This document shows, piece by piece, positions 1 through 64,000 of a stretch of DNA of 64,000 nucleotides. The first letter of the stretch is position 1. Every line of letters starts with the position of its first letter. The notes below the pieces were generated by a model. It was not told where the DNA came from and did no database searches. It was given only the letters and a program-made list of their open reading frames with translations. Position numbers and translations under genes: made by a program. Source of the DNA: Chloroflexota bacterium (GTDB lineage: Bacteria; Chloroflexota; Anaerolineae; Anaerolineales; UBA4823); NCBI GenBank assembly GCA_029265355.1, contig JAJUJL010000009.1, positions 1 to 64,000 on the forward strand, in the 5' to 3' direction.

Positions 1-83
1 AATAAATCACCAATTCGGATCCACTCTCTCCCAAAAATTTTTTTTTAAAAAACAACCTTGGTTACATATTTTGGGTGTGTTTT

Positions 84-120
84 GGGTGTTTTTGGGGGGC
101 CTCGCCCCCCAAAAACACCC
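84..120. terminator. Perfect 16-bp hairpin downstream of rtcB
   Basis: The arms 84-99 and 105-120 are exact inverted repeats around a 5-nt loop (CCTCG), with a G6/C6 core flanked by T5/A5. It lies 66 bp past the rtcB stop and could end transcription from either side. The rest of 1-185 is AT-rich with long A and T runs, and I see no gene in it. Confidence 0.6.
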
Positions 121-185
121 CAACTACGTAAGCTCTAACAATTATTCCGACGTATGAAAATCGCCGCAGGTTCCACAAGCCAGCG

Positions 186-1637
186 TTAACCTTTGATGAC
201 AGCCACCGGCGCGAGGCGCGCCACTTTTCGCGCGATGCCCGCTCCTGTGACCGTATTCACCACATTGTCCACATCTTTATAGGCATGCGGCGCTTCTTCC
301 GCCAGCCCGGACATAGAACCCGCTCTTACCTGGATACCTTGCGCCAGCAGCTCACTGCGCAACTGCTCGCCGCGGATGCTGCGCTTGGCTTCATGGCGGC
401 TCATCACTCTTCCCGCTCCGTGACAGGAAGAACCAAAAGAGCGTTCCATGCTGCCTTGCGTACCAACCAGCACCCAGGACGCAGTGCCCATGCTGCCGGG
501 CACCAATACAGGCTGGCCGATCGGCCGATACTCTTCTGGCAGCCCGCTGAATCCAGGACCAAACGCACGCGTCGCGCCCTTGCGATGCACGCACACTTGT
601 ATGGCCTCTCCATCGATCAGGTGGGTTTCGATTTTTCCCATGTTATGGGCAATATCATATACCTGGTGCAGGCCAAAATTTTTCACTCTGCCAGCCAGGG
701 CTTCTTCGAAAGCCCGGCGGGCGAAGTGCGCCAGGACCTGGCGGTTTGCAAAAGCGTAGTTTGCTGCGCTGCGCATGGCGGCCAGGTAAGCCTGCCCTTC
801 CGGAGAATCCAGAGGCGCGCACACCAGCTCACGGTCGGGCAACTTGATATTATAACGTTGCACTGCCGACTGGAAAGCGTGCACGTAATCGGTGCAAATC
901 TGGTGGCCAAATCCGCGCGAGCCGCAGTGAATCTGTACTGCCAGGTTCCCTTCGACCAACCCCATCACCTGTGCGGCTTGTGGCTCAAAAATCTCTTCGA
1001 TGATATCCACCTCGATAAAGTGATTGCCTGAGCCCAAAGTGCCAATTTGCTCCCTGCCGCGTGCCTTGGCCTTGCTGCTCACTTTGCCGGGGTCTGCGCC
1101 CTCCAGTCGACCGTTCTCTTCAGTCCGGCGCAGGTCAGCTTCCGTTGCAAATCCCTGTTTGAGCGCCCAACGGCTCCCCTCGCGGCACACCTGGTCCAGT
1201 TCTTTCTCATTCACCCGCACATGCCCTTTGGTCCCCACACCGCTGGGGCAATAATAATCCAGCTTAAGAGCAAGGTCTGAGATATATTGCTGCACCTCCT
1301 CGTAAGCCACGCTCGAAGATAAGAGCCGCACGCCGCAATTGATGTCATAACCAATCGCTCCAGGTGAGATCACACCATGTGGAAGCCGTGTGGCTGCCAC
1401 GCCTCCGATTGGAAATCCATACCCCTGGTGCATATCGGGCATCACCACGACATGCCCCACTAAACCAGGTAAGGTCGCCGAATTGACCGCCTGCTCCAGA
1501 GATTTATCGTCCATCACCTGTTCGAGCAGCTTTTGGGTTGCGAAAATGCGCACTGGCACCTGCATGTCTTGCCGGTAGCTTTTTGGGATTTCCCATTCGA
1601 ACTCGCTGATCCGCTTTAAGTCTTTTAGCCCAATCAT
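186..1637 (-). CDS. rtcB: RNA-splicing ligase RtcB
   Basis: This is a 483-residue protein of the usual RtcB length. The family joins 2',3'-cyclic phosphate or 3'-phosphate RNA ends to 5'-OH ends using GTP and Mn2+. Visible signatures are [14 protein letters not shown] (about 66-79), GYDINCG with the metal-binding Asp98/Cys101, [18 protein letters not shown] and the C-terminal AHNMGK block that carries the guanylylated His region. The partner archease gene lies directly upstream on the same strand, 36 bp away, so the two are probably co-transcribed. Such pairs act in RNA repair or tRNA maturation. No intron-containing tRNA is seen in this window. Confidence 0.96.
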
Positions 1638-1673
1638 AGTTTACCTGCCTATCGAATGATTCCCCGGTGCTCG

Positions 1674-2084
1674 CTAGACATCGAATACGATTTTCACCCT
1701 CAACTCGTCCGGTTTCGAAAGAATCATGAGGTTATGATAGGTCACCGCTTTGATCTCTTTTTCAACACCCACCAGAGGTGCGCCAAGTAATTCCGCTTGC
1801 AGTCGGTATGGTTCTACCTTGAGCCTGTAACCTTCGATCAGCAATTTTTCCATCTCAGCCAGGTATAGCAGCTCCTGCAAAAAAGAGACCAACAGGCTTT
1901 CATAATCCACCGCTTCTATCGTCAGGCTGCGAGATTGCAGGGTATTCGGCTGGCTTTTAGCGCCACACATGGCGAACATGCCCCGCGCGGCCTGTTCGAA
2001 TAGCGTCTCGTAGTCAGGCGCCCACACTTCCAACTCCCAATCAGCGGTATGGGCATGCTCTCGGTAGCCAGAATTCTTCTCCAT
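1674..2084 (-). CDS. Archease (RtcB activator)
   Basis: The 136-residue protein has the archease start (HTADWELEVWAPDYETLFEQAARGM), a LLVSFLQELLYL segment and a C-terminal KAVTYH...LRVKIVFDV strand with the metal-binding Asp near the end. Archease speeds RtcB guanylylation and multiple turnover. The gene precedes rtcB in the same orientation. A possible promoter, TATAAT on the minus strand (2118-2123), sits 34 bp before the ATG. Confidence 0.93.
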   Translation of the reverse strand: MEKNSGYREHAHTADWELEVWAPDYETLFEQAARGMFAMCGAKSQPNTLQSRSLTIEAVDYESLLVSFLQELLYLAEMEKLLIEGYRLKVEPYRLQAELLGAPLVGVEKEIKAVTYHNLMILSKPDELRVKIVFDV

Positions 2085-2117
2085 TGACCGACACCATCCA
2101 GATCAAAGCTCGATTTC

Positions 2118-2170
2118 ATTATAGCATGCCTCATAGCTGGGACAAAAAACGACTTCAAAGCATGTATAAT
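2118..2170. promoter_or_regulatory. Divergent promoter region, archease-rtcB and FHA operon
   Basis: A minus-strand TATAAT at 2118-2123 faces archease, and a plus-strand TATAAT at 2165-2170 faces the FHA gene at 2215. The -35 matches are weak on both sides. Assigned by eye from -10 similarity and distance to the start codons. Confidence 0.45.
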
Positions 2171-2214
2171 GTAGTGCGTTCTACACACAAGGCCGATGTC
2201 GCCAGGGAGTTGCA

Positions 2215-2982
2215 ATGAATTTGAGCTACCTGAAAGCCAGGTTGGATGGCTTGGAGGCAAATCTCCAACAGATCGTTGAGGGCTTCGCCGTTCGTTGGCT
2301 TGAACCAGATGGCATGTTGGATGAAATGGTTCGCCAACTGGTAGAAGCGCTGCATTCTGGGTTAAAAGTGCTCACCGGAGATCAGATTGCTGCTCCTAAC
2401 CTGTTCATTATCCGAGCAAACCCTGCGCTCGCCAAAAAACTGCTCGCCCAACCCGCAGTGCTTGAGGAGATAACCGCTGCACTGCGCACCGCATTGGTGG
2501 ATAACGGCGCTCGACTATTAGGTCCGCTCTCGATTCAAGTGCTGGAAGATGAAGACGCGCCGCTCCGAGCCATTCAGGTGGAGGCTCAGATCAGACCGGA
2601 GAGAATTGCTCAAACATCGGATCTGACGCCCGAGGAAGGGATCGCAGCCGCAGCGCTGCCGACGAAGGCATTCTTGATCGTGGATGGCACCAGGATCTTT
2701 CCCCTGGATCGCGCCGTGATCAATATCGGGCGCAGGCCCGACAACCAGCTTGTCATCGATGACGCTCGCGTCTCACGCTTACATGCTCAACTGCGCGCCA
2801 TACGCGGTAGATATGTCATCTTTGACCTGGACTCCACGGGTGGCACATTCGTCAATGAGCATCGCATTCATCAATGTGTGCTGCATCCCGGCGATGTCAT
2901 TTCTCTTGCTGGCGTGCCCATTGTTTTTGGGCAGGATCTTGATACCACCGGAGAGACTCAGCGCCTGGAGCCGCCGAGCTAA
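2215..2982 (+). CDS. FhaA-like protein: DUF3662 plus C-terminal FHA domain
   Basis: The 255-residue protein begins with an FhaA N-terminal (DUF3662) region, about 1-125 (LEANLQQIVEGF...). After a linker it ends in an FHA phosphothreonine-binding domain, about 165-245, with GRRPDNQLVIDDARVSRLHA and a STGGTFVNEHRI turn. A good ribosome binding site (AGGGAG) precedes the ATG. The next gene is a second FHA protein, and an FtsW gene follows two genes later. This resembles the fhaA-fhaB-rodA-pbpA cluster of actinobacteria, where FHA proteins link Ser/Thr kinases to cell-wall growth. A role in wall synthesis here is inferred from that order. Confidence 0.85.
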   Translation: MNLSYLKARLDGLEANLQQIVEGFAVRWLEPDGMLDEMVRQLVEALHSGLKVLTGDQIAAPNLFIIRANPALAKKLLAQPAVLEEITAALRTALVDNGARLLGPLSIQVLEDEDAPLRAIQVEAQIRPERIAQTSDLTPEEGIAAAALPTKAFLIVDGTRIFPLDRAVINIGRRPDNQLVIDDARVSRLHAQLRAIRGRYVIFDLDSTGGTFVNEHRIHQCVLHPGDVISLAGVPIVFGQDLDTTGETQRLEPPS

Positions 2983-3000
2983 CCACACCACCACAATGGT

Positions 3001-3423
3001 ATGAGCGTCCAGGTTTTTCTCGTGCTTCGATTCGTAATTGCAGGGCTGCTGTATGTGTTCCTCAGCGCTGTGATCTACCTGCTTTGGCTGGATTTGCGCC
3101 AATATGGCAAGCGCGCCCTGCCCCAGATTCCAACCCCCATCATCATTCAACATGATCGGGAGGGCGAAATTTACCCCTTGCGCTTCACCGAACCAGAGAT
3201 ATTCATTGGGCGTGATGTGGCATGTCAATATGTTTTGGAGAATACCACCGTATCAGCCAGGCATGCGCGCGTCTTCTTCCGGCAAGGCCAGTGGTGGGTC
3301 GAAGACCTGCACTCGACCAATGGCACCTATCTTAACCAAGAACCCGTTGTCTCGCCTACCGTGCTGACCAGCGGCGACCAGCTACGCTGTGGTCAGGTGA
3401 TCCTATCCATAACGGTGGAATAA
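3001..3423 (+). CDS. FhaB-like membrane-anchored FHA protein
   Basis: The 140-residue protein has one N-terminal membrane segment (about 5-30) and a cytoplasmic FHA domain (about 60-138) with IGRDVACQYVLENTTVSARHA and LHSTNGTYLN, the usual phosphothreonine-binding loops. It starts 18 bp after the upstream FHA gene and shares its operon. FhaB of mycobacteria has the same plan and binds phosphorylated division proteins. No Ser/Thr kinase or PP2C phosphatase gene is present nearby. Confidence 0.86.
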   Translation: MSVQVFLVLRFVIAGLLYVFLSAVIYLLWLDLRQYGKRALPQIPTPIIIQHDREGEIYPLRFTEPEIFIGRDVACQYVLENTTVSARHARVFFRQGQWWVEDLHSTNGTYLNQEPVVSPTVLTSGDQLRCGQVILSITVE

Positions 3424-3492
3424 GTGTTTCGAGATCATCAACGTAGCCTCTCCACCCAGGCTAATCTAAACCCGATCAAATTGGAGTGATCG

Positions 3493-4356
3493 ATGAGTAA
3501 AATCAGTTTCGCTGTCATCGGAGGTTCTGGTCTGGAAAACATGCCCGGCCTGGAAGATATCCAGGAGGTCGAACCCCGAACGCCTTTTGGCCAACCGAGC
3601 GCGCCCATCGTCATTGGAACCTTAGCAGGTCAAAGAATAGCTTTCCTGGCCCGCCACGGCTCTGGGCACAAATTCTCAGCCTCCGAGGTTCCTTACCGCG
3701 CCAATATTTATGCTTTGAAATCACTGGGCATCGATCGGGTGATCAGCATCAGCGCTTGCGGATCGCTGCGCGAGGATTTTGCTCCCGGCGATATCGTGGT
3801 GCCCGATCAAATCTTTGATTTCACCCGGCAGCGCGCCCGCACCTTTTTCGACCAGGGCCTGGCCGTGCATATCGGTGTGGCGGATCCATTCTGCGCCGAC
3901 CTGAGCCGTCAACTTGTCCAGGCGGTCAAAGCCTCTGGCGGCGTGGTCCATTCAACAGGTTCGCTGATCACCATCGAAGGACCGCGCTTCTCGACCCGCA
4001 GCGAATCAAACGTTTTTCGCACCTGGGGAATGTCTGTGATCAATATGAGCACTGCGCCAGAGGTGTTCCTGGCGCGTGAAGCTGAAATGTGTTACGCGGT
4101 GATGAACCACGTCACCGATTACGATGTGTGGCACATCGCAGAAAAGCCGGTCAGCGTCGAAATGATCACTGAAGTGCTCCATCACAACCGGGAATTGGTG
4201 TTCAAGACCATCCACCAATTGGCGCGCACATGGAGGGCTGATCGTGATTGCGCCTGTGGGCAGGCGCTGGCTGGGGCGTTTATCACCCGCCCTAACGTGA
4301 TTTCATCAGAGGATCGCGAACGATTAAGGGTGCTGACCGGAAAATACCTGGGATAG
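3493..4356 (+). CDS. mtnP: S-methyl-5'-thioadenosine phosphorylase
   Basis: The 287-residue PNP/MTAP-family protein phosphorolyses methylthioadenosine to adenine and methylthioribose-1-phosphate. Signatures are the GGSGLEN phosphate loop (about 9-15), the family block ARHGSGHKFSASEVPYRAN (about 53-71) and GPRFSTRSE, with INMSTAPEVFLAREAEMCYA forming the purine and ribose sites. Ribosome binding site GGAG lies just upstream. It sits between FHA and FtsW genes, in the place a PP2C gene often holds in actinobacterial clusters. No functional link to the wall genes is evident. Confidence 0.92.
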   Translation: MSKISFAVIGGSGLENMPGLEDIQEVEPRTPFGQPSAPIVIGTLAGQRIAFLARHGSGHKFSASEVPYRANIYALKSLGIDRVISISACGSLREDFAPGDIVVPDQIFDFTRQRARTFFDQGLAVHIGVADPFCADLSRQLVQAVKASGGVVHSTGSLITIEGPRFSTRSESNVFRTWGMSVINMSTAPEVFLAREAEMCYAVMNHVTDYDVWHIAEKPVSVEMITEVLHHNRELVFKTIHQLARTWRADRDCACGQALAGAFITRPNVISSEDRERLRVLTGKYLG

Positions 4357-4376
4357 GCGTGGCGTAGGCCAGTGGT

Positions 4377-6794
4377 ATGCACATCCCGATGAGCACCAAA
4401 ACCGATGAACTCGAGCGCCGCCTGCTGTACATCGCAGGCGGGTTCTTATGCCTGTGGGCAGCAGCTTTCAGCCTGTCGCCTGTCGTACGAGCGCGTTCAT
4501 CCGCCGCCGGGCTGCGTTTGGATCATTGGCTGGTGGTGGGGGTTTGGGGGATGATGATTGGCCTCGTTCACCGGCGCGCCTCTCGCTGGATGCCCGACCG
4601 GGACCCGTTGCTGCTGCCTACCGCTTCCTTACTGACCGGCTGGGGCACGCTGACGGTGTGGCGTTTATTCCCAGAGCTCGGTTTACGCCAAACCGCCTGG
4701 CTTGTGGCAGCAGCATTCGCCTTATGGTTAGGGATGCGCTTGCCAGCAGATCTCTCCTTCCTTCGAAAATACAAGTACGTCTGGCTCTCGGCTGGCTTGC
4801 TGCTAACGGGTGCGACCCTCATCTTCGGTACCAACCCGCTTGGCGAAGGACCCCGCATGTGGCTGGGATGCTGTGGGCTTTACCTGCAGCCCTCTGAGCC
4901 GCTGAAGTTGCTCTTGATTATCTATCTCGCCGCCTACCTGGCAGGCTTTCAAATGGCTGGCAAGAATCAGCCGGCAGAGCGTGGTCCACTCCCTGGAAGA
5001 GCCTTGCTGCCTTTGTTGGCGCCAACCTTGTTAATGACGGGGCTTGCGCTCGTCTTGCTCGTCGCACAGCGGGACCTGGGCACTGCGACGATTTTTCTTT
5101 ACCTTTACGCAGTTGTTGTGTACCTGGCTACAGGCAAGCGGCGCATTCTTATTTTCACTGCCATCGCTGTGCTGCTGGCAGGTGTGCTCGGCTATCTGCT
5201 CTTCGACCTGGTGCGCCTGCGGGTGGAAGCCTGGTTCAATCCCTGGGCTGATCCATCGGGTCGCTCATACCAGATCGTTCAATCATTGATCGCCATCGCC
5301 AACGGCGGTATATTGGGGCGCGGCCCGGGGTTGGGAAACCCGAACCTGGTTCCGGTGCCGCATTCGGACTTTATTTTTTCTGCCATCAGCGAAGAGAGCG
5401 GCTTGATCGGGGCGATTGCCCTACTGGCGTTGGTTGGCATTGTCGCCCTGCGGGGGCTGCGCGCCGCGATCTTGGCGCCAGACTATTTTCGCCGCTATCT
5501 GGCCGCAGGCCTTTCTATTCATCTGTTGGGGCAGGCCTTGCTGATCGCGGCAGGAAATCTTCGCTTGCTACCATTGACCGGAGTCACTTTTCCCCTGGTC
5601 TCTTACGGTGGCTCATCGCTGGTCACATCCTACATCACCCTCCTCATCTTGATGAAAATCAGCGAACACAACGAAGAGACCCCGCCCGCGCATCTGGTCT
5701 CGCTCAAGCCATACATGATGATCGCAAGTGGGCTATCAGCAGGGCTGCTCGCAGCTTCACTGGCTGGCGGATGGTGGGCAGTGGCGCGCAGCACCGACCT
5801 ACTCGCACGCACTGATAATGCCCGTCGCGCCATTGCTGATCGTTTCGTCAAGCGAGGCGCAATCCTTGACCGCAACGGACATCCGATAACCGAGTCCAGC
5901 GGAACACCGGGTAGCCTGGTGCGAACCATCAATTATCCTGCGCTGAGCGTTGTCATCGGCTACAACCATCCTGTGTATGGGCAAACTGGCTTGGAGTCCG
6001 GGTTGGACGAATACCTGCGCGGTCAGAAAGGAATCCCTTTATACACCATCTTATGGGAGCAATTGCTCTATGGACAACCTCCACCGGGCTTGGATATTCG
6101 CACCTCGCTTGACTTAAAGTTGCAGGAGGCTGCTGACCAGGCCATGCAACATCAGAAAGGCGCGCTCGTGCTGCTGGATACCAGCAATGGCCAAATCCTG
6201 GTCATGGCATCACATCCTGGTTTCGATGGCAACACCCTGGATGAGAATTGGGAAAGGCTAGTTTCGGATACCTCAGCCCCCCTGCTCAACCGGGCTCTCT
6301 TGGGCGTTTATTCCACGCAGCAACTGCTGGGAAATTTGCTGCCTCAACATTTCCTGGCGCAACCCATAGAGATCCCCAGCCAGGTGGCGATGATGGGTGT
6401 CGCCGCGCCAGATAACCTACCTGAGCAAATTACGCCTATGCAGTTAGCTGCATTGGCTGCTGCCATCAGCCATCAAGGCAAGCTCGTCCCGCCCAACCTG
6501 GTCAATGCAGTCAACACCCCTCTGGCAGGCTGGGTGCTGCTGCCCAATGAGAACACGCCTGTGCAGATCATGGAGCCAGCCCTGGCGACAGAAATCTCTG
6601 CAAGGCTGCAAAACCCTGACGGATGGGGGTGGGAGATGACCACACAATCCGACGAAGCGACATTCTACCTGGGAGGCACCCTGGAATCCTGGCAGGGCGC
6701 GCCGCTGGCTTTAGCGATTGTGTTGGAAAAAAGCAACCCGATTGAAGCCAATCGGGTTGCTCAAGAGGTTTGGAGCGAGATCATGAGCCGGTGA
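4377..6794 (+). CDS. FtsW/RodA glycosyltransferase fused to a degenerate penicillin-binding domain
   Basis: The 805-residue protein has an N-terminal SEDS polytopic domain (about 15-440) with LGEGPRMWLG, AQRDLGTA, FSAISEESGLIG and PLVSYGGSSL motifs, so a lipid-II polymerase. A further membrane segment (about 450-470) leads to a PBP-like part with RGAILDRNG, GLESGLDEYLRGQKG and LLDTSNGQILVMASHPGFD. Where an active transpeptidase has the SxxK serine after LLNRA, this protein reads LLGVYSTQQLLG, and no KTGTA box follows. It therefore looks catalytically dead and shortened. The start could also be the ATG at 4389. FHA genes upstream suggest phospho-regulated wall synthesis. Confidence 0.88.
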   Translation: MHIPMSTKTDELERRLLYIAGGFLCLWAAAFSLSPVVRARSSAAGLRLDHWLVVGVWGMMIGLVHRRASRWMPDRDPLLLPTASLLTGWGTLTVWRLFPELGLRQTAWLVAAAFALWLGMRLPADLSFLRKYKYVWLSAGLLLTGATLIFGTNPLGEGPRMWLGCCGLYLQPSEPLKLLLIIYLAAYLAGFQMAGKNQPAERGPLPGRALLPLLAPTLLMTGLALVLLVAQRDLGTATIFLYLYAVVVYLATGKRRILIFTAIAVLLAGVLGYLLFDLVRLRVEAWFNPWADPSGRSYQIVQSLIAIANGGILGRGPGLGNPNLVPVPHSDFIFSAISEESGLIGAIALLALVGIVALRGLRAAILAPDYFRRYLAAGLSIHLLGQALLIAAGNLRLLPLTGVTFPLVSYGGSSLVTSYITLLILMKISEHNEETPPAHLVSLKPYMMIASGLSAGLLAASLAGGWWAVARSTDLLARTDNARRAIADRFVKRGAILDRNGHPITESSGTPGSLVRTINYPALSVVIGYNHPVYGQTGLESGLDEYLRGQKGIPLYTILWEQLLYGQPPPGLDIRTSLDLKLQEAADQAMQHQKGALVLLDTSNGQILVMASHPGFDGNTLDENWERLVSDTSAPLLNRALLGVYSTQQLLGNLLPQHFLAQPIEIPSQVAMMGVAAPDNLPEQITPMQLAALAAAISHQGKLVPPNLVNAVNTPLAGWVLLPNENTPVQIMEPALATEISARLQNPDGWGWEMTTQSDEATFYLGGTLESWQGAPLALAIVLEKSNPIEANRVAQEVWSEIMSR

Positions 6795-6828
6795 GTAGTG
6801 CGCCAGTTCTCTGCATCGTCGTGGACTA

Positions 6829-8046
6829 TCAGACTCCGATGATGCGCAGGAAACGTCGCTTGCCCACCTGCAGTACACCCGAGTGCGGGAACGTTTGGTT
6901 TGGATCGCTCAAGACCTGACCATCCAGCCGTACACCGTTTTGATCGATTACCCGCCGCCCTTCACTTTTGGTCCCAACCAGTTTCCCAGCAATGAGCACA
7001 TCCAACACTGTTTGCCCAGGCTGCAGCGTATACTCGGGCATATCCTGGGGCATATCTCTCTCCTGGAAAACGCGAATGAAATTCGCCTGTGCCTGGTCAG
7101 CGGCTTCAGGGGAGTGATAGATCGAGACGATCTCATGCGCCAGTTTCATCTTGGCATCGCGTGGGTGCAACTTTCCCTGAGCCATATCCCGTTCGAAAGC
7201 GGCGATGAATTCGGGGGTCCAGCGTGTAATCAAGCGGAAGTATAGCCCCATCGCCTTGTCTGGCACGCTCATCACCTTGCCATACATATCCTCCGGAGTG
7301 GAGAGCAGGGGAATATGATTGCCCAGGGATTTGCTCATCTTTACCTCGCCATCTGTTCCTGGCAGAATCCCCAGGATGATGGCAATATTAGGTTTCTCAC
7401 CCATGAAGGTCATCAACTTGCGAGCCGCAGTCACGATGTTGAATAGCTGATCTGTGCCACCCACCTGCACATCCGCTCGCAAAGCGTAGGCGTCATAACC
7501 TTGCATCAGCGCATAAAAAGTCTCGTGCAGGTAGATACCATCTCCATTCTCCCACCGCAGGCGGAAATTTTCACGTGTGAGGAACTGCTGAATGGTAAAG
7601 TTGGATGCCAGCTTTATCAAATCGGCAAAGGAAAGCTCGCTCAACCATTCCGCGTTGTAGCGAATGATCGTCTTCGTGCGGTCCAGGACTTTATAAGCCT
7701 GCTCAGCGTAGGTGCGGGCGTTTTCAGCCACTTGCTCACTGGTGAGCTGTGGGCGCAATTTATCCTTATCTGAAGGATCGCCAATCAACGAAGTGTAATT
7801 ACCAATCAGAAAGACCACCTCGTGACCCAATTCTTGAAATTGGCGCAGTTTGCGCATCGGTACAGTATGTCCCAGGTGCAGGTCGCTGGTGCGTGGATCG
7901 AAACCGCAGTAGACGCGCAGCGGGCGACCTTCGCGAGCAGACTCTTCCAGGCGCTGGCGAAGCTCAGTCGCCATCGCATGCTTAAGTTCTTCATCGCCGT
8001 ACTCGGTACCCTGCATCAGGTACTCTACTTGCTGGTCAATGGTCAT
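6829..8046 (-). CDS. tyrS: Tyrosyl-tRNA synthetase
   Basis: Class I synthetase of 405 residues, with the HIGH-type HLGH at 57-60, a KMSKS loop near the middle, and a C-terminal S4 RNA-binding domain (LIAGKLVGTKSEGRRVIDQNGVRL). The GNYTSLIGDPSDK block is typical of the TyrZ-like bacterial branch. I chose the ATG at 8046 because GAGG lies just upstream of it and homologous sequence begins there. The open frame runs 45 codons further upstream, but that part looks like leader. It is convergent with the FtsW fusion. Confidence 0.95.
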   Translation of the reverse strand: MTIDQQVEYLMQGTEYGDEELKHAMATELRQRLEESAREGRPLRVYCGFDPRTSDLHLGHTVPMRKLRQFQELGHEVVFLIGNYTSLIGDPSDKDKLRPQLTSEQVAENARTYAEQAYKVLDRTKTIIRYNAEWLSELSFADLIKLASNFTIQQFLTRENFRLRWENGDGIYLHETFYALMQGYDAYALRADVQVGGTDQLFNIVTAARKLMTFMGEKPNIAIILGILPGTDGEVKMSKSLGNHIPLLSTPEDMYGKVMSVPDKAMGLYFRLITRWTPEFIAAFERDMAQGKLHPRDAKMKLAHEIVSIYHSPEAADQAQANFIRVFQERDMPQDMPEYTLQPGQTVLDVLIAGKLVGTKSEGRRVIDQNGVRLDGQVLSDPNQTFPHSGVLQVGKRRFLRIIGV

Positions 8047-8091
8047 GTTCACAGCAATTGCCTCCTCAGATATACAAGAAAAATTAATACA

Positions 8092-8111
8092 CGCCCTCTG
8101 CGGTGAGGGCG
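8092..8111 (-). terminator. Small GC hairpin after the PH-like gene
   Basis: A 7-bp stem (8092-8098 with 8105-8111) and 6-nt loop, followed on the minus strand by a T-rich stretch. It lies between the PH-like gene and tyrS, so it could separate the two units. Confidence 0.5.
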
Positions 8112-8137
8112 CGTATCCAATCTCACCACAGAGATCA

Positions 8138-8653
8138 TCAGCCGCGAGCGTAATAATATCCGTCGCCGGTGCGATCAACAATCTGCAAACCGGCTCGCAG
8201 AATGAGCGTTCTTAAAATTTTATCGCCCTCGGCAAACCCCATGCGGCCCTTCACCTCGCCGTTCATGTGGACCTCGCCAAGTGTGCGGAATTGAAAAAAG
8301 GTGTCTGCGCCAAAAACCTGAACTTTATCGCCCAGTTTGGAGGGAAAAACGCGCACTTCGCGAATGTCCGCCCAGGAAAGGCGCACTGCGCGCAGGCCAT
8401 TCTTGAACTCGACTCCACTGCTATCGAGTGTGAGATGGGTATGGCGATCCACAAAATTGCCCATGCTGATCAAGCAGGCCGCAACGAACAACAGCGCTGC
8501 CAGCACACTCAGCCCCCATGGGATGGTATGCTCGCCAATCCGCAAGATTACCCCGGCCAGCAAAGCCATCCCCGTGCAAGCCCAGGCGATCATCTCCCCA
8601 CGCCGAGGGATCAACTCTGGTCGGTATTGTTGTCCACCTGGCGTCTCGTCCAT
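8138..8653 (-). CDS. PH-like membrane protein of unknown function
   Basis: The 171-residue protein has two membrane segments (about 20-40 and 45-65). A C-terminal globular part follows with the pattern of bacterial PH-like domains (DSSGVEFKNGLRAVRLSWADIREVRVFP). Such proteins are mostly uncharacterised. The ATG lies 6 nt after a TATAAT on the same strand and no ribosome binding site is visible, so the message may be leaderless. The HNH gene is divergent, 71 bp between starts. Confidence 0.75.
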   Translation of the reverse strand: MDETPGGQQYRPELIPRRGEMIAWACTGMALLAGVILRIGEHTIPWGLSVLAALLFVAACLISMGNFVDRHTHLTLDSSGVEFKNGLRAVRLSWADIREVRVFPSKLGDKVQVFGADTFFQFRTLGEVHMNGEVKGRMGFAEGDKILRTLILRAGLQIVDRTGDGYYYARG

Positions 8654-8659
8654 ATTCGC

Positions 8660-8718
8660 ATTATACCATCTGGTTTAATGATCATTAACCTTGAAGGAAA
8701 ATTGGAGCGTGCTATAAT
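8660..8718. promoter_or_regulatory. Back-to-back leaderless promoters
   Basis: Two TATAAT boxes face outward: minus strand 8660-8665, ending 6 nt before the ATG at 8653, and plus strand 8713-8718, ending 6 nt before the ATG at 8725. The plus-strand box has a TTGAAG at 8691-8696 with 16-bp spacing. At this distance transcription should begin at or within a base or two of each start codon. Confidence 0.6.
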
Positions 8719-8724
8719 TCGCCC

Positions 8725-9243
8725 ATGCCAGATTTAAGCTTGACCCGCGCCGTTTTGGTATTGAATGCAAACTTTGAGCCGATCAATGTTTGTTCAACGC
8801 GGCGCGCCATCAACTTGATCTTGAGCGGTAAAGCCCAATTGATTATGAATGGCCGCGGAGAATTGAAATCAGTCAACCGCTCATTTCCCGCTCCGTCGGT
8901 GATTCGACTGGAAGCCATGGTCCGCCGTCCTCGCCTGCGCGTCCGGTTGACCAAACGTGAGGTTTTACGGCGCGACAATTTCACCTGCCAATACTGCGGA
9001 CAGAGGACCTCTGTGCTCACGATCGATCACGTGATTCCTCGTCGGCTGGGTGGTACACATTCGTGGGAGAATCTGGTGGCTGCCTGCCCCGCGTGCAACC
9101 ACCGCAAGGGCGGACGTACTTTGGAACAATCCCAGATGCGCCTGCTCGCCTCTCCCTGCGAGCCGCCATCTTCCGCCAGCTACTTATTTGGCCGCCACCT
9201 GAGCGATAATCTGGAATGGGGGCAATTTATCAACGGCTGGTAA
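8725..9243 (+). CDS. HNH endonuclease family protein
   Basis: The 172-residue protein has the common HNH architecture found in many bacteria. An N-terminal strand region (VLNANFEPINVCSTRRAI) precedes an HNH domain (about 85-140) with two CxxC zinc knuckles (CQYCG and CPACN), the catalytic DHVIPRRLGG and ENLVAACPACNHRKGG. Its cellular role is not established for this family. It appears to be translated from a leaderless message. Confidence 0.85.
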   Translation: MPDLSLTRAVLVLNANFEPINVCSTRRAINLILSGKAQLIMNGRGELKSVNRSFPAPSVIRLEAMVRRPRLRVRLTKREVLRRDNFTCQYCGQRTSVLTIDHVIPRRLGGTHSWENLVAACPACNHRKGGRTLEQSQMRLLASPCEPPSSASYLFGRHLSDNLEWGQFINGW

Positions 9244-9301
9244 ATCTGGAACCAGCTTTCCCCACCAGAACGAAAATTATCCTCTGGGGCATTTTACGGG
9301 A

Positions 9302-10057
9302 TCAGAACTCAAACTCCATCAGGTCTTTGGCCAACACAACCGGACCGCCAAAGCTGGCTTCAGCTTGTTGCACCAGGTGATTGCCCGGTTCGATCAGGGT
9401 TGCGTAATGGATCAAGGCCAGTTTGCCCGCCTCAGCTTTGCGCGCGATCGAACCAGCCTGCGCCGCGGAGGAATGCCCAAACTCAGCGCCGGTCGCTTCA
9501 TGGATCAACAGGTCAACGCCAGATGCCAGGCGGACCACCTCATCGCATGGCGCTGTATCACAGGAATACGCCAGGCTGCGCTCCACCTGTAAAAATTCAA
9601 TCCGCAAGCCAAGAGTGGGTATCATGTGTCGCACAGGTGAGGTGAAGATGGCAAATTCGTCGCTCTGCAACGCCAGATGATGCTCGGTTTCAGGTACGGC
9701 GTGGAACTCGACTTGAAAAAATCCTGGCCACTGCCGCCACTGATACAAATCCAACACTTTTATTGTGCTTTCGAGCACACTGGATAAGGCAAAGACATGC
9801 AGCGGCCGCTGGCGCTTTAGCAGCCACATGGACATTAAGAAGCCCGGCACGCCGGCAACGTGATCGGGATGAAAATGCGTCAAGAACAAATCCGTAACCG
9901 AGTTCTGGTCGAGCCCTACCTGGCTCAGGCGGCCGATCATGCTATCCACGCAGTCGATCAAGATTGTGCGTTTTTCACCTTTCACTAGCAGATGAGTATT
10001 AGCCTGGTCTCGCGTTGCGACTGCGCTGGATGACCCCATAATGATCAGTTTAGGCAT
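9302..10057 (-). CDS. MBL-fold hydrolase, RNase Z-like
   Basis: The 251-residue metallo-beta-lactamase-fold protein has the zinc motif THFHPDHVAG (about 60-69), a SCDTAPC Asp region, LIHEATG and a late IHYA His. The arrangement is that of the RNase Z/ElaC and phosphodiesterase branch. It lacks the long exosite arm of classical tRNase Z, so tRNA processing is possible but unproven. A strong GGAGGAG site precedes the ATG. The ABC permease gene lies upstream on the same strand, 33 bp away. Confidence 0.82.
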   Translation of the reverse strand: MPKLIIMGSSSAVATRDQANTHLLVKGEKRTILIDCVDSMIGRLSQVGLDQNSVTDLFLTHFHPDHVAGVPGFLMSMWLLKRQRPLHVFALSSVLESTIKVLDLYQWRQWPGFFQVEFHAVPETEHHLALQSDEFAIFTSPVRHMIPTLGLRIEFLQVERSLAYSCDTAPCDEVVRLASGVDLLIHEATGAEFGHSSAAQAGSIARKAEAGKLALIHYATLIEPGNHLVQQAEASFGGPVVLAKDLMEFEF

Positions 10058-10090
10058 GCTGCCATCTCCTCCAACGTGATTTGCAATTTC

Positions 10091-11515
10091 TCATCGACCC
10101 ATCACGAGCGCAGTCAGAAAAGGTGTGAGCATCACCTCGATGAATGCAGCTCCTATCAATAAGGGCAAGATCAGGCCAAGGAGGATGCGCGTCCAATCCG
10201 CAAGGGCGCGCAACACCGCCTCACCAATGCTCATCTCTTTTGCCGGTGCTACCAGGGTCGCGCCCAGGCGGATAATCGCCGCGCCCGTCAGAATCATTAC
10301 AGGGATCTCCAGAATACCATGCGGAAGAACGGTTGCAACTGCCACGGATGCAAAACCCGCCATGATCAGGTTCGTCAGAAGATAGCCTAACATGACCATG
10401 GGAATCATCAGCACAATTACTCCAAGCACACCAAAAGAAAACAATCCCAATACCGAAGCCAGCACAATCACTCGCAAATTGTGAAGGATGACATAACCTG
10501 CGCCAGCGACTGACGAAAAGCCCCACGCATTCAAGACCCCCATGAAGCGTTGGTCGAAGTTATCCAGGTCCATCAGCTCCGTGGGAAGCGGGAATCGATT
10601 CACCTGAGCAACACCCACCAGGAATCCAGTCATCAACATCACCACCATCATGCCCGCCAACCAGCGGTAGCTGAGAGCGATACCCAACACTGATTTGTAC
10701 CAGTCGAGCGGATTGCGCGCCTGAGCCACCAGGGCCTGCCAGTAAGTTCGCCAAATCCATCGTAAGTTGAGCACGTCCAACTCGCGACCGAGCATCTCTT
10801 CCCGATTGAAATGCGCCAGGCCAGTGCGAATGAGCAAGATGGCAATCACGGCAAGCCCTAAAATCGCCCACCAGAGCACATGGTAGCGCCCCCAAAACAT
10901 GACGATGCTCTCACCCTGGATGAGTAATGCTACGGGGATAATGATGAAGGAAGCCAATAAGTTCGCTGCCCGTACGGAAGTCGTCTGCGCAGAAATCACC
11001 ACCGCGCCGCTCACCATGACAATTGCCTGGATTGTGGTTAAGAGAAGTATCTGGATCAGCAAAATCGGCGTTGGTGTCCACGCTATCTGGATATACACGC
11101 CAATCAGGTAGACTGTGATTCCCAGGTAACTGGCCAACAGCGGGGGAATGGTCGCAGCCAGCAATTTTCCGATATACAACTGGAGGTCTGTTAGCGGGCT
11201 GCTCAACAAGGGCTCGATACTGCGCCGCTCTTTCTCGCCAACGAAGCTCTCCAAGGCAATGACCAGTGAGACGGAGATTGGGAAGAAACCAACCACCATG
11301 AGCAGGAATGGGATCAGCCGCTCTCCAATGATGGGAGCGCCGTACTCTTCAACGAAGGAAACAGCTTGGCCGGCAGTGAAATTCATCAAACCGGGGAAAA
11401 AGATGGTCAAGGCGACCACAGGCAGGATGATCCGCCAATCGCGAAATTGATCTCGCACCTCGCGACGGGTGATGATCAACGCCGGCCCTAGCTGACTCCG
11501 CCACCACTCAAACAT
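10091..11515 (-). CDS. ABC-2 type permease fused to a SpoIIM-like domain
   Basis: A 474-residue membrane protein. Residues 1 to about 255 are an ABC-2 permease of the NatB type, with six predicted segments and VGEKERRSIEPLLSSPLTD. From about 265 a second membrane domain follows, with RNPLDWYKSVLG, a hydrophilic insert and LPHGILEIPVMILTGAAIIRLG, which is the signature of SpoIIM-family proteins. The ATG at 11515 overlaps the ATPase stop by 8 bp, so the two are translationally coupled. The substrate is unknown. The SpoIIM part may shape or gate the transporter, which is inference. Confidence 0.83.
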   Translation of the reverse strand: MFEWWRSQLGPALIITRREVRDQFRDWRIILPVVALTIFFPGLMNFTAGQAVSFVEEYGAPIIGERLIPFLLMVVGFFPISVSLVIALESFVGEKERRSIEPLLSSPLTDLQLYIGKLLAATIPPLLASYLGITVYLIGVYIQIAWTPTPILLIQILLLTTIQAIVMVSGAVVISAQTTSVRAANLLASFIIIPVALLIQGESIVMFWGRYHVLWWAILGLAVIAILLIRTGLAHFNREEMLGRELDVLNLRWIWRTYWQALVAQARNPLDWYKSVLGIALSYRWLAGMMVVMLMTGFLVGVAQVNRFPLPTELMDLDNFDQRFMGVLNAWGFSSVAGAGYVILHNLRVIVLASVLGLFSFGVLGVIVLMIPMVMLGYLLTNLIMAGFASVAVATVLPHGILEIPVMILTGAAIIRLGATLVAPAKEMSIGEAVLRALADWTRILLGLILPLLIGAAFIEVMLTPFLTALVMGR

Positions 11516-12446
11516 TGGCTGCCGCCATTTTTTCGCTATTTTGTATCGCCTGCAGGTACACTCTTTCAAGGCTATGAGGCAGTTGCTGCAAGCTCAGCAC
11601 AGGGAGGCCCAAACTTAACAAATCCCGCAGCAAGGCAGGATTCACGAGCTCAGGTTGCGATGTGCGATAACGAATCCAGTCTTCTCCGTGAGCGACTTCC
11701 TCTGCATCGCTGGGCAGTGTGATCTTCGTGCCATTCAATGGGGAGGCGAAGCGCAGCTCATACTCTGTCGGACCAAGCAAATTCAGCTTGAGGCTAGCGA
11801 TGGTTCCCTGGGCAATGATCCGCCCATCCCGAATAATGGCGATCTTATCTGCCAGCTCTTCTGCCTCTGCCAGATTGTGCGTACAGATGATGATCGTACG
11901 CTTGCTCGAGCGGAGCCTCTTAATCGTATCCCTCACCAGCCTGGCGCTCTCAGGGTCCATGGCAGAGGTCGGTTCATCTAATAGCAGAATGGGGGGGTCA
12001 TGCAGCAGCGCTCGCGCCAGGGCAAGTTTCTGGCGCATGCCTTTCGAAAACTCACCGATGCGCTGCTTTCGCGATTTTTCTAATCCAAAATCATGCAGCA
12101 AACGATCACTGCGCTGCTTGCGTTGGTGAGCATCCAGGCCATACACCTGTCCAAAAAAATCCAGGTATTCGTGTGCCGGCATGCGGTTGTACAACCCATG
12201 CTGTTCAGTAAGCACTCCAACCGAAGCGCGCACTCGATCAGCCTGGAGAACGACATCATACCCATTGACAATGGCGCGGCCGCGCGTCGGGCGCAGTATC
12301 GAAGTTAACATCCGAACTGTGGTCGTTTTTCCAGCGCCATTTGGTCCGAGCAGTGCCAGCACCTCTCCGGCTGACAATGAAAGATTGACGCCATCCACTG
12401 CCCAAAACCCGTCAAACTGCTTACTCAGATCATGTGTCTCTAACAT
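11508..12446 (-). CDS. ABC transporter ATP-binding protein
   Basis: The 312-residue protein has Walker A GPNGAGKTT, the Q-loop region with EQHGLYNRM, signature FSKGMRQK, Walker B ILLLDEPTSAMD and the switch His in CTHNLAEAEELAD. A C-terminal extension after about 220 is typical of the NatA/CcmA-like drug and Na+ exporter group. It partners the overlapping permease. The ATG at 12446 was chosen because homologous sequence starts there. A TATAAT on the minus strand at 12483-12488 is a plausible -10. Confidence 0.9.
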   Translation of the reverse strand: MLETHDLSKQFDGFWAVDGVNLSLSAGEVLALLGPNGAGKTTTVRMLTSILRPTRGRAIVNGYDVVLQADRVRASVGVLTEQHGLYNRMPAHEYLDFFGQVYGLDAHQRKQRSDRLLHDFGLEKSRKQRIGEFSKGMRQKLALARALLHDPPILLLDEPTSAMDPESARLVRDTIKRLRSSKRTIIICTHNLAEAEELADKIAIIRDGRIIAQGTIASLKLNLLGPTEYELRFASPLNGTKITLPSDAEEVAHGEDWIRYRTSQPELVNPALLRDLLSLGLPVLSLQQLPHSLERVYLQAIQNSEKMAAANV

Positions 12447-12604
12447 CACACCATTCAAACCTGCACATCTTCTGCTTTTGGTATTATAGACCAACAGAAG
12501 GGGCGGTGCCGGTTGAGCTATTTAACAAATTTGCAAAGCAATCCGCTGAGAGGTGGAGGCTTTGTTTACTTTTGAGCAGGTCTGCACGCCCGAGTCTGGG
12601 AAAA

Positions 12605-13513
12605 CTATGTCAGCGAAGCGCCGTTTGGATGCTCCGAATCTCCTTCTGAATCATTCTCGACTGGCTTTTCAGCAAACCCCATCGCAGGAGCATCAGCCGT
12701 TTCAGAAGCCACCCCCTCATCCGTCAACATGCGATGACGCCAGAACAGGCTCAAAGCAGAGAGCAAGGCAACAATAGCCATGAATGCCTGATTGGCATTG
12801 ATTCCACCCACTTTGGAAGGATCCAATCGCAGAAATTCGAGTAAGAATCTTCCGGTCGGGTAAGCAATCAGGTAGATCAAAAATAGGTCTCCTTGTTTGA
12901 GGCGTTGCGCAAAACGGCGACCTAGCCAAAGTAAGAAAAATAAGATGCCCAAATTCCACAATGACTCGTACAGGAACAGCGGGTGATAACGCTCGACCTG
13001 ATAATATTCGGGCAAACGAAATTCAGGTTCGATATACAGCGCCCAGGGTAAATCGGTCGGCGCGCCATAGAGTTCGCGGTTGACAAAATTGCCCCACCTG
13101 CCGATCGCCTGCCCCAGCGCCAGGGCAGGCGCAGCGATATCAGCCCACAATGCGAAAGAGGTGCGCCTACGCCGGCAAAAGAAAAATAACGCTACCGCGC
13201 CGCCGATCACAGCGCCTGGAATGCCCAATCCGCCAGCGCGAATATCGATCGCATCCAACGGGTGAGTCAGATAATAACGGGTTGTGATGCCAACCGCCAC
13301 CATTGAAGCAGGGGGGGTGAGAATATGCCAAATGCGCGCGCCCACAATGCCGCCGATCAATAACCATAACAGCGCGTCCCAGACAATCTCAGTATCCTGG
13401 TTGCGTCGACGCGCTTCGCGCTCAGCGAGGAAGGCCGCGGCAACTGCGCCCAGCATCAAGATAATTCCATAGAAGCGAACGAAAAAAGAACCTATGTAGA
13501 AACCTACCGGCAT
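12605..13513 (-). CDS. lgt: Prolipoprotein diacylglyceryl transferase
   Basis: The 302-residue protein has seven membrane segments and the Lgt signature GRWGNFVNRELYG (about 144-156). It transfers diacylglycerol from phosphatidylglycerol to the lipobox Cys of prelipoproteins. Its C-terminus carries an extra acidic tail (about 270-302) beyond the usual end. Ribosome binding site AAGGAG precedes the ATG. Several lipobox proteins in this window are likely substrates. Confidence 0.94.
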   Translation of the reverse strand: MPVGFYIGSFFVRFYGIILMLGAVAAAFLAEREARRRNQDTEIVWDALLWLLIGGIVGARIWHILTPPASMVAVGITTRYYLTHPLDAIDIRAGGLGIPGAVIGGAVALFFFCRRRRTSFALWADIAAPALALGQAIGRWGNFVNRELYGAPTDLPWALYIEPEFRLPEYYQVERYHPLFLYESLWNLGILFFLLWLGRRFAQRLKQGDLFLIYLIAYPTGRFLLEFLRLDPSKVGGINANQAFMAIVALLSALSLFWRHRMLTDEGVASETADAPAMGFAEKPVENDSEGDSEHPNGASLT

Positions 13514-13567
13514 ATCTCAACGCTCCTTCTGCACATATCGATCCCGTGGATCATCGCCCTGCAGGAA

Positions 13568-14230
13568 TTACCGACGGGCTTTTTGCCTGACATCCCAAAT
13601 CCGCTGGAGGGCGGTCAGGTTCGTAAATATCGCCAGTATCCACAGCGCAATGCTTGGCAGGTTAAACACCAGCGCAGGCGACAAGATCAGGTAGCGTTCC
13701 ATGCGCGTAAGCATACCAACTTTGGTTTCATGCCCCAAGGATTGGGCGCGAGCCCTGGCATAGGAAACCAGGACTGAGCCGGCAGCGCTCAGGTAGGCAA
13801 GCAGGGCATACAGCCAATCCCCTTGCTGGATGTAAAACATCAGCAAGCCTCCAAAGATCACCAGCTCTGAGTACCGATCCGTCATCGAGTCCACAAAAGC
13901 CCCAAATTCAGTCGGCTCGCCGCGCAAGCGCGCCATAGCGCCATCCAAAGCATCGATGGGACCCATCAACAAGATCAATATACCGCCGGGAGTCATGTAG
14001 CCAAAGGCCAGAAGAATCGCGCCAATGGTGTTTCCAATCAGGCCAAGAAGGGTCACGGTGTTGGGCATCAAGCCCAAACGATTGAGAAACGCTGCTATCG
14101 GATCCAGGAAGCCCTTAAACTGCTTGCGGAAATAATCTGTCAGGTTGAATGAGCTTTTGGTTTCTACGGCACGTTCTGTCAAAATCGGATCCACCTTTCC
14201 TATTATCGTCGTGAGCAAGTTGCGTGACAA
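13568..14230 (-). CDS. CDP-alcohol phosphatidyltransferase
   Basis: The 220-residue membrane enzyme has the family motif DG-x2-A-R-x8-G-x3-D-x3-D (DGAMARLRGEPTEFGAFVDSMTD in outline). It exchanges CMP on a CDP-linked donor for a second alcohol, giving for example a phosphatidylinositol- or glycerol-phosphate lipid. The acceptor cannot be told from sequence alone. The start is uncertain: 14230 is a TTG, and a GTG at 14194 is an alternative. It lies between lgt and ftsK on the same strand. Confidence 0.85.
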   Translation of the reverse strand: MSRNLLTTIIGKVDPILTERAVETKSSFNLTDYFRKQFKGFLDPIAAFLNRLGLMPNTVTLLGLIGNTIGAILLAFGYMTPGGILILLMGPIDALDGAMARLRGEPTEFGAFVDSMTDRYSELVIFGGLLMFYIQQGDWLYALLAYLSAAGSVLVSYARARAQSLGHETKVGMLTRMERYLILSPALVFNLPSIALWILAIFTNLTALQRIWDVRQKARR

Positions 14231-14309
14231 CCAGGTGCACGGGTACCCAGCATGTGAATGCTAATTCAACCCAGCATCACTGTCAAGCTGTTCAAACGAG
14301 ACTCAGACT

Positions 14310-16553
14310 TTATAACTCGGGCGTCTCGTCTTCAGGTCCAATGATCACTTCACGCTCGCGCCCTCCACCCTGCGCAGGTCCGATAACACCCAATGCTTCC
14401 AATTCATCGATCAAGCGGGCTGCGCGTGGGTAGCCGATCCGTAAGCGGCGCTGCAACATCGAAGCGCTTGCCCGCTGTGTCTCACGCACGATAGCAATCG
14501 CCTTCTTCACAAGGTCATCGCGATCCGCCAGGATCGCTTCCTCTTGCAGCAGCTTTTCCCAGGGAGGCAGCTCATCCGGGTTCGTCGGATACGTCTTTTG
14601 CCAGAAATTGATCACCCGCTCCACTTCCTGATCGCTGACCATCACACCTTGCGAACGCAACGGCGACTGCGCATCCGGCGGCATAAACAGCATATCTCCA
14701 CGGCCCAGGAGGGACTCAGCACCGGTTGTATCCAGGATAACCCTCGAGTCCACTGAGGACGCCACGGCAAAAGATATGCGCGCCGGAAAATTGGCCTTGA
14801 TCAAACCAGTCACCACGTCTGTGCTGGGACGTTGTGTGGCTACCACCAGGTGGATACCAGTGGCCCGAGCCATTTGCGCAAGCCGCACCAGGGTCGGTTC
14901 GGTCTCTTCAGGAGCAGACATCATCAAATCAGCCAGCTCATCGATGAACACAACGATGCGTGGTAGAGGCTCGACATCCTTACGCCGGCGAGCTCTGCGG
15001 TTGTAGCTATCCAGGTTGCGCGCTCGCGAGGCCTCCAATAGCTTATACCGCCGGTCCATTTCAACCACAGTCCAATGTAACACGCCCAGAATGCGCTGTA
15101 GATCAGTTTCCACTTTGCCGTAAAGGTGAGGCAGACCATTGAAGCGCACCAGCTCCACCATTTTCGGATCGATCATCACCAAGCGCAGGTCTTCAGGCAG
15201 GTTATTCATCACCAGGCAATTGGTGATCGCAGCGATGCACACCGATTTTCCCGAGCCAGTGGTGCCAGCAATCAGCAAGTGCGGCATTCGCGCCAGGTCA
15301 GCCACCACCGGTTGACCGGAAACATCCCTTCCCAAGGCTATCGCCAACGGCGAATTCAGATTGTAAAATGCCTCAGATTCGAGAATGGGTTTCAAGCGTA
15401 CCACTGCAGAGTGCGAGTTGGGCACTTCGATGCCGATGTAGGGCCTTCCGGGAACCGGCGCTTGGATGCGCAATCTTTCTGCCGAGAGAGCCAGCGCCAG
15501 ATCGCGCGATAGAGCCGATATTTGCGCCACACGCACCTTCTGGCGAGCCGCATCGCCTTCGTTTCCCGCTCTCTCGACAAAGCCCGGTTCCACAGCGAAT
15601 TGGGTAACGGTTGGCCCCACTCGAAATCCAACCACACGGGCAGGTATGCCAAACTCCGCCAGAGTCTTTTCGATCAGGCCGGCGGTCAGATTGATATTGC
15701 GTTCGTCAGCACGGAATGGCGGCTCATTGGAGAGCAAGTCCAGAGGAGGGAGTCGTTCATCGCGCTGAACTGCAGCGCGATCGCCACCCTCTTCTCGCTG
15801 CTCGACGCGAAAATTCTTGCGATACTGTTCCGGCAGAGCCAACTTTTTCTTTTTGGACGAGGACGCCGAGCCGCCCACATCCGCACCCTGGATCGGAGCA
15901 ACGCTGATGCCAGCAGCGAGCGCATCTGTCTCGGGGAGAGGTTGTTCCCCTTGCGCCAGGCGTTCCAACCAGCGGATTAATCGCCGCTCCAATCCCAGGC
16001 CCAATGTGATGCCGAACAAGGTGATCAGCGAAAATACGAGCAGCATCACAAAATCGCTGGCTGGGCCAAGCGGAGCAAACAAGAGCTTAAGTACTTCTAC
16101 CAGCCCCCAACCAGCGCGACCGCCATCATTTCCCAGATCGGCGCGCTCAAGTGAATGCCCGCCGAAGAGGGTGAGCAATCCCAGGCTTGCGAGCGCTGCC
16201 AATTCCAGGGCATAGACCCTGGCCCAATTTATCCGCCTCGATTCTTTGCCGCTCTGCAAAACCAGTAAACCTGCTACGCCAAAACCAATGACCAGCCACA
16301 GGCTACCCCAACCCAGCCAAAGCCAGAGCAGTTTTCCCCACCAGCGCAGTAAAAAACCGGACGCCAGATCGGGCAACGCCAGCGCCAGCAGTGTCATGCC
16401 CGCCAGAGTCAACAAACCCACACCGACCAGGTCCCTCCCAAAGCGTTGCAGGCGTGCAGCTAACGCCACCGGAGCAATCGCCGGTTGGTCGGATTTGACA
16501 TCGCTCGTATCAACCTCAGCGGCCAATGTGCGTTGGCCTTTCTTTTCTTTCAT
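14310..16553 (-). CDS. ftsK: DNA translocase FtsK/SpoIIIE
   Basis: The 747-residue protein has four or five N-terminal membrane segments (about 45-195) and a short linker. The motor region follows, with FRVGPTVTQF, Walker A GTTGSGKSV, Walker B IVVFIDELADLMM and the RPSTDVVTGLIKANFP block. A C-terminal winged-helix gamma domain (about 680-740) reads KOPS-like sites. It pumps chromosomal DNA through the closing septum. The linker is short compared with E. coli FtsK and more like SpoIIIE. Confidence 0.95.
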   Translation of the reverse strand: MKEKKGQRTLAAEVDTSDVKSDQPAIAPVALAARLQRFGRDLVGVGLLTLAGMTLLALALPDLASGFLLRWWGKLLWLWLGWGSLWLVIGFGVAGLLVLQSGKESRRINWARVYALELAALASLGLLTLFGGHSLERADLGNDGGRAGWGLVEVLKLLFAPLGPASDFVMLLVFSLITLFGITLGLGLERRLIRWLERLAQGEQPLPETDALAAGISVAPIQGADVGGSASSSKKKKLALPEQYRKNFRVEQREEGGDRAAVQRDERLPPLDLLSNEPPFRADERNINLTAGLIEKTLAEFGIPARVVGFRVGPTVTQFAVEPGFVERAGNEGDAARQKVRVAQISALSRDLALALSAERLRIQAPVPGRPYIGIEVPNSHSAVVRLKPILESEAFYNLNSPLAIALGRDVSGQPVVADLARMPHLLIAGTTGSGKSVCIAAITNCLVMNNLPEDLRLVMIDPKMVELVRFNGLPHLYGKVETDLQRILGVLHWTVVEMDRRYKLLEASRARNLDSYNRRARRRKDVEPLPRIVVFIDELADLMMSAPEETEPTLVRLAQMARATGIHLVVATQRPSTDVVTGLIKANFPARISFAVASSVDSRVILDTTGAESLLGRGDMLFMPPDAQSPLRSQGVMVSDQEVERVINFWQKTYPTNPDELPPWEKLLQEEAILADRDDLVKKAIAIVRETQRASASMLQRRLRIGYPRAARLIDELEALGVIGPAQGGGREREVIIGPEDETPEL

Positions 16554-16594
16554 CCCTTAACCAAAACGACCCAAAATAGCTTGCCCAACCTGCT

Positions 16595-17545
16595 CTAAGA
16601 TGTGTCCGGAGAGTTCGCTTCATTTCTCGAGGCTGTGTAGATGCCAAACAGGATAAGTATAGCACCGAATAATTTCAATAACGATGGTCTCTCTTGAAGC
16701 AGGAAGTAGGCCAGAATGATCGTGCCGATTGGCTCACCCAAAAGTGTAATGGAGACATAGGCTGCAGACAGGTATTTCAATGCCCAGTTGAACGAAGTGT
16801 GGCCCAATAACTGCGGAAACAACGCCAGCAACGCCAACCAAAGGTACGCCTGGGGTGAATACCCGAAGACAGGCTTTCGAACGCTCGCCATAATGGCGAT
16901 CAATACCAGCGCTGCTACGCTGTAGACGAGGAAGATATAGGTGATCAACGTTACCCGCGGGCGTAGCGTCCTCCCGATCATGACATAGGCGGCTGCCATG
17001 ACCGCGCCCGTGACTGCCAGGAAATTTCCCCAGATTGCCCGGCCACGTAGCATCTCCCCGCTTTCGGGACAGGCCAGGCCTGCAGTGCTCCATTGGCAGG
17101 CATCGCTGACGCCAACCAATATCCCTCCCGCCAGCGCCAATGCCATGCCGATTAAAACAGGTCGGGTCAGCCGTTCGCGCAGGAAGAGCGGCGCAGCCAG
17201 CGCTACCCACAGCGGAGTTGTCGTCACCAACACCACCGAACTGGCCACAGTGGTGAACTCCAACGAGGTGATCCAGGTTGCGAAATGCAGCGCCAGGAAA
17301 ATGCCGGAAATCAAGGCCAATCCGATCTCTTTCTTTTTCAAGGCGGAGAGTTCCTTGCGGTGCTGCATCAAGGCCGGTGGAGCCAGTATCAGGCTTGCCA
17401 GGGTCAAACGATAGGCAGCAATCACCAGCGAAGGCACTTCTTGCTGAGCGAAGCGGATGAAAATCGAGGCCGTTGAAACAGCCAGGATACCGAGCCCCAG
17501 GATCAGCACAGGGGGCGCAAATGGGGTATTGCCCTCATCCGTCAT
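16595..17545 (-). CDS. EamA/DMT-superfamily transporter
   Basis: The 316-residue protein has ten predicted membrane segments in two EamA repeats (about 15-150 and 170-305), each ending in the family pattern (PLFLRERLTRPVLIGMALALAGG and LGEPIGTIILAYFLLQERPS). These proteins usually export metabolites or amino acids, and the substrate is unknown. Its ATG overlaps the sodX stop by 4 bp, so it may be translated as the third gene of the sodN-sodX unit. Confidence 0.88.
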   Translation of the reverse strand: MTDEGNTPFAPPVLILGLGILAVSTASIFIRFAQQEVPSLVIAAYRLTLASLILAPPALMQHRKELSALKKKEIGLALISGIFLALHFATWITSLEFTTVASSVVLVTTTPLWVALAAPLFLRERLTRPVLIGMALALAGGILVGVSDACQWSTAGLACPESGEMLRGRAIWGNFLAVTGAVMAAAYVMIGRTLRPRVTLITYIFLVYSVAALVLIAIMASVRKPVFGYSPQAYLWLALLALFPQLLGHTSFNWALKYLSAAYVSITLLGEPIGTIILAYFLLQERPSLLKLFGAILILFGIYTASRNEANSPDTS

Positions 17546-17856
17546 TCTGCTGCACGCTGCCCAGGTATATGCCAGATGACTTTACCAATGATATCTTCCT
17601 GCCGAATAGGTCCAAACTGCCGGCTATCCACGCTGGAAGGATGGGTTCCATAGACATATATTCCCCCATCTTGCGGGGTAAAGTAATGAATGCGTTTCAT
17701 CATCACGCCGTAGGCGGGATGACGAAACACGACCACATCGTCTTCTCTCAGGCGATTAATACGCAACAAGAAGGGAATTTTGACGATTACGACAAAATCC
17801 CCTTCTTGTATACCAGGCGCCAGGCTGTTGCCAGACACCCGCATGATCTGGATCAT
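17542..17856 (-). CDS. sodX: Ni-SOD maturation protease (S26 signal-peptidase family)
   Basis: The 104-residue S26-type protease has the catalytic Ser11 in VSGNSLAPGIQEGD and Lys54 in VMMKRI, followed by GTHPSSVDSRQFGPI. It lacks the membrane anchor of ordinary signal peptidase I. SodX cleaves the leader of Ni-SOD so that His1 can bind nickel. Its ATG abuts the sodN stop codon, which supports the pairing. Confidence 0.9.
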   Translation of the reverse strand: MIQIMRVSGNSLAPGIQEGDFVVIVKIPFLLRINRLREDDVVVFRHPAYGVMMKRIHYFTPQDGGIYVYGTHPSSVDSRQFGPIRQEDIIGKVIWHIPGQRAAE

Positions 17857-18357
17857 CTACAGATCAGGGTAAACCAGTTCGAGCGCAGGCGCGTAGGGCG
17901 CTTTGGCGCGCTTGGTTTTGATGCCCTTCGTTGCCCAAAAGATTTCAGCGAATTCGTTGATCGCCTCGACAAAAGCCACGCCGCTTTCGCGATCAGCCGT
18001 TTGCCGGACTTTGGAACCAAGTTGCATGATCTTGTGCACAACCTGGTGGGTTTGCGGGAACTGTTCGAGGTGCTGTGCTTTGATGTAATCACCCCAGATG
18101 ACGCGCACTTCTGCTTTGGCTTTCTCGGCATGCTCTTCTTTCACCGCCGTATAACGAGCCATGCTGTTCTGGTAAGCGACATTTTTCTCGCCGCCCTTCG
18201 CTTCCAAATCTGCCATCAAGTCCATCATACGAACAACCGTCAAGGCTGCGATTTGCGCGCCGCTGGGATCGTAGATGCCGCAAGGAATATCACAGTGAGC
18301 GCGGGCGCGGTCAAAATGGAACATTCGATCAATCGTGTTCAACAGTTTGTAAATCAT
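17857..18357 (-). CDS. sodN: Nickel superoxide dismutase precursor
   Basis: The 166-residue precursor has a 20-residue leader and then the nickel hook HCDIPCGIYDP, with His1, Cys2 and Cys6 of the mature enzyme all present. The rest is a four-helix subunit. The enzyme dismutates superoxide as a hexamer. I chose the ATG at 18357 because AGGAGG lies 6 bp upstream and it gives a leader of normal length. The open frame extends 24 codons further upstream into the promoter. The maturation protease gene follows directly. Confidence 0.95.
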   Translation of the reverse strand: MIYKLLNTIDRMFHFDRARAHCDIPCGIYDPSGAQIAALTVVRMMDLMADLEAKGGEKNVAYQNSMARYTAVKEEHAEKAKAEVRVIWGDYIKAQHLEQFPQTHQVVHKIMQLGSKVRQTADRESGVAFVEAINEFAEIFWATKGIKTKRAKAPYAPALELVYPDL

Positions 18358-18401
18358 CGTATCCTCCTGATTTTGATAAGGGTGAGTGGGGTAGACGGCG
18401 C

Positions 18402-18436
18402 CAATATCTTGACATACAATCTCTGTCAAGATATTG
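18402..18436 (-). promoter_or_regulatory. Perfect inverted repeat over the sodN promoter
   Basis: Arms 18402-18413 and 18425-18436 are an exact 12-bp inverted repeat (CAATATCTTGAC) with an 11-nt spacer. On the minus strand the right arm supplies a TTGACA -35 box. After 17 bp the left arm gives a weak -10 (TATTGG). The site is 45-80 bp before the ATG, so a dimeric repressor bound here would block RNA polymerase. The cognate regulator is unknown; a nickel- or redox-responsive one is inference. The remaining stretch to 18713 holds no gene that I can recognise. Confidence 0.65.
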
Positions 18437-18713
18437 TATAACCATTACGATCATACTGACAAAATGGCTTCTTGTCAAGGAAAGAATAATACTCGCGCTT
18501 ACCCACTTTGGGGAGGCGTGGCAACTGCCCGCCGAAGCGCTACGAAACGATAACCGCGCATTCGTTATTGGTCAGCGATCTCACCTCCGCCATCGGCTTC
18601 GATACAAATTATGTCACAAAATATTTGATCGAGCCGCGCGCCATTTAGTATTTTGAGGTACAATGTAAGCAATCCACAAAATACCCTTCTAGAGAACACG
18701 GAGGTAAGAGACT

Positions 18714-19112
18714 ATGACCCATATCATCACGAGCTTGTGTCTGCGAGACTCGGGCTGTGTTGAGGTATGCCCCGTGGAGTGCATCGTGCCGGGTAAGCCA
18801 CAAGAAGAATGGCCGTGGTATTATATTGACCCTGACACCTGCATCGACTGCGGCGCCTGCATCCCCGAGTGCCCCTATGAGGCGATCTTCCCCGAAGACG
18901 AAGTACCCTCAGCCTATGTCGCCAAAGGCGGTGAATACATCAGCCGGCTTGGCTTGACCGGTCACTACGAAGGCACCAACCATCATGGCGAACCCGTCGT
19001 TCTGGATTGCGTGCGCACTCTCGAAGCAGGTGAGGTGGTTGATCTTACACCTGATATTCAACCCAATTACGATTACTTCAGCAAAGGTCCCGGCTACTCC
19101 GCGGTTGGATAA
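18714..19112 (+). CDS. Ferredoxin, 7Fe/8Fe type with C-terminal extension
   Basis: The 132-residue protein has two cluster motifs: C-x6-C...CPVEC near the N-terminus (LCLRDSGCVEVCPVECI) and CIDCGACIPECP (about 44-55). The first lacks the regular CxxCxxC spacing, as in FdxA-type 3Fe-4S/4Fe-4S ferredoxins. A 70-residue tail without Cys follows. It carries electrons at low potential; the partner is unknown. GGAGG precedes the ATG, and TACAAT at 18659-18664 is a likely -10. Confidence 0.88.
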   Translation: MTHIITSLCLRDSGCVEVCPVECIVPGKPQEEWPWYYIDPDTCIDCGACIPECPYEAIFPEDEVPSAYVAKGGEYISRLGLTGHYEGTNHHGEPVVLDCVRTLEAGEVVDLTPDIQPNYDYFSKGPGYSAVG

Positions 19113-19134
19113 TCCACCGGTGGGTAAAAACAAT

Positions 19135-19163
19135 ATCAGCGCCCCAAGACATGGGGCGCTGAT
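19135..19163. terminator. Bidirectional terminator hairpin
   Basis: A perfect 12-bp stem (19135-19146 with 19152-19163) with a 5-nt loop sits between the convergent ferredoxin and lipoprotein genes, followed by a CT-rich tail. Confidence 0.75.
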
Positions 19164-19184
19164 TGCTCTTAAGGGGTTGCCGAT

Positions 19185-20051
19185 TTAGCGATTGCGCAGT
19201 TCCAGGTTGCCGGCGCCCATATTGACATTGATCGTTAGCCTCGGCCCCTCCCCAGGCAGAAGATACTCGTTACCATTTCTTTCCCAGGCGCCGCTCAAAT
19301 CAACATTGGATAATCCACCATCGAAAAACAAGCGTGCATTGACATTTTCCGGCACGATCAATTCGACGGAGCTGACGCCAGTATCGATCGTCACCGTGGC
19401 ATCTTGTTGCAACTCGCCAGAGAAATCTAAAGTGTAACTCCCAGCTCCCCCCTTGAACTCGAGCCGCTCAAAATTGGCGTTTGCCAAGCGGGTGAGGCGC
19501 ACTGAAGAAGCCCCGGTTTCATAGCGCAGCGAATCCATCAGCACGTGATTGGGCGAGGAAAAATCCACCTCCACATCCGAAGCCCCATCCGTAATGCGCA
19601 GTGAGTGCAAAGAAAGTCCACCCAGATCAAAAATACCCTCATACGCGCCGGCATTGATGGTCAGTTCCATAGGAGTATCCAACAATTTGAGATCCCATTT
19701 ATGCTCAAAGCGCGAGCGGAAGTTGGGCAATCCCTGGATCTCAAGGTCGCCCGTCTCGAGGCGCACCTGGCTGCCATCTACCCGCACCTTCGGCTTCAAC
19801 TCTTCGACGTTATAGGTAGCAGTGCCCTCGACCAGAGCCGTTTCCGCGCCCGGGGAGAGATAAAGCTCTCCCGCGCCAAACGCCAGCGTCAACTGCAACG
19901 CGCCTGTGCTGGCCGGTAGCGGAATGTTCACATCTTCCACGACAGTCGGTATGGTGCGAACATTTTCGACGGGAAAATTGATGGTGATACCGCATGCCAT
20001 AGTGACGATGGCAAGAACCAGCAAAGGTATGAACATTTTACGAGTTAACAT
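19185..20051 (-). CDS. Toastrack-like lipoprotein
   Basis: The 288-residue protein starts with a lipoprotein signal (MLTRKMFIPLL then the lipobox VTMAC, Cys near residue 20). The rest is beta-strand rich with repeats such as GAYEGIFDLGGLSL, GASDVEVDFSS and GAGSYTLDFSG. This matches the toastrack/DUF4097-LiaF fold that forms a stacked beta-helix. No catalytic residues are evident. The ATG at 20051 has GGAAGGAG upstream. A similar fold occurs in the divergent gene at 20817, so the two probably act together at the envelope. Confidence 0.78.
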   Translation of the reverse strand: MLTRKMFIPLLVLAIVTMACGITINFPVENVRTIPTVVEDVNIPLPASTGALQLTLAFGAGELYLSPGAETALVEGTATYNVEELKPKVRVDGSQVRLETGDLEIQGLPNFRSRFEHKWDLKLLDTPMELTINAGAYEGIFDLGGLSLHSLRITDGASDVEVDFSSPNHVLMDSLRYETGASSVRLTRLANANFERLEFKGGAGSYTLDFSGELQQDATVTIDTGVSSVELIVPENVNARLFFDGGLSNVDLSGAWERNGNEYLLPGEGPRLTINVNMGAGNLELRNR

Positions 20052-20145
20052 GACAGAACTCCTTCCAAATGATTGTTCTAGATAAATATACGGTTGGAAG
20101 AAGCTCTGGTTGCGCAAGATCTAAGTTTGGTGTCAAGGCGGTGCC

Positions 20146-20700
20146 TTAAGCGCTTTCTACTGGCGCTGCAACAACCAGGCGAACCACTAAACCTAATAAT
20201 AGGTATACCAGACCAAGAAATATCAGCAGGAATTTTATCGAGGCGCACACGTAAGCGATCACAGGCCAGAATGATTGTTGAGCGCCAAACAAAAACGCCG
20301 TTAAGGCAATATTTTCTGTGGCATCCAGGCCTGCAGCCAGCCACATTCCGCCTGCCAGCCACTCCCCTGCCGATGAGAGCGGCCAGCGTCTTTTCACGAG
20401 CACACTGCTCGCCCAGCGACAAGCCTGGCTGATGGTGATGGCATACAAAGGCATGAACAAGTAATCCAGGCCCAATGAAAACGCAGCTCTCAGCATGACC
20501 GGCGAATCCCAGGAGGAGATGATCGCGTTTGCTTGTTGCGGCGTCCGGGCAAATTCATAAGATATGATTCCATAAGGCGCCTGCTGTGTCGTGAGGGGTG
20601 AACCAATCCAATTCAAAGCGAGCATCACCAACAGGGTAAAAAATAAATATCGGAAAAAAAGGTGCACCCGAATGACTGCTCCAGGATGCTGGTTGGACAT
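20146..20700 (-). CDS. Four-segment membrane protein, unknown
   Basis: I do not recognise this 184-residue protein. It has about four membrane segments (18-35, 72-90, 115-130, 148-172), an Arg/Lys-rich loop around 100 and few polar motifs apart from LAAGLDATENIALTAFL. It lies upstream of the toastrack lipoprotein on the same strand and divergent from the LiaF-like gene. Ribosome binding site GGAGG lies before the ATG. Confidence 0.7.
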   Translation of the reverse strand: MSNQHPGAVIRVHLFFRYLFFTLLVMLALNWIGSPLTTQQAPYGIISYEFARTPQQANAIISSWDSPVMLRAAFSLGLDYLFMPLYAITISQACRWASSVLVKRRWPLSSAGEWLAGGMWLAAGLDATENIALTAFLFGAQQSFWPVIAYVCASIKFLLIFLGLVYLLLGLVVRLVVAAPVESA

Positions 20701-20816
20701 ATTTCCTCCCCAAAGATCTGGATAAATTTTCGAGATGGCGCGAAGCTTTATGACCTTTTACGTATATTATATAGTTGACGTTGATTAAAAATTTTGCCTT
20801 GTTAGGAAATATAACT

Positions 20817-21770
20817 ATGTCTCAACCCTCGCATGATGCTCCCAAACATTACCCCTCCGTGGTGGGCCCAACCTTGCTCATCGGCATCGGTGTGATCTTG
20901 CTACTGCAGAACCTGGGACTGATCCCAGCTCAAAGCTGGTGGCTGGCTGCTCGCTTATGGCCGCTCGCCTTGATTGTACTCGGAATCGATGTCATCGTTG
21001 GTCGGCGGTCGGTGATCGGGACACTCCTCGCGGGTTTAGCCGCAGTCGCGGTCGTCGGAGGCGTCATTTTCATCATGCTCTTTCCTGGACTTGTCGCAAG
21101 CAGTCAACTCATACAGCCGGTTGAGCTGATCGAAAAGCGTTTCGAAGTCCCCTTCCAGGACGCGCAAATGGCCGATGTCACCATCGATTGGTACATCGGT
21201 CAAAATACCCTGACCGCTCTGCCTGCTTCGAGCAACAACGCTCTCGTCGCGGATCTCAAGAGCTACGCTGAGATCGACTTCGACGCTACCACAACCGGCG
21301 ATCAGCTCGAGATCAAGCTTGGCAGGCAACCGAGAATGAATTTTGGCCTGAGCTGGCCACAGGATATATCATGGGAGGTGGGTCTGCACCCTGACCTGCT
21401 CTACAACCTTTACCTGGATGCTGGGGTTGGCAGCAATGAGTTTGATTTGAGCGCCCTGCGCCTGAACCGCGTCGAAATCGACCAGGGCGCAGGCGCGATC
21501 CACCTCTCCTTGCCATCGGGTAGCTACCAGGTTGAGATCGATGGCGGGGCAGGAGCAATCGACCTGGAGTTGCCCTCAGGCGCGGCGGTTCAAGTGGTGC
21601 TGGATTCAGGTGCAGGGGCATTCAACCCTGGCCCCGGGCTTGAGTTGGTCCAGGGCAGCCGGCAAGAGGATGGCATCTGGGAAACAGCCGCCTTTTCGAC
21701 ATCAACAGATGCCATTCGCATCAGCATTGATCAAGGCGCTGGTGCAATCAGCGCCCGTGTACGCCCGTAA
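20817..21770 (+). CDS. LiaF-like membrane protein with toastrack domain
   Basis: The 317-residue protein has an N-terminal LiaI/LiaF-type transmembrane module (three or four segments, about 10-95, with LLIGIGVILLLQNLGL and WPLALIVLGIDVIVGRR). An extracytoplasmic beta-rich domain (about 110-317) contains repeated GAGAI units (DQGAGAIHLSLPSG, GGAGAIDLELPSG, SGAGAFNPG). LiaF proteins inhibit an envelope-stress kinase in Firmicutes. No LiaRS pair is adjacent here. I chose the ATG at 20817 on the basis of the AGGA site; the frame opens 14 codons earlier. Confidence 0.82.
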   Translation: MSQPSHDAPKHYPSVVGPTLLIGIGVILLLQNLGLIPAQSWWLAARLWPLALIVLGIDVIVGRRSVIGTLLAGLAAVAVVGGVIFIMLFPGLVASSQLIQPVELIEKRFEVPFQDAQMADVTIDWYIGQNTLTALPASSNNALVADLKSYAEIDFDATTTGDQLEIKLGRQPRMNFGLSWPQDISWEVGLHPDLLYNLYLDAGVGSNEFDLSALRLNRVEIDQGAGAIHLSLPSGSYQVEIDGGAGAIDLELPSGAAVQVVLDSGAGAFNPGPGLELVQGSRQEDGIWETAAFSTSTDAIRISIDQGAGAISARVRP

Positions 21771-21803
21771 ATTACTTGAAAACACGAATAGAGGAGATAA
21801 ATT

Positions 21804-22223
21804 ATGTCCGATACACCTCCCCCATCCCAGGATAGCATTTCTGAAGAGTTCCGACGCCTGGGCGAAAACCTGATCGACACCCTGCGCGCGGCCTGGGACA
21901 GCCCTGAAAGAAAGCGCCTGCACCAGGAAGTGAGCGAGGGGCTGGATGAGTTGGCAAAAACGATTCGCATGGAAATCGAAACATTCGAGGAAAGCCCCAC
22001 CGGGCAACGACTGCGTTCTGATGTGGAAGACTTGCGCCAGCGCATCCGCACCGGTGAGATGGAGTCAAAACTGCGCACAGAGATGCTCAATGCGCTGCGC
22101 CTGGTAAACGAGGAGCTGCACAAAGTATCTGAACGATGGAAAGGTTCCAGCGCAGGAACACCCGAGACAGACCAGGCCCCACAACCTGAGCAACCTGCTA
22201 GCCCTCCTTCTGATCCCGCCTGA
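21804..22223 (+). CDS. Charged helical protein, unknown
   Basis: The 139-residue protein is soluble and almost wholly helical, with heptad-like patterns (about 10-110, for example QEVSEGLDELAKTIRMEIE) and a disordered Pro/Glu tail. I recognise no family with certainty. A GGAG site lies before the ATG. It follows the LiaF-like gene by 33 bp and leads into the two GerW-like genes, so it is probably one operon. Confidence 0.72.
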   Translation: MSDTPPPSQDSISEEFRRLGENLIDTLRAAWDSPERKRLHQEVSEGLDELAKTIRMEIETFEESPTGQRLRSDVEDLRQRIRTGEMESKLRTEMLNALRLVNEELHKVSERWKGSSAGTPETDQAPQPEQPASPPSDPA

Positions 22224-22242
22224 ACTTGAAAGGAGCTCACCC

Positions 22243-22548
22243 ATGGCATTTGCACCCCTTCGCATGGAAACTCGTGCGGGTAAAACAACACAAGCTGGTG
22301 GGCGATCCCTCACGCCATTCTCCCAGGCCCTCATCTTGAGCTTCCCAGGCATGTTGGGAGGCCTGGTTTGGAACCGTCCCGTCTCAGTGCTGGTGCGTGA
22401 GCCAGACGGCAGCGAGATTGTTATACCTGTTGTGGATCGAACCCGCCAGATCGAGCTGGCCCTGCTGGGAGCCGTTGCAGGATTCAGCTTGTTTATATTG
22501 ATCTCTCGCATCCTTTTAGACAGAAAATCATCTGGAGAACTATCATGA
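22243..22548 (+). CDS. Short GerW-related membrane protein
   Basis: The 101-residue protein resembles the C-terminal half of the next gene product. A RPVSVLVREPDG strand is followed by IVIPVVDRTRQI and a single membrane helix (about 72-95). It lacks the N-terminal helix and the glycine-rich loop of GerW proteins. AAGGAG precedes the ATG. Its stop overlaps the next ATG by 4 bp. A role as a truncated paralogue that partners the full-length protein is inference. Confidence 0.65.
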   Translation: MAFAPLRMETRAGKTTQAGGRSLTPFSQALILSFPGMLGGLVWNRPVSVLVREPDGSEIVIPVVDRTRQIELALLGAVAGFSLFILISRILLDRKSSGELS

Positions 22549-22973
22549 ACGAACAAACTAAGAATAATGACGTTGACTTAGAGGCCAGCGCAGAAGCCAG
22601 TCTGTCGGCAGTTCAAGAGACCATGGATCGTTTCCTGGAAGTTGCCGATGTTAAATCGGTTTATGGTCAACCGGTCGAACACGGAGATACGATAGTGATC
22701 CCGGCCGCTGAGGTGCTCTGCGGCATGGCATTTGGCGCGGGGTATGGGTATGGCAAATCGAATGATCCCGAAGAACAAAACCAGGGAAGCGGCGGTGGCG
22801 GCGGCGGTGGCGGTCGGACTTTTTCGCGCCCAGTTGCCGTGATCATAGCAAGCCCCGAAGGTGTGCGCATCGACCCTGTGATTGACATCACCAAACTTGG
22901 ATTGGCAGGTTTAACCGCCCTTGGCTTTATGCTGAGCGTTCTGGCGCGGATGTCAAAACATTCTTCGGATTGA
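22545..22973 (+). CDS. GerW/YtfJ-family protein
   Basis: The 142-residue protein matches the GerW (YtfJ) family. It has QETMDRFLEVADVKSVYGQPVEHGDTIVIPAAEV in outline, GFGAGYGYG-type turns, an eight-Gly run near 85, the RPVAVIIASPEGVRIDPVID strand and a C-terminal membrane helix. YtfJ is a spore protein in Bacillus, but homologues are common in non-sporulating bacteria, where their role is unknown. It ends the LiaF-like operon. Confidence 0.85.
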   Translation: MNEQTKNNDVDLEASAEASLSAVQETMDRFLEVADVKSVYGQPVEHGDTIVIPAAEVLCGMAFGAGYGYGKSNDPEEQNQGSGGGGGGGGRTFSRPVAVIIASPEGVRIDPVIDITKLGLAGLTALGFMLSVLARMSKHSSD

Positions 22974-22997
22974 TACACGAGCCAAGCATGTTATAAT
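22970..22997 (+). promoter_or_regulatory. Promoter of the STAS/anti-sigma operon
   Basis: TTGATA (22970-22975), a 16-bp spacer and TATAAT (22992-22997). The -35 box overlaps the gerW-like stop codon. The STAS start lies 46 bp downstream with a GGAGAAGGAG site. Confidence 0.65.
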
Positions 22998-23043
22998 CTG
23001 CAAACTGTTCCACCCCCACGGGCTTTATGAGGAGAAGGAGACG

Positions 23044-23379
23044 ATGGACATCAGCATCACAGAATATAAACGCTGTGACGTAGTCAAGGCTAACGGACGC
23101 ATTGATAGCAGCACTGCACCTCAACTGGAAGAAGCATTGAACTCAATCATCGAAGCGGGTCGATATAAGATCGTTTTTGATATGAGTGATGTGACCTTTA
23201 TGTCCAGTAAAGGTTGGTGGGTTTTAATCGAAACCCAAAAGAAGTGCAAACGCTATAAGCGCGGTGAGATCATCCTGGTCAAGGTCAATCCCAATATTCG
23301 CGACTCCCTCAACCTGGTTGGTATGGGTTCATACTTCCAGATGTTCGATGACCTTACGGCTGCAGTTGGCAGCTTCTAA
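23044..23379 (+). CDS. Anti-sigma factor antagonist (STAS domain)
   Basis: The 111-residue single-domain STAS protein of the SpoIIAA/RsbV type has NGRIDSSTAPQLEEAL and the phosphorylation region DMSDVTFMSSKGWW (Ser about 58-59). The dephosphorylated form normally binds the anti-sigma kinase encoded next door. The genes are adjacent and probably co-transcribed. No sigma factor gene lies nearby. Confidence 0.9.
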   Translation: MDISITEYKRCDVVKANGRIDSSTAPQLEEALNSIIEAGRYKIVFDMSDVTFMSSKGWWVLIETQKKCKRYKRGEIILVKVNPNIRDSLNLVGMGSYFQMFDDLTAAVGSF

Positions 23380-23395
23380 CGTGTACACAGCCTTG

Positions 23396-23812
23396 ATGAG
23401 CACACTCCGCCTTCCAGGCCGGTTCGAGAGCCTGCCCAAAATCGGCGAATTCGTCGTCAAAGCCGCCCGCGCTGCTGGATTGGATGAGCGCGCTGTTTAT
23501 GCGGTCGAACTGGCAGTGGACGAAGCCTGCAGCAATATCATCGACCATGCGTACGGTGGAGAAGGCATCGGAGACCTGGAGTGTGAGGTGAGCTGGCAGG
23601 AGGATAAATTGATCATCATCCTGCGAGATTTTGGGAAACCTTTCGACCCGGAGGCAATTCCTGACCCCAAAATCGGGGTTTCCATCGATGAGCTGAAACC
23701 GCGCGGCGTGGGGTTTTTCCTCATGAAAAAAATGATGGACGAAATCCGCTACAGCTATACCCCAGAAAGCGGAAACACGCTCACCATGATCAAGCAGAAG
23801 CTCTCCACCTGA
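23396..23812 (+). CDS. Anti-sigma factor / serine kinase (RsbW-like)
   Basis: This is a 138-residue GHKL ATPase. The N box is ELAVDEACSNIIDHAYGG, the G1 box LRDFGKPFDP, and the G2 region RGVGFFLMKKMMDE. Such kinases phosphorylate their STAS partner and sequester a sigma factor or control another output. The ATG at 23396 was chosen; a GTG at 23381, two bases after the STAS stop, is equally possible. Confidence 0.88.
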   Translation: MSTLRLPGRFESLPKIGEFVVKAARAAGLDERAVYAVELAVDEACSNIIDHAYGGEGIGDLECEVSWQEDKLIIILRDFGKPFDPEAIPDPKIGVSIDELKPRGVGFFLMKKMMDEIRYSYTPESGNTLTMIKQKLST

Positions 23813-23848
23813 ACAAGGCGCAGGCGCATCAGCAAACCGTAATCAAAG

Positions 23849-23885
23849 CATGCGAGGCAACCCAGGTTGCTTCGCATGTTTCATT
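23849..23885 (+). terminator. Terminator after the RsbW-like gene
   Basis: A 13-14 bp stem (23849-23862 with 23865-23878, one G-U pair) is followed by TTTCATT. It lies 37 bp after the stop codon. Confidence 0.75.
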
Positions 23886-24161
23886 AATCAACGTGAGTTC
23901 GGGATAAGGGATTTTGGGTTGTGTTGGATGCCTAAAAGTTGGTCGTCCATCACAAGCTCCTCACGCCGATCTCACCCATCTCTCCGAAGAAGAGCGCCAA
24001 TGTTTTACCAGTTATAACTTGCCCCTAGAGTTCAGTCAAAGCCTGGAAGAGCAGATCCGGGCAGCATCAAGCAGGCTTAATAATAGCTAGACGGTATGAG
24101 GATATCGATTCCGGAAGCGGGTTATCCAATCACATCCCGCCTTATATCGCCATGCGTGCCA
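23886..24161. other. Intergenic, possible gene remnant
   Basis: No recognisable complete gene. A plus-strand frame is open from about 23908 to a TAG at 24088-24090. It encodes a hydrophilic stretch with LTHLSEEERQCF and LEEQIRAASSRL, but it has no ATG and no ribosome binding site. It could be a decayed gene end or chance. Confidence 0.3.
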
Positions 24162-24731
24162 TCATACCTTGACGGCTAACAGGCTGGCGACCGGTCTGGG
24201 GTGGGAACCGCTGCCCTCGATCCATTCTTCTCGATAGTGCAGCACTTTCAGCCCTGAGAACAGTTCTCTCAATTCACCCGGCGCCAGCAAATACTCTTCT
24301 GGGATGTCCGGCTGTATCCGGCGCATTTCTCGGGTGAGTGTCTCAACGACCAGTACACCTCCTGGGCGCAACGCTCGCGGGAAATCGCGCCACACGCTGC
24401 GTTCCAGGTAATAGAAGTTGATGATCAGGTCGAAGCGATTGGCTGGCAGCGGGAAATGGCATAGGTCAGCCTGCACTAACCACAGCGCGGGATAACGCAT
24501 CCTGGCGCGTCGAAGCGCCACCATCGAAATATCCACCCCGATCACCTGCAAACCTCGCTTGCTCAGATACCCCGCGTTACCTCCCAATCCCGTCGCCGCA
24601 TCCAATGCCAGCCCACGAGTTGGCAAATACGGCTCACAGGACAATAAAAATTCCCGAGGCCCTGGGTCTCTGTGATACCGGGCATCATTCTGGTAGCGCG
24701 TATTCCAACGCTCAGCATCACTCTGTGGCAT
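24162..24731 (-). CDS. SAM-dependent methyltransferase, TehB-like
   Basis: The 189-residue class I methyltransferase starts with ERWNTRYQND. It has the SAM-binding loop ALDAATGLGGNAGYL, the acidic residue at the end of the second strand in VIGVDIS, and FDLIINFYYLER. The closest pattern is the TehB/thiopurine-type group; the substrate is not identifiable. Its start overlaps the end of the MFS gene by 14 bp, so the two are coupled on the minus strand. Confidence 0.85.
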   Translation of the reverse strand: MPQSDAERWNTRYQNDARYHRDPGPREFLLSCEPYLPTRGLALDAATGLGGNAGYLSKRGLQVIGVDISMVALRRARMRYPALWLVQADLCHFPLPANRFDLIINFYYLERSVWRDFPRALRPGGVLVVETLTREMRRIQPDIPEEYLLAPGELRELFSGLKVLHYREEWIEGSGSHPRPVASLLAVKV

Positions 24732-25932
24732 GGCGCCTCATTCCAGGCTCCGCATTGCGGGTAAACCACAGCGTCAGAGAAAGCAGCACCACACTCGCCA
24801 ACAAGCCCGCAGCGACGAAGATCAGCAAGCTTGGTGGTCCCCAGCTTTCGAAGAACTGCCCCACCAGCCAGGGAATGGTCATGCCCCCCATGCCGCCGCC
24901 GATGAACAACCAGCCAGCCGTCTCACCGCTAACGCCCATGCGCCGCCCGGCGAGCGCTACCATCGTCGGAAAAATGGAGGACATGCCAAAGCCCAGTCCG
25001 ATCGTGCCGATCCACAGTGCAGCGGATGAATGTGACCAGCCCGCCAGCACAACAACGCTCAGAAAGCACAGCACATAATCAAAATACAGCAAGTGGGAAG
25101 GTCGGATCTTCGCTGCGATTGGAATCGAAAGCAAACGCCCAGCAGTGAGCGAAGCCCAGAAAACCGACGTCATAGCAGCTGCGAGTGCAGTGCCAACCCC
25201 AACCTGCTCAGCGGCATAATTGAACACCCATCCGCCGTAACCACCCTCCGCGCCCACATAGAACAGCAGCACACCAGCAGCCAGCAGAACTAGAGGCAGG
25301 CGGGTTTTTCCCGTTGCAGCAGAATGGTGCGTGCTCTGTGGCACAGGGCTGGGCAATGGTAGCAACCAAAGCCCAGCGGGAAGTATAACTGCTGCCAGGA
25401 TCCAATATGCCCAATCAATATCATGGGTGGCGATGATCACCCTGCCAACCACAAAAGGCGATATCAGCGCCCCCAGGCCAAAGAAGAAATGCAGTCCATT
25501 TAGGTACGGGGCGACATTGCGGTGATGCAGCCAGACCAGCAGGGTATTGGCGCTCACATCCAGAGCACCCTCCGCCAGGCCAAGGATCAGCAGAGCCAGG
25601 CATAGCACGTAAATCGAAGGAATCATCGGCACCAATGCCATCATGATTGCCAGGGACAATATCATCACCACCAGCAGGCGATTGCCTGGCAGGCGATCCA
25701 CCGCTTTTCCACCCACCGCCGAACCCAATAAATAACCCAATGAGCGCATGACGAAGAGGATGGAGATGATGTTCAGGCGAACTCCCGTTTGCGCGGCCAG
25801 CTTTGCCAACGTGGGACCCAGGGATGCAGATACTGCGCCGAGAGAGAGAAACGCGAGATAGTAACCAGCGGTGATTGCCAGGCCGGTATTGCGGGTAATT
25901 ACTGCTTGTGCGGGGAGTGTGCTATGAGTCAT
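24718..25932 (-). CDS. MFS transporter
   Basis: The 404-residue protein has twelve predicted membrane segments in two halves. The half-repeat motif after TM2 (GSAVGGKAVDRLPGNR) and the second-half GRLLSIPIAAKIRPS mark the major facilitator superfamily, near the fucose permease/FGP-like group. The substrate is unknown. The ATG at 25932 is 7 nt from a TAAAAT box, so the transcript may be leaderless. The frame opens 9 codons earlier. Confidence 0.86.
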   Translation of the reverse strand: MTHSTLPAQAVITRNTGLAITAGYYLAFLSLGAVSASLGPTLAKLAAQTGVRLNIISILFVMRSLGYLLGSAVGGKAVDRLPGNRLLVVMILSLAIMMALVPMIPSIYVLCLALLILGLAEGALDVSANTLLVWLHHRNVAPYLNGLHFFFGLGALISPFVVGRVIIATHDIDWAYWILAAVILPAGLWLLPLPSPVPQSTHHSAATGKTRLPLVLLAAGVLLFYVGAEGGYGGWVFNYAAEQVGVGTALAAAMTSVFWASLTAGRLLSIPIAAKIRPSHLLYFDYVLCFLSVVVLAGWSHSSAALWIGTIGLGFGMSSIFPTMVALAGRRMGVSGETAGWLFIGGGMGGMTIPWLVGQFFESWGPPSLLIFVAAGLLASVVLLSLTLWFTRNAEPGMRRHATE

Positions 25933-25939
25933 GGAGTGT

Positions 25940-25976
25940 ATTTTACCTTGCATTTGCAAGCCTACCTTGTTATAGT
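25940..25976. promoter_or_regulatory. Divergent MFS/SRAP promoters, leaderless type
   Basis: A minus-strand TAAAAT (25940-25945) ends 7 nt before the MFS ATG. A plus-strand TATAGT (25971-25976) ends 6 nt before the SRAP ATG, with TTGCAT 17 bp upstream of it. Neither gene has a visible ribosome binding site. Confidence 0.5.
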
Positions 25977-25982
25977 TAAGCC

Positions 25983-26660
25983 ATGTGTGGTCGCTTTACG
26001 CTCACGGCAGATATCAATACCCTGCAAGAGACATTTCCTTGGGTAACTATCCCATCGGGAATGGCGCCGCGTTTCAACATCGCTCCGAGTCAGCCCGTAG
26101 CTGTCGTTGCTAACGATGGCGCGAATAAGTTGGATTTCTTCGTCTGGGGATTGATACCTTCTTGGGCCAAAGATCCATCCATTGGCAGCCGCATGATCAA
26201 CGCTCGCGCCGAAACCCTGGCAGAGAAGCCCTCGTTTCGCAATGCCTTCCGCAGGCGGCGCTGCCTGGTTTTGGCAGACGGATTCTTTGAATGGCAGAAA
26301 ATTCAAGAACCGAGCAACCGCCTGCGCAAGCAACCCATGTATATCCAATTGGCAGATGGGAAACCATTTGCCTTTGCCGGCTTGTGGGAGAGCTGGAACA
26401 GCCCGGATGGTTCGAACATACTGTCCTGCGCCATTATCACCACCCAGCCGAATGAGTTGATGGCCTCGATCCACGACCGCATGCCGGTCATACTGCCCGA
26501 GGAAAGCTACCTCGATTGGCTGCAACCGGGCGAAGTCAATACATCCAGCCTGGTTAAACTGCTTGCGCCTTACCAGGCAGGCCCCATGAAGGCTTACCCG
26601 GTTTCGACGATTGTTAACAACCCCGCCAACGACCTGCCAGCGACGATCCAGCCGCTTTAG
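25983..26660 (+). CDS. SOS response-associated peptidase (SRAP/YedK/HMCES family)
   Basis: The 225-residue protein has the invariant MCGRFTL start, whose Cys2 forms a thiazolidine crosslink with abasic sites in single-stranded DNA. It also has PRFNIAPSQP, WGLIPSWAKD, MINARAET, FEWQK with the catalytic Glu, and IHDRMPVIL with the active-site His. The family protects abasic sites from breakage. Length and motifs are standard. No LexA box is evident upstream. Confidence 0.94.
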   Translation: MCGRFTLTADINTLQETFPWVTIPSGMAPRFNIAPSQPVAVVANDGANKLDFFVWGLIPSWAKDPSIGSRMINARAETLAEKPSFRNAFRRRRCLVLADGFFEWQKIQEPSNRLRKQPMYIQLADGKPFAFAGLWESWNSPDGSNILSCAIITTQPNELMASIHDRMPVILPEESYLDWLQPGEVNTSSLVKLLAPYQAGPMKAYPVSTIVNNPANDLPATIQPL

Positions 26661-26677
26661 TTGGGGTTTCACCATTC

Positions 26678-26935
26678 ATGTTTGCTGACCAGGATAAGAT
26701 TGGGGCTTTATCGCTCTTCCTGTCTGGCAATCATGTCGAGCGAGGCTCACCAGATTATTACCGCCAGCCCCTACAACGGTTGGAGAGCGCGGAATTAGCT
26801 TACTGCGATCAGCAAAGGGCGCGCATGCATACCCGTTCAGGCACACATGCGCTGTTTGAACGTCGAGGCTTCATCGAAAGCTTCATCCACCAGTTTTGCC
26901 TGGAACAAGAGGGCACGTTGGATGCCAGAATTTGA
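26678..26935 (+). CDS. Doubtful small ORF
   Basis: An 85-codon open frame between the SRAP and radical SAM genes, overlapping the latter by 14 bp. The product (charged, Arg/Gln-rich, FERRGFIESFIHQFCLEQEG) matches no family I know, and no ribosome binding site is obvious. It may be untranslated leader. Confidence 0.25.
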   Translation: MFADQDKIGALSLFLSGNHVERGSPDYYRQPLQRLESAELAYCDQQRARMHTRSGTHALFERRGFIESFIHQFCLEQEGTLDARI

Positions 26936-27848
26936 GCCCGCCTATTTGAAGCTGTTCAGAAATGGCGAACTTGGCCAGCGCGTGCTCAAGGCTTACGCCA
27001 TGCTGGAAGCCTGCCATGTGTGCGCCTGGGGTTGCCAGGTCAATCGGCGGGCAGGAGAATTGGGCCGCTGTCACACCGGCGAGCTGGCGCGAGTGAGCAG
27101 TTACGCGCCTCATTTTGGCGAGGAAGATCCGCTGCGCGGTTGGGGCGGATCGGGCACGATTTTCTTCTCGCGCTGCAATCTGCGCTGCCAGTACTGCCAG
27201 AATCATGAGATCAGCCAGACCGACGCCGGACTGGAACTGGAGCCTCAAGAGATCGCCGCCTTGATGTTGGAGCTGCAATCGGAAGGTTGTCACAATATCA
27301 ACCTCGTCTCGCCCAGCCATGTCGTTCCCCAAATTTTGGCCGCCCTGTGGATCGCCGCCCGCGCCGGCTTAAAAATTCCCCTGGTGTACAACACCGGCGG
27401 GTATGACTCTCTGGAGACGCTGGCGCTGCTGGATGGCGTAGTGGATATCTACATGCCTGATATGAAGTATGCGGACCCGAAAATCGCCGAAAAATATTCT
27501 GGCATCCCCAATTATCCCCGTATCAACCAGGCGGCTGTCAAGGAGATGCATCGCCAGGTGGGCGATTTGCAACTCGACGAACACGGGATCGCCCAGCGCG
27601 GCCTGCTGGTGCGCCACCTGGTGCTGCCCGAAAACCTGGCAGGCACCGAGCAGATCGTGCATTTCCTGGCAAATGAAATTTCCAAAGACACCTACCTGAA
27701 CCTGATGGATCAATACCGCCCGGCCTATAAAGCCCACCACTATCCAGAGCTCAGTCGCACGATTACAGCGGCGGAATTCCAGCAGGCAGTTGTTCTGGCA
27801 CACCAGGCTGGTTTACACCGCCTGGACCAACGTGTGCGGCGATTTTAA
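26922..27848 (+). CDS. Radical SAM protein, PflX-like (COG1313)
   Basis: The 308-residue protein has the radical SAM cluster motif CNLRCQYC (about 84-91). Before it lies a Cys-containing leader (CHVCAWGCQVNR...GRCHTG) typical of the PflX/COG1313 group. Later motifs are NTGGYDSLE, DIYMPDMKYAD and RHLVLPEN. The family resembles pyruvate-formate-lyase activases but its substrate is not established. The ATG at 26922 was chosen because homologous sequence begins there. Confidence 0.88.
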   Translation: MPEFEPAYLKLFRNGELGQRVLKAYAMLEACHVCAWGCQVNRRAGELGRCHTGELARVSSYAPHFGEEDPLRGWGGSGTIFFSRCNLRCQYCQNHEISQTDAGLELEPQEIAALMLELQSEGCHNINLVSPSHVVPQILAALWIAARAGLKIPLVYNTGGYDSLETLALLDGVVDIYMPDMKYADPKIAEKYSGIPNYPRINQAAVKEMHRQVGDLQLDEHGIAQRGLLVRHLVLPENLAGTEQIVHFLANEISKDTYLNLMDQYRPAYKAHHYPELSRTITAAEFQQAVVLAHQAGLHRLDQRVRRF

Positions 27849-27985
27849 TCATTAGTGTTTGATTAAATTATATGGACAATACCTTGACAATACTGTGATA
27901 TAACGTAAAATTATAACTAATCAGGGTGGATTTAGCCAACATCAATTTACCGGTTGCTTCTCTCCTCCGATTGGGTTGCCGATAG

Positions 27986-28014
27986 ACGAGGCAGTGCTGA
28001 CCACACTGCCTCGT
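27986..28014. terminator. Perfect 11-bp hairpin after the radical SAM gene
   Basis: Arms 27986-27996 and 28004-28014 are exact inverted repeats with a 7-nt loop. The downstream run is not strongly T-rich, so it may stabilise the 3' end as much as terminate. Confidence 0.55.
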
Positions 28015-28031
28015 CGTCGTTTGAGCATCCC

Positions 28032-28059
28032 TTGACAGCAGATCATCCGATGGTAAACT
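28032..28059 (+). promoter_or_regulatory. Promoter for the proS leader or a small RNA
   Basis: TTGACA at 28032-28037, a 16-bp spacer and TAAACT at 28054-28059. A start near 28066 would give a transcript that reaches the terminator at 28190. Confidence 0.55.
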
Positions 28060-28065
28060 TGTCAA

Positions 28066-28225
28066 CATCATGCGCGGCCATTCACACCTGCAGCCCATAC
28101 CTGGCCCATCCCCTAGTAACCGCAAGCTGCACCTGGCTTTCGGTTCGTTTGGGCTCGGCAACTAAGCTCGCGTAATCCAAACGAAAACTGCCCTCTGGAC
28201 TGAAAGCCATCCAGAGGGCCTTTCT
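28066..28225 (+). ncRNA. Structured leader or small RNA upstream of proS
   Basis: About 160 nt without an ORF. It holds a 10-bp hairpin with one mismatch (28118-28127 with 28136-28145), then a perfect 9-bp stem (28144-28152 with 28177-28185), then a strong terminator. The first two stems share two bases, so they compete. I do not see a T-box core (GGGTGGNACC) or any 6S, SRP or tmRNA signature. It could be an attenuator for ProRS or an independent RNA. Confidence 0.4.
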
Positions 28226-28226
28226 A
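28190..28226 (+). terminator. Intrinsic terminator in the proS leader
   Basis: A perfect 10-bp stem (28190-28199 with 28210-28219) with a 10-nt loop, followed by CTTTCTATT. It lies 54 bp before the proS ATG, so read-through may set proS expression. Confidence 0.7.
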
Positions 28227-28279
28227 TTATCAGACTGCACGCAAGCGGTCGAAAGCACTCATCTCTCAGGAGGCCATCT

Positions 28280-30088
28280 ATGCGAATGTCTCAAATGTTC
28301 AGCCAGACCTTGCGGGAAGCTCCTGGCGACGCGGAAACCACCAGCCATGCCCTGCTGCTGCGCGCCGGCTTCATCCGCCAGCTTGCGGCAGGCATCTTCA
28401 CCGCTATGCCTCTCGCTCGGCGCACGCTCACCCGCCTGGAAAATATCATGCGCGAGGAAATGAATGCCATCGGCGGTCAAGAAATCACCATGCCGGTGGT
28501 GCATCCGGCTGAACTCTGGCAGGAGACAGAGCGCTGGTACCAGATCGGTTCGGAGATGGGCCGCTTCAAAGACAAAAATTTGCGCGACATGGTGCTTGGC
28601 ATGACCCACGAAGAAGTTGTCACCGACCTGGCGCGCAAAGAGATCCAGTCCTACCGCCAGTTGCCGCGCCTGATTTACCAGATCCAGACCAAGTGGCGCG
28701 ATGACCCCCGTCCACGCGCCGGGTTGATCCGCGTGCGCGAGTTCACCATGAAAGACTCTTACAGCCTGGATGCTGACTGGGAAGGGCTGGATAAGCAGTA
28801 CCGCGCCCATTACCAGGCCTACTTCAACATTTTCCACCGCTGCGGCTTGCCGGTCATCGCCGTGAAATCCGATGTCGGTATGATGGGTGGCAAGCTGGCG
28901 CACGAATACATGTACCTCACCCCTATCGGCGAGGACACCCTGCTGCTGTGCGACGCCTGCTCCTATTCCGCCAACCGCCAGATTGCTGCATTTCGCAAGC
29001 AAGCCGCCCCAATGGAACAGCCTTTGCCCATTGAAAAGGTTGCCACACCGGAGACCAAAACTATCGCCGCCCTGGCTGAGTTTCTCTCCATTCCCGCTAG
29101 CCGGACTGCTAAAGCTGTCTTCATGGTCGCCAAAGTGCCCGAGGGCCAGGTGACCGTAGACAAACTGGTCTTCGCTGTCCTGCGTGGCGACATGGAACTG
29201 AACGAGACCAAACTGGCCAACGCCCTCAAGGCCAGTGAACTGCGCCCTGCTCACGATGAGGAGATCGCCTCCATTGGCGCTGTTCCCGGCTACGCCTCGC
29301 CGGTGGGCATTGATCCCGCCAGCCTGGGCTACTCCGATCAAACACCATTGCCGCTGGTCATTATCGTCGATGACTTGATTCCCCAATCCAGCAACCTGGT
29401 TGCTGGCGCCAATGAAGCAGGATACCACCTGCGCAATGTCAACTATGGGCGCGATTACACCGCTCACCTGGTTGCCGATCTCACCGCCGCCCGGGATGGC
29501 GATGGTTGCCCACGCTGCGGCAGCCCGCTGCGCACCGTGCGCGGCGTCGAAGTCGGCAATATCTTCAAGCTGGGCACGCGCTATTCAGATGCCATGGGCG
29601 CCACCTTCCTGGACAAAGACGGCAAGGAAAAATCCATCATCATGGGCTCGTACGGCATCGGCAGCGGGCGACTCATGGCCTGCATCGCTGAAGAACACAA
29701 TGATGAGAACGGATTGATCTGGCCGGTGACCGTCGCCCCCTATCATGTTCACCTCGTGGCGCTGGTTGGCAAGGACAGCGAGGAGACTCGCCAGCAAGCG
29801 GACAAGCTTTATACAGATCTACAGGCAGCCGGAATCGAGGTTTTGTTCGATGATCGCGACGAAAGCCCGGGAGTAAAATTCAATGACGCCGACCTGATCG
29901 GTTTGCCAGTGCGCATCACCGTGAGCCAGCGTTCGTTGCAGCAGGGCAGCGTTGAATTCAAGCGCCGCGATCGCAAGGAGAAATTCCTGGTTTCTCTCGA
30001 TGCTGCCATTAGCCGCGCCCAGCAAGAGCTGGATACATTGCGCAGCGAAATTCAGGCTAAGGTTGTGCCTGTGCCTTACGAAGACTAG
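28280..30088 (+). CDS. proS: Prolyl-tRNA synthetase
   Basis: Class II synthetase of 602 residues, bacterial type. It has motif 1 (EITMPVVHPAELW), TXE loop MTHEEVV, motif 2 (RVREFTMKDSYS), an editing insertion (about 240-380 with KAVFMVA and GYASPVGI), motif 3 (GSYGIGSGRLM) and the C-terminal anticodon-binding domain. GGAGG lies 7 bp before the ATG. The gene follows a structured leader with a terminator, which suggests control by premature termination. Confidence 0.97.
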   Translation: MRMSQMFSQTLREAPGDAETTSHALLLRAGFIRQLAAGIFTAMPLARRTLTRLENIMREEMNAIGGQEITMPVVHPAELWQETERWYQIGSEMGRFKDKNLRDMVLGMTHEEVVTDLARKEIQSYRQLPRLIYQIQTKWRDDPRPRAGLIRVREFTMKDSYSLDADWEGLDKQYRAHYQAYFNIFHRCGLPVIAVKSDVGMMGGKLAHEYMYLTPIGEDTLLLCDACSYSANRQIAAFRKQAAPMEQPLPIEKVATPETKTIAALAEFLSIPASRTAKAVFMVAKVPEGQVTVDKLVFAVLRGDMELNETKLANALKASELRPAHDEEIASIGAVPGYASPVGIDPASLGYSDQTPLPLVIIVDDLIPQSSNLVAGANEAGYHLRNVNYGRDYTAHLVADLTAARDGDGCPRCGSPLRTVRGVEVGNIFKLGTRYSDAMGATFLDKDGKEKSIIMGSYGIGSGRLMACIAEEHNDENGLIWPVTVAPYHVHLVALVGKDSEETRQQADKLYTDLQAAGIEVLFDDRDESPGVKFNDADLIGLPVRITVSQRSLQQGSVEFKRRDRKEKFLVSLDAAISRAQQELDTLRSEIQAKVVPVPYED

Positions 30089-30093
30089 ATGGT

Positions 30094-30126
30094 AGTGTCT
30101 GGCCGGATGACCTCCGGCCAGACACT
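30094..30126. terminator. Bidirectional terminator between proS and SCP2 genes
   Basis: A perfect 14-bp stem (30094-30107 with 30113-30126) with a 5-nt loop, between convergent genes 46 bp apart. Confidence 0.82.
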
Positions 30127-30134
30127 CATGAGCA

Positions 30135-30470
30135 TCAATTCGAAGACATCTTAAAGAAGCTGGTCAGCTTCATCGCCAGGTTCAAATCGCCTGCCAGCTT
30201 CAAGCGCCCTTGCATGAAATACTGCATGCCATTCGCCCGCCCCAATAGAACATCCTTGAAATCCTGGGCGTCGGCGGTCATCGTCATCTTTGGCGCATCT
30301 GCATTGCCAGGGGCGACGGTACACTTCCCCTCACGGATGGTGATAATCCAATCACCACCTTCCTCGCCGGTGAGGTGATATTGAATGACGGCATCCACAC
30401 CTTCTGCCGCTTCGGGTCGGAAAGCGCGTTCATGGTTTCGGATGAGTTGTTCAACGGTGATATCAGCCAT
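30135..30470 (-). CDS. SCP2 sterol-binding domain protein
   Basis: The 111-residue protein is one SCP2 domain (VDAVIQYHLTGEEGGDWIITIREGKC, then a late GRLKLAGDLNLAMKL). These bind fatty acyl or sterol-like lipids in a hydrophobic tunnel. It is the last gene after thiolase and the FadB-like gene, consistent with a role in acyl-CoA handling. Confidence 0.9.
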   Translation of the reverse strand: MADITVEQLIRNHERAFRPEAAEGVDAVIQYHLTGEEGGDWIITIREGKCTVAPGNADAPKMTMTADAQDFKDVLLGRANGMQYFMQGRLKLAGDLNLAMKLTSFFKMSSN

Positions 30471-30505
30471 ATCTATTCTTCTCCTGTTGTCGGATACAAT
30501 TCATC

Positions 30506-31708
30506 TCACGACAGATTCTCAAAGATACCCGCGGCGCCCATGCCGCCGCCGATGCACATGGTCACCATGCCAAACTGCACACCCCGCAGTTTCATCTCAT
30601 AGATCAACTGGGTGGTCAACTTGGCCCCCGTGCAGCCCAGGGGGTGCCCCAGGGCAATAGCGCCTCCGTTGACATTGGTAATTTCTTCGTTCATGTCCAA
30701 TTGGCGCATCACGGCCAGTCCCTGCGCGGCAAAGGCCTCGTTCAGCTCGATCAGCCCAATATCCCTCAATGTCAGCCCAGCCAGCTTCAAAGCCTTCGGC
30801 ACTGCTGCTACTGGACCGATGCCCATGATCTCCGGCGGAACACCGCCAACAGCATAAGCAATGAAGCGCGCCAATGGCTTCAAGCCCAATGCCTCTGCTT
30901 TGGCTCGCGACATGATAATCACCCCTGCCGCGCCGTCCGACATTTGCGACGAATTACCGGCAGTCACCGTGCCCCCTTCTTTGAACGCTGGCTTCAACTT
31001 GGCCAAAGCTTCCAGGCTGGTATCGGCGCGCGGCCCTTCGTCGCGCACGAAATCGAATTCGCGCACCTTGGGTGATTTCGCGCCGTTCGGCTCAACCGTC
31101 TTAACCCGCAAGGGTACGATCTGTTCATCAAAACGCCCCGACTGCACTGCCGCCGCCGCTAACTGGTTGCTGCGCAATGCGAAAGCATCCTGATCTTGCC
31201 GGCTGATTCCGTACTGGGCAGCCACATTCTCCGCGGTCAGCCCCATGCTGGTGAAGGCTTGCGGGTAATTTTCCGCCAGGTATGGCATGGGTGAGAACTT
31301 ATACCCAGTCATTGGCACCATGCTCATTGATTCTGTGCCGCCCGCTATGGCAGTCTGGATCTGACCTGCTATGATGGCATGCGCGGCGTGAGCGATGCTT
31401 TGCAAACCCGAAGAGCAGAAGCGGTTAATCGTCTCAGCTGGCACAGTATAGGGCAAACCGGCGCGAAGTCCGACCATGCGCGCCATGTTCATACCTTGTT
31501 CGCCCTCTGGAAAGGCGCAACCCAGGATCAAATCATCGATCTCAGCCGGATTCAAAGCCGGGGCGCGACGCAGCAGTTCTTGTACGACTGCGGCAGCCAT
31601 CTCATCCGGGCGCATACTCGCCAGGCTGCCGCGCTTGGCTTTGCCTACCGCGGTGCGTGCGGCCGCCACAATGACAGGCTCTCGTTCAGCATCCATCGTT
31701 GTCATCAC
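30506..31708 (-). CDS. Acetyl-CoA acyltransferase (thiolase)
   Basis: The 400-residue thiolase has the nucleophilic Cys in [14 protein letters not shown] (about 91), the [18 protein letters not shown] block with the catalytic His, and the second active Cys in [12 protein letters not shown]. It cleaves 3-ketoacyl-CoA in the last step of beta-oxidation, partnering the multifunctional protein upstream. The pair is arranged as in fadN-fadA operons. Confidence 0.95.
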
Positions 31709-31763
31709 TTCATCTCCTTAGAAACCCTTCCACGGTTACCGGGTGGACCGGCGTGAAATGGAA

Positions 31764-34187
31764 CTAATTCCTCAGCACCTTGCCAGTTTGCAGCAGGTTC
31801 CACATGCGCTGCTGTGTCTTCTCTTCTCCGCACAGCGAGAGGAACGCATCCCGTTCCAGGTCCAGGATATACTGCTCAGAAACCCAGGCTGGCGCACTGA
31901 TCTCGCCTCCGGTGAGCACATAAGCCAGCTTCCCGGCAATATGGGCTTCATACGCTGTGATATAACCGCCCTCTTTCATCATGTGAATGCCCACGCGCAA
32001 CGCCGCAAGCGCATCCCTTCCTGCAGCAAAGATCTGCTCCGGTATTGGCGGGGCGTAACCGCAGCCCGCCAGGTGCAGCACCTCCTTCTTAGCCTCGCTG
32101 AGCAAATGCTCTCGACTCATCACTGTGCGGTCGCACGGGCTGAGGATGCCCATCTGGCGCGCTTCTTCGGCCGATGTGGATACCTTTGCCAGGCCAATCT
32201 GCTCGAAAAGACGCTGCAGCAAGGGCAATGGCTCGACATTCTTGGTGCGCATGGGCGGATTCAGCACCCGGCGCAGCATCTCTTTGGTGCCGCCGCCAGC
32301 GGGTATCACGCCCGCGCCGATCTCCACCAACCCGGCGTACAATTCCACCGATGCCACCACACGGCTGGCGTGCATCGTCACCTCTGCCCCGCCTCCCAAG
32401 GCCAATCCAGCGGGAGCGATGACCACCGGCTTGGGGGAGTATCGCATGCGCATGTTCATATCCTGCATCTTCTTGACCGCTGCTTCGAGCTGATCCCACA
32501 TCCCACCCTGCGCACCCATCACCACCATGAACAAGTTGGCGCCAGCACTGAAGGCCTCCGCCTCATTGCCGATCACCAGACCTTCGAATTCACGCTCCGT
32601 GCGGTCGAGTCCTTCCAGGATCATGTTGAAGATGTCGTCATCCAACGCATTCATCTTGGTGTGAAACTCAACACAGGCCACCCCATCGCCCAGGTCGACC
32701 AGCGAGGCGCCGGGGTTGCGCTTGATCAGGCGACCCGCCGCCTTCTGCTCTCTGAGCAGCACCAGGCCAGCCGGGCGCACAATCGGCTCGTAACCACCCA
32801 GCGCCGGGTTGTAGACACCAACTGCCGTCTGCCCCTGGCTCTGGTAGAAACTCTGGCACCCATTGGAAAGCATCTCTTCGACCCAGGCCGCTGGCGGAAA
32901 GCCTGCCGCTTTCATGCCCTCGATGGTTTCCGCTACCCCCAGCATATCCCAAATTTCGAAGGGACCGGCCTCGCGTCCAAAACCCCAACGCATGGCATCA
33001 TCGATCGGCTTGGGGGTATCGGCAATCTCAGGAATGCGCTCAGAAGCGTAAGCCAGGCTTTGAAAGGTGAGTGCTCGCACCAGCTCGCCAGCCCGGTCAT
33101 CGGCTTTCATCAGGGTGCGCATACGCTTACCCAGATCTTCCTCGTCGCGCACCTTACCGATCGACTCGAAACGCACCTTCTGCGGCGGCTTGTACTCCAG
33201 GGTTTTCAAGTCAAGCGACCAAAATTCCTTGCCGCCTTCGGCGTTGCGCACTTCTTTGTAGAAACCCTGCTTGGTTTTATTGCCCAAAGCGCCACGCTCC
33301 ACTAAGGTGCCGATCAGGTGATTGACCCGCTCAGAGCCCAGGTAGCGCAAGGCGTGGGCGTCGTGCGGGATGGCCGGCGCCAGGTTACGCCCAACGTGAT
33401 CCCAAACATCAATACCCACCAGGTCGATCAGACGGAAAGTCGCCGTCTTGGGGTTGCCAATCGCCGGGCCGGTAATGGCGTCCACCTCATCCACGGTGTA
33501 ACCCTTTTCCAGGATGTAGTCCAGGGCAAACGCCGCGCTGCCGAAGGCCAGTCGGTTGCCAATGAAATTCGGTGTATCCTTGGCAGGCACAATGCCTTTG
33601 CCCAGGCGATACTCGCCAAAATGGCTGATCACCTGCACCACTTCCGGCAGCGTCTCCTTGGTCGGGATGATCTCAAGCAATTTCAGGTAGCGGGGCGGAT
33701 TGAAGAAATGCGTGCCCAGAAAATGTTGACGGAAACTCTCCGACATGCCCTCTGCAATCGAGGCGACCGGTATACCCGAGGTGTTGGTGCTGACGATCGT
33801 ATGGGAGCTGCGCAGCGAGTCGATGCGCTCCATCAGCGAGCGCTTGATCTTCAGGTTTTCAACGATGGCCTCGATCACCCAATCTGCCCCTGCCACCACC
33901 CCCAAATCATCTTCCAGGTTGCCGATGCTGACCAGCGCCGCGTGTTCGGGAGTGAAAAAGCTGGCTGGGCGGGATTTTTGGGCGCGTTCCAGGCCCTCGC
34001 GCACGATGCGATTGCGCACCTGCGCATCCTGCAGCGTCAGGCCGCGTTTTTCTTCATCCGGGGTCAATTTGTTGGGGACGATATCCAACAAGGTGACCGG
34101 CACCCCGGCATTCGCCAGGTGAGCAGCGATCGCTGCTCCCATGGTGCCTGCACCAATCACCACTGCTCGATGAATATGGTACTTCAT
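31764..34187 (-). CDS. 3-hydroxyacyl-CoA dehydrogenase / enoyl-CoA hydratase (FadN-like)
   Basis: The 807-residue bifunctional enzyme begins with an NAD-binding GAGTMGAAIAAHLANAG (about 13-29) and hydroxyacyl-CoA dehydrogenase domains (GTHFFNPPRYLKLLEII, GNRLAFG). It ends with a crotonase domain (about 480-690; VIGNEAEAFSAGANLFM and PAGLALGGGAEVTMHA). This order, dehydrogenase first, is that of FadN rather than E. coli FadB. It carries out the second and third steps of beta-oxidation. Confidence 0.95.
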   Translation of the reverse strand: MKYHIHRAVVIGAGTMGAAIAAHLANAGVPVTLLDIVPNKLTPDEEKRGLTLQDAQVRNRIVREGLERAQKSRPASFFTPEHAALVSIGNLEDDLGVVAGADWVIEAIVENLKIKRSLMERIDSLRSSHTIVSTNTSGIPVASIAEGMSESFRQHFLGTHFFNPPRYLKLLEIIPTKETLPEVVQVISHFGEYRLGKGIVPAKDTPNFIGNRLAFGSAAFALDYILEKGYTVDEVDAITGPAIGNPKTATFRLIDLVGIDVWDHVGRNLAPAIPHDAHALRYLGSERVNHLIGTLVERGALGNKTKQGFYKEVRNAEGGKEFWSLDLKTLEYKPPQKVRFESIGKVRDEEDLGKRMRTLMKADDRAGELVRALTFQSLAYASERIPEIADTPKPIDDAMRWGFGREAGPFEIWDMLGVAETIEGMKAAGFPPAAWVEEMLSNGCQSFYQSQGQTAVGVYNPALGGYEPIVRPAGLVLLREQKAAGRLIKRNPGASLVDLGDGVACVEFHTKMNALDDDIFNMILEGLDRTEREFEGLVIGNEAEAFSAGANLFMVVMGAQGGMWDQLEAAVKKMQDMNMRMRYSPKPVVIAPAGLALGGGAEVTMHASRVVASVELYAGLVEIGAGVIPAGGGTKEMLRRVLNPPMRTKNVEPLPLLQRLFEQIGLAKVSTSAEEARQMGILSPCDRTVMSREHLLSEAKKEVLHLAGCGYAPPIPEQIFAAGRDALAALRVGIHMMKEGGYITAYEAHIAGKLAYVLTGGEISAPAWVSEQYILDLERDAFLSLCGEEKTQQRMWNLLQTGKVLRN

Positions 34188-34202
34188 GGGACCTCCTCTT
34201 CG

Positions 34203-35054
34203 CTAGGGTTGGTAAATGACGAATTGATCGAAAAGGGCGCTGAACTCATCGCCCGACCGTGTCCCGGCAATCACACCGGCCTCTCCTTCACCCATGGAAT
34301 CATCCTGCACTTCCAACAGCTTCTGTCCATTGACATACAAAATCAACCGCTCCCCGATGCAATCAGCCTGGATACGATTCGTTTCATCTTTGCGAATCGC
34401 TCCGCTCGTGTCCAGGCCTTCCTCAAGAAACTCGAACTCACCATCCAACATCGAAGCGATACCATAGAATCCATCGTTGCCAATCACCAACGCGTAATAA
34501 TTATCACCATCCACATGACGGCAAACCAACCCGAAATACCCGTCTGCATCGCCGCTCTCGCGCTCGGCATCCACTTGCAGGATAGCGTCTTGCAGGTTCT
34601 GTGTTCTGACGCTCCAATAGCCAGAGCTGGTGGTCTTGACTGCAATTCGATAGCGACCTTCCACATACTCGAACTCGTAGAAATCCGTGCTCTCCACATA
34701 CCAGGATTGGCGCGAAAAATCATCCTCGAAGAGAACGGTAGGTGAAGGTGTGGCAGCGAGCAGCGGTGTAGCGCTGGGCGCCGGGGTATCGGTTGGCGCG
34801 GGCGGCGTATCGGTCGCCATCGGATATGGGAAGCTGGTGGGGGCCTCGACCGGGGTGGTCGGCGGGAGTGTCGCTGCCGGCGCGGCCTGCGTCAGCCCAG
34901 CGATCAACGTCTGCGCCGCCTGGGTGAAAATCGCGTGTTGGTCGATCGTTGCGGGAAGCGGCGCTGGCGCGTTGCAACCCGCCAGTCCAGCAACCCCAAT
35001 GACCACCATAACCATTACTTTCCAATTCCACAACGTTTTATTCCAATTGGTCAT
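34203..35054 (-). CDS. Lipoprotein with concanavalin-like C-terminal domain
   Basis: The 283-residue protein has a lipoprotein signal (lipobox LAGC, Cys near 28), a Pro/Thr/Ala-rich spacer (about 40-110) and a beta-sandwich domain (about 115-280). The domain has FEDDFSRQSWYVES, YWSVRTQNLQDAILQVDAE and FGLVCRHVDGDNYYAL, as in DUF1080/LamG-like lectin folds. Function unknown. Its start overlaps the end of the CNNM gene by 17 bp. Confidence 0.78.
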   Translation of the reverse strand: MTNWNKTLWNWKVMVMVVIGVAGLAGCNAPAPLPATIDQHAIFTQAAQTLIAGLTQAAPAATLPPTTPVEAPTSFPYPMATDTPPAPTDTPAPSATPLLAATPSPTVLFEDDFSRQSWYVESTDFYEFEYVEGRYRIAVKTTSSGYWSVRTQNLQDAILQVDAERESGDADGYFGLVCRHVDGDNYYALVIGNDGFYGIASMLDGEFEFLEEGLDTSGAIRKDETNRIQADCIGERLILYVNGQKLLEVQDDSMGEGEAGVIAGTRSGDEFSALFDQFVIYQP

Positions 35055-36375
35055 CTCTCTCTCCCGGCGCTCTGTTCGGACTGGGAGTCAACAAGACTTT
35101 GTCGACTCTCCGGCCATCCATATCCATCACCTCAAATAACCACCCACCCCATTCGAATTGATCGGCAGGCTCTGGGATCTTCCCAAGTTGTGTCATGATA
35201 AAGCCCCCCAGGGTCTGAAAATAGCCCTGTTCTTCGCCTGGCAAAATCGGGATACCAAAACGCTCGGTGAAGTCATCGATGTCCATCATCCCATCAATCA
35301 AGAAAGAACCATCTGGGCGGGCGATCACTTCGAGATCTTCCTCCACGCCAGGCTCTGGCAGTGCTCCCACAATCGCCTCCAACAGGTCGAAGGTGGTCAC
35401 GATGCCTTGAAAACCACCAAATTCATCGATGACCAGCGCCATGTGCGCCCGTTCGGTGCGAAACAACTCGAGCACCTTGAGCGCCAACATGCTATCCGGC
35501 ACGAACAAAGGGGCAATCATCGCTCCTCGCAAGTCCAGCGCAGCCCCATCCAGGCTCGCCTTCAGCAGATCTCGCGCCTGCACAATGCCAACCACGTGAT
35601 CCAGACTGCCGACGACTGCGGGGTAGCGGGAGTAATTGCTATTCAAAATCTTTTGACGGTTCACCTCATCTGGATCGGTTAGATCCAGCCAGGTGATCTC
35701 GGTGCGCGGCGTCATCAGGCTATCCACCCGGCGATCTCCCAGGCGTAGCACCGCCTGTACCATGTCCTGCTCGACTGCTTCGAAAACACCGGCTTGCGTT
35801 CCTTGCTGAATCAGAAGCTTAATTTCCTCTTGTGTAATGGGCGGCTCCTGTTCCAGTTTCTGCCCCACGAGGCGCAACGCCAGGCTGGTTGACAGAGACA
35901 GGAAACGCACCACCGGCGAGGTGATCCGCGAGAGGATCAGCATCGGCCGAGCAAGCGCTGCGGCAGTGCGTTCTGGGTTTCTCAGCGCCAGGCGCTTGGG
36001 CGCCAGCTCACCGAAAATCAGGCTGAAGTAGGTAATCGCTAGCACCACCAGCACCACGGCGATCGCCTCGCTGTAAGGCGCCAGGTACGGAACTCCGCGC
36101 AACCAGGTCGCGATCGTCTCCGCCAGGGTTGCGCCGCCAAATGCGCCTGCCAGCACACCCACCAGGGTGATTCCCACCTGCACAGCAGAGAGAAAATCAT
36201 CTGGATTTTGAGCCAGGGTCAAGGCTTCCCTCGCCTTTTCATCGCCTTCTTCTGCCCTCTGCTGCAAGCGCGCTTTGCGGGCTGAAACAATAGCAATTTC
36301 TGCCATCGCCAGCAGGCCATTAGCCAGGATCAATCCCAGGATGATGATAGTCTCTAAGGCAATCGACTGCATCAA
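35038..36375 (-). CDS. CNNM/CorC-HlyC-family membrane transporter
   Basis: The 445-residue protein has an N-terminal CNNM (DUF21) domain with four segments and a NGLLAMAEIAIVSARKARL motif. A CBS pair follows (about 215-340; MTPRTEITWL, VGIVQARDLL), and a C-terminal CorC-HlyC domain (about 355-440) with GFIMTQLGKIP. The family exports Mg2+ or other divalent ions; the old haemolysin label is not supported by function. No close functional link to the flanking lipid genes. Confidence 0.92.
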   Translation of the reverse strand: MMQSIALETIIILGLILANGLLAMAEIAIVSARKARLQQRAEEGDEKAREALTLAQNPDDFLSAVQVGITLVGVLAGAFGGATLAETIATWLRGVPYLAPYSEAIAVVLVVLAITYFSLIFGELAPKRLALRNPERTAAALARPMLILSRITSPVVRFLSLSTSLALRLVGQKLEQEPPITQEEIKLLIQQGTQAGVFEAVEQDMVQAVLRLGDRRVDSLMTPRTEITWLDLTDPDEVNRQKILNSNYSRYPAVVGSLDHVVGIVQARDLLKASLDGAALDLRGAMIAPLFVPDSMLALKVLELFRTERAHMALVIDEFGGFQGIVTTFDLLEAIVGALPEPGVEEDLEVIARPDGSFLIDGMMDIDDFTERFGIPILPGEEQGYFQTLGGFIMTQLGKIPEPADQFEWGGWLFEVMDMDGRRVDKVLLTPSPNRAPGERDDQLE

Positions 36376-36385
36376 GCACCTGATA

Positions 36386-37531
36386 TCATGGTATCAATAC
36401 TCTGTTGAAGAATGCCGCCACACGTTGCATGAAAAGCTCATCGCCTTCGCCACTGAAGGTATGCGCTTCTTGTGGGTAGAAAAAACACTCCACCGGTTTC
36501 TCAAGCTCATCAAGTCTCTGGCAAAGCTCTCGTGACCAGTCCGGCGGCACATCTGGATCTCGATCGCCGTGGTGAATGCTGACCTGCGCCTGGATGCGAT
36601 TTAGATAGTTGATCGCTGAGATGACGCGGAAAGCCTCTGGCGGGTAGTTCAATTCCTCCAGGCCACGCGTCCCGCCGCTGAAATAGCTAAAGATACGTTC
36701 ATAGTTCCGCTGGTCATCGCCGCTCATTGCGCCGTACAATACAGCCGCCCTTACAGACGGGTTGATCGTGATCACCCGCAGGGTGATGCCGCCTCCCATG
36801 CTATGACCCCAGATGCCAATCGACTCCGGGCGGGCGTTGTTTAGCGCTCCCGGACTACCCGCCTGCGACTCGACCAAAGCGATCAAGTTCAAGACATCTA
36901 CTGCCATGCCCACCCGGAACAGGTTATCGCCATCATCCGAGGGGGCGTAGCCGCGCAAATTGGGATGAATGACCAGAAAGCCCGCCCGCGCCAGCGCATC
37001 CGCGTAGCGTGTCGTGTAATCTAAGGTCTGGTAAATCTGCGGATCGATGTAGCCGTGCAGCGCAATCACCACCGGGAAAGGCGGCGTAGCCCGCCTGGGT
37101 GTATTCATGAATCCATAGATGCGCAGCCCATCGCTAGGATAAGAGATCAAAGTCCGGGTGAAGTAGCTATTGACCGCCATCACTTCTTCGATGACCAGCT
37201 CACCGCCGCCATAGGAACGCGCGGCCAGGCTGTCTATCGAGAGGCCGCTGTAGGGATCGATGGTCGGGCTGGGCAGAGGTGTCGCAGACGCCAGGGGCGT
37301 ATCCGAAGGCTGGAGAGTGTGCATCACCGGTGTCTGACTGGGATGCCATGTCGCTTCATTATCCGTCGCCTGGGGCGTTGTATCACCCTGATACGCCCGA
37401 GGCGACGGCAAGGCAGGCGTGGTTGGCGCCGTCGGCACCAAAAACTGGTCCGGCTGGCATGCGCCGACCATCATAGCTGCAAGAACCAGGTAAAGGATGT
37501 TAAGGTGCCATTGACGGCTTCGTACCACCAT
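36386..37531 (-). CDS. Alpha/beta hydrolase lipoprotein
   Basis: A 381-residue exported lipoprotein (lipobox MVGAC, Cys near 25) with a Pro/Thr linker to about 85 and an S9-like alpha/beta hydrolase domain. The nucleophile is in GHSMGGG, the acidic residue lies near HHGDRDPDVPP, and the His is in PQEAHTFSG. Substrate unknown; peptidase or esterase activity is possible. The ATG at 37531 gives a clean signal; the frame opens 8 codons earlier. Confidence 0.87.
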   Translation of the reverse strand: MVVRSRQWHLNILYLVLAAMMVGACQPDQFLVPTAPTTPALPSPRAYQGDTTPQATDNEATWHPSQTPVMHTLQPSDTPLASATPLPSPTIDPYSGLSIDSLAARSYGGGELVIEEVMAVNSYFTRTLISYPSDGLRIYGFMNTPRRATPPFPVVIALHGYIDPQIYQTLDYTTRYADALARAGFLVIHPNLRGYAPSDDGDNLFRVGMAVDVLNLIALVESQAGSPGALNNARPESIGIWGHSMGGGITLRVITINPSVRAAVLYGAMSGDDQRNYERIFSYFSGGTRGLEELNYPPEAFRVISAINYLNRIQAQVSIHHGDRDPDVPPDWSRELCQRLDELEKPVECFFYPQEAHTFSGEGDELFMQRVAAFFNRVLIP

Positions 37532-37608
37532 TAAGACAAACTCCACTTCGAACAAACGCTAGTCGCATGGCGTGCGACAACCAGCAAGCAAGGCGGTTCA
37601 ACAGTAAA

Positions 37609-38856
37609 CTATCGCAACTCGCGACCACTGTACCCTAAAATATTCCGTGCCACGATCAGCCGGTTGATCTGCCCGGTGCCCTCATAAATATCGGTGATCT
37701 TGGCATCACGGAACCATTTTTCCAGCAAGTAATCGCGCGAGTAACCCAGCGGCCCCATCAACTCGACCGCCCGCTGAGTGATCCGGGTCACCACATCCCC
37801 AGCACGCACTTTGCTCATCGAGGCTTCCAAAGGATTATGTTTGCGGTTATCGGCCATCCAGACTGCCTTAATCACCAGTAACCAGGCAGAGCGCAGCATC
37901 ACTTCCATGTCAATCACTTCACGCTCAATATGGGTGAGTTTCTGGCGCGGCAGGCCGTAGCGGATGGTCACGCCATTCTGCGCCAACATCTCCTTGAGCA
38001 GCTCCAGCGTGGCGCGCGCCACACCGATGCCGGTTGCCGCAACCAACGGGCGTGTGGCATCGAAGGTCGCCATCGCGCCTTTGAAGCCCGTGGTCGTCTC
38101 AGTTTTCACCTCGGGGCTACCCAGGATGTTCTCGAAGGGCACACGCGCATCCTGCAGCACGATCGACGCGGTGTCGCTGGCGCGGATACCCATCTTGTGC
38201 TCCAGCTTGGTGACCTTGACACCAGGCGTGCCTGCCTCGACCACGAAAGAGCGCATCCCGGCTCGCCCGGCAGAGGGATCGATTGTCGCCCATACTACCA
38301 CAAAGCCATCACTTAACTCCAGCGATTTGTGCCCGGCAGTGACAAAGATCTTCTCGCCATTCAGCACCCATTCGTTGGTTTCCTTATCCAGCACAGCCGT
38401 GGTGCGAATAGCAGAGGTGTCGGAGCCTGCCTGAGGTTCAGTCATAGCCATGGCGCCAAAAGTGGGCTTTTCAGCGGCGAAGCGCGCCAGGAACTTTTTT
38501 TTCTGTTCCGGTGTTCCGGCAGCCTCCACCGCCGCCGCGCCCAACCCACCCCCGGGTGTCACCAGGTACATACCCACATCGCCCCAGGCAAGCGTCTCCA
38601 GCATGAAGGCCAGAGATTGGTAGCCAATTGGTGGGCGGTCTTTCTTCGGCTCTTCGCCTTCCTTCCTCTCACGCGGCGCCAACGAGCCCGCCCCTGTGGC
38701 GCGCATCGCCATGTGCATAAAGTTGATGTAATCCCAGGGCACCTCATGCTCGTGCTCATCGAAATAGCGAGAAACCGGGCGCATCATGTTTTCTGCCACG
38801 GTTCGCAGAGCAACGCTCTGCTGGGCAATTGGTTTTGGGGGTTCGAAATCGATCAT
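37609..38856 (-). CDS. Acyl-CoA dehydrogenase
   Basis: The 415-residue flavoenzyme has MTEPQAGSDTSAIRTTA (FAD/acyl binding), KIFVTAGHKS, and the C-terminal YSRDYLLEKWFRDAKITDIYEGTGQINRLIVA with the family Glu of the active site. It oxidises acyl-CoA to trans-2-enoyl-CoA. The ATG at 38856 has AAGGAG upstream. It follows a second acyl-CoA dehydrogenase in the same orientation with a 33-bp gap. Confidence 0.95.
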   Translation of the reverse strand: MIDFEPPKPIAQQSVALRTVAENMMRPVSRYFDEHEHEVPWDYINFMHMAMRATGAGSLAPRERKEGEEPKKDRPPIGYQSLAFMLETLAWGDVGMYLVTPGGGLGAAAVEAAGTPEQKKKFLARFAAEKPTFGAMAMTEPQAGSDTSAIRTTAVLDKETNEWVLNGEKIFVTAGHKSLELSDGFVVVWATIDPSAGRAGMRSFVVEAGTPGVKVTKLEHKMGIRASDTASIVLQDARVPFENILGSPEVKTETTTGFKGAMATFDATRPLVAATGIGVARATLELLKEMLAQNGVTIRYGLPRQKLTHIEREVIDMEVMLRSAWLLVIKAVWMADNRKHNPLEASMSKVRAGDVVTRITQRAVELMGPLGYSRDYLLEKWFRDAKITDIYEGTGQINRLIVARNILGYSGRELR

Positions 38857-38889
38857 CGTCCACACTCCTTGTTGGTTTACCTGCTTGCC

Positions 38890-39984
38890 TCAAACAATGG
38901 CCAGACCGGTGAAAGTAGCGATGCCGCGCCCATTGCGCATCCACAGTTCCACAGGAAACTCGCGGATATAGCCGTGCCCGCCCAAGATTTGCACCGCCCG
39001 ATCGGTCACCATCATCGCCATGTCGGTGGCGCCAGTGATCGCCAGGTATGCCTGCCTGGCAGCATCGGCTTTGCCATTGTCCAGCATCCAGGCGGCTTCC
39101 CAGGTCAGCAAGCGAATAGCTTCGATTTCGGTCGCCATTTCCGCCAGCATGAAAGCAATCGCTTGCTTTTGGGCAACCTTCACGCCAAATACTTCCCGCT
39201 CCTTAGCGTAATCGCGAGAATACTCGAAAGCCGCCCGGCTCAAGCCAATCGCCAGGCTTGCATTGGCCACGCGCATGGCAGCCAGGATCGGCTCAAAGTC
39301 GTGTCCGTCAGGACCACCCAGGCGATTCTCCCTGGGTATTTTCAGGTTATCAAGCTTGACCTTGTACATGGGCAGGGCATTGATACCCATCGTTTTTTCG
39401 CGATCGCCAACCACCAGGCCGGGCGTATTCGGCGTCACAATGAACCCTTGCGTTTTTCCATCCAGGTTGGCGTAAACAATCATCCCCCGCGCTTCGGCAG
39501 CAAAAGGAACGTATGCTTTAAGCCCGTTGATGATGTAATCATTGCCCTCCAGCCGGGCGGTTGTGCGCAGCTCGTTGGCATCGAAGTCGAAATACGGCTC
39601 CAATAGAGCGGCCGTATACGGCAGCCATTCGGCTTCGATGACCGGTGGTATCAAGGTCGCCTTCTGCTGGTCGCTGCCGACCAACAGGATCGGGGTAGCG
39701 TACAAGCCAGGCGCCAGAACGGTCATCGCCCCGGCCAGGTCGCCCCAGGCCAACTCTTCGGCTGCGAGTGCGCCCGTAACCACCGAGCGCTCGCCAAATC
39801 CGCCAAAATCTTCCGGGATGGAGGCCTGCAAATAACCCAGCTCCCAGCCTTTTTCGATCAAAGCAGGCGCGAAGCCCGCTTCCTCATCTGCATCGTGCGC
39901 TTTGGCTCGCAAATCCCCGGCTGCATAGCGGTGAATGGCATCCACAAGCATCTTCTGTTCATCGGATGGTTCAAAAGAATACAT
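38890..39984 (-). CDS. Acyl-CoA dehydrogenase, divergent
   Basis: The 364-residue acyl-CoA dehydrogenase has an N-terminal helical domain (IPEDFGGFGERSVVTGALAAEELAWGD), a beta domain with NGLKAYVPFAAEARG, and a C-terminal GGHGYIREFPVELWMRNGRGI block where usual enzymes keep the catalytic Glu near YIRDY. It could form a heteromeric pair with the neighbour, as in some sterol-degrading dehydrogenases; this is inference. ATG 39984 has AAGGAG upstream. Confidence 0.9.
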   Translation of the reverse strand: MYSFEPSDEQKMLVDAIHRYAAGDLRAKAHDADEEAGFAPALIEKGWELGYLQASIPEDFGGFGERSVVTGALAAEELAWGDLAGAMTVLAPGLYATPILLVGSDQQKATLIPPVIEAEWLPYTAALLEPYFDFDANELRTTARLEGNDYIINGLKAYVPFAAEARGMIVYANLDGKTQGFIVTPNTPGLVVGDREKTMGINALPMYKVKLDNLKIPRENRLGGPDGHDFEPILAAMRVANASLAIGLSRAAFEYSRDYAKEREVFGVKVAQKQAIAFMLAEMATEIEAIRLLTWEAAWMLDNGKADAARQAYLAITGATDMAMMVTDRAVQILGGHGYIREFPVELWMRNGRGIATFTGLAIV

Positions 39985-39999
39985 ATTTGACACTCCTTC

Positions 40000-41076
40000 T
40001 TAGATGAGCTTTATACGGTCACACCCGGTCAGTCGTTTATAGCGAATAGCCGTTGGCTGGGAACCTCCTTCGAGTTGCGCCAGGTTATCAATACCCAGGA
40101 GCCCCCGTTGGTGCAAATATTCGATGTGCGCTCCGGTCTCTTCCAGCGCCAGCAGCACATTGTAGCCCTGAACTTCCCCAAATAAATCTTGTGATACCTG
40201 GGCTGTGGTGCGAGGTTCAGCCAATAAATCGATTACCTGGCATAAACGTTGCCTGTGCAGTTCACGAATCTGCTGCAACCTGCCCGGCAGGTCGATGATT
40301 GGCTCTTTGTGCCCACCCAGCGTCAGCCGTATTCCATCAGCCCAGGATTCTAAAGCTGCCAGTGATTTGAGGTAATGGTCCAGACCCGTAGAGAGAGTGA
40401 GGCGCTCTGGTGCCTGGTGCGGGCTGGTTTGATCCAGGACGTGATCGCCGCTGAACAGCACATCGTGCAGACGGATGACTACGTGCCCTGCGGAATGCCC
40501 CGGTGTATGTAATAACTTGAATGGGCCAACCTGCATTCCAACCGCCTCATAAGTAAAATCCACCCGTGTAGAGCGGTATAAAATCTTGGTAAAGCGATAC
40601 ATCTCGATCAGCCTCCTGCGCCGCTCTTCGGATACACCCGCTTCGATGAAAAAATCATCCAGGCGCCTGGAGACAATGGTCAAGCGTTCTTCATAATTGG
40701 TCAGGTTGCGCAGATCGAGCTCGTGCACACCCACCCTGGCGTTCGTCGCCGTGCGCACATAAGTTAAGCCGCCGAAATGATCGATATGCCCATGGGTGAT
40801 CAGCACAAAATCGAGGTCTTGCAGACTCACCCTCTGGCGTGCCGACTCAGAGACAGACTGTAACCCCTGCTCCAATTGCTGGTTGGCTTCGCCGTATCCC
40901 GAACCGGTATCGATGAGCACTTTCAGTAGCCTGCCATCAGGATTTTTGACCAACACCAGGTAGATATAACCCGCAAGCATGGGAAAAAGCTGCAGCGGTA
41001 TGCGGTAGATCATCGCCCCCTGGTTTGTCTCATAACACTGCACTCCTGCCGGCGCCACTTCACGGCTGGCTTCCAT
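40000..41076 (-). CDS. MBL-fold hydrolase (LACTB2/glyoxalase II-like)
   Basis: The 358-residue protein has the zinc motif THGHIDHFGG, HTPGHSAGHVV, LFSGDHVLD and LGGHKEPI, as in glyoxalase II and LACTB2-like hydrolases. A C-terminal winged-helix-like part (about 290-345) follows, a common add-on in this group. It may hydrolyse a thioester. I chose the ATG at 41076, which overlaps the TetR stop (TGATG). Confidence 0.86.
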   Translation of the reverse strand: MEASREVAPAGVQCYETNQGAMIYRIPLQLFPMLAGYIYLVLVKNPDGRLLKVLIDTGSGYGEANQQLEQGLQSVSESARQRVSLQDLDFVLITHGHIDHFGGLTYVRTATNARVGVHELDLRNLTNYEERLTIVSRRLDDFFIEAGVSEERRRRLIEMYRFTKILYRSTRVDFTYEAVGMQVGPFKLLHTPGHSAGHVVIRLHDVLFSGDHVLDQTSPHQAPERLTLSTGLDHYLKSLAALESWADGIRLTLGGHKEPIIDLPGRLQQIRELHRQRLCQVIDLLAEPRTTAQVSQDLFGEVQGYNVLLALEETGAHIEYLHQRGLLGIDNLAQLEGGSQPTAIRYKRLTGCDRIKLI

Positions 41077-41648
41077 CACTTGCACTCCCGCTTGAGCAAG
41101 CCTTGCAGAAACAAGCTGGCAAATTCATCTCCGATCTGGGCTGCCGAAAGTTTCCCTTGCGGGCTGAACCAGGTGATAGTCCAATTCATCACGCCCAGAA
41201 GTGATTTCGAAGCCAGGCCTGGATCGCTGCAGGCGAACACACCCAGCTCCACCCCCTGCTGGATTAAATCTCGCCACAGTTTTTCGAACCGGTCACGGTG
41301 GGGAAAATGGCGCGATTGGTAACGTGGCTCCAATGAGCGATGTTCTAATAACAGTACGGCTGCCAGGTCGCGATGCTCCAACATGGATTGCAGGTAAACG
41401 ATCATTGCCTGGCGCAACTTTTCATCAGGTTTCAAGGGCAGATTGACCACTTGCTCAATCTGCTGGATAAGCATGTCCAAGGCTCGGTCGAGAAGGGCGA
41501 GCAGAATTTCTTGCTTGCTGGAGACGTGATGGTACAGGCTGGCTTTCTGCAGATTCACTGCATGTGCAATATCCTGCATCGAGGCGGCATGAAAACCCTT
41601 CTGGCTGATGATCTGTGCAGCGGCTTCTAAAATCTCATCTCTGTTCAT
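41076..41648 (-). CDS. TetR-family regulator
   Basis: The 190-residue protein has an N-terminal HTH (about 4-48; ILEAAAQIISQKGFHAASMQDIAHAV) and a ligand-binding C-terminal domain. It heads an operon of acyl-CoA dehydrogenases and beta-oxidation genes, which is the layout of acyl-CoA-responsive FadR/PsrA-type repressors. A palindrome 11-28 bp upstream is the likely autoregulatory site. The ligand is not shown by sequence. Confidence 0.9.
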   Translation of the reverse strand: MNRDEILEAAAQIISQKGFHAASMQDIAHAVNLQKASLYHHVSSKQEILLALLDRALDMLIQQIEQVVNLPLKPDEKLRQAMIVYLQSMLEHRDLAAVLLLEHRSLEPRYQSRHFPHRDRFEKLWRDLIQQGVELGVFACSDPGLASKSLLGVMNWTITWFSPQGKLSAAQIGDEFASLFLQGLLKRECK

Positions 41649-41658
41649 CTCGCCTTCC

Positions 41659-41676
41659 CTACCGAACGGTCGGTAG
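41659..41676. promoter_or_regulatory. TetR-type operator
   Basis: An 18-bp palindrome, CTACCGA-ACGG-TCGGTAG, with exact 7-bp arms, of the form bound by many TetR regulators of fatty-acid genes. It is the only copy I found in the window. Confidence 0.7.
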
Positions 41677-41805
41677 AATCTTACAATAGCATTCGCCTGG
41701 TGTCAAGTTAAGACTAACCCAAATCTCGTCTTCCAACTGGGTTTTTCTAAGGGCGCTTTGCCAGGTGATGGCTTACGGCAACAAAGCACGCCTGGCGCTT
41801 GTGGA

Positions 41806-42660
41806 TTATCTTGTGGTCAAAAGCAGCATGGGATCGAAGTGTCGAAATTCTCCCGAAATGCGCCAGCGCAGATAGGACTCGCGCTGTGCTGGGGTGATCT
41901 CGTACAGGTAGTAACCCATATCCTCAAGCTGCGCGCCCGATGGACCCAGGCGCATCTCCAGGTGCAGGTGCGCCACTCCGGCATTGCCGCTCTGGCCAAC
42001 AGCACCCAGCGTTGTACAGGCGCTCAGATGCTGGCCGGCTTGATGGGACGGCGGATCCTGCAGGTGGGCATAGAGGAAATAAACTGACAACTGCAATGCA
42101 TGTGGGTTGGCAAGCCGGTACTCCTGGAGACGCTCGGCCAATTTTTCGCTCCAGGATCCTGGCAGGTCTGAAAGATGGGTTTCCAGGATCACCGCATTGC
42201 CGTATGGGAAACTATCCGAAAGCACCAGCGCCACGCTTCCGTCCAAGATTGCTTGTACAGCCTCCCCGGCGATCGATTCTCGCTCACCTCTGCGGTAGTA
42301 AGAAAAATCCACCCCGTGGTGGCGCTCTTCTCTGCCAACCGGTGGCGCAGTGTAGGCGGATGAGATGATCTCTGGCAGTGCGAAAAGTGCGTGCTCGCCC
42401 AGCGGCGAGCAGACTTCTGCTTCTGGCTCATGCTGCGAGGTTACAGAAGGAGAAGGCAGAAACTGTGTTGGCTCTGGCTCATCAGTCGCGATCGCAGGTG
42501 CAGAAGGATCAAGCTTGCTAGCCGGCAGGTGAGCAGGTTCTGGCGCATCTGCAGGCTCAGGAGGAGGTGTTTCTTTGTCAGGCTCGAACGGCGTCGAAAC
42601 ACACCCAGAAATACCCAGGCACAAGATCAAGAACAAGCGGTAGAGGCACGCTATGCGCAT
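41806..42660 (-). CDS. M23-family peptidase-like lipoprotein
   Basis: The 284-residue protein has a lipoprotein signal (Cys near 20, GISGC), a Pro/Glu linker to about 75, and an M23 (LytM) domain with RHHGVDFSYYRRG, YFLYAHL and AHLHLEMRLG. These are the Zn ligands His and Asp and the catalytic His pair. Such enzymes cut peptidoglycan cross-bridges or act as adaptors. The ATG at 42660 gives the signal. A weak hairpin at about 41730 follows on the minus strand. Confidence 0.85.
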   Translation of the reverse strand: MRIACLYRLFLILCLGISGCVSTPFEPDKETPPPEPADAPEPAHLPASKLDPSAPAIATDEPEPTQFLPSPSVTSQHEPEAEVCSPLGEHALFALPEIISSAYTAPPVGREERHHGVDFSYYRRGERESIAGEAVQAILDGSVALVLSDSFPYGNAVILETHLSDLPGSWSEKLAERLQEYRLANPHALQLSVYFLYAHLQDPPSHQAGQHLSACTTLGAVGQSGNAGVAHLHLEMRLGPSGAQLEDMGYYLYEITPAQRESYLRWRISGEFRHFDPMLLLTTR

Positions 42661-42786
42661 CACCCCATTATACGGAAGTTTCTCATTATCGGTAACCCAG
42701 GCCCGGGTCATTCTCGATAAACTCCTGAAGTCCAGACCTGAGTCCAGACAATTTTGGAGTTACGTACTTCGGGTGGGTTTTAAAAG

Positions 42787-42866
42787 CTGTCATGGCGAGC
42801 GACAGTGAAGCGATCTCCGCGATCATTCAGGAGATTGCCACGCCCCTGCGGGGCATGCAATGCCCT
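42787..42866. repeat. Dispersed palindromic repeat
   Basis: The segment starts CTGTCATGGCGAGCGACAGTG and has internal inverted pieces (CGATCTCC and GGAGATTG; a second small GC-rich stem). It matches the widespread TGTCATTGCGAG-type repeat. A related element is at 57098-57156. Confidence 0.55.
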
Positions 42867-42903
42867 TTGAAATGAAAATTGTCCGAAGCTCAGTAAACGC
42901 GAT

Positions 42904-42932
42904 TTGACAAGATACACCGCCTGGGGTAGAAT
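42904..42932 (+). promoter_or_regulatory. tRNA-Pro promoter
   Basis: A consensus TTGACA (42904-42909), a 17-bp spacer and TAGAAT (42927-42932), 15 bp before the tRNA 5' end. Confidence 0.85.
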
Positions 42933-42946
42933 TTGTTCGCTCTGTT

Positions 42947-43021
42947 CGGGGCGTGGCGCAGACCGGCTAGCGCGCTTGCATGGGGTGCAAGAGGCCCTGG
43001 GTTCAAATCCCAGCGCCCCGA
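42947..43021 (+). tRNA. tRNA-Pro (anticodon GGG)
   Basis: A 75-nt cloverleaf: 7-bp acceptor stem CGGGGCG/CGCCCCG, 4-bp D stem, anticodon stem CTTGC/GCAAG with loop ATGGGGT (anticodon GGG, codon CCC), and T arm CTGGG-TTCAAAT-CCCAG. Discriminator A; CCA is not encoded. No intron is seen. Confidence 0.96.
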
Positions 43022-43034
43022 CACGCATAAAAAA

Positions 43035-43070
43035 AACCCAAAAGGACAACGGACCTTCTGGGTTTTTTTT
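43035..43070 (+). terminator. Terminator of tRNA-Pro
   Basis: An 11-bp stem (43035-43045 with 43054-43064, one mismatch), 8-nt loop and a T8 tract. Confidence 0.9.
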
Positions 43071-43079
43071 TATTTAAAT

Positions 43080-43116
43080 GCGAACGCCTGGGTGAGGGGG
43101 GCACCCAGACGCTCGC
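43080..43116. other. 15-bp hairpin with two wobble pairs
   Basis: Arms 43080-43094 and 43102-43116 pair fully as minus-strand RNA (two G-U pairs) but show two A-C mismatches as plus-strand RNA. No coding sequence lies here. The AT-rich region to 43270 shows nothing else. Confidence 0.4.
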
Positions 43117-43281
43117 CCATATAGTCTATCATGATTTTTTTTAAATTGCAATGCATTTTTGAGTTTTTTTTTTTATCAATTTGGAGCACTCTATCAGATT
43201 TGTCAATGCTGAGTTCATTACTACTGTCATCACTTTCGGCTTAAACCTTTCTGAACATTCGCCGCCTATCGAGCGATGCGG

Positions 43282-43287
43282 TATAAT
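43282..43287 (+). promoter_or_regulatory. -10 box of the L,D-transpeptidase pair
   Basis: TATAAT at 43282-43287 ends 8 nt before the ATG at 43296. The -35 region is not recognisable. Transcription probably starts within a base or two of the ATG. Confidence 0.6.
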
Positions 43288-43295
43288 GCCCAGGT

Positions 43296-44363
43296 ATGAC
43301 CAGTAGCATCAGCCGGCGAGGTTTCTTAAAGGTAAGCGGTCTGGCTCTGGCGGGTATGTCGATCGGACCGGTATTTCCCCGCCCCGAAGAATACGACCTG
43401 GGGCGCATTGGACGGATCACCATCAACCAGGTCGATCTGTACAGCAAACCGCGCGACGATAGCGAAATTATCGGTAAGCGCTATCGCGACCAGCTTGTGC
43501 ACATCTATTACGATGTCGAATCGCCTGAAGGTCCGGCATACAATCCCTTGTGGTACAGGGTATGGGGCGGATACCTGCACTCGGCCTATCTCCAAATCGT
43601 GACCTTTGACCATAATGCACCACTCCCCTCAATTCCCGAAGCCGGGCAATTGTGCGAGGTGAGTGTACCTTACACGGTTGCCTACCAGTATGATGCGTGG
43701 CAAGGCTGGCATCCCTGGGAAGGATCGCGCCTTTACTACCAGACGACGCATTGGATCACCGCCATCGAAGAAGGGCCGGATGGCAAGGCCTGGTACCAAC
43801 TCACATCTGAGATCGACGCCAACCTGAAATACTTCGTACCCACCGCTCACCTGCGCCCAATCCCGGCTGAGGAAATCGCCCCACTATCGCCAGATGTGCC
43901 GGACCATCTAAAGCGCATCGAAGTTTCGTTGGGCCGCCAGACTTTCACCGCCTTTGAGGATGGCGAACCAGTTTACTCGGCGCGCATCTCGTCTGGTATT
44001 CCCAGCAGAGGCGCTTCCCCGAACGACCTGCCCACCGCCACGCCGCGCGGCGAGCACCGCATCTTCTCCAAGATGCCAAACAAGCACATGGGCAGCGTCA
44101 CCGGCAACCCGGATGCAGTGGATGGCTTCTCTCTGCCAGGCGTTCCCTGGACATCATTCTTCCGCAACCCTGGCGGTTACGCCTTTCATGGCACATACTG
44201 GCACAATAACTTCGGCGTGCCGATGAGCCATGGTTGTATCAATATGCGCAACGAGGATGCGCGCTGGCTATTTCGTTGGTGCACGCCGGTCTTCGACCCC
44301 CACATTCAAGATCACTCCGATTGGGAGCGCCGGGGTTACGGCACGTTGGTCGTGATTACCTGA
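43296..44363 (+). CDS. L,D-transpeptidase, Tat-exported
   Basis: The 355-residue protein begins with a Tat signal (SRRGFLKVSGLALAG). An SH3-like middle part precedes a C-terminal YkuD domain (about 205-330) with HGTYWHNNFG and the catalytic SHGCINMRNED. It makes 3-3 peptidoglycan cross-links or attaches proteins. It is probably translated from a leaderless message and is followed 10 bp later by a paralogue. Confidence 0.92.
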   Translation: MTSSISRRGFLKVSGLALAGMSIGPVFPRPEEYDLGRIGRITINQVDLYSKPRDDSEIIGKRYRDQLVHIYYDVESPEGPAYNPLWYRVWGGYLHSAYLQIVTFDHNAPLPSIPEAGQLCEVSVPYTVAYQYDAWQGWHPWEGSRLYYQTTHWITAIEEGPDGKAWYQLTSEIDANLKYFVPTAHLRPIPAEEIAPLSPDVPDHLKRIEVSLGRQTFTAFEDGEPVYSARISSGIPSRGASPNDLPTATPRGEHRIFSKMPNKHMGSVTGNPDAVDGFSLPGVPWTSFFRNPGGYAFHGTYWHNNFGVPMSHGCINMRNEDARWLFRWCTPVFDPHIQDHSDWERRGYGTLVVIT

Positions 44364-44373
44364 GAGGCTCAAC

Positions 44374-45438
44374 GTGGCTTCGTTGACACGCAGAGAAGCC
44401 CTTAAACTGGTCGGCCTGCTCGCCGCTGGCAGCCTGGCATCGCTGGCGGCGTCGCCGTTCTCTGGCTTCTACCCTCCCGAAAGCGACCGCACGCTCCCCA
44501 TTGGCAGGGGACGTGTGGGAGGAGAATATATCTACCGCTATCGCTATCCCTCCTTTCGCAGCCAACGCCTGGGCGTGCTGCGGCGAGATGAACTGGTAAA
44601 TATCTACTTCACGCTGAATTCACCGCACGGGCCGCTGGTCAATCCTGTCTGGTACCTGACCCAGGAGGGATTCGTGCACAGCGGTTATATCCAGCGCGTG
44701 GACCAGGCACGCGAAGATAATCCTTTGGTCGAGCAAATCCCCGAGACTGGTGTGCTGGGTGAAATTACCTCGCCAATGACCATTTCCCAACGCTGGACGC
44801 GCTCGGATGGCTGGCGACCGCTCTACCGGCTGCGTTTCTCATCCGTCTTTTGGGTGACAGGCGTGGACGAAGGCCCTGATGGCTCTCCCTGGTACCGCCT
44901 GACCGATGACCTGCTCAGTATCCACTATCATGTGCCTCACGCCCATGTGCGCCTGATCCCTCCCACAGAGTTAGCCCCCATCTCTCCGGATGTGCCGCCA
45001 GATGCGAAGCGCATCCAGATCTCGATCGCTGAACAGACGCTGACCGCCTACGAAGGCGAAAATATCGTCTTAGCTACGAAAATCTCTTCCGGCTTGCCCA
45101 CACCCGTCGATTTCGAGGGAGACTTACCCACCGACACACCTACTGGTCGCTTTCGCGTGCAGACCAAGATGCCCTCCCGTCACATGGGCGATGGCAAGAT
45201 CACCGCCGAGCCGGATGCTTACGAGTTGCCCGGCGTGCCCTGGGTGTGCCTGTTCACCAAGGATGGCATTGGCTTGCATGGCACTTACTGGCATGACAAT
45301 TTTGGCAGGAGAATGAGCCACGGATGCGTCAATCTGCGAAACCGCGATGCGCTGTGGCTCTACCGCTGGACGAACCCAATCGCCGGACCACAAGACTGGT
45401 ACCGCCGCGAGTTGGGCACCTTGATTGAGATCAATTGA
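44374..45438 (+). CDS. L,D-transpeptidase, second copy
   Basis: The 354-residue paralogue of the upstream gene has a Tat-like TRREALKLVG signal, a similar SH3-like middle, and the YkuD site HGTYWHDNFG with SHGCVNLRNRD. It starts with GTG and a GAGAGG site. Tandem duplication is evident from the shared architecture, but the sequences have drifted. Confidence 0.92.
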   Translation: MASLTRREALKLVGLLAAGSLASLAASPFSGFYPPESDRTLPIGRGRVGGEYIYRYRYPSFRSQRLGVLRRDELVNIYFTLNSPHGPLVNPVWYLTQEGFVHSGYIQRVDQAREDNPLVEQIPETGVLGEITSPMTISQRWTRSDGWRPLYRLRFSSVFWVTGVDEGPDGSPWYRLTDDLLSIHYHVPHAHVRLIPPTELAPISPDVPPDAKRIQISIAEQTLTAYEGENIVLATKISSGLPTPVDFEGDLPTDTPTGRFRVQTKMPSRHMGDGKITAEPDAYELPGVPWVCLFTKDGIGLHGTYWHDNFGRRMSHGCVNLRNRDALWLYRWTNPIAGPQDWYRRELGTLIEIN

Positions 45439-45602
45439 GCCGACCCATACAAGATATTCGTTTGAGTTGAGTGCTCCCATCAGGCTTTGCAAGGCACGAT
45501 GATGGTCAAGTGGGGCAAGGTTGGCCTGTGAAAAACCCTGGCGTTGAGATGAAGCTCTGGCAGCACAACGAGCCTCACTCTGGACGAGCGATAAAAAAAC
45601 AT

Positions 45603-47411
45603 CTACAGCAGCGCGTCCACTACCAAAACGACAAAAAGGAATGCCAGGTACATGCTGGAATAGCGATACATCTTCCAGGCTAACTTGTTGCCGCCTTGCT
45701 TCCAAACCCGCCAGGCGGAAGAGATCAACCACGCTCCCAGCAAGACCGCGCCAACCATATAGACGCCCCCACCCAGCCCAAACAATGGCAGCAACAGGGT
45801 CAACCCGACCAGTTCCAGTGTATAGAGAAAGATCTGCCAGCGCGTCTCTTGCTCACCACGAATCACCGGCAGCATCGGCACACCAGCGCGGGCATAATCC
45901 CTGGCGCGCACCAATGCCAATGCCCAAAAATGGGGCGGCGTCCACATAAAGATCACCGCAAAAAGAAAAAGAGATGGAATATTCAAGCTGCCTGTGGCAG
46001 CTGCCCATCCCACCAGTGGAGGGATCGCCCCAGCCCCACCGCCAATGACAATATTCTGGACGGTGGTTTTCTTGAGAAATATGCTGTAGATCAATACATA
46101 ATAGATTATGCCCGCTAAGGAGAGCAGCGCCGCCAGCAGGTTGACCATGGCGACCAACAGGTAGAAGGATGCCAGGGCGATGCCAACACCAAATGCCAGG
46201 CCTTCACCGGGAGTCAATCTCCCCGATGGGATGGGGCGTTTTTGGGTACGCTGCATCTTCATGTCATCATGACGATCGATGTATTGATTGATCGCCCCTG
46301 AACCACCGGCTGCCATAAAGCCTCCCAACAGGGTCCACACAGCTACCCAGAAGGAAGGCCAGGATTCAAGAGCAATGATCATGCCTGCATAAGTGGTCAC
46401 CAGCAGCAGCGCCACCACCACAGGTTTGGTCAGCATAAGAAGGTCGCCAGCGAGCTGCTTGAAGCTACGAGAGCGCACTGCCAGTAAGTCCGCCTGCTCC
46501 TCCACCGCGCCCCTCGCAGAAAACCCCGCTGTGACCGCCTGCACAACCATGACTGCCCAAAAGCCGCCCGCTGTGGCGGTATGCAAGGCAAGCAGATAAC
46601 CAGGCGCCTGCGGTGTCATCCGGGCGCCGAGCAGAGCCTGGGAAAAGAACAGGACGACCGCAGCAGTCGTCGACACCAGCACCGGTGTGTCGCTGCGCTG
46701 AGTTCGCCAGGCCTGCTGGAAAAGGGTGGCCAGGCTGAGCGCCACACCTCCCACAATGAAGCGGTGCACCAGGTTGGCCCATTCGCCAACCGAAACAGGC
46801 AAAGCCAGGCCATTGCACAACGGCCATCCCTGGCAGATATTGGCCGCACCCATTTTGGATACCAGCGTACCGCTGACCATCAATGCAAACGAGAAGATCA
46901 GTATTACCAGGGACCATTGCGCAAAGGGTCGCCGATACTTGAGTACTACCGCTTGCCCCTTTTGCAGGTGAAACGCTGTGATGACTGCCACAATCAGCAA
47001 CGCCTGGATGATCAAAGATAAGCCCAGGTGAAGCGCCGACAACAGAGCGGTAACGCCGGAATTGGTCAGCAATCCACCCAGCAGCGCCTGCCCCAAAAGC
47101 AAAAACAGGCTGAGCGCAGCCGCACCGCTCACCAGATGGTTTCGCCCATAATCACGCCGGGATTTGGCTACAGCCCAACCCGCGATCAAGAGCGTAACCC
47201 CCGACCAGGCGCGATGCACATAATCCCACCAGGCTGCTGAATATGCTGGCGGCGTCCAGGAGCCAAAACAGGTCGGCCAATCCGGGCAGGTTGAGCCGCT
47301 TTCCACAACCCGCAGTACACTGCCAAGCACAAGTAGAATAAAGACAGAGATCGAAGCAGCCAGCAAAGGAAAAAGGCTGCGCTGGTTTGATACGGGTTCT
47401 CTCACTGGCAT
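45603..47411 (-). CDS. Fused haem A synthase (CtaA) and haem O synthase (CtaB)
   Basis: The 602-residue fusion has a CtaA/Cox15 half (about 1-295) with GSVLRVVESGSTCPDWPTCFG and the haem-ligand His residues in LSALHLGLS, WANLVHRF and LLALHTATAGG. The second half is UbiA-type CtaB (about 315-602) with NQYIDRHDDMKMQRTQKRPIPSG and FMWTPPHFWALAL. Together they convert haem B to haem O and then haem A for the oxidase encoded upstream. Last gene of the cox operon. Confidence 0.94.
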   Translation of the reverse strand: MPVREPVSNQRSLFPLLAASISVFILLVLGSVLRVVESGSTCPDWPTCFGSWTPPAYSAAWWDYVHRAWSGVTLLIAGWAVAKSRRDYGRNHLVSGAAALSLFLLLGQALLGGLLTNSGVTALLSALHLGLSLIIQALLIVAVITAFHLQKGQAVVLKYRRPFAQWSLVILIFSFALMVSGTLVSKMGAANICQGWPLCNGLALPVSVGEWANLVHRFIVGGVALSLATLFQQAWRTQRSDTPVLVSTTAAVVLFFSQALLGARMTPQAPGYLLALHTATAGGFWAVMVVQAVTAGFSARGAVEEQADLLAVRSRSFKQLAGDLLMLTKPVVVALLLVTTYAGMIIALESWPSFWVAVWTLLGGFMAAGGSGAINQYIDRHDDMKMQRTQKRPIPSGRLTPGEGLAFGVGIALASFYLLVAMVNLLAALLSLAGIIYYVLIYSIFLKKTTVQNIVIGGGAGAIPPLVGWAAATGSLNIPSLFLFAVIFMWTPPHFWALALVRARDYARAGVPMLPVIRGEQETRWQIFLYTLELVGLTLLLPLFGLGGGVYMVGAVLLGAWLISSAWRVWKQGGNKLAWKMYRYSSMYLAFLFVVLVVDALL

Positions 47412-47435
47412 AGCTGACTCCTGGTCAGGAATTCG

Positions 47436-48272
47436 TTACGCCTCATCACTTCGAGGGCGCTCCGTTTCCTGGCGACGGATAAAAAACGGGTATCCAAAGG
47501 CCAACAAAGCTGCAAATCCAAACCACTGGATGGCATAACCCATGTGGGGGCCTTCGGTGATCTCGATATCGGGTTGGGTGCGGTGAGGTAACCTGTTCCA
47601 ACCTTCTTCGGGGGCTTGCTGCACATAGACTGGCAGAGCCGGGTAGGGTAATTGCGCCGCGATGCTCGGCAGGTTGGGGAAGTACCATCCCAGGGTTGGC
47701 TGTTGTCCGGCAAGCTGCGGGTCACGCTGCGGTCCGAAAGATGCACTGCTTTGAGCCGCTCGCAGAACGCCATTAACCACCACTTCACCCGCTTCATTGT
47801 ATTGAGACCAATCGGTATTGGCGTAATCGAAATCCGGCGCCGGCGCCCAACCGCGATCCACGAGCACGGTGTGGTCTGTGCCCGCGATGCGCAGGGGTGT
47901 CAACAAGTGCACGCCTACCTGGTTCTCCCAGGCCTGGTTCAGCAACAACACCTGCCGGTCATGATCGTACACACCGCGCACGGTTACCGGGCGATATTCC
48001 ATTGCCGGCAGGTCATCCGGAAGCAACGCCTGGTTGAGATCTAACACTGGCTGGCCAATCTGGGCCAAGACGCGCTGGTTGAACTGCCTGCGCTGTTCGA
48101 GGCGATCGAGCTGCCAGATGCCCAGGCGAATCATCACTGCGGAGGCAGCGATCACCAACAGTGTCGCTAACAGCCACCGCCGGCTAAACATGCGTGGCAA
48201 GATGACCAGAATGGAGCGCGATCTCATTGTGCCGCTCCTCGCCTGCGCCAGATGGCTTATGCCCTGGTTCAT
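47436..48272 (-). CDS. SURF1-family oxidase assembly factor
   Basis: The 278-residue protein has two membrane helices (about 30-50 and 245-262) flanking a periplasmic domain with LGIWQLDRLEQRR, YRPVTVRGVYDHDRQVLL, VDRGWAPA and PHMGYAIQWFGFA. SURF1 helps insert haem into subunit I. Its ATG overlaps the stop of the upstream gene by 4 bp. Confidence 0.92.
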   Translation of the reverse strand: MNQGISHLAQARSGTMRSRSILVILPRMFSRRWLLATLLVIAASAVMIRLGIWQLDRLEQRRQFNQRVLAQIGQPVLDLNQALLPDDLPAMEYRPVTVRGVYDHDRQVLLLNQAWENQVGVHLLTPLRIAGTDHTVLVDRGWAPAPDFDYANTDWSQYNEAGEVVVNGVLRAAQSSASFGPQRDPQLAGQQPTLGWYFPNLPSIAAQLPYPALPVYVQQAPEEGWNRLPHRTQPDIEITEGPHMGYAIQWFGFAALLAFGYPFFIRRQETERPRSDEA

Positions 48273-48793
48273 GTCGTTGGCTCCTGCGATCCCTGATTTT
48301 TTCGCCCTTCCACAGGAAAAGCGACCAGGCTGTAAATGAACAGGAATGCAGTGGTTGTTGGCACGGAAATCCCCAAACCAGTCAGCCTAGTCTGCCAGGT
48401 AGTCGCCTGGCGCACGTCGAAGCCAAGATAGTTGCTCGGCGAAAAAGAACAGGAATATGAAAATTTCTCAGCATCTTCCAGGACCAGGCTGCCTTTAGCG
48501 CCAGCAGGAACCCAGATCGGCCCAAGCTGGTGATCTACTCGATCTTGGTTAATCACTTCCAGGGTATCACCGGTAACGAAGATCTGGTCTTCTGGTATGG
48601 TGGGGATCTCCTCCCCCTGGGCGACCTTCTCGGCTGCACCAGCCGGGATAACAATCTGAAAAACTTGCGGACCCCGGTCATACTCTTCGCGCATCAGCAG
48701 GTAGGTACCTTCGCTCAGCGCGATCATGGCCACCAGCGAGATCAGCAACGTCACCGCCAGGCGAATCAGATAAGAGCGTATCTTCCGATTCAC
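48269..48793 (-). CDS. Membrane protein with cupredoxin-like domain
   Basis: The 174-residue protein has an N-terminal helix (about 5-28), a domain with cupredoxin-like strands (about 45-125; ITGDTLEVINQDRVDHQLG-type strand, FSYSCSFSPSNYLG) and a C-terminal helix (about 140-160). His and Cys are placed where copper ligands could be, but no Met ligand is obvious. It lies between SCO1 and SURF1 and probably helps copper delivery; inferred. Start GTG 48793, just after the SCO1 stop; the upstream open frame overlaps SCO1. Confidence 0.75.
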   Translation of the reverse strand: MNRKIRSYLIRLAVTLLISLVAMIALSEGTYLLMREEYDRGPQVFQIVIPAGAAEKVAQGEEIPTIPEDQIFVTGDTLEVINQDRVDHQLGPIWVPAGAKGSLVLEDAEKFSYSCSFSPSNYLGFDVRQATTWQTRLTGLGISVPTTTAFLFIYSLVAFPVEGRKNQGSQEPTT

Positions 48794-48794
48794 T

Positions 48795-49409
48795 TCACTG
48801 CACCCCGCCTGCAGAGAGGATATGCTGCACATCAGCGACCACGTCAGCCTCGCCCATTTCATAGGGGTATGTCGCAACGAGCCTGCCCTGCTGGTCGAGC
48901 AGGTAGGTCCGGGCGGTGTGATCCACCAGGTAACCACCTGCGCTGGTCGATTCCTGACGACTCTGATAGACGCCGAAACGGCTCCACACTTCTTCCAGTT
49001 TCTCACGCGTTTCGGTGAGGGCGAAAAAGTCTGGATCGAAGCTCCGCATGTAAGCATTCATCACCGGCACAGTATCCCGTTCCGGGTCCACGGTGATGTA
49101 CACGAAGCTGACCTGAGAGGCCGCAGCGCCCAGCTCTTCCTTGATGCGAGTGAACTCTGCCAGCGTCACCGGGCACACATCCGGGCAGTGGGTGTACCCG
49201 AAGAACAGCAATACCACCTTGCCCTGTTGCCCGCTCAGGCTGAACGGCTGTCCATGTTGGTCCACCAGTAAGAAATCCGCCATCGGCATCGGCGGATCGA
49301 TCACCGACCCCCGGAAGGTGTAAGGACGATCAAGGAATTTCCAACCCGCCCAAAAGACAATCACTCCCACGAGAAGCCCAAACCCAAACAAGGGGAGTTT
49401 CGATTTCAT
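48795..49409 (-). CDS. SCO1/SenC copper chaperone
   Basis: The 204-residue thioredoxin-fold protein has an N-terminal anchor, the copper-binding Cys75 and Cys79 in GYTHCPDVCP, and a later His in LVDHTARTYLLD. It delivers copper to the CuA site of subunit II. ATG 49409 has AAGGA upstream. Confidence 0.94.
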   Translation of the reverse strand: MKSKLPLFGFGLLVGVIVFWAGWKFLDRPYTFRGSVIDPPMPMADFLLVDQHGQPFSLSGQQGKVVLLFFGYTHCPDVCPVTLAEFTRIKEELGAAASQVSFVYITVDPERDTVPVMNAYMRSFDPDFFALTETREKLEEVWSRFGVYQSRQESTSAGGYLVDHTARTYLLDQQGRLVATYPYEMGEADVVADVQHILSAGGVQ

Positions 49410-49432
49410 TCTTACCAATCCTTTTCACTGCA

Positions 49433-49500
49433 CAGGCTCTGGATGCTGTACCAGGCAGGCGCAGCGCCTTCACCTGGTTCCCCCAGCATCCCAGAGCCTG
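49433..49500 (-). other. Long hairpin between ctaE and sco1
   Basis: The 16-17 nt outer arms (49433-49448 and 49484-49500, one bulge) enclose two further stems (49450-49455 with 49473-49478, and GGCGC pieces near 49460). No T tract follows, so it is not a classical terminator. It separates structural subunits from assembly genes. Confidence 0.5.
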
Positions 49501-49514
49501 CGGATCACTGCCTG

Positions 49515-50087
49515 CTAAAGAGCCGGTAAACCGATCAAATATAACGCCGGGTAGAAGAAAATCCAGACCACATCCACAAAGTGCCAGTAGACTGCACAGG
49601 CCTCAACAGCCCAATGCTGCTCTGCTGAATAATGACCGTTGCGCCCATTGCGGTAAACGACCAACAAAAAGATCACACCTGTCAGAACGTGGAAAGCATG
49701 AAAGCCGGTCATTGTGAAGAACAATGACGATGCCGCGCCGCCGTCAAAATGGGAGATGGGCCACTCAACGCCGACCACTCCGATCAAGAAGATTGTGCCC
49801 AAGACCAATGTGATCAGCGTACTGAACAAGAAGGTCTTGCGATCATTGTGAGCAATGGCAGTCTCTGCCCGGTTCATAAAGAAACTGCTCAGCAATAGCA
49901 CCGAGGTCACAACCAATCCAACCACCTGGTTGACCTCCGGACGCTCCGAAGTGCCTAGCAGGTAGAAGCGGCTCACCAACAGGCCTCCGAAGATAAATGC
50001 ATCCGAAACGATGAACAGCCATAAACCCAGGCGATTGGCGGATAATTTTTTGCGATACTCTACAGGCGATATTGCGTGAGTGGTCAT
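49515..50087 (-). CDS. ctaE: Cytochrome c oxidase subunit III
   Basis: The 190-residue protein has five membrane segments, typical of the short bacterial subunit III, with GLWLFIVSDAFIFGGLL, FHAFHVLTGVIFLL and the C-terminal YWHFVDVVWIFFYPALYL. It supports the proton-pumping core. The ATG overlaps the ctaF stop by 4 bp. Confidence 0.95.
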   Translation of the reverse strand: MTTHAISPVEYRKKLSANRLGLWLFIVSDAFIFGGLLVSRFYLLGTSERPEVNQVVGLVVTSVLLLSSFFMNRAETAIAHNDRKTFLFSTLITLVLGTIFLIGVVGVEWPISHFDGGAASSLFFTMTGFHAFHVLTGVIFLLVVYRNGRNGHYSAEQHWAVEACAVYWHFVDVVWIFFYPALYLIGLPAL

Positions 50088-50311
50088 GCGTGTTCCTCCT
50101 CATCTCCCGCGAACAAACGCGGCAGGTGCATGTAATCGCGTAACACAAAGAATGCCTTCAAAATGGCAACCAGCATCAACGGCGCCCACCAGGTGTGCGC
50201 CACCGCACCGATCCAAAATTCGCCCAGGGTGAACATCGCCAGCAAAATAATAATGACTACACCCACCCGATAGGCTTCCTTCTTTTTGGCTTCGTATTTT
50301 TCATCCATCAT
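50084..50311 (-). CDS. ctaF: Cytochrome c oxidase subunit IV
   Basis: The 75-residue protein has two helices (about 15-35 and 40-60) with YMHLPR after the second, as in bacterial subunit IV. It is a small, non-catalytic part of the oxidase. ATG 50311 (or 50308); GAGGA lies upstream. Confidence 0.9.
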   Translation of the reverse strand: MMDEKYEAKKKEAYRVGVVIIILLAMFTLGEFWIGAVAHTWWAPLMLVAILKAFFVLRDYMHLPRLFAGDEEEHA

Positions 50312-50355
50312 CAAATCCTCATTCCTGGAGAAATCCTGTTCAGGCCTGATAAAAC

Positions 50356-52338
50356 TCAGTCAGCAGCCGCGGGTTGGGCGCCCGCCGGTAGTTCGCCTGT
50401 ATCCACTGGCTTTACCGGTTTGAAGCTGGCGTACACCGAGCCAGCCAATCCATAATCGTATGGCTCACCAACGACTTCAAAGGGCTGCTCATAGTTATGA
50501 GCGGGTATGGGTGAGGGGAGCATGAACTCCGGTGAGCGTGAGCGCCAGGGATTGGCCTCCGCAATTGCGCCGCGCTTCGCACTGATATAAAAGTTGTACA
50601 CCGCAATCAGCACCGCAATACCGATGGCGTAACCCGCAATGGTGATCAGGAGCTGGCTGGTATCAATCCCCAGGGCAGCGTCGTAGTCGGCGATGCGCCG
50701 GCGCATACCCAACAGACCCACCTGCATCTGGCCCAGGCTCTGCAGGTAGAAAGCCGGAAGCATCAGGAAGAAGTGCAGCTTGCCAAGCCGCTCGTTATAC
50801 ATCCTCCCAGTCAGCTTAGGGAACCAATAGTAAATGGCGGCAAAGAAGGGAAAGACAAAACCGCCAAACATGGTAGCGTGGAAATGCCCCACGATCCAGT
50901 AAGTGTCCTGCACATGCAAGTCTGTCGCCACCACGCCGTTGGGCGGACCGCTCAACCCCCCCAGCAGGAAGATCGAGATGGCGCCCAATACAAAGAGCAT
51001 CGGGGTTTGGAAGGTCATCTTGCCCTCCCAGATTGTTGCCACCCAGGAAAAGAATTTCACACCCGTAGGAACAGCCACTAACAGCGTGCTGTACATGAAC
51101 GGCACCCGCAGGTAGGCCGCCATACCGGAGGTGAACATGTGATGCGCCCACACCAGGAAGCCAACGATGGCGATGCCAAACGACGAGAGCGCCACCCAGC
51201 GATAGCCAAAGAGCGGTTTACGAACAAATACTGGCAACAGCTCGCTGATCACGCCCAGCCCGGTCAGGATGAACACATACACTGCAGGATGCGAATAGAA
51301 CCAGAACAGATGCTGGAACAGGATCGGATCTCCACCATTCACCGGATTGAAAAACGACATGCCGAACAATCGCTCGAACATCACCAACTGGAAAGAAAGA
51401 CCAATAAGCTGCGTTGCTGTCAGGCTGATGATCGAAGTGGCAAAAGCCGTCCAGACGAAAATGGGCATCTTGAAGTAGGACATGCCCTTGGCGCGTAGCT
51501 TGACAATCGTAACGATGATATTCAGCGAACCAAAGATAGAAGACATGCCCACAAAATACATGGCAGAAAAATACATCTGCATGCCCAATGGCGCTTTGGC
51601 GCTCAGCGGTGGGTAACCAGTCCAGCCCGTATCAAAACCACCCAAAAACATTGATAGCACCAGCCAGATCGCAGCCGGGATGTTGACCCAGAAAGAAAAC
51701 GCGTTCAAGCGAGGAAATGCCATGTCATTGGCACCGATCATCAGCGGCACCAGGTAATTGGACATTGCCGCCACACCGGCAAGCATGGCAGCGATCATAA
51801 TGATGCCATGCAAACTCATGATGGTGTTGTAGAACTGCAGCCCATCCATGCCGATGATATTGCTGCCTTCTTTCATGAACTGCAAGCCTGGCGCGGCCAG
51901 TTCCGTGCGGAAGGTCAATGCGAATGAGCCTGCAAGTAAGAACAGCAATAATGAAACCAGGCCATACTGGATACCGATCACCTTGTGATCATAAGAAATG
52001 GTCAAGAAGCGAGCGAAACCTTTTGGTTGGTAAGCTTCTGGATGCTCAGGCGTGGCTTCGCCCTTAGCCCATCGAAACCAATCGTCGAACACACGCGTGC
52101 CGATCATGAACGCTACCGTTCCGAAAACCACGCCCAGGACCCAGGCGGGCTCAGTGAAGAGATACTGGTTGGCCTTCGGGTTCCACGGCAAGTAAAGCGG
52201 CAGCCCCATTGCCAGGCGGATCATACTCACAAGCTGCGCACCGGCAAGAAAGCCGATCACCAGAAAAGCCAGGCCGCGGACGAGGGAAAGCGCTGTTGGC
52301 CCGCTGGGAGCTTTTGTGCTTGCATTCATCTTGCTCAT
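50356..52338 (-). CDS. ctaD: Cytochrome c oxidase subunit I, A2-type
   Basis: The 660-residue subunit has an extended N-terminus with extra helices, the haem a ligand in TIMSLHGIIMI, CuB/haem a3 histidines in FWFYSHPAVYV and HHMFTSGM, and VGHFHATMFGG. The proton-channel Glu of HPEVY is replaced: the motif reads YSHPAVY, the A2-type (YS) form. It reduces O2 to water with proton pumping. GGAG precedes the ATG at 52338. Confidence 0.96.
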   Translation of the reverse strand: MSKMNASTKAPSGPTALSLVRGLAFLVIGFLAGAQLVSMIRLAMGLPLYLPWNPKANQYLFTEPAWVLGVVFGTVAFMIGTRVFDDWFRWAKGEATPEHPEAYQPKGFARFLTISYDHKVIGIQYGLVSLLLFLLAGSFALTFRTELAAPGLQFMKEGSNIIGMDGLQFYNTIMSLHGIIMIAAMLAGVAAMSNYLVPLMIGANDMAFPRLNAFSFWVNIPAAIWLVLSMFLGGFDTGWTGYPPLSAKAPLGMQMYFSAMYFVGMSSIFGSLNIIVTIVKLRAKGMSYFKMPIFVWTAFATSIISLTATQLIGLSFQLVMFERLFGMSFFNPVNGGDPILFQHLFWFYSHPAVYVFILTGLGVISELLPVFVRKPLFGYRWVALSSFGIAIVGFLVWAHHMFTSGMAAYLRVPFMYSTLLVAVPTGVKFFSWVATIWEGKMTFQTPMLFVLGAISIFLLGGLSGPPNGVVATDLHVQDTYWIVGHFHATMFGGFVFPFFAAIYYWFPKLTGRMYNERLGKLHFFLMLPAFYLQSLGQMQVGLLGMRRRIADYDAALGIDTSQLLITIAGYAIGIAVLIAVYNFYISAKRGAIAEANPWRSRSPEFMLPSPIPAHNYEQPFEVVGEPYDYGLAGSVYASFKPVKPVDTGELPAGAQPAAAD

Positions 52339-52348
52339 CACGACTCTC

Positions 52349-53791
52349 CTACTTCAAACTTTCAATCAGGCGAATGATATCGTCCACCTGCTGGTCGGTC
52401 ATCTTCTCAGCAATATTCGCTGGCATCAGATTGTTATAGCCCTCAACGATCTGGGAAGCTGGATTGCGGATCGACTGGTAAAGGTAAGCGTCATCTACCA
52501 GCACAGTTGTACCATCGGCCAATTTGTGCTGTGCACCATAAATGCCCTGCCAGCTTGGCCCGACGCCCGGTGTCCCGTCAAGCGAATGGCAAGCATTGCA
52601 GCCATAGGTGGTGTACCACTTGCGGCCGCGCTCTACCGGATCGGCTGCCAGGCCTTGCTCCTCGGCGACCCAGGCATCGAACTCTTCCTGGCTCATCACA
52701 ATGACATCATTCTCCATGTAGGCATGCCTCAGACCGCACAGTTCAGCACAACGCACTTTGAAATTGCCCGTCATGCTGGGAGTGACCCGCAAGTCGCGCA
52801 CGAATTCCTCGCCCCCAGGCAATGCATCCTGCTTGACGCGAAACTCAGGCACCCAAAACGAGTGAATCACATCAATGCTTGAGAGGTGCAACAGCGCCTG
52901 CTTGTTCACCGGCAGGCGCATGACATCGGTGACGATGCCAAGCTCGGGATATTCAAATCGCCATGACCATTGCTGTCCGATGACATTGACTTCCAAGGCT
53001 CTTGGCTCTGCCCTTGTGGTCTTTGCCAGCCCATCGGAGCCCAGAACTGCCAGCCCCATCACCACAAACAGCGGCACAATCGTCCAGGCGACTTCCAGGT
53101 TTGTGTTGCCCTCGATATGGCGCGCATCGCTCGTATCGCCAGGTTTTCGCCGGAAAACAATGATGCTGTAGACCATGGAGACTACGATCAAGGCGAACAA
53201 AAAGGCGATGATTTGGAATTGCAGGTTGAACAAGAAATCGATGGGCTGCGCCTGGGCGCTCGCAGCTACTGGTAACAACCTTACCTGACCGAGCCCTACG
53301 ATCAGTAAGGCCGTGACAACAGCCACGAGGATACCGGCGGTGATGAAATGTCTCATATTATCGCTCCTGTTATCATTTTTCGAAATCCTTTGCTCAGGTT
53401 GAACCATCGAATACTCATCCTGGCGCGAGCGCGACCACTCTTCCAGCCAATCATCCACCTGAGCGGCAGCCAGCATGCGGCGATCATACACCAGGGCCTG
53501 TTCGCCATCATGCAATGACAGTAGAACGACCCGCAGCCTTTTTTCTCCCTCCACAAAACGGGCCAAGAATTCATCCCGATTAAGCGACTCATCATCGTAA
53601 TCCACAACGATCAGATCTGGACTCAGCTTTTCGATCTGTAGAATCGCCTGTTCCACGCTGGAGACCACACCCACAACCTCTACATCCTTTTGCTGTCGCG
53701 ATTGCAATAAACTGCTTAAGCCGCGCGCAAATAAGGCGTGGCTGGAGGCGATCAAAACTCGTTTAGCTTTCTTCTGCGATGAACTGGCCAT
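52349..53791 (-). CDS. Receiver-like domain fused to cytochrome c oxidase subunit II with cytochrome c domain
   Basis: A 480-residue frame. Residues 1-125 resemble a NarL-type receiver (RVLIASSHALFARGLSSLLQ), but the acidic pair is replaced by Ser16-Ser17; Asp64 is kept and the Lys is missing. From Met145 it is subunit II: signal, two helices, CuA motif CAELCGLRHAYM (about 345) and a C-terminal cytochrome c with CNACH (about 397). Met145 (53359) has its own AGGAG 8 bp upstream, so separate subunit II translation is likely. The ATG at 53791 has no clear site. Confidence 0.88.
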   Translation of the reverse strand: MASSSQKKAKRVLIASSHALFARGLSSLLQSRQQKDVEVVGVVSSVEQAILQIEKLSPDLIVVDYDDESLNRDEFLARFVEGEKRLRVVLLSLHDGEQALVYDRRMLAAAQVDDWLEEWSRSRQDEYSMVQPEQRISKNDNRSDNMRHFITAGILVAVVTALLIVGLGQVRLLPVAASAQAQPIDFLFNLQFQIIAFLFALIVVSMVYSIIVFRRKPGDTSDARHIEGNTNLEVAWTIVPLFVVMGLAVLGSDGLAKTTRAEPRALEVNVIGQQWSWRFEYPELGIVTDVMRLPVNKQALLHLSSIDVIHSFWVPEFRVKQDALPGGEEFVRDLRVTPSMTGNFKVRCAELCGLRHAYMENDVIVMSQEEFDAWVAEEQGLAADPVERGRKWYTTYGCNACHSLDGTPGVGPSWQGIYGAQHKLADGTTVLVDDAYLYQSIRNPASQIVEGYNNLMPANIAEKMTDQQVDDIIRLIESLK

Positions 53792-53827
53792 AGTCGGACT
53801 TTTTGGCTTGGAGAATCTAAGCCAAAT

Positions 53828-53843
53828 TTACCAAATCTGGTAA
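53828..53843. promoter_or_regulatory. Palindrome upstream of the cox operon
   Basis: TTACCA-AATC-TGGTAA, exact 6-bp arms, 37 bp before the start at 53791. It may be the site of the adjacent response regulator; inferred from position only. Confidence 0.45.
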
Positions 53844-53888
53844 GGATTGTCATTCACCCCCATTTTCCAAAAGGTGGATTTATGACAA

Positions 53889-53923
53889 CGCGGAGGGGTG
53901 ATTTTTATGATCACCCCTCCGCG
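53889..53923 (-). terminator. Terminator after the response regulator
   Basis: A perfect 14-bp stem (53889-53902 with 53910-53923), 7-nt loop, 22 bp past the stop of the response regulator and before the cox operon. Confidence 0.8.
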
Positions 53924-53945
53924 CCGTGATGGTCTTTACAAAGAT

Positions 53946-54599
53946 TTAGTTCGAGTGTTCCCCACCGATCAAACCCAGTTGCACTGCTTTGCTCACTGCC
54001 TCTGCCCGGTTCGAAGCCTCCAATTTTTCCAGGATGTGCCGGACATGGGTTTTGACCGTGTTGTCGGAGATGAACAACCCTGATGAAATTTGCGAAGTGG
54101 TCATTCCCTGGGCCAGGCACTCCAGCACTTCCATCTCTCGGCTGCTCAGTCCCCGATCTTCGCTGCCTGACCGATCCACGTTAACCGCTTTGAGCACCTG
54201 CCGGGTAATCTCTGGGGCTAAAACGGACATCCCCTCGTGAACCTTGATGATAGCGCTGCTTAGTTCTTCTGGCGTGGAATTCTTGAGCAGATACCCATCT
54301 GCCCCCGCAGTGATAGCGCCAAACAAGTCTTCATCATTCTTCGAGATCGTCAGCATCAGCACACTGCAAGCCAGGTCGCTCATTTTCAATTGTTGAACTG
54401 TTTCAACCCCGCCCATCACTGGCATATTAACATCTAAAAGCACCACATCTGGCTTGACTTTACGGATAACCTCCAATGCTTCCTGTCCGTTCTGCGCCTC
54501 ACCCACCACAATGAATTCCTTCATGCCGCGCAGCAGACTCACCAGGCCTGAACGAAATAAGGCATGATCATCCACAACGACTAACCTGATTGGCTTCAT
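53946..54599 (-). CDS. NarL/LuxR-family response regulator
   Basis: The 217-residue protein has a receiver domain (Asp10, Asp11, phospho-acceptor Asp56 in VVLLDVNMP, Thr/Ser and Lys in LLKNSTPEEL) and a LuxR-type HTH (about 150-212; LSSREMEVLECLAQGMTTSQISSGLFIS). Its ATG overlaps the kinase stop by 4 bp. The cox operon begins 155 bp downstream, a likely target. Confidence 0.95.
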   Translation of the reverse strand: MKPIRLVVVDDHALFRSGLVSLLRGMKEFIVVGEAQNGQEALEVIRKVKPDVVLLDVNMPVMGGVETVQQLKMSDLACSVLMLTISKNDEDLFGAITAGADGYLLKNSTPEELSSAIIKVHEGMSVLAPEITRQVLKAVNVDRSGSEDRGLSSREMEVLECLAQGMTTSQISSGLFISDNTVKTHVRHILEKLEASNRAEAVSKAVQLGLIGGEHSN

Positions 54600-56449
54600 G
54601 GTCTTCTTTCTCCTTGCGATAACGGTAAAGAAACTCGCACTGCCGTGCCTTGCCAGGGCATAGATATCACTTGAAAATCTGCACCGATCAATTCAGCTCG
54701 TTCGCGCATTCCTTGTAACCCATGTTGGGATGGACTGAGAATATCATCGACATCGAAACCAACGCCATCATCCCGAACTTCTAAGAAAAGCTCACCGTCG
54801 ATATCACGACAAGTCACCCACACCTGTTTGGCATGCGCATGTTTGCGAATATTGCTCAACGCTTCTTGCACAATGCGGATCAACTGCGCCTGGATTTCTG
54901 GCGGCGGTTGCACCTGGTTTAGACTCTCTTCCAGGTTCACAACCAAATTTTGCTTACCCTTGAACTCATCCAACGTGTGGACCAGCCAGTCAGAAAGGTT
55001 GGCATCTTTCACACCCACCCGTAGCCCATCGATCGCATCGCGCGCCTCCAGGTACATCTCGCTGACCGTATCCAGGCTGGTTTGGATGGTTTCTCCCAGC
55101 CGAGCATATTCGCCAAATTCCAGGTAATTTTTCATCTGGCTTATTTTGAGCTTCAAGAAACCCAGCGCTTGCGCCAGGCCATCATGAATTTCGCGCGCCA
55201 GGCGCGTGCGCTCTTCCATCACGGTTTTGTATTCCAGCTCAGCAAGCAAGTTGACATTTTGCACGACCAGGGAAACCTGGCTGGCAAGGGTTTGCAATAC
55301 TGCCAGGTGACGCTGCGTGAACGCCCGGGAGCGGCGGCTGCCAACCATCAACGCACCCAGGCCGCTTTTCTCCTGCAACATCAGTGGCACGGCCATAAGA
55401 GCCCGCAATTCGGGCGGATTCTCTGCACCTCCGGTCACTTCACCCAATGATATGGCTTCACACGATGCGATCACGGATTGCAAGATGCCATGGATCAGCG
55501 TCCGGTTATTGGTGGGCAAATCACCCACGGCCACCTCGATCAGCTCCTGTTCTGGTCGGGATGGCAGCACTTGCGCCATGACAAAATCAGCTTCCAGGGT
55601 TTCTTGCAGGTCTTTTGCCAATCCTTGCAATAAGCCCCGCAAATCAGCCTTTTGCCTGGCAGAATTGATCTGCCGCAAGGTGGCTAGCTCGCGATTACGC
55701 ATGCGCATGCTTTGCAAAGCAATTGAGGTTTCATCGATGATTTTCCGCAGCATGGCCTGGCTATGTGTATCCAATTGCGTCTGCCTGGGCAAATATAAAT
55801 TCAACACGCCATACTCTACCTCACCCCGCTTAACAGGCAGGCAATAGATGCCTAGCGCATCCCTCACCATGCCCGGCACCAGAATGCATTCCTGGGTGAG
55901 TTGTCCATATTTTCGACAGGTGCTGCAGGCAGCCCTCACTTGCGGCGACGCCAGGTGCTCCAGCCAGGCATCCGAAACCTGAAACGGGATATCGCCAGAA
56001 GTCAGCGCCGGCATGGGCTGGGCGCGTTCATCCAAAGGCACAAACGAAGCCGCTGGCGCGCCGGTTAATTCGCGCGCCAGTTGCAGTGTCAATTCCATCA
56101 CATCATGTTCTGTGCGCACTTCAGAAAACGAAATGCCGATACGAAAAAAAGCATTTAACCGCTGTTCTGCTGCCTCAACCTGGGCGCGCGCTTCACTTAA
56201 ATCCCGTGAGAGCTGTTCAAGATGGGTTTGGCGCTGAATCAGCCGGTCATACAGGACAAATACCAGCCCCCCGGCAGTAAGCAATAGCAAACTCTCGGAA
56301 GTTATCCACACCCCCACAGGGAGATCCACCAAGATAGTCTGCTGGATAAATTCAAAAATCACCAGGAAAAATAGAATGGAGAGTGCTACCACCAATCGGG
56401 AATTGCGATTAAGGAACGCGTTGATTCGATTGTGATTCTTTGAACTCAT
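54596..56449 (-). CDS. NarX-like sensor histidine kinase
   Basis: The 617-residue kinase has two membrane helices (about 15-62), a coiled linker, two GAF-like regions (about 100-255 and 270-400), and a HisKA_3 domain with the phospho-His in LAREIHDGLAQALGFLK (about 420). An HATPase follows, with EALSNIRKHAHAK, DDGVGFD and HGLQGMRERAE. The first GAF region holds Cys residues (CSTCRKYGQLTQEC) that might bind a cluster or metal; this is inference. Confidence 0.93.
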   Translation of the reverse strand: MSSKNHNRINAFLNRNSRLVVALSILFFLVIFEFIQQTILVDLPVGVWITSESLLLLTAGGLVFVLYDRLIQRQTHLEQLSRDLSEARAQVEAAEQRLNAFFRIGISFSEVRTEHDVMELTLQLARELTGAPAASFVPLDERAQPMPALTSGDIPFQVSDAWLEHLASPQVRAACSTCRKYGQLTQECILVPGMVRDALGIYCLPVKRGEVEYGVLNLYLPRQTQLDTHSQAMLRKIIDETSIALQSMRMRNRELATLRQINSARQKADLRGLLQGLAKDLQETLEADFVMAQVLPSRPEQELIEVAVGDLPTNNRTLIHGILQSVIASCEAISLGEVTGGAENPPELRALMAVPLMLQEKSGLGALMVGSRRSRAFTQRHLAVLQTLASQVSLVVQNVNLLAELEYKTVMEERTRLAREIHDGLAQALGFLKLKISQMKNYLEFGEYARLGETIQTSLDTVSEMYLEARDAIDGLRVGVKDANLSDWLVHTLDEFKGKQNLVVNLEESLNQVQPPPEIQAQLIRIVQEALSNIRKHAHAKQVWVTCRDIDGELFLEVRDDGVGFDVDDILSPSQHGLQGMRERAELIGADFQVISMPWQGTAVRVSLPLSQGERRP

Positions 56450-56582
56450 AAACCTTATTTTACACGAATTTACCCTGTTTTATCGGAGCTGAGAGAGAAG
56501 CTTTAGATAAAATTAATCAAAGTGAACCAGCCAGAGCACTCATCTGGCTGGTCAATTGATCTCCGGGTTGGCGCAAAGGCGA

Positions 56583-57047
56583 TCAGGTGGCTGTCAGTGC
56601 TTGAAGCACCTGGACACTGTGTCCCTCTGGCTTAACATTTTCGAACACCCGCAAGATAACGCCATCCGCCCCAATTAAGAAAGTCGTCCGGAAGACGCCA
56701 TCATATTCTCGACCCATGAACTTCTTTCTACCCCAGACGCCGTACAGTTCACACACACGATGCTCGGTATCAGCCAGCAAAGTGAAAGGCAATGCGTACT
56801 TATCTTTAAATTTTGCGTGCTTTTTAGGTGTGTCTGGACTCACGCCCAGGATCACAACGCCAGCCTGCTGGTAGGCGCTGTAATCATCCCGAAAGGAACA
56901 TGCTTCCGTGGTGCACCCGGGCGTATCATCTTTCGGGTAAAAATAAAGCACAACCGCTCTACCGCGATAGTCGCTGAGACTTCGCTCGATGCCATTCTCA
57001 TCCTGTAGCGTAAATTCCGGAGCAGGTATTCCAGCCTGGATTGGCAT
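56583..57047 (-). CDS. bcp: Thioredoxin-dependent peroxiredoxin (Bcp/PrxQ)
   Basis: The 154-residue peroxiredoxin has the peroxidatic Cys45 in DTPGCTTEAC and the resolving Cys50, five residues later, as in atypical two-Cys PrxQ. It reduces peroxides using thioredoxin. ATG 57047 has GGAGG upstream; the frame opens 15 codons earlier. Confidence 0.95.
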   Translation of the reverse strand: MPIQAGIPAPEFTLQDENGIERSLSDYRGRAVVLYFYPKDDTPGCTTEACSFRDDYSAYQQAGVVILGVSPDTPKKHAKFKDKYALPFTLLADTEHRVCELYGVWGRKKFMGREYDGVFRTTFLIGADGVILRVFENVKPEGHSVQVLQALTAT

Positions 57048-57097
57048 AATTCCTCCAATAAACCTCGGTACTTTATCGTTATCCTTTTTCAATCTTA

Positions 57098-57156
57098 GCT
57101 GTCATTGCGAGATGTTTCCATGACGCTGGAAGCGTCATCCGGTCTGGGAATGACAG
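57098..57156. repeat. Dispersed palindromic repeat
   Basis: GCTGTCATTGCGAG opens the element and GGGAATGACAG closes it; inside is TGACGCT-GGA-AGCGTCA. Related to 42787-42866. Confidence 0.55.
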
Positions 57157-57266
57157 ATATGTCATGAGTAGACCAGCGTCGGGTGTTTTTTAACCGCCTG
57201 TGCTGTTCGTGGCAATCTCCTATCAGGTCATTTTGCGTGGCCCACTACGAGTGACCAGCTTATGGC

Positions 57267-59237
57267 TCAATCGATCCGCGCAATCAGCCGACCCATCGGC
57301 TCAATATTGTATCCTGGCATAGCTGCCACGGCCTGGCGAAATGCCTGGTCTTCGAGAACCTGCCACAGCGGCTCCAGTAGCTTGCTCTCAGCGTACTCTT
57401 CGGGAATCACAAGGTCATAGCGTTCGCTGAACAGGGGAATAAAATCCAGATGCAGCGCCTGGGCAGCCGCAGCGATGCCCAGTCCACAATCACTCCTGCC
57501 AGACGCAACCGCCGCGGCAACCGCCAGGTGCGTGTACTCCTCTTGGGTATAACCCCTGATTTGATCAGGCGATATACCATTCTTCTCGAGCTGGTAGTCG
57601 AGCAAGATGCGCGTGCCTGCTCCGCGCTGCCGGTTCACCATCACAACATTTGGCCTGGTGAGATCTTCCAGAGTATAGATGTTCTTGGGATTGCCGGGAA
57701 GCACCATCAAGCCTTGTTGGCGCTCTACCAGAGCTACCAGGCGCACCGCGACGCCGGGGAGATATTGGCGAATGTAGGGGATGTTGAAGTCGCCACTGTG
57801 AGGGTCTAAGAGGTGCGACCCTGCCAGGTGGGCCTCTGCCCGGCGCAAGGCGATCAAACCTCCCTGGCTGCCGACATTGACTGAAACCAGCCTGCGTGAG
57901 CGCATTTCCAGGAATTGAGCCAGGAGATCCATAGTGAGATCATGCGATCCGATCGCAAAGATGGTGCGCTCCAGATCCTGGGGAGAGCGATACAGGCGCA
58001 CATCCACTTCAGCGCCAGCAGGCAGACCCTGTGAGCCGCTCGGCAGGATGGTGATGCCATCCGCTCTCACCAGCGATGTGATTACACCAGCGCCGCGAGA
58101 AAGAGGTGCCGCCAACAGGCGGTCGCCTACACGCCCAACGACCACTCTCACATAATCGTCGTCTCCAGCAGGTGATGTGATCTTTCGCGTCAGGCTGGCT
58201 CGCACCACGGGCGGCTCACTCCGCGGCTTGCCTTGCCACAAATCGAGCAATGGCTGCACGAAGATTTCGCCCGTCAACGCCGCTGATACTGGATATCCGG
58301 GAACGCCAATGACTGGCACAGCCCTTCCACCAGGCGCTCGAGCTCTCAGCACACCCAGGATTACCGGATGCCCTGGCCTGACAGCCACACCGTGCACCAA
58401 CACTTCTCCCAATTCTGCGATCACTCGGGCAGTGAAATCTTCAGAGCCCGCCGATGACCCGGCATTGATCAGCACTAGATCATTCCCCGCGGCTGCATGC
58501 TGAACGGCATCCTTGATTTGCTGAAAATCATCCGGAGATATGGGATAACGCTCAGCAACACCGCCCCACTCATTAACCTGGGCGGCGAGCACCATCGAAT
58601 TGAATTCAATGATGTCGCCTGCCTTCACTGGCTGCCCCACCGGCACCAGCTCCGTGCCCGTGGGAATGACCGCCACGCGCGGGCGACGGTTGACGCGCAC
58701 GCGATCGTGCCCACACGCTGCAATCGCACCAAGGTCCACCGGGCGCAGAATATGGCCGCTCGGCAGCACCAATTGGGTGGCGACGATATCTTCTCCCATC
58801 GGTCGGACATGCTGCCAGGGCGGCAGAGCCGTGCGGATGCGAATGGCGTAAGGATGACGAACATCAGCCGCCGGATTGCCACTTTCATCCAGCGGTTCGG
58901 TATTTTCAATTGGCATCACAGCATCTGCCCATTCAGGCAAAGGATCGCCTGTATCCACATACATTGCCTGAGAGCCAAGCATCAGCACCACAGGCGTTGT
59001 GGGCATGGCATCGTTGGTGCTGGCTGCACGAACTGCAAAGCCATCCATTGCCGAGGCATGGTAATGAGGCGAGGAAAGTTTTGCCCAAATCGCATCTGCA
59101 AGCACACGCCCGCAGGCATGTTCGTTTAGATCGATTTCTTCAGCGCCCAGGACACCCCATAAGCCATGCTCCTCAAGGGCAGCCTGAAACCGCTTCTGAG
59201 CAACGGGCAAAGGAATATCATGAAGATAGATTGACAT
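57267..59237 (-). CDS. MoeA-type molybdotransferase fused to a periplasmic-binding-like domain
   Basis: The 656-residue protein has MoeA domains (about 1-400; ASAMDGFAV, GSSAGSEDFT, GVPGYPVSA) and a C-terminal PBP-like domain (about 425-650; GSQGGLIALRRAEAHLAGSHLLD, VNRQRGAGTRILLDYQL, GRSDCGLGIAAAA). This fusion is widespread in prokaryotes. MoeA inserts molybdenum into molybdopterin-AMP; the added part resembles ModA-like ligand sensing. The start is uncertain: ATG 59237 or 59249, GTG 59258. Confidence 0.9.
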   Translation of the reverse strand: MSIYLHDIPLPVAQKRFQAALEEHGLWGVLGAEEIDLNEHACGRVLADAIWAKLSSPHYHASAMDGFAVRAASTNDAMPTTPVVLMLGSQAMYVDTGDPLPEWADAVMPIENTEPLDESGNPAADVRHPYAIRIRTALPPWQHVRPMGEDIVATQLVLPSGHILRPVDLGAIAACGHDRVRVNRRPRVAVIPTGTELVPVGQPVKAGDIIEFNSMVLAAQVNEWGGVAERYPISPDDFQQIKDAVQHAAAGNDLVLINAGSSAGSEDFTARVIAELGEVLVHGVAVRPGHPVILGVLRARAPGGRAVPVIGVPGYPVSAALTGEIFVQPLLDLWQGKPRSEPPVVRASLTRKITSPAGDDDYVRVVVGRVGDRLLAAPLSRGAGVITSLVRADGITILPSGSQGLPAGAEVDVRLYRSPQDLERTIFAIGSHDLTMDLLAQFLEMRSRRLVSVNVGSQGGLIALRRAEAHLAGSHLLDPHSGDFNIPYIRQYLPGVAVRLVALVERQQGLMVLPGNPKNIYTLEDLTRPNVVMVNRQRGAGTRILLDYQLEKNGISPDQIRGYTQEEYTHLAVAAAVASGRSDCGLGIAAAAQALHLDFIPLFSERYDLVIPEEYAESKLLEPLWQVLEDQAFRQAVAAMPGYNIEPMGRLIARID

Positions 59238-59658
59238 AAGCTTCATCATCTCCTGCACCCAATATCTGATATCCCTTCTGCATCAGAGCCTCTCGGGAAC
59301 GAGATAAATTCGAATTTTTTACTAAAATATAATCTGTCGCGTAAGTCGAGACCACAAAAATGCTCACGCCAGCCTGCGCCAGAGCATTGGCAAGTCCGGC
59401 CAACACACCAACCAGAGAGAAATCCAGCGGTCCCTGCACCTTCCAGCACCGCCAGCCCGCTTCGACCACGACCCCTGCTGGCACGCATTCGGCATCGCAA
59501 ACGATCGTAAGCTCCTCTTTTGTTCTGATCACAGCCAAAAGATCATCGCTCTTCAGCCAGGTTGGGACGGTTGCCTGGCTGGGCAGCTGGCAGACCGCCA
59601 GGCTCACCGGCAGTAGAGATAACCGAATTTGGGCTGGTTCAGGAAGGGTAATCGTCAC
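59218..59658 (-). CDS. ACT domain protein
   Basis: The 146-residue protein has ACT-like strands (CWKVQGPLDFSLVGVLAGLANALAQAGVSIFVVSTYATDYIL). Such proteins bind amino acids and appear in CASTOR-like and uncharacterised families. It overlaps both flanking moeA-type genes, 4 bp with moeA and 20 bp with the fusion, so it is in one operon. The ligand is unknown. Confidence 0.82.
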   Translation of the reverse strand: MTITLPEPAQIRLSLLPVSLAVCQLPSQATVPTWLKSDDLLAVIRTKEELTIVCDAECVPAGVVVEAGWRCWKVQGPLDFSLVGVLAGLANALAQAGVSIFVVSTYATDYILVKNSNLSRSREALMQKGYQILGAGDDEAYVNLSS

Positions 59659-60887
59659 AGCAAATAAACCTCAACCATCTCGCCAGCGCTCAAACCCGTT
59701 GCATCAGCCGAGATCGCAATCAGTCCATCGGCGCGCGCCAAACTAAAAATGAGATTGCTCTTACTGAAGATCGGCTCTGCCACATACTGACCGGCTACTT
59801 TCGACAATTTCACCGGAATCCAATCCTCTCTGCCCGCCTGTGAGGGCAAGTTGATGCTTAAGCGGGCTGGCACAAACGGGGCTGGTCGGTTGGTTTGCAT
59901 CCCCAATAAACAATGCAGCGCTGGTACAACGAATAACCTGGCGATGACCAAAGCGCTGACCGGGTTGCCCGGCAAGCCGATGACGGCTTTCCCCTGGCAG
60001 ACCGCCAGGATAGTTGGCCTTCCAGGGCGCACATTAACGCCGTGCACCAGCACCCCTGGCGTCCCAAGCCGGTTGATTGCTTCGGAAGTCAGATCGCGCG
60101 TGCTGGCAGATGAACCAGCGGTGATCACCACCATGTCGCATTCGCTCAGGGCGCGGGAAGCGGTTTCTTGGATGGCTTCCAGGCGGTCTGGAATAATGCC
60201 ATAGCGCTGCGCCACACCACCAGCTTGTTCCACCAGAGCACTCAAGGAATAAGAATTGATATCGCGCACTTGTCCCGGCTGTATCGTCGCTTCAGGCGGC
60301 ACAACCTCATCCCCGCTGGAGATGATCCCCACCCGGGGGCGGCGAACCACATGGACTTCCAAGATGCCCAAGGCCATTAATCCGCCAATCTCTTCTGGTC
60401 GCAAGGGCACGCCAACTGGAATGATCTCCTGTCCCTGTTGGACATCCTCCCCTGCTCTTAGAACATTTTCCCCAACCGCAACCGCCCGCAACACTTCGAT
60501 CTCCACGTCAGCAGCCTGTTGGGTGTGTTCCAACATAACCACCGCGTCCGAGCCTGGGGGCAACATTCCCCCTGTGTGAATCAATGCGCATTGTCCAGTG
60601 TGAAGTTCCAACCTGGCTTCTGAGCCCATCGGCACCTCGCCGATCAAATTCAAATAGGCGGGCAGCGTGTCGCTGCATCCAAAAGTATCCCGGGCGCGCA
60701 CCGCGAAACCGTCGACAGTCGAGCGAGGAAAGGAAGGCAAAGGGTGCGGAGCATGGATCGGAGCAGCAGTGATCCGCCCCAGAGCAGTGTGGGTAGCCAA
60801 GAATTCCCCTTGAGGCTTGTGCTTTATGTGCTGTAGCAAGATTTGGCGTGCTTGCGGCGGAGGAAGCAATTCGAGAAACTCAGGCAT
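59655..60887 (-). CDS. moeA: Molybdopterin molybdenumtransferase
   Basis: The 410-residue MoeA has all family blocks: FPRSTVDGFAVRA, PPGSDAVVMLEHT, RPRVGIISSGDE, ITAGSSASTRDLT, VIGLPGNPVSA and a C-terminal domain IV. GAGG lies before the ATG. Second MoeA-type protein of the operon, so one may serve molybdenum and the other tungsten or a different cofactor; this is inference. Confidence 0.94.
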   Translation of the reverse strand: MPEFLELLPPPQARQILLQHIKHKPQGEFLATHTALGRITAAPIHAPHPLPSFPRSTVDGFAVRARDTFGCSDTLPAYLNLIGEVPMGSEARLELHTGQCALIHTGGMLPPGSDAVVMLEHTQQAADVEIEVLRAVAVGENVLRAGEDVQQGQEIIPVGVPLRPEEIGGLMALGILEVHVVRRPRVGIISSGDEVVPPEATIQPGQVRDINSYSLSALVEQAGGVAQRYGIIPDRLEAIQETASRALSECDMVVITAGSSASTRDLTSEAINRLGTPGVLVHGVNVRPGRPTILAVCQGKAVIGLPGNPVSALVIARLFVVPALHCLLGMQTNRPAPFVPARLSINLPSQAGREDWIPVKLSKVAGQYVAEPIFSKSNLIFSLARADGLIAISADATGLSAGEMVEVYLL

Positions 60888-60898
60888 ATCATCTCACC

Positions 60899-61822
60899 TC
60901 AGCGCATCCAAAATGCAATGGTCAGTAAATACGCCGGGGTCGCGAAGGCAACAACGGCAGTCACCGCCAGAGCCAACCAATTGGGGCGATGACCCACGGC
61001 GATACGTCGCATCTGCCAGATTTGCAGTAACCCGATTGGGAAGGTGAGCAGCGCAGGTAAACCGATCAAAAATGGAAGGCCAAGCCATAATGCCAGGCCG
61101 AGCAGAATATAGGCGCTCAGCAATAAGAGGTTATGCAGTTGCATACCAGTTTCCCAGCCCAATCGCACCAAAAGTGTGCGCTTGCCATGCTTCAGGTCAG
61201 TCAAGTAGTCCGGTAACTCAAAAGCCAACATCATGGCAATGTGTATCAGCAGCAAAGGCGACGTGCTCATCGCCAATAACCGATGCACCTCTCCGGTCTG
61301 CAAGGAAAAAGATAGGGCGGGCAGCAAGCTTGCTACCAGAAAAGAAGTGGTCAATTCGCCGTAGCCAGAGGATACCAGCCGCACCGGAGGCGCGGAATAG
61401 AGCAATGCGCCTGTGAAAATCAGCACTGCGAATAATAAGCTGGTGGGAGAAAAGATGCCTTGCATCAACATCAATGCGCTGATCGAGGCGGCTCCAGCCA
61501 GGCATCCATATGCCAGCGTCAAAGCTGTGCTGCGAGGCAAGCCTTGTGGGCCAATGGCTCCGCTACCACCAGAAAATGGAGTGCGGTTGGGGTTTTCGGA
61601 ATCCACTTCGGCGTCGAAATACTCATTCAGGTAATGGGTGCTGAGCTGAACCAAAGTGACCCAGACCTGTCCATAAAGATAAATACCCCAATCGATATCA
61701 TTGCCCAGGTATCGGGCGATCCCGGCGCCCAGTGCAAAGAGCAAAGCTGCGCCAAGCAAAAACAGTGGCCGGGAAAGCCGAAAAATCAAGCCCAAGGTGT
61801 GCAAAGCATCACGTTGCTGCAT
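60899..61822 (-). CDS. UbiA-family prenyltransferase
   Basis: The 307-residue protein has about nine membrane helices and two Asp-rich motifs, NEYFDAEVDSENPNR (about 66-80) and ELPDYLTDLKHGKR (about 185). It probably prenylates an aromatic ring, as MenA does, but the acceptor is not clear. It overlaps the DinB gene by 14 bp. Confidence 0.85.
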   Translation of the reverse strand: MQQRDALHTLGLIFRLSRPLFLLGAALLFALGAGIARYLGNDIDWGIYLYGQVWVTLVQLSTHYLNEYFDAEVDSENPNRTPFSGGSGAIGPQGLPRSTALTLAYGCLAGAASISALMLMQGIFSPTSLLFAVLIFTGALLYSAPPVRLVSSGYGELTTSFLVASLLPALSFSLQTGEVHRLLAMSTSPLLLIHIAMMLAFELPDYLTDLKHGKRTLLVRLGWETGMQLHNLLLLSAYILLGLALWLGLPFLIGLPALLTFPIGLLQIWQMRRIAVGHRPNWLALAVTAVVAFATPAYLLTIAFWMR

Positions 61823-62291
61823 CGATGACCCGCCGCATATCTCTTTGGTGAATTTGATTATGCCGGTAGATGAGCTTGATGATGTCTTCCAATGAAGCCA
61901 TACCCAGGAACGGGTGACGACCGACCCTCTGAAGGTCGATTGCTCGTAGGCTTTTCACGAGCTCAACCGTGTTTGCACGCTGTTCGGAGAACATCTCAAT
62001 CAGCTTCACAGGATGGGTATCGATATGCCTGGAAACCTGGCGTGAATTATACCGGTCGATGTCAAAATCCTCTGACACACCCTTCCCATCCTCGAGAATA
62101 TTCTTGATCAGGTCCTCTATGCCTGCTTCTGCAGTGACAAAATGCGCCAATAGCTGGCGAATATTCCAGGTTTCACCGTCCGCGTAAACCGCCTTCTCCC
62201 AATCTTTGGGTTCAAGCTGGGCGAAGATGGTCACCGTCTTTTCTCCCTCTATCCGTAGGCGCTCGCTTAAGGACTGTGGAGTGTCCGGCAT
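61809..62291 (-). CDS. DinB-family protein
   Basis: The 160-residue four-helix protein (WNIRQLLAHFVTAEAGIEDL, GMASLEDIIKLIYRHNQIHQRDMR) has three candidate metal His ligands, as in DinB/YfiT proteins. Thiol-transfer activity is possible in the family. GGAG before the ATG overlaps the TAG of the upstream rhodanese frame. Confidence 0.85.
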   Translation of the reverse strand: MPDTPQSLSERLRIEGEKTVTIFAQLEPKDWEKAVYADGETWNIRQLLAHFVTAEAGIEDLIKNILEDGKGVSEDFDIDRYNSRQVSRHIDTHPVKLIEMFSEQRANTVELVKSLRAIDLQRVGRHPFLGMASLEDIIKLIYRHNQIHQRDMRRVIDAAT

Positions 62292-62300
62292 GTGGATCTC

Positions 62301-62765
62301 CTATGGCTCTGCGGGGTATCCCGCATTTACCCAGGCAAGGAAACCACCCTTTAATGGAGTTACATTTTCGAAGCCATTTTGGATCAGGTAAAGCGCCGCA
62401 CGGGCACTTGTCTCTTCCGCAGGTCAGGTTCAGTAAGTGATGATCCAGGTTTGAGGATCGAGCTCTGCTATACGATCCGGTAGCTGCTCGATGGGTATAG
62501 ATAAGGCGCCGGGAACGTGTCGCGATGCGTAAGACTGGGCGTCGCGCACATCCAGAAATAAGGCGCTACCAGCCTGATAGGCCGCCAAAGCATCCTCCAA
62601 CGAGATGCGCGGCACACTTTCCACGGACTCGGCTGCTGGTAAAGGTGTGGGCGTGGCTTGCGGCGTAAAAATTCCAGGGACAACCAGGGACACTATCGCG
62701 CCCAGGAAGAGCAGGCTGCCAGCCGCCATCAAGATGAGGGGTACGGGGTTTTTCTTCTTTCGCAT
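62301..62765 (-). CDS. Membrane-anchored rhodanese, probable selenoprotein with Sec-Thr-Sec
   Basis: A 154-codon frame if two in-frame TGAs (62430-62432 and 62424-62426) are read as selenocysteine. A membrane anchor (about 8-32) and Pro/Thr spacer lead to a rhodanese domain (ALFLDVRDAQSYASRHVPGALSIPI). The strand WIITY is followed by TGA-Thr-TGA-PAEETSARAALYL and then GGFLAWVNAGYPAEP. Relatives have YCTCP at this point, so both TGAs replace active-site Cys. Without read-through the domain is truncated. With it, the stop lies 9 nt before dinB. A pseudogene is the alternative. Confidence 0.8.
62391..62409 (-). promoter_or_regulatory. Candidate bacterial SECIS hairpin
   Basis: On the minus strand AAGTGCC-CGTGC-GGCGCTT forms a 7-bp stem with a 5-nt loop whose second base is G. 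That G is the 23rd base after the second TGA and the 29th after the first, within the known bacterial SECIS spacing. Position and loop fit; SelB binding is untested. Confidence 0.6.
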
Positions 62766-62916
62766 CCTGGTCCTCGATTTACAACCTTTCTATAGGCGAA
62801 CGAGTTTGACAATGCATGGTCAGCATCATACCATAACAATTCCACCCTCTCGACAAATTGCGCGCAAGACTAAGCGTTTCTTCATCCTGCTGAAAGCTGT
62901 CTGAACAGGAAAACCA

Positions 62917-62952
62917 ATTGCCCACGCTGGGCTTGCGCCCAGCGTGGGCAAT
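62917..62952 (-). terminator. Terminator after proline dehydrogenase
   Basis: A perfect 16-bp stem (62917-62932 with 62937-62952), 4-nt loop, then a T-rich run (TGGTTTT) on the minus strand. Confidence 0.85.
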
Positions 62953-62979
62953 CCAAATTGTGAAGGAAGGGTAGAGCGC

Positions 62980-63942
62980 CTATTTGCGGAAGAAATTTGA
63001 GATGAAAAACCACAGATTCGCCGGTCGCTCTGCCAGGCGACGAACAAAGTACGGGTACCATTCGGTGCCAAAGGGCACATACACACGCACCGGGAAGCCC
63101 TCCACGACCAACCTCTCCTGCAAGTCGCGGCGAATACCGTGAAGCATTTGGAATTCCAAAGCTTGCTTTGGGAAATCGATCGACCTCACCAGCGAGCGCG
63201 CATACTCGATGCGCCGTTCATCATGCGTCGCCAGGGCTGGAGGGGGTGGAAATAAGCCATCCGCGCTGACTGGTGGACAGCCCGCCTCCAGGCAAGCCTC
63301 CAGCATAATTCGTGTGAGACGATCGTAATTCGCGTCGACATCCACTTTTTTCGGATATGCCACCTCGGGAGACTCTTTATAAGCCCCTTTGCAAAGGCGA
63401 ATCCGCGCCCCCTGTTGAGCAAAGCGGCGCACATCCGCCTCGCTTCGATACAAATACGCCTGAATTACAATGCCGACATTATCGAAGCCATGCTCGTCGC
63501 GCAGGCTATGGAATATCTCCAGGGTTTTCGCTGCCCAGGCATAATCTTCCATATCTATGCGCACAAAGTTTCGCTTGTCCCTAGCGCTGGTCAAGATCGC
63601 CAGTAAATGACTCCGGCATATAGACTCGTCCAGCGCCAATCCAATTTGCGTCAACTTGATGGAGACATTGGCGCGCACGCCCGCTTGCTGGATCGCCGTG
63701 AACATGTCTAAGATATCTTGGGTGGCTCGCGAGGCTGCCTCGAGATTGTGTGTGTGTTCTCCCAGGTGGTCGAGGGTGGCGTTGATACCTTTTTGATTCA
63801 ATGCGCGCACCACTCGAATAGCATCCTCCAATTTTTCTCCTGCGATGAATCGAGAAGCGGCTCGCCAGGCAAACTGCCAGCGAGTCACAATTTGCCGCGC
63901 CCAGGCGGCCTTGGATAGATAGATCAGAGATGAGCGTAGCAT
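62980..63942 (-). CDS. putA: Proline dehydrogenase
   Basis: The 320-residue monofunctional enzyme of the PutA barrel type has TLDHLGEHTHN, VSIKLTQIGLALD, RIDMEDYAWA, VIQAYLYRSEADV, RLCKGAYKESPEVAYPKK, FQMLHGIRRDLQ and RVYVPFGTEWYPYFVRRLAERPAN. It oxidises proline to pyrroline-5-carboxylate with FAD. The dehydrogenase partner is not in the window. ATG 63942 has AAGGAG upstream, and the gene is complete. The symbol is by function only. Confidence 0.93.
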   Translation of the reverse strand: MLRSSLIYLSKAAWARQIVTRWQFAWRAASRFIAGEKLEDAIRVVRALNQKGINATLDHLGEHTHNLEAASRATQDILDMFTAIQQAGVRANVSIKLTQIGLALDESICRSHLLAILTSARDKRNFVRIDMEDYAWAAKTLEIFHSLRDEHGFDNVGIVIQAYLYRSEADVRRFAQQGARIRLCKGAYKESPEVAYPKKVDVDANYDRLTRIMLEACLEAGCPPVSADGLFPPPPALATHDERRIEYARSLVRSIDFPKQALEFQMLHGIRRDLQERLVVEGFPVRVYVPFGTEWYPYFVRRLAERPANLWFFISNFFRK

Positions 63943-64000
63943 AAATCTCCTTGGTTTCAGAACCCTTAAATTCATTGTAGCATAAAAGCCTTGCGACAAG

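Follow-up and report, generated by a model that had tools for sequence, protein, structure and literature searches.

Comparison with relatives confirms as real a putative pseudo-transpeptidase that is conserved and fused to a SEDS polymerase in the Chloroflexota bacterium whose DNA was analysed here. This fusion of a SEDS domain with a dead PbpA-type PBP (pseudo-PbpA) is a variant form of the SEDS-class B PBP synthase, hitherto not described in the literature found. Throughout, the window denotes the whole 64,000-nucleotide stretch of DNA that was analysed, and coordinates given without a locus label are positions in it.

Architecture and predicted structure of the fusion gene

The gene encodes a SEDS domain followed by a transmembrane-type helix, a pedestal and the remains of a transpeptidase fold, laid out as follows.

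4377-6794, plus strand: SEDS-pseudo-PbpA fusion gene, a single uninterrupted ORF of 805 codons (805 aa) with no stop inside
4683-5675, plus strand: SEDS glycosyltransferase domain, aa 103-433 (Pfam PF01098, FTSW_RODA_SPOVE, E 4e-73)
5367-5369, plus strand: SEDS catalytic Asp331 in PHSDF, equivalent to T. thermophilus RodA D255
5706-5786, plus strand: transmembrane-type helix of the PBP part, aa 444-470 (a helix in the AlphaFold2 model)
5835-6101, plus strand: pedestal, or PBP dimerisation-type region, aa 487-575, with RG, GY, YGxxGLE and LRG kept
6102-6305, plus strand: N-terminal section of the transpeptidase fold, as far as LLNRA, aa 576-643 (from alignments)
6321-6332, plus strand: lost SxxK site, reading QLLG, aa 649-652 (from alignment with relatives)
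6426-6791, plus strand: C-terminal remnant of the transpeptidase fold, aa 684-805 (from Pfam and alignments)

The SEDS domain passes the PF01098 cut-off (246.9 bits against 26.4). An initial annotation, made from the window sequence, had called the polymerase FtsW-type, which proves imprecise: the NCBIfam equivalog models for FtsW (TIGR02614, 243.1 bits against a cut-off of 337.5) and for RodA (TIGR02210, 197.1 bits against 336.7) both match the protein, each under its cut-off. The gene is placed at a RodA-PbpA locus on the strength of the FHA-gene synteny described below and of the best fold match of its PBP half, which is PbpA. The equivalence of Asp331 and D255 was counted on the alignment with structure 6bar, taking chain position as residue number; the title of entry 6bas names a D255A mutant. 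In the PBP half, the PBP_dimer_2 model matches residues 493-571 with 26.3 bits, slightly under the cut-off of 27, and scores 37.4 bits in L157, a relative discussed below, while the PF00905 (Transpeptidase) match is weak (E 9e-8) and has its best stretch at residues 684-719. The SEDS part begins with an extended N-terminus, in which helices at residues 8-39 and 49-71 (window 4377-4680) lie ahead of most of the part aligned with RodA and FtsW; the structural alignment with these proteins starts at about residue 66-75.

Structure prediction, which the initial annotation had suggested, returned an AlphaFold2 model of the 805-aa protein with a mean pLDDT of 88.6 and a pTM of 0.85 (88.1 and 0.80 for the Levilinea protein), and it related the SEDS half to FtsW/RodA and the PBP half to PbpA of Mycobacterium tuberculosis. 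The latter supplied the top Foldseek matches of the model, and VIA-align superposed residues 487-804 on it (3upn_B) with Z 32.1 and rmsd 3.0 over 311 aligned residues. The SEDS half aligned with FtsW at Z 35.2 over residues 66-435 and with RodA/FtsW structures at Z 30-35 over about residues 66-436. A PBP fold with its pedestal is retained in the predicted structure.

Relatives of the fusion protein

Among 41 genomes drawn from the bacterium itself, its family and its order, 31 (its own counted) have their best match in a single frame of 717-973 aa; the others hold separate genes, a frame interrupted by stops, or merely distant SEDS matches. A contig scan found relatives in Anaerolineales, other Anaerolineae, Ardenticatenales, Thermoflexales and the cultured Levilinea saccharolytica KIBI-1 (best 80 of 494 matches), and a search across 399 genomes from the phylum added further loci (among the matches listed). 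The comparison set was assembled from loci among the matches listed and 40 hand-picked places from the phylum search, with 13 duplicates removed, and its 132 distinct PBP domains were sorted by motif into 95 dead domains and 37 active domains carrying SxxK, SxN and KTG. Because the search alignment was built from dead sequences, dead rows are over-represented in this set, which is biased towards them and is not a census. Thirty-five contig-scan loci (L079 and L085-L118) were omitted by number as mostly MrdA/FtsI-type. SxxK is present in 35/35 of these, so the omission hid no dead row; KTG is present in all except three that end at a contig edge, and L092 and L108 have SEDS upstream in a PbpA-like arrangement.

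SEDS and PBP lie in one frame at 88 of the 95 dead loci and at 0 of the 37 active ones. The PBP lies outside the SEDS frame in 7/95 dead rows, and for one of these, the dead PbpA-type ORF at L072:4851-6188, SEDS was not found in the fetched stretch; covalent fusion is therefore not required. In two genomes of family f4 the dead PBP is a separate short ORF beside SEDS (L037:2788-3885, 366 aa; L169:2830-3999, 390 aa).

Loss of the transpeptidase motifs

The absence of the SxxK and KTG boxes from the fusion protein, noted in the initial annotation, was borne out by alignment with active relatives. After LLNRA (R639) the protein reads VYSTQQLLGN, compared with YPPGSTFK in the active relative L082; TFYLGGT (aa 762-768) stands where the active protein has HAWFVGF, with the KTG box absent before it, and the region of the SxN subdomain is deleted or shortened. 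The reported likeness to class B PBPs holds as well, but it does not stop at LLNRA, since residues 684-805 still align and the model matches PbpA over residues 487-804.

SxxK is present in 0/95 dead and 37/37 active rows. SxN is absent from 94/94 dead rows that reach its region (L066 ends earlier) and KTG from 91/91 that reach its box (L018, L025, L028 and L066 end short of that position); each of the two is present in 37/37 active rows. At the SxxK columns of the 95 dead rows, Ser is found in six, Lys in one other and both in none. All 88 of the fused orthologues examined lack SxxK, which strongly supports the description of the domain as dead. Orthologues with an intact SxxK had been named as the sign of a local decay in this strain; no such sequence was seen among the fused orthologues examined, and the active homologues encountered are not joined to SEDS and branch outside the main dead clade. 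A replacement nucleophile or new active site was considered for a Cys pair seen in the long dead forms, and it is not proposed, because the same pair occurs in the active L082 (by eye).

Between LLNRA and an ITPMQ-like motif, 48 dead rows have 39-79 residues and 43 others have 95-141, compared with 128-158 in the active rows (30 rows). Given 15 changes between the short and long states among dead rows on the tree, the SxN-bearing subdomain appears to have been trimmed repeatedly. The shortest remnants of this stretch, 40 and 39 residues, were seen in L037 and L169.

Phylogeny

A tree of the SEDS domains, covering 124 of the 132 rows (eight loci have no SEDS match), united 93 of 94 dead rows in one clade with an SH-aLRT support of 99. 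Records in this main dead clade are named Anaerolineales, Ardenticatenales and Thermoflexales and include the cultured Levilinea. A second tree of 62 rows (35 of 94 dead and 27 of 30 active) was built on SEDS, pedestal and N-terminal PBP columns, with the motif columns left out, and it placed 34 of 35 dead rows in one clade (support 100/99). The best explanation is that PbpA ceased to catalyse transpeptidation in the common ancestor of a large Anaerolineae clade. The fusion state changes five times on the tree, from which it follows that fissions or repeated fusions occurred.

Just outside the main dead clade lies L157 of genome G048, with the active L167, from the window's class, between them in the best tree; a single origin of all 35 dead rows is not rejected (AU p 0.146). 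L157 is gapped at the motif columns by alignment, and its sequence, read directly by eye, is dead (PLAQ, GCP, KTG absent). This locus (L157:2986-5646), from another family of the phylum, also has a fused dead PBP and keeps more of the transpeptidase fold, with a PF00905 match of 80.6 bits over positions 1-297 of the model. It is possible that L157 represents a second, younger inactivation.

Conservation and selection

The SEDS catalytic Asp is kept in 94/94 dead and 30/30 active rows. In the pedestal of the dead rows, conservation extends to both residues of RG (R in 94/95, G in 95/95), the G of GY (95/95), the E of YGxxGxE (94/95) and the G of LRG (95/95), and greater variation is seen at the D of LDR (83/95) and the D of GLD (82/95). 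Substitution rates were compared using 83 of the 88 fused sequences and pairs more than 68% identical; in many pairs beyond the closest, dS was saturated. In the three closest pairs, dN/dS was 0.08-0.15 for SEDS, 0.04-0.17 for the transmembrane helix and pedestal, 0.09-0.21 for the N-terminal part of the transpeptidase fold and 0.11-0.32 for its C-terminal part, and the highest single value was 0.39. Every segment is under purifying selection in these three pairs, most weakly the C-terminal remnant. Mean pairwise identity across the 83 sequences is 54%, 46%, 51% and 33% for the same four segments.

Upstream genes and locus type

Three genes precede the fusion gene on the same strand, and the four are separated in turn by 18, 69 and 20 bp.

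2215-2982, plus strand: FhaA-like gene (FhaA_N and FHA domains, Pfam)
3001-3423, plus strand: FhaB-like gene (FHA domain, Pfam)
3493-4356, plus strand: phosphorylase-superfamily gene (PNP_UDP_1, E 6e-46), 20 bp upstream of the fusion gene

We take the phosphorylase-superfamily gene to be of the MTA phosphorylase type. On the other side of the FHA genes an RtcB RNA ligase gene adjoins them on the minus strand (window 186-2084), and its neighbour, a 136-aa minus-strand ORF, is presumably archease-like.

Among loci with at least 2 kb of upstream sequence, same-strand FHA genes were found upstream in 19/26 dead and 8/9 active cases, the nine active loci being from outside Chloroflexota; among loci with 1-2 kb the counts were 23/43 and 10/15. 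A phosphorylase gene stands directly upstream at 48/69 dead and 6/24 active loci with at least 900 bp upstream. The occurrence of FHA and phosphorylase genes upstream of dead and active loci supports the reading that the dead fusion occupies the same locus as the active RodA-PbpA pairs encoded by separate genes. At FHA-linked RodA-PbpA loci, pknA/pknB and pstP are found in the same operon. In the present genome seven Ser/Thr kinase-type matches were found, all of them outside the window; the contig begins just upstream of the locus.

Other PBP and SEDS genes in the genome

The assembly (5.05 Mb, 64 contigs, 98% complete) contains three SEDS genes, the fusion gene included. A whole-genome search (E <= 0.001) identified four transpeptidase genes besides the fusion gene: a class B PBP sharing contig C44 with one of the other SEDS genes, another sharing contig C34 with the second, an orphan class B PBP with a MecA_N domain on contig C40, and a class A PBP on contig C36. 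All three class B PBPs carry SVFK, SxN and KTGT. The initial annotation had seen no active class B PBP nearby and advised looking for a separate one in the genome. Both points held up: the fusion gene is the sole transpeptidase match on its 172,723-base contig, no other having been found there at E <= 0.001, and three class B PBPs with all motifs are encoded elsewhere.

MecA_N was found in 42/44 genomes with dead and 15/26 with active PBPs (Fisher p 0.0002), a count over the 70 genomes of the phylum sample whose locus had been retrieved that includes any protein carrying the match and assumes that the MecA_N search drew the same genomes. The dead genomes in which no MecA_N match was found are G048 and G270. 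Because the dead genomes are nearly one clade, the association amounts to a single comparison in descent; it is correlative and confounded by descent, and lends weak support to a functional link.

Proposed function and alternative explanations

Work with laboratory mutants had pointed to a role of class B PBPs as activators of SEDS enzymes that is distinct from their chemistry. For stimulation of E. coli RodA the transmembrane helix of PBP2 suffices, and an artificial fusion of RodA with PBP2 shows activity (PMC10449877; PMC6207328). ECL4 (SEDS loop 4) is the modelled target of pedestal action, which has been offered as the reason that FtsI is essential though its chemistry is not, and such complexes can be fixed in an on or off state by a single change in either SEDS or the pedestal (PMC8078798). 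In B. subtilis, PBP2B(S309A) supports division when the MecA_N-bearing PBP3 supplies cross-linking (PMC5656894). In C. difficile, dead SpoVD supports division only with its SEDS partner and is aided by PBP3 without catalysis by the latter, so that an outsourced cross-linker is not the sole known arrangement (PMC12713402).

It is proposed with moderate confidence that the fusion protein is a working glycan polymerase in which the fused pseudo-PbpA is kept as a structural activator, and that cross-linking falls to other PBPs. The system would be an FHA-linked RodA-PbpA pair in which the catalysis-less PbpA is usually joined to its SEDS partner in a single chain. The SEDS half would polymerise lipid II into glycan strands, as its intact catalytic Asp and fold suggest, while the transmembrane helix and pedestal of pseudo-PbpA would hold the SEDS extracellular loops in an active state. 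The pseudo-PbpA half may also dock regulators, and separate PBPs would cross-link the strands, the orphan MecA_N class B PBP being a good candidate by comparison with PBP3 of B. subtilis. A structural activator, as put forward in the initial annotation, fits the retained pedestal residues, the purifying selection and the published work on SEDS-PBP pairs; the activation itself is what we infer. Because the transmembrane helix stimulates E. coli RodA by itself, the pedestal and transpeptidase remnant may serve something other than basal activation.

Several other readings draw on the same observations. The transpeptidase remnant is kept well past the pedestal, and this, together with the seven kinase-type matches and the same-strand FHA genes upstream (19/26 dead and 8/9 active loci with at least 2 kb upstream), would suit a pseudo-PbpA that is mainly a sensor or docking platform for peptidoglycan, an MreC-like partner or another PBP, that reports to the FHA/kinase branch and for which SEDS activation is secondary. 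Such a role seems rather unlikely, as Pfam finds neither a kinase nor a known ligand-binding domain in the fusion protein and the C-terminal part of the transpeptidase fold is the least conserved segment (33% mean pairwise identity, versus 54% for SEDS). It is less probable still that the strands are left without cross-links or are used for a special envelope layer, which would have made a transpeptidase partner dispensable. The catalytic motifs are missing throughout the clade and the genome has two other SEDS genes, in keeping with this idea, but the other PBPs of the genome could do the cross-linking, and a partner no longer needed would be expected to vanish, yet this one is under purifying selection.

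There is little to recommend the PBP half as an autoinhibitory brake on the SEDS half: changes of one residue in SEDS or pedestal can switch complexes in either direction (PMC8078798), but the PBP partner of E. coli RodA stimulates it (PMC10449877). As for pseudogene decay or an assembly or sequencing error peculiar to this strain, the loss of canonical motifs and the shortening of the domain are what it would produce, but its probability is negligible against 95 distinct dead sequences, 88 of them in one frame, low dN/dS in the measured pairs and the grouping of 93/94 in one clade.

The preferred reading, a working polymerase that keeps pseudo-PbpA as its activator, can be extended in a way that is conceivable though doubtful. 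The large clade would have permanently uncoupled SEDS polymerisation from cross-linking by the partner, with pseudo-PbpA as an obligate allosteric component and the strands passing to the MecA_N class B PBP. Under this extension the SEDS enzyme, carrying a fused pseudo-PbpA, would therefore not itself be a beta-lactam target, and G048 may be a second instance.

The clade offers an apparent natural experiment on a large scale, in which the chemistry is gone and the pedestal and SEDS are kept, usually in one chain. The repeated deletions in the SxN stretch could show which portions of its PBP partner a SEDS polymerase depends on for support, and the fused chain itself is ready for use in structural work and assays.

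Comparison with known systems

In the open-access literature searched, no report of a SEDS protein fused to a naturally dead PBP was found. The T. thermophilus RodA-PBP2 and P. aeruginosa FtsWI complexes consist of two chains and have an active transpeptidase domain. The fusion protein shares with these complexes (6pl5, 8bh1, 8p1u) the SEDS fold, the catalytic Asp and a pedestal-type PBP. As in the PBP2B(S309A)/PBP3 pair of B. subtilis, a dead class B PBP occurs in a genome that also encodes a MecA_N class B PBP. PBP2B(S309A), however, is a laboratory mutant, whereas the catalytic loss described here is natural, old and clade-wide, and it is by inference that the MecA_N PBP would come to the rescue.

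Natural single-ORF SEDS-PBP examples have been cited to the Rhodococcus RHA1 genome (PMC10449877), and the present protein, like these and the engineered E. coli RodA-PBP2, unites a SEDS part and a PBP part in a single chain. The engineered fusion binds bocillin (PMC10449877), whereas the fusion protein of the window is without catalytic motifs. The RodA-PbpA locus of Actinomycetota likewise has FhaA/FhaB-type genes upstream and SEDS beside a PbpA-type PBP, and it is PbpA that the PBP half resembles most closely in fold. In the five Actinomycetota loci compared (from Rothia, Janibacter and Ornithinimicrobium), PbpA has an ORF of its own and carries all three motifs, whereas here it is fused to the polymerase and dead.
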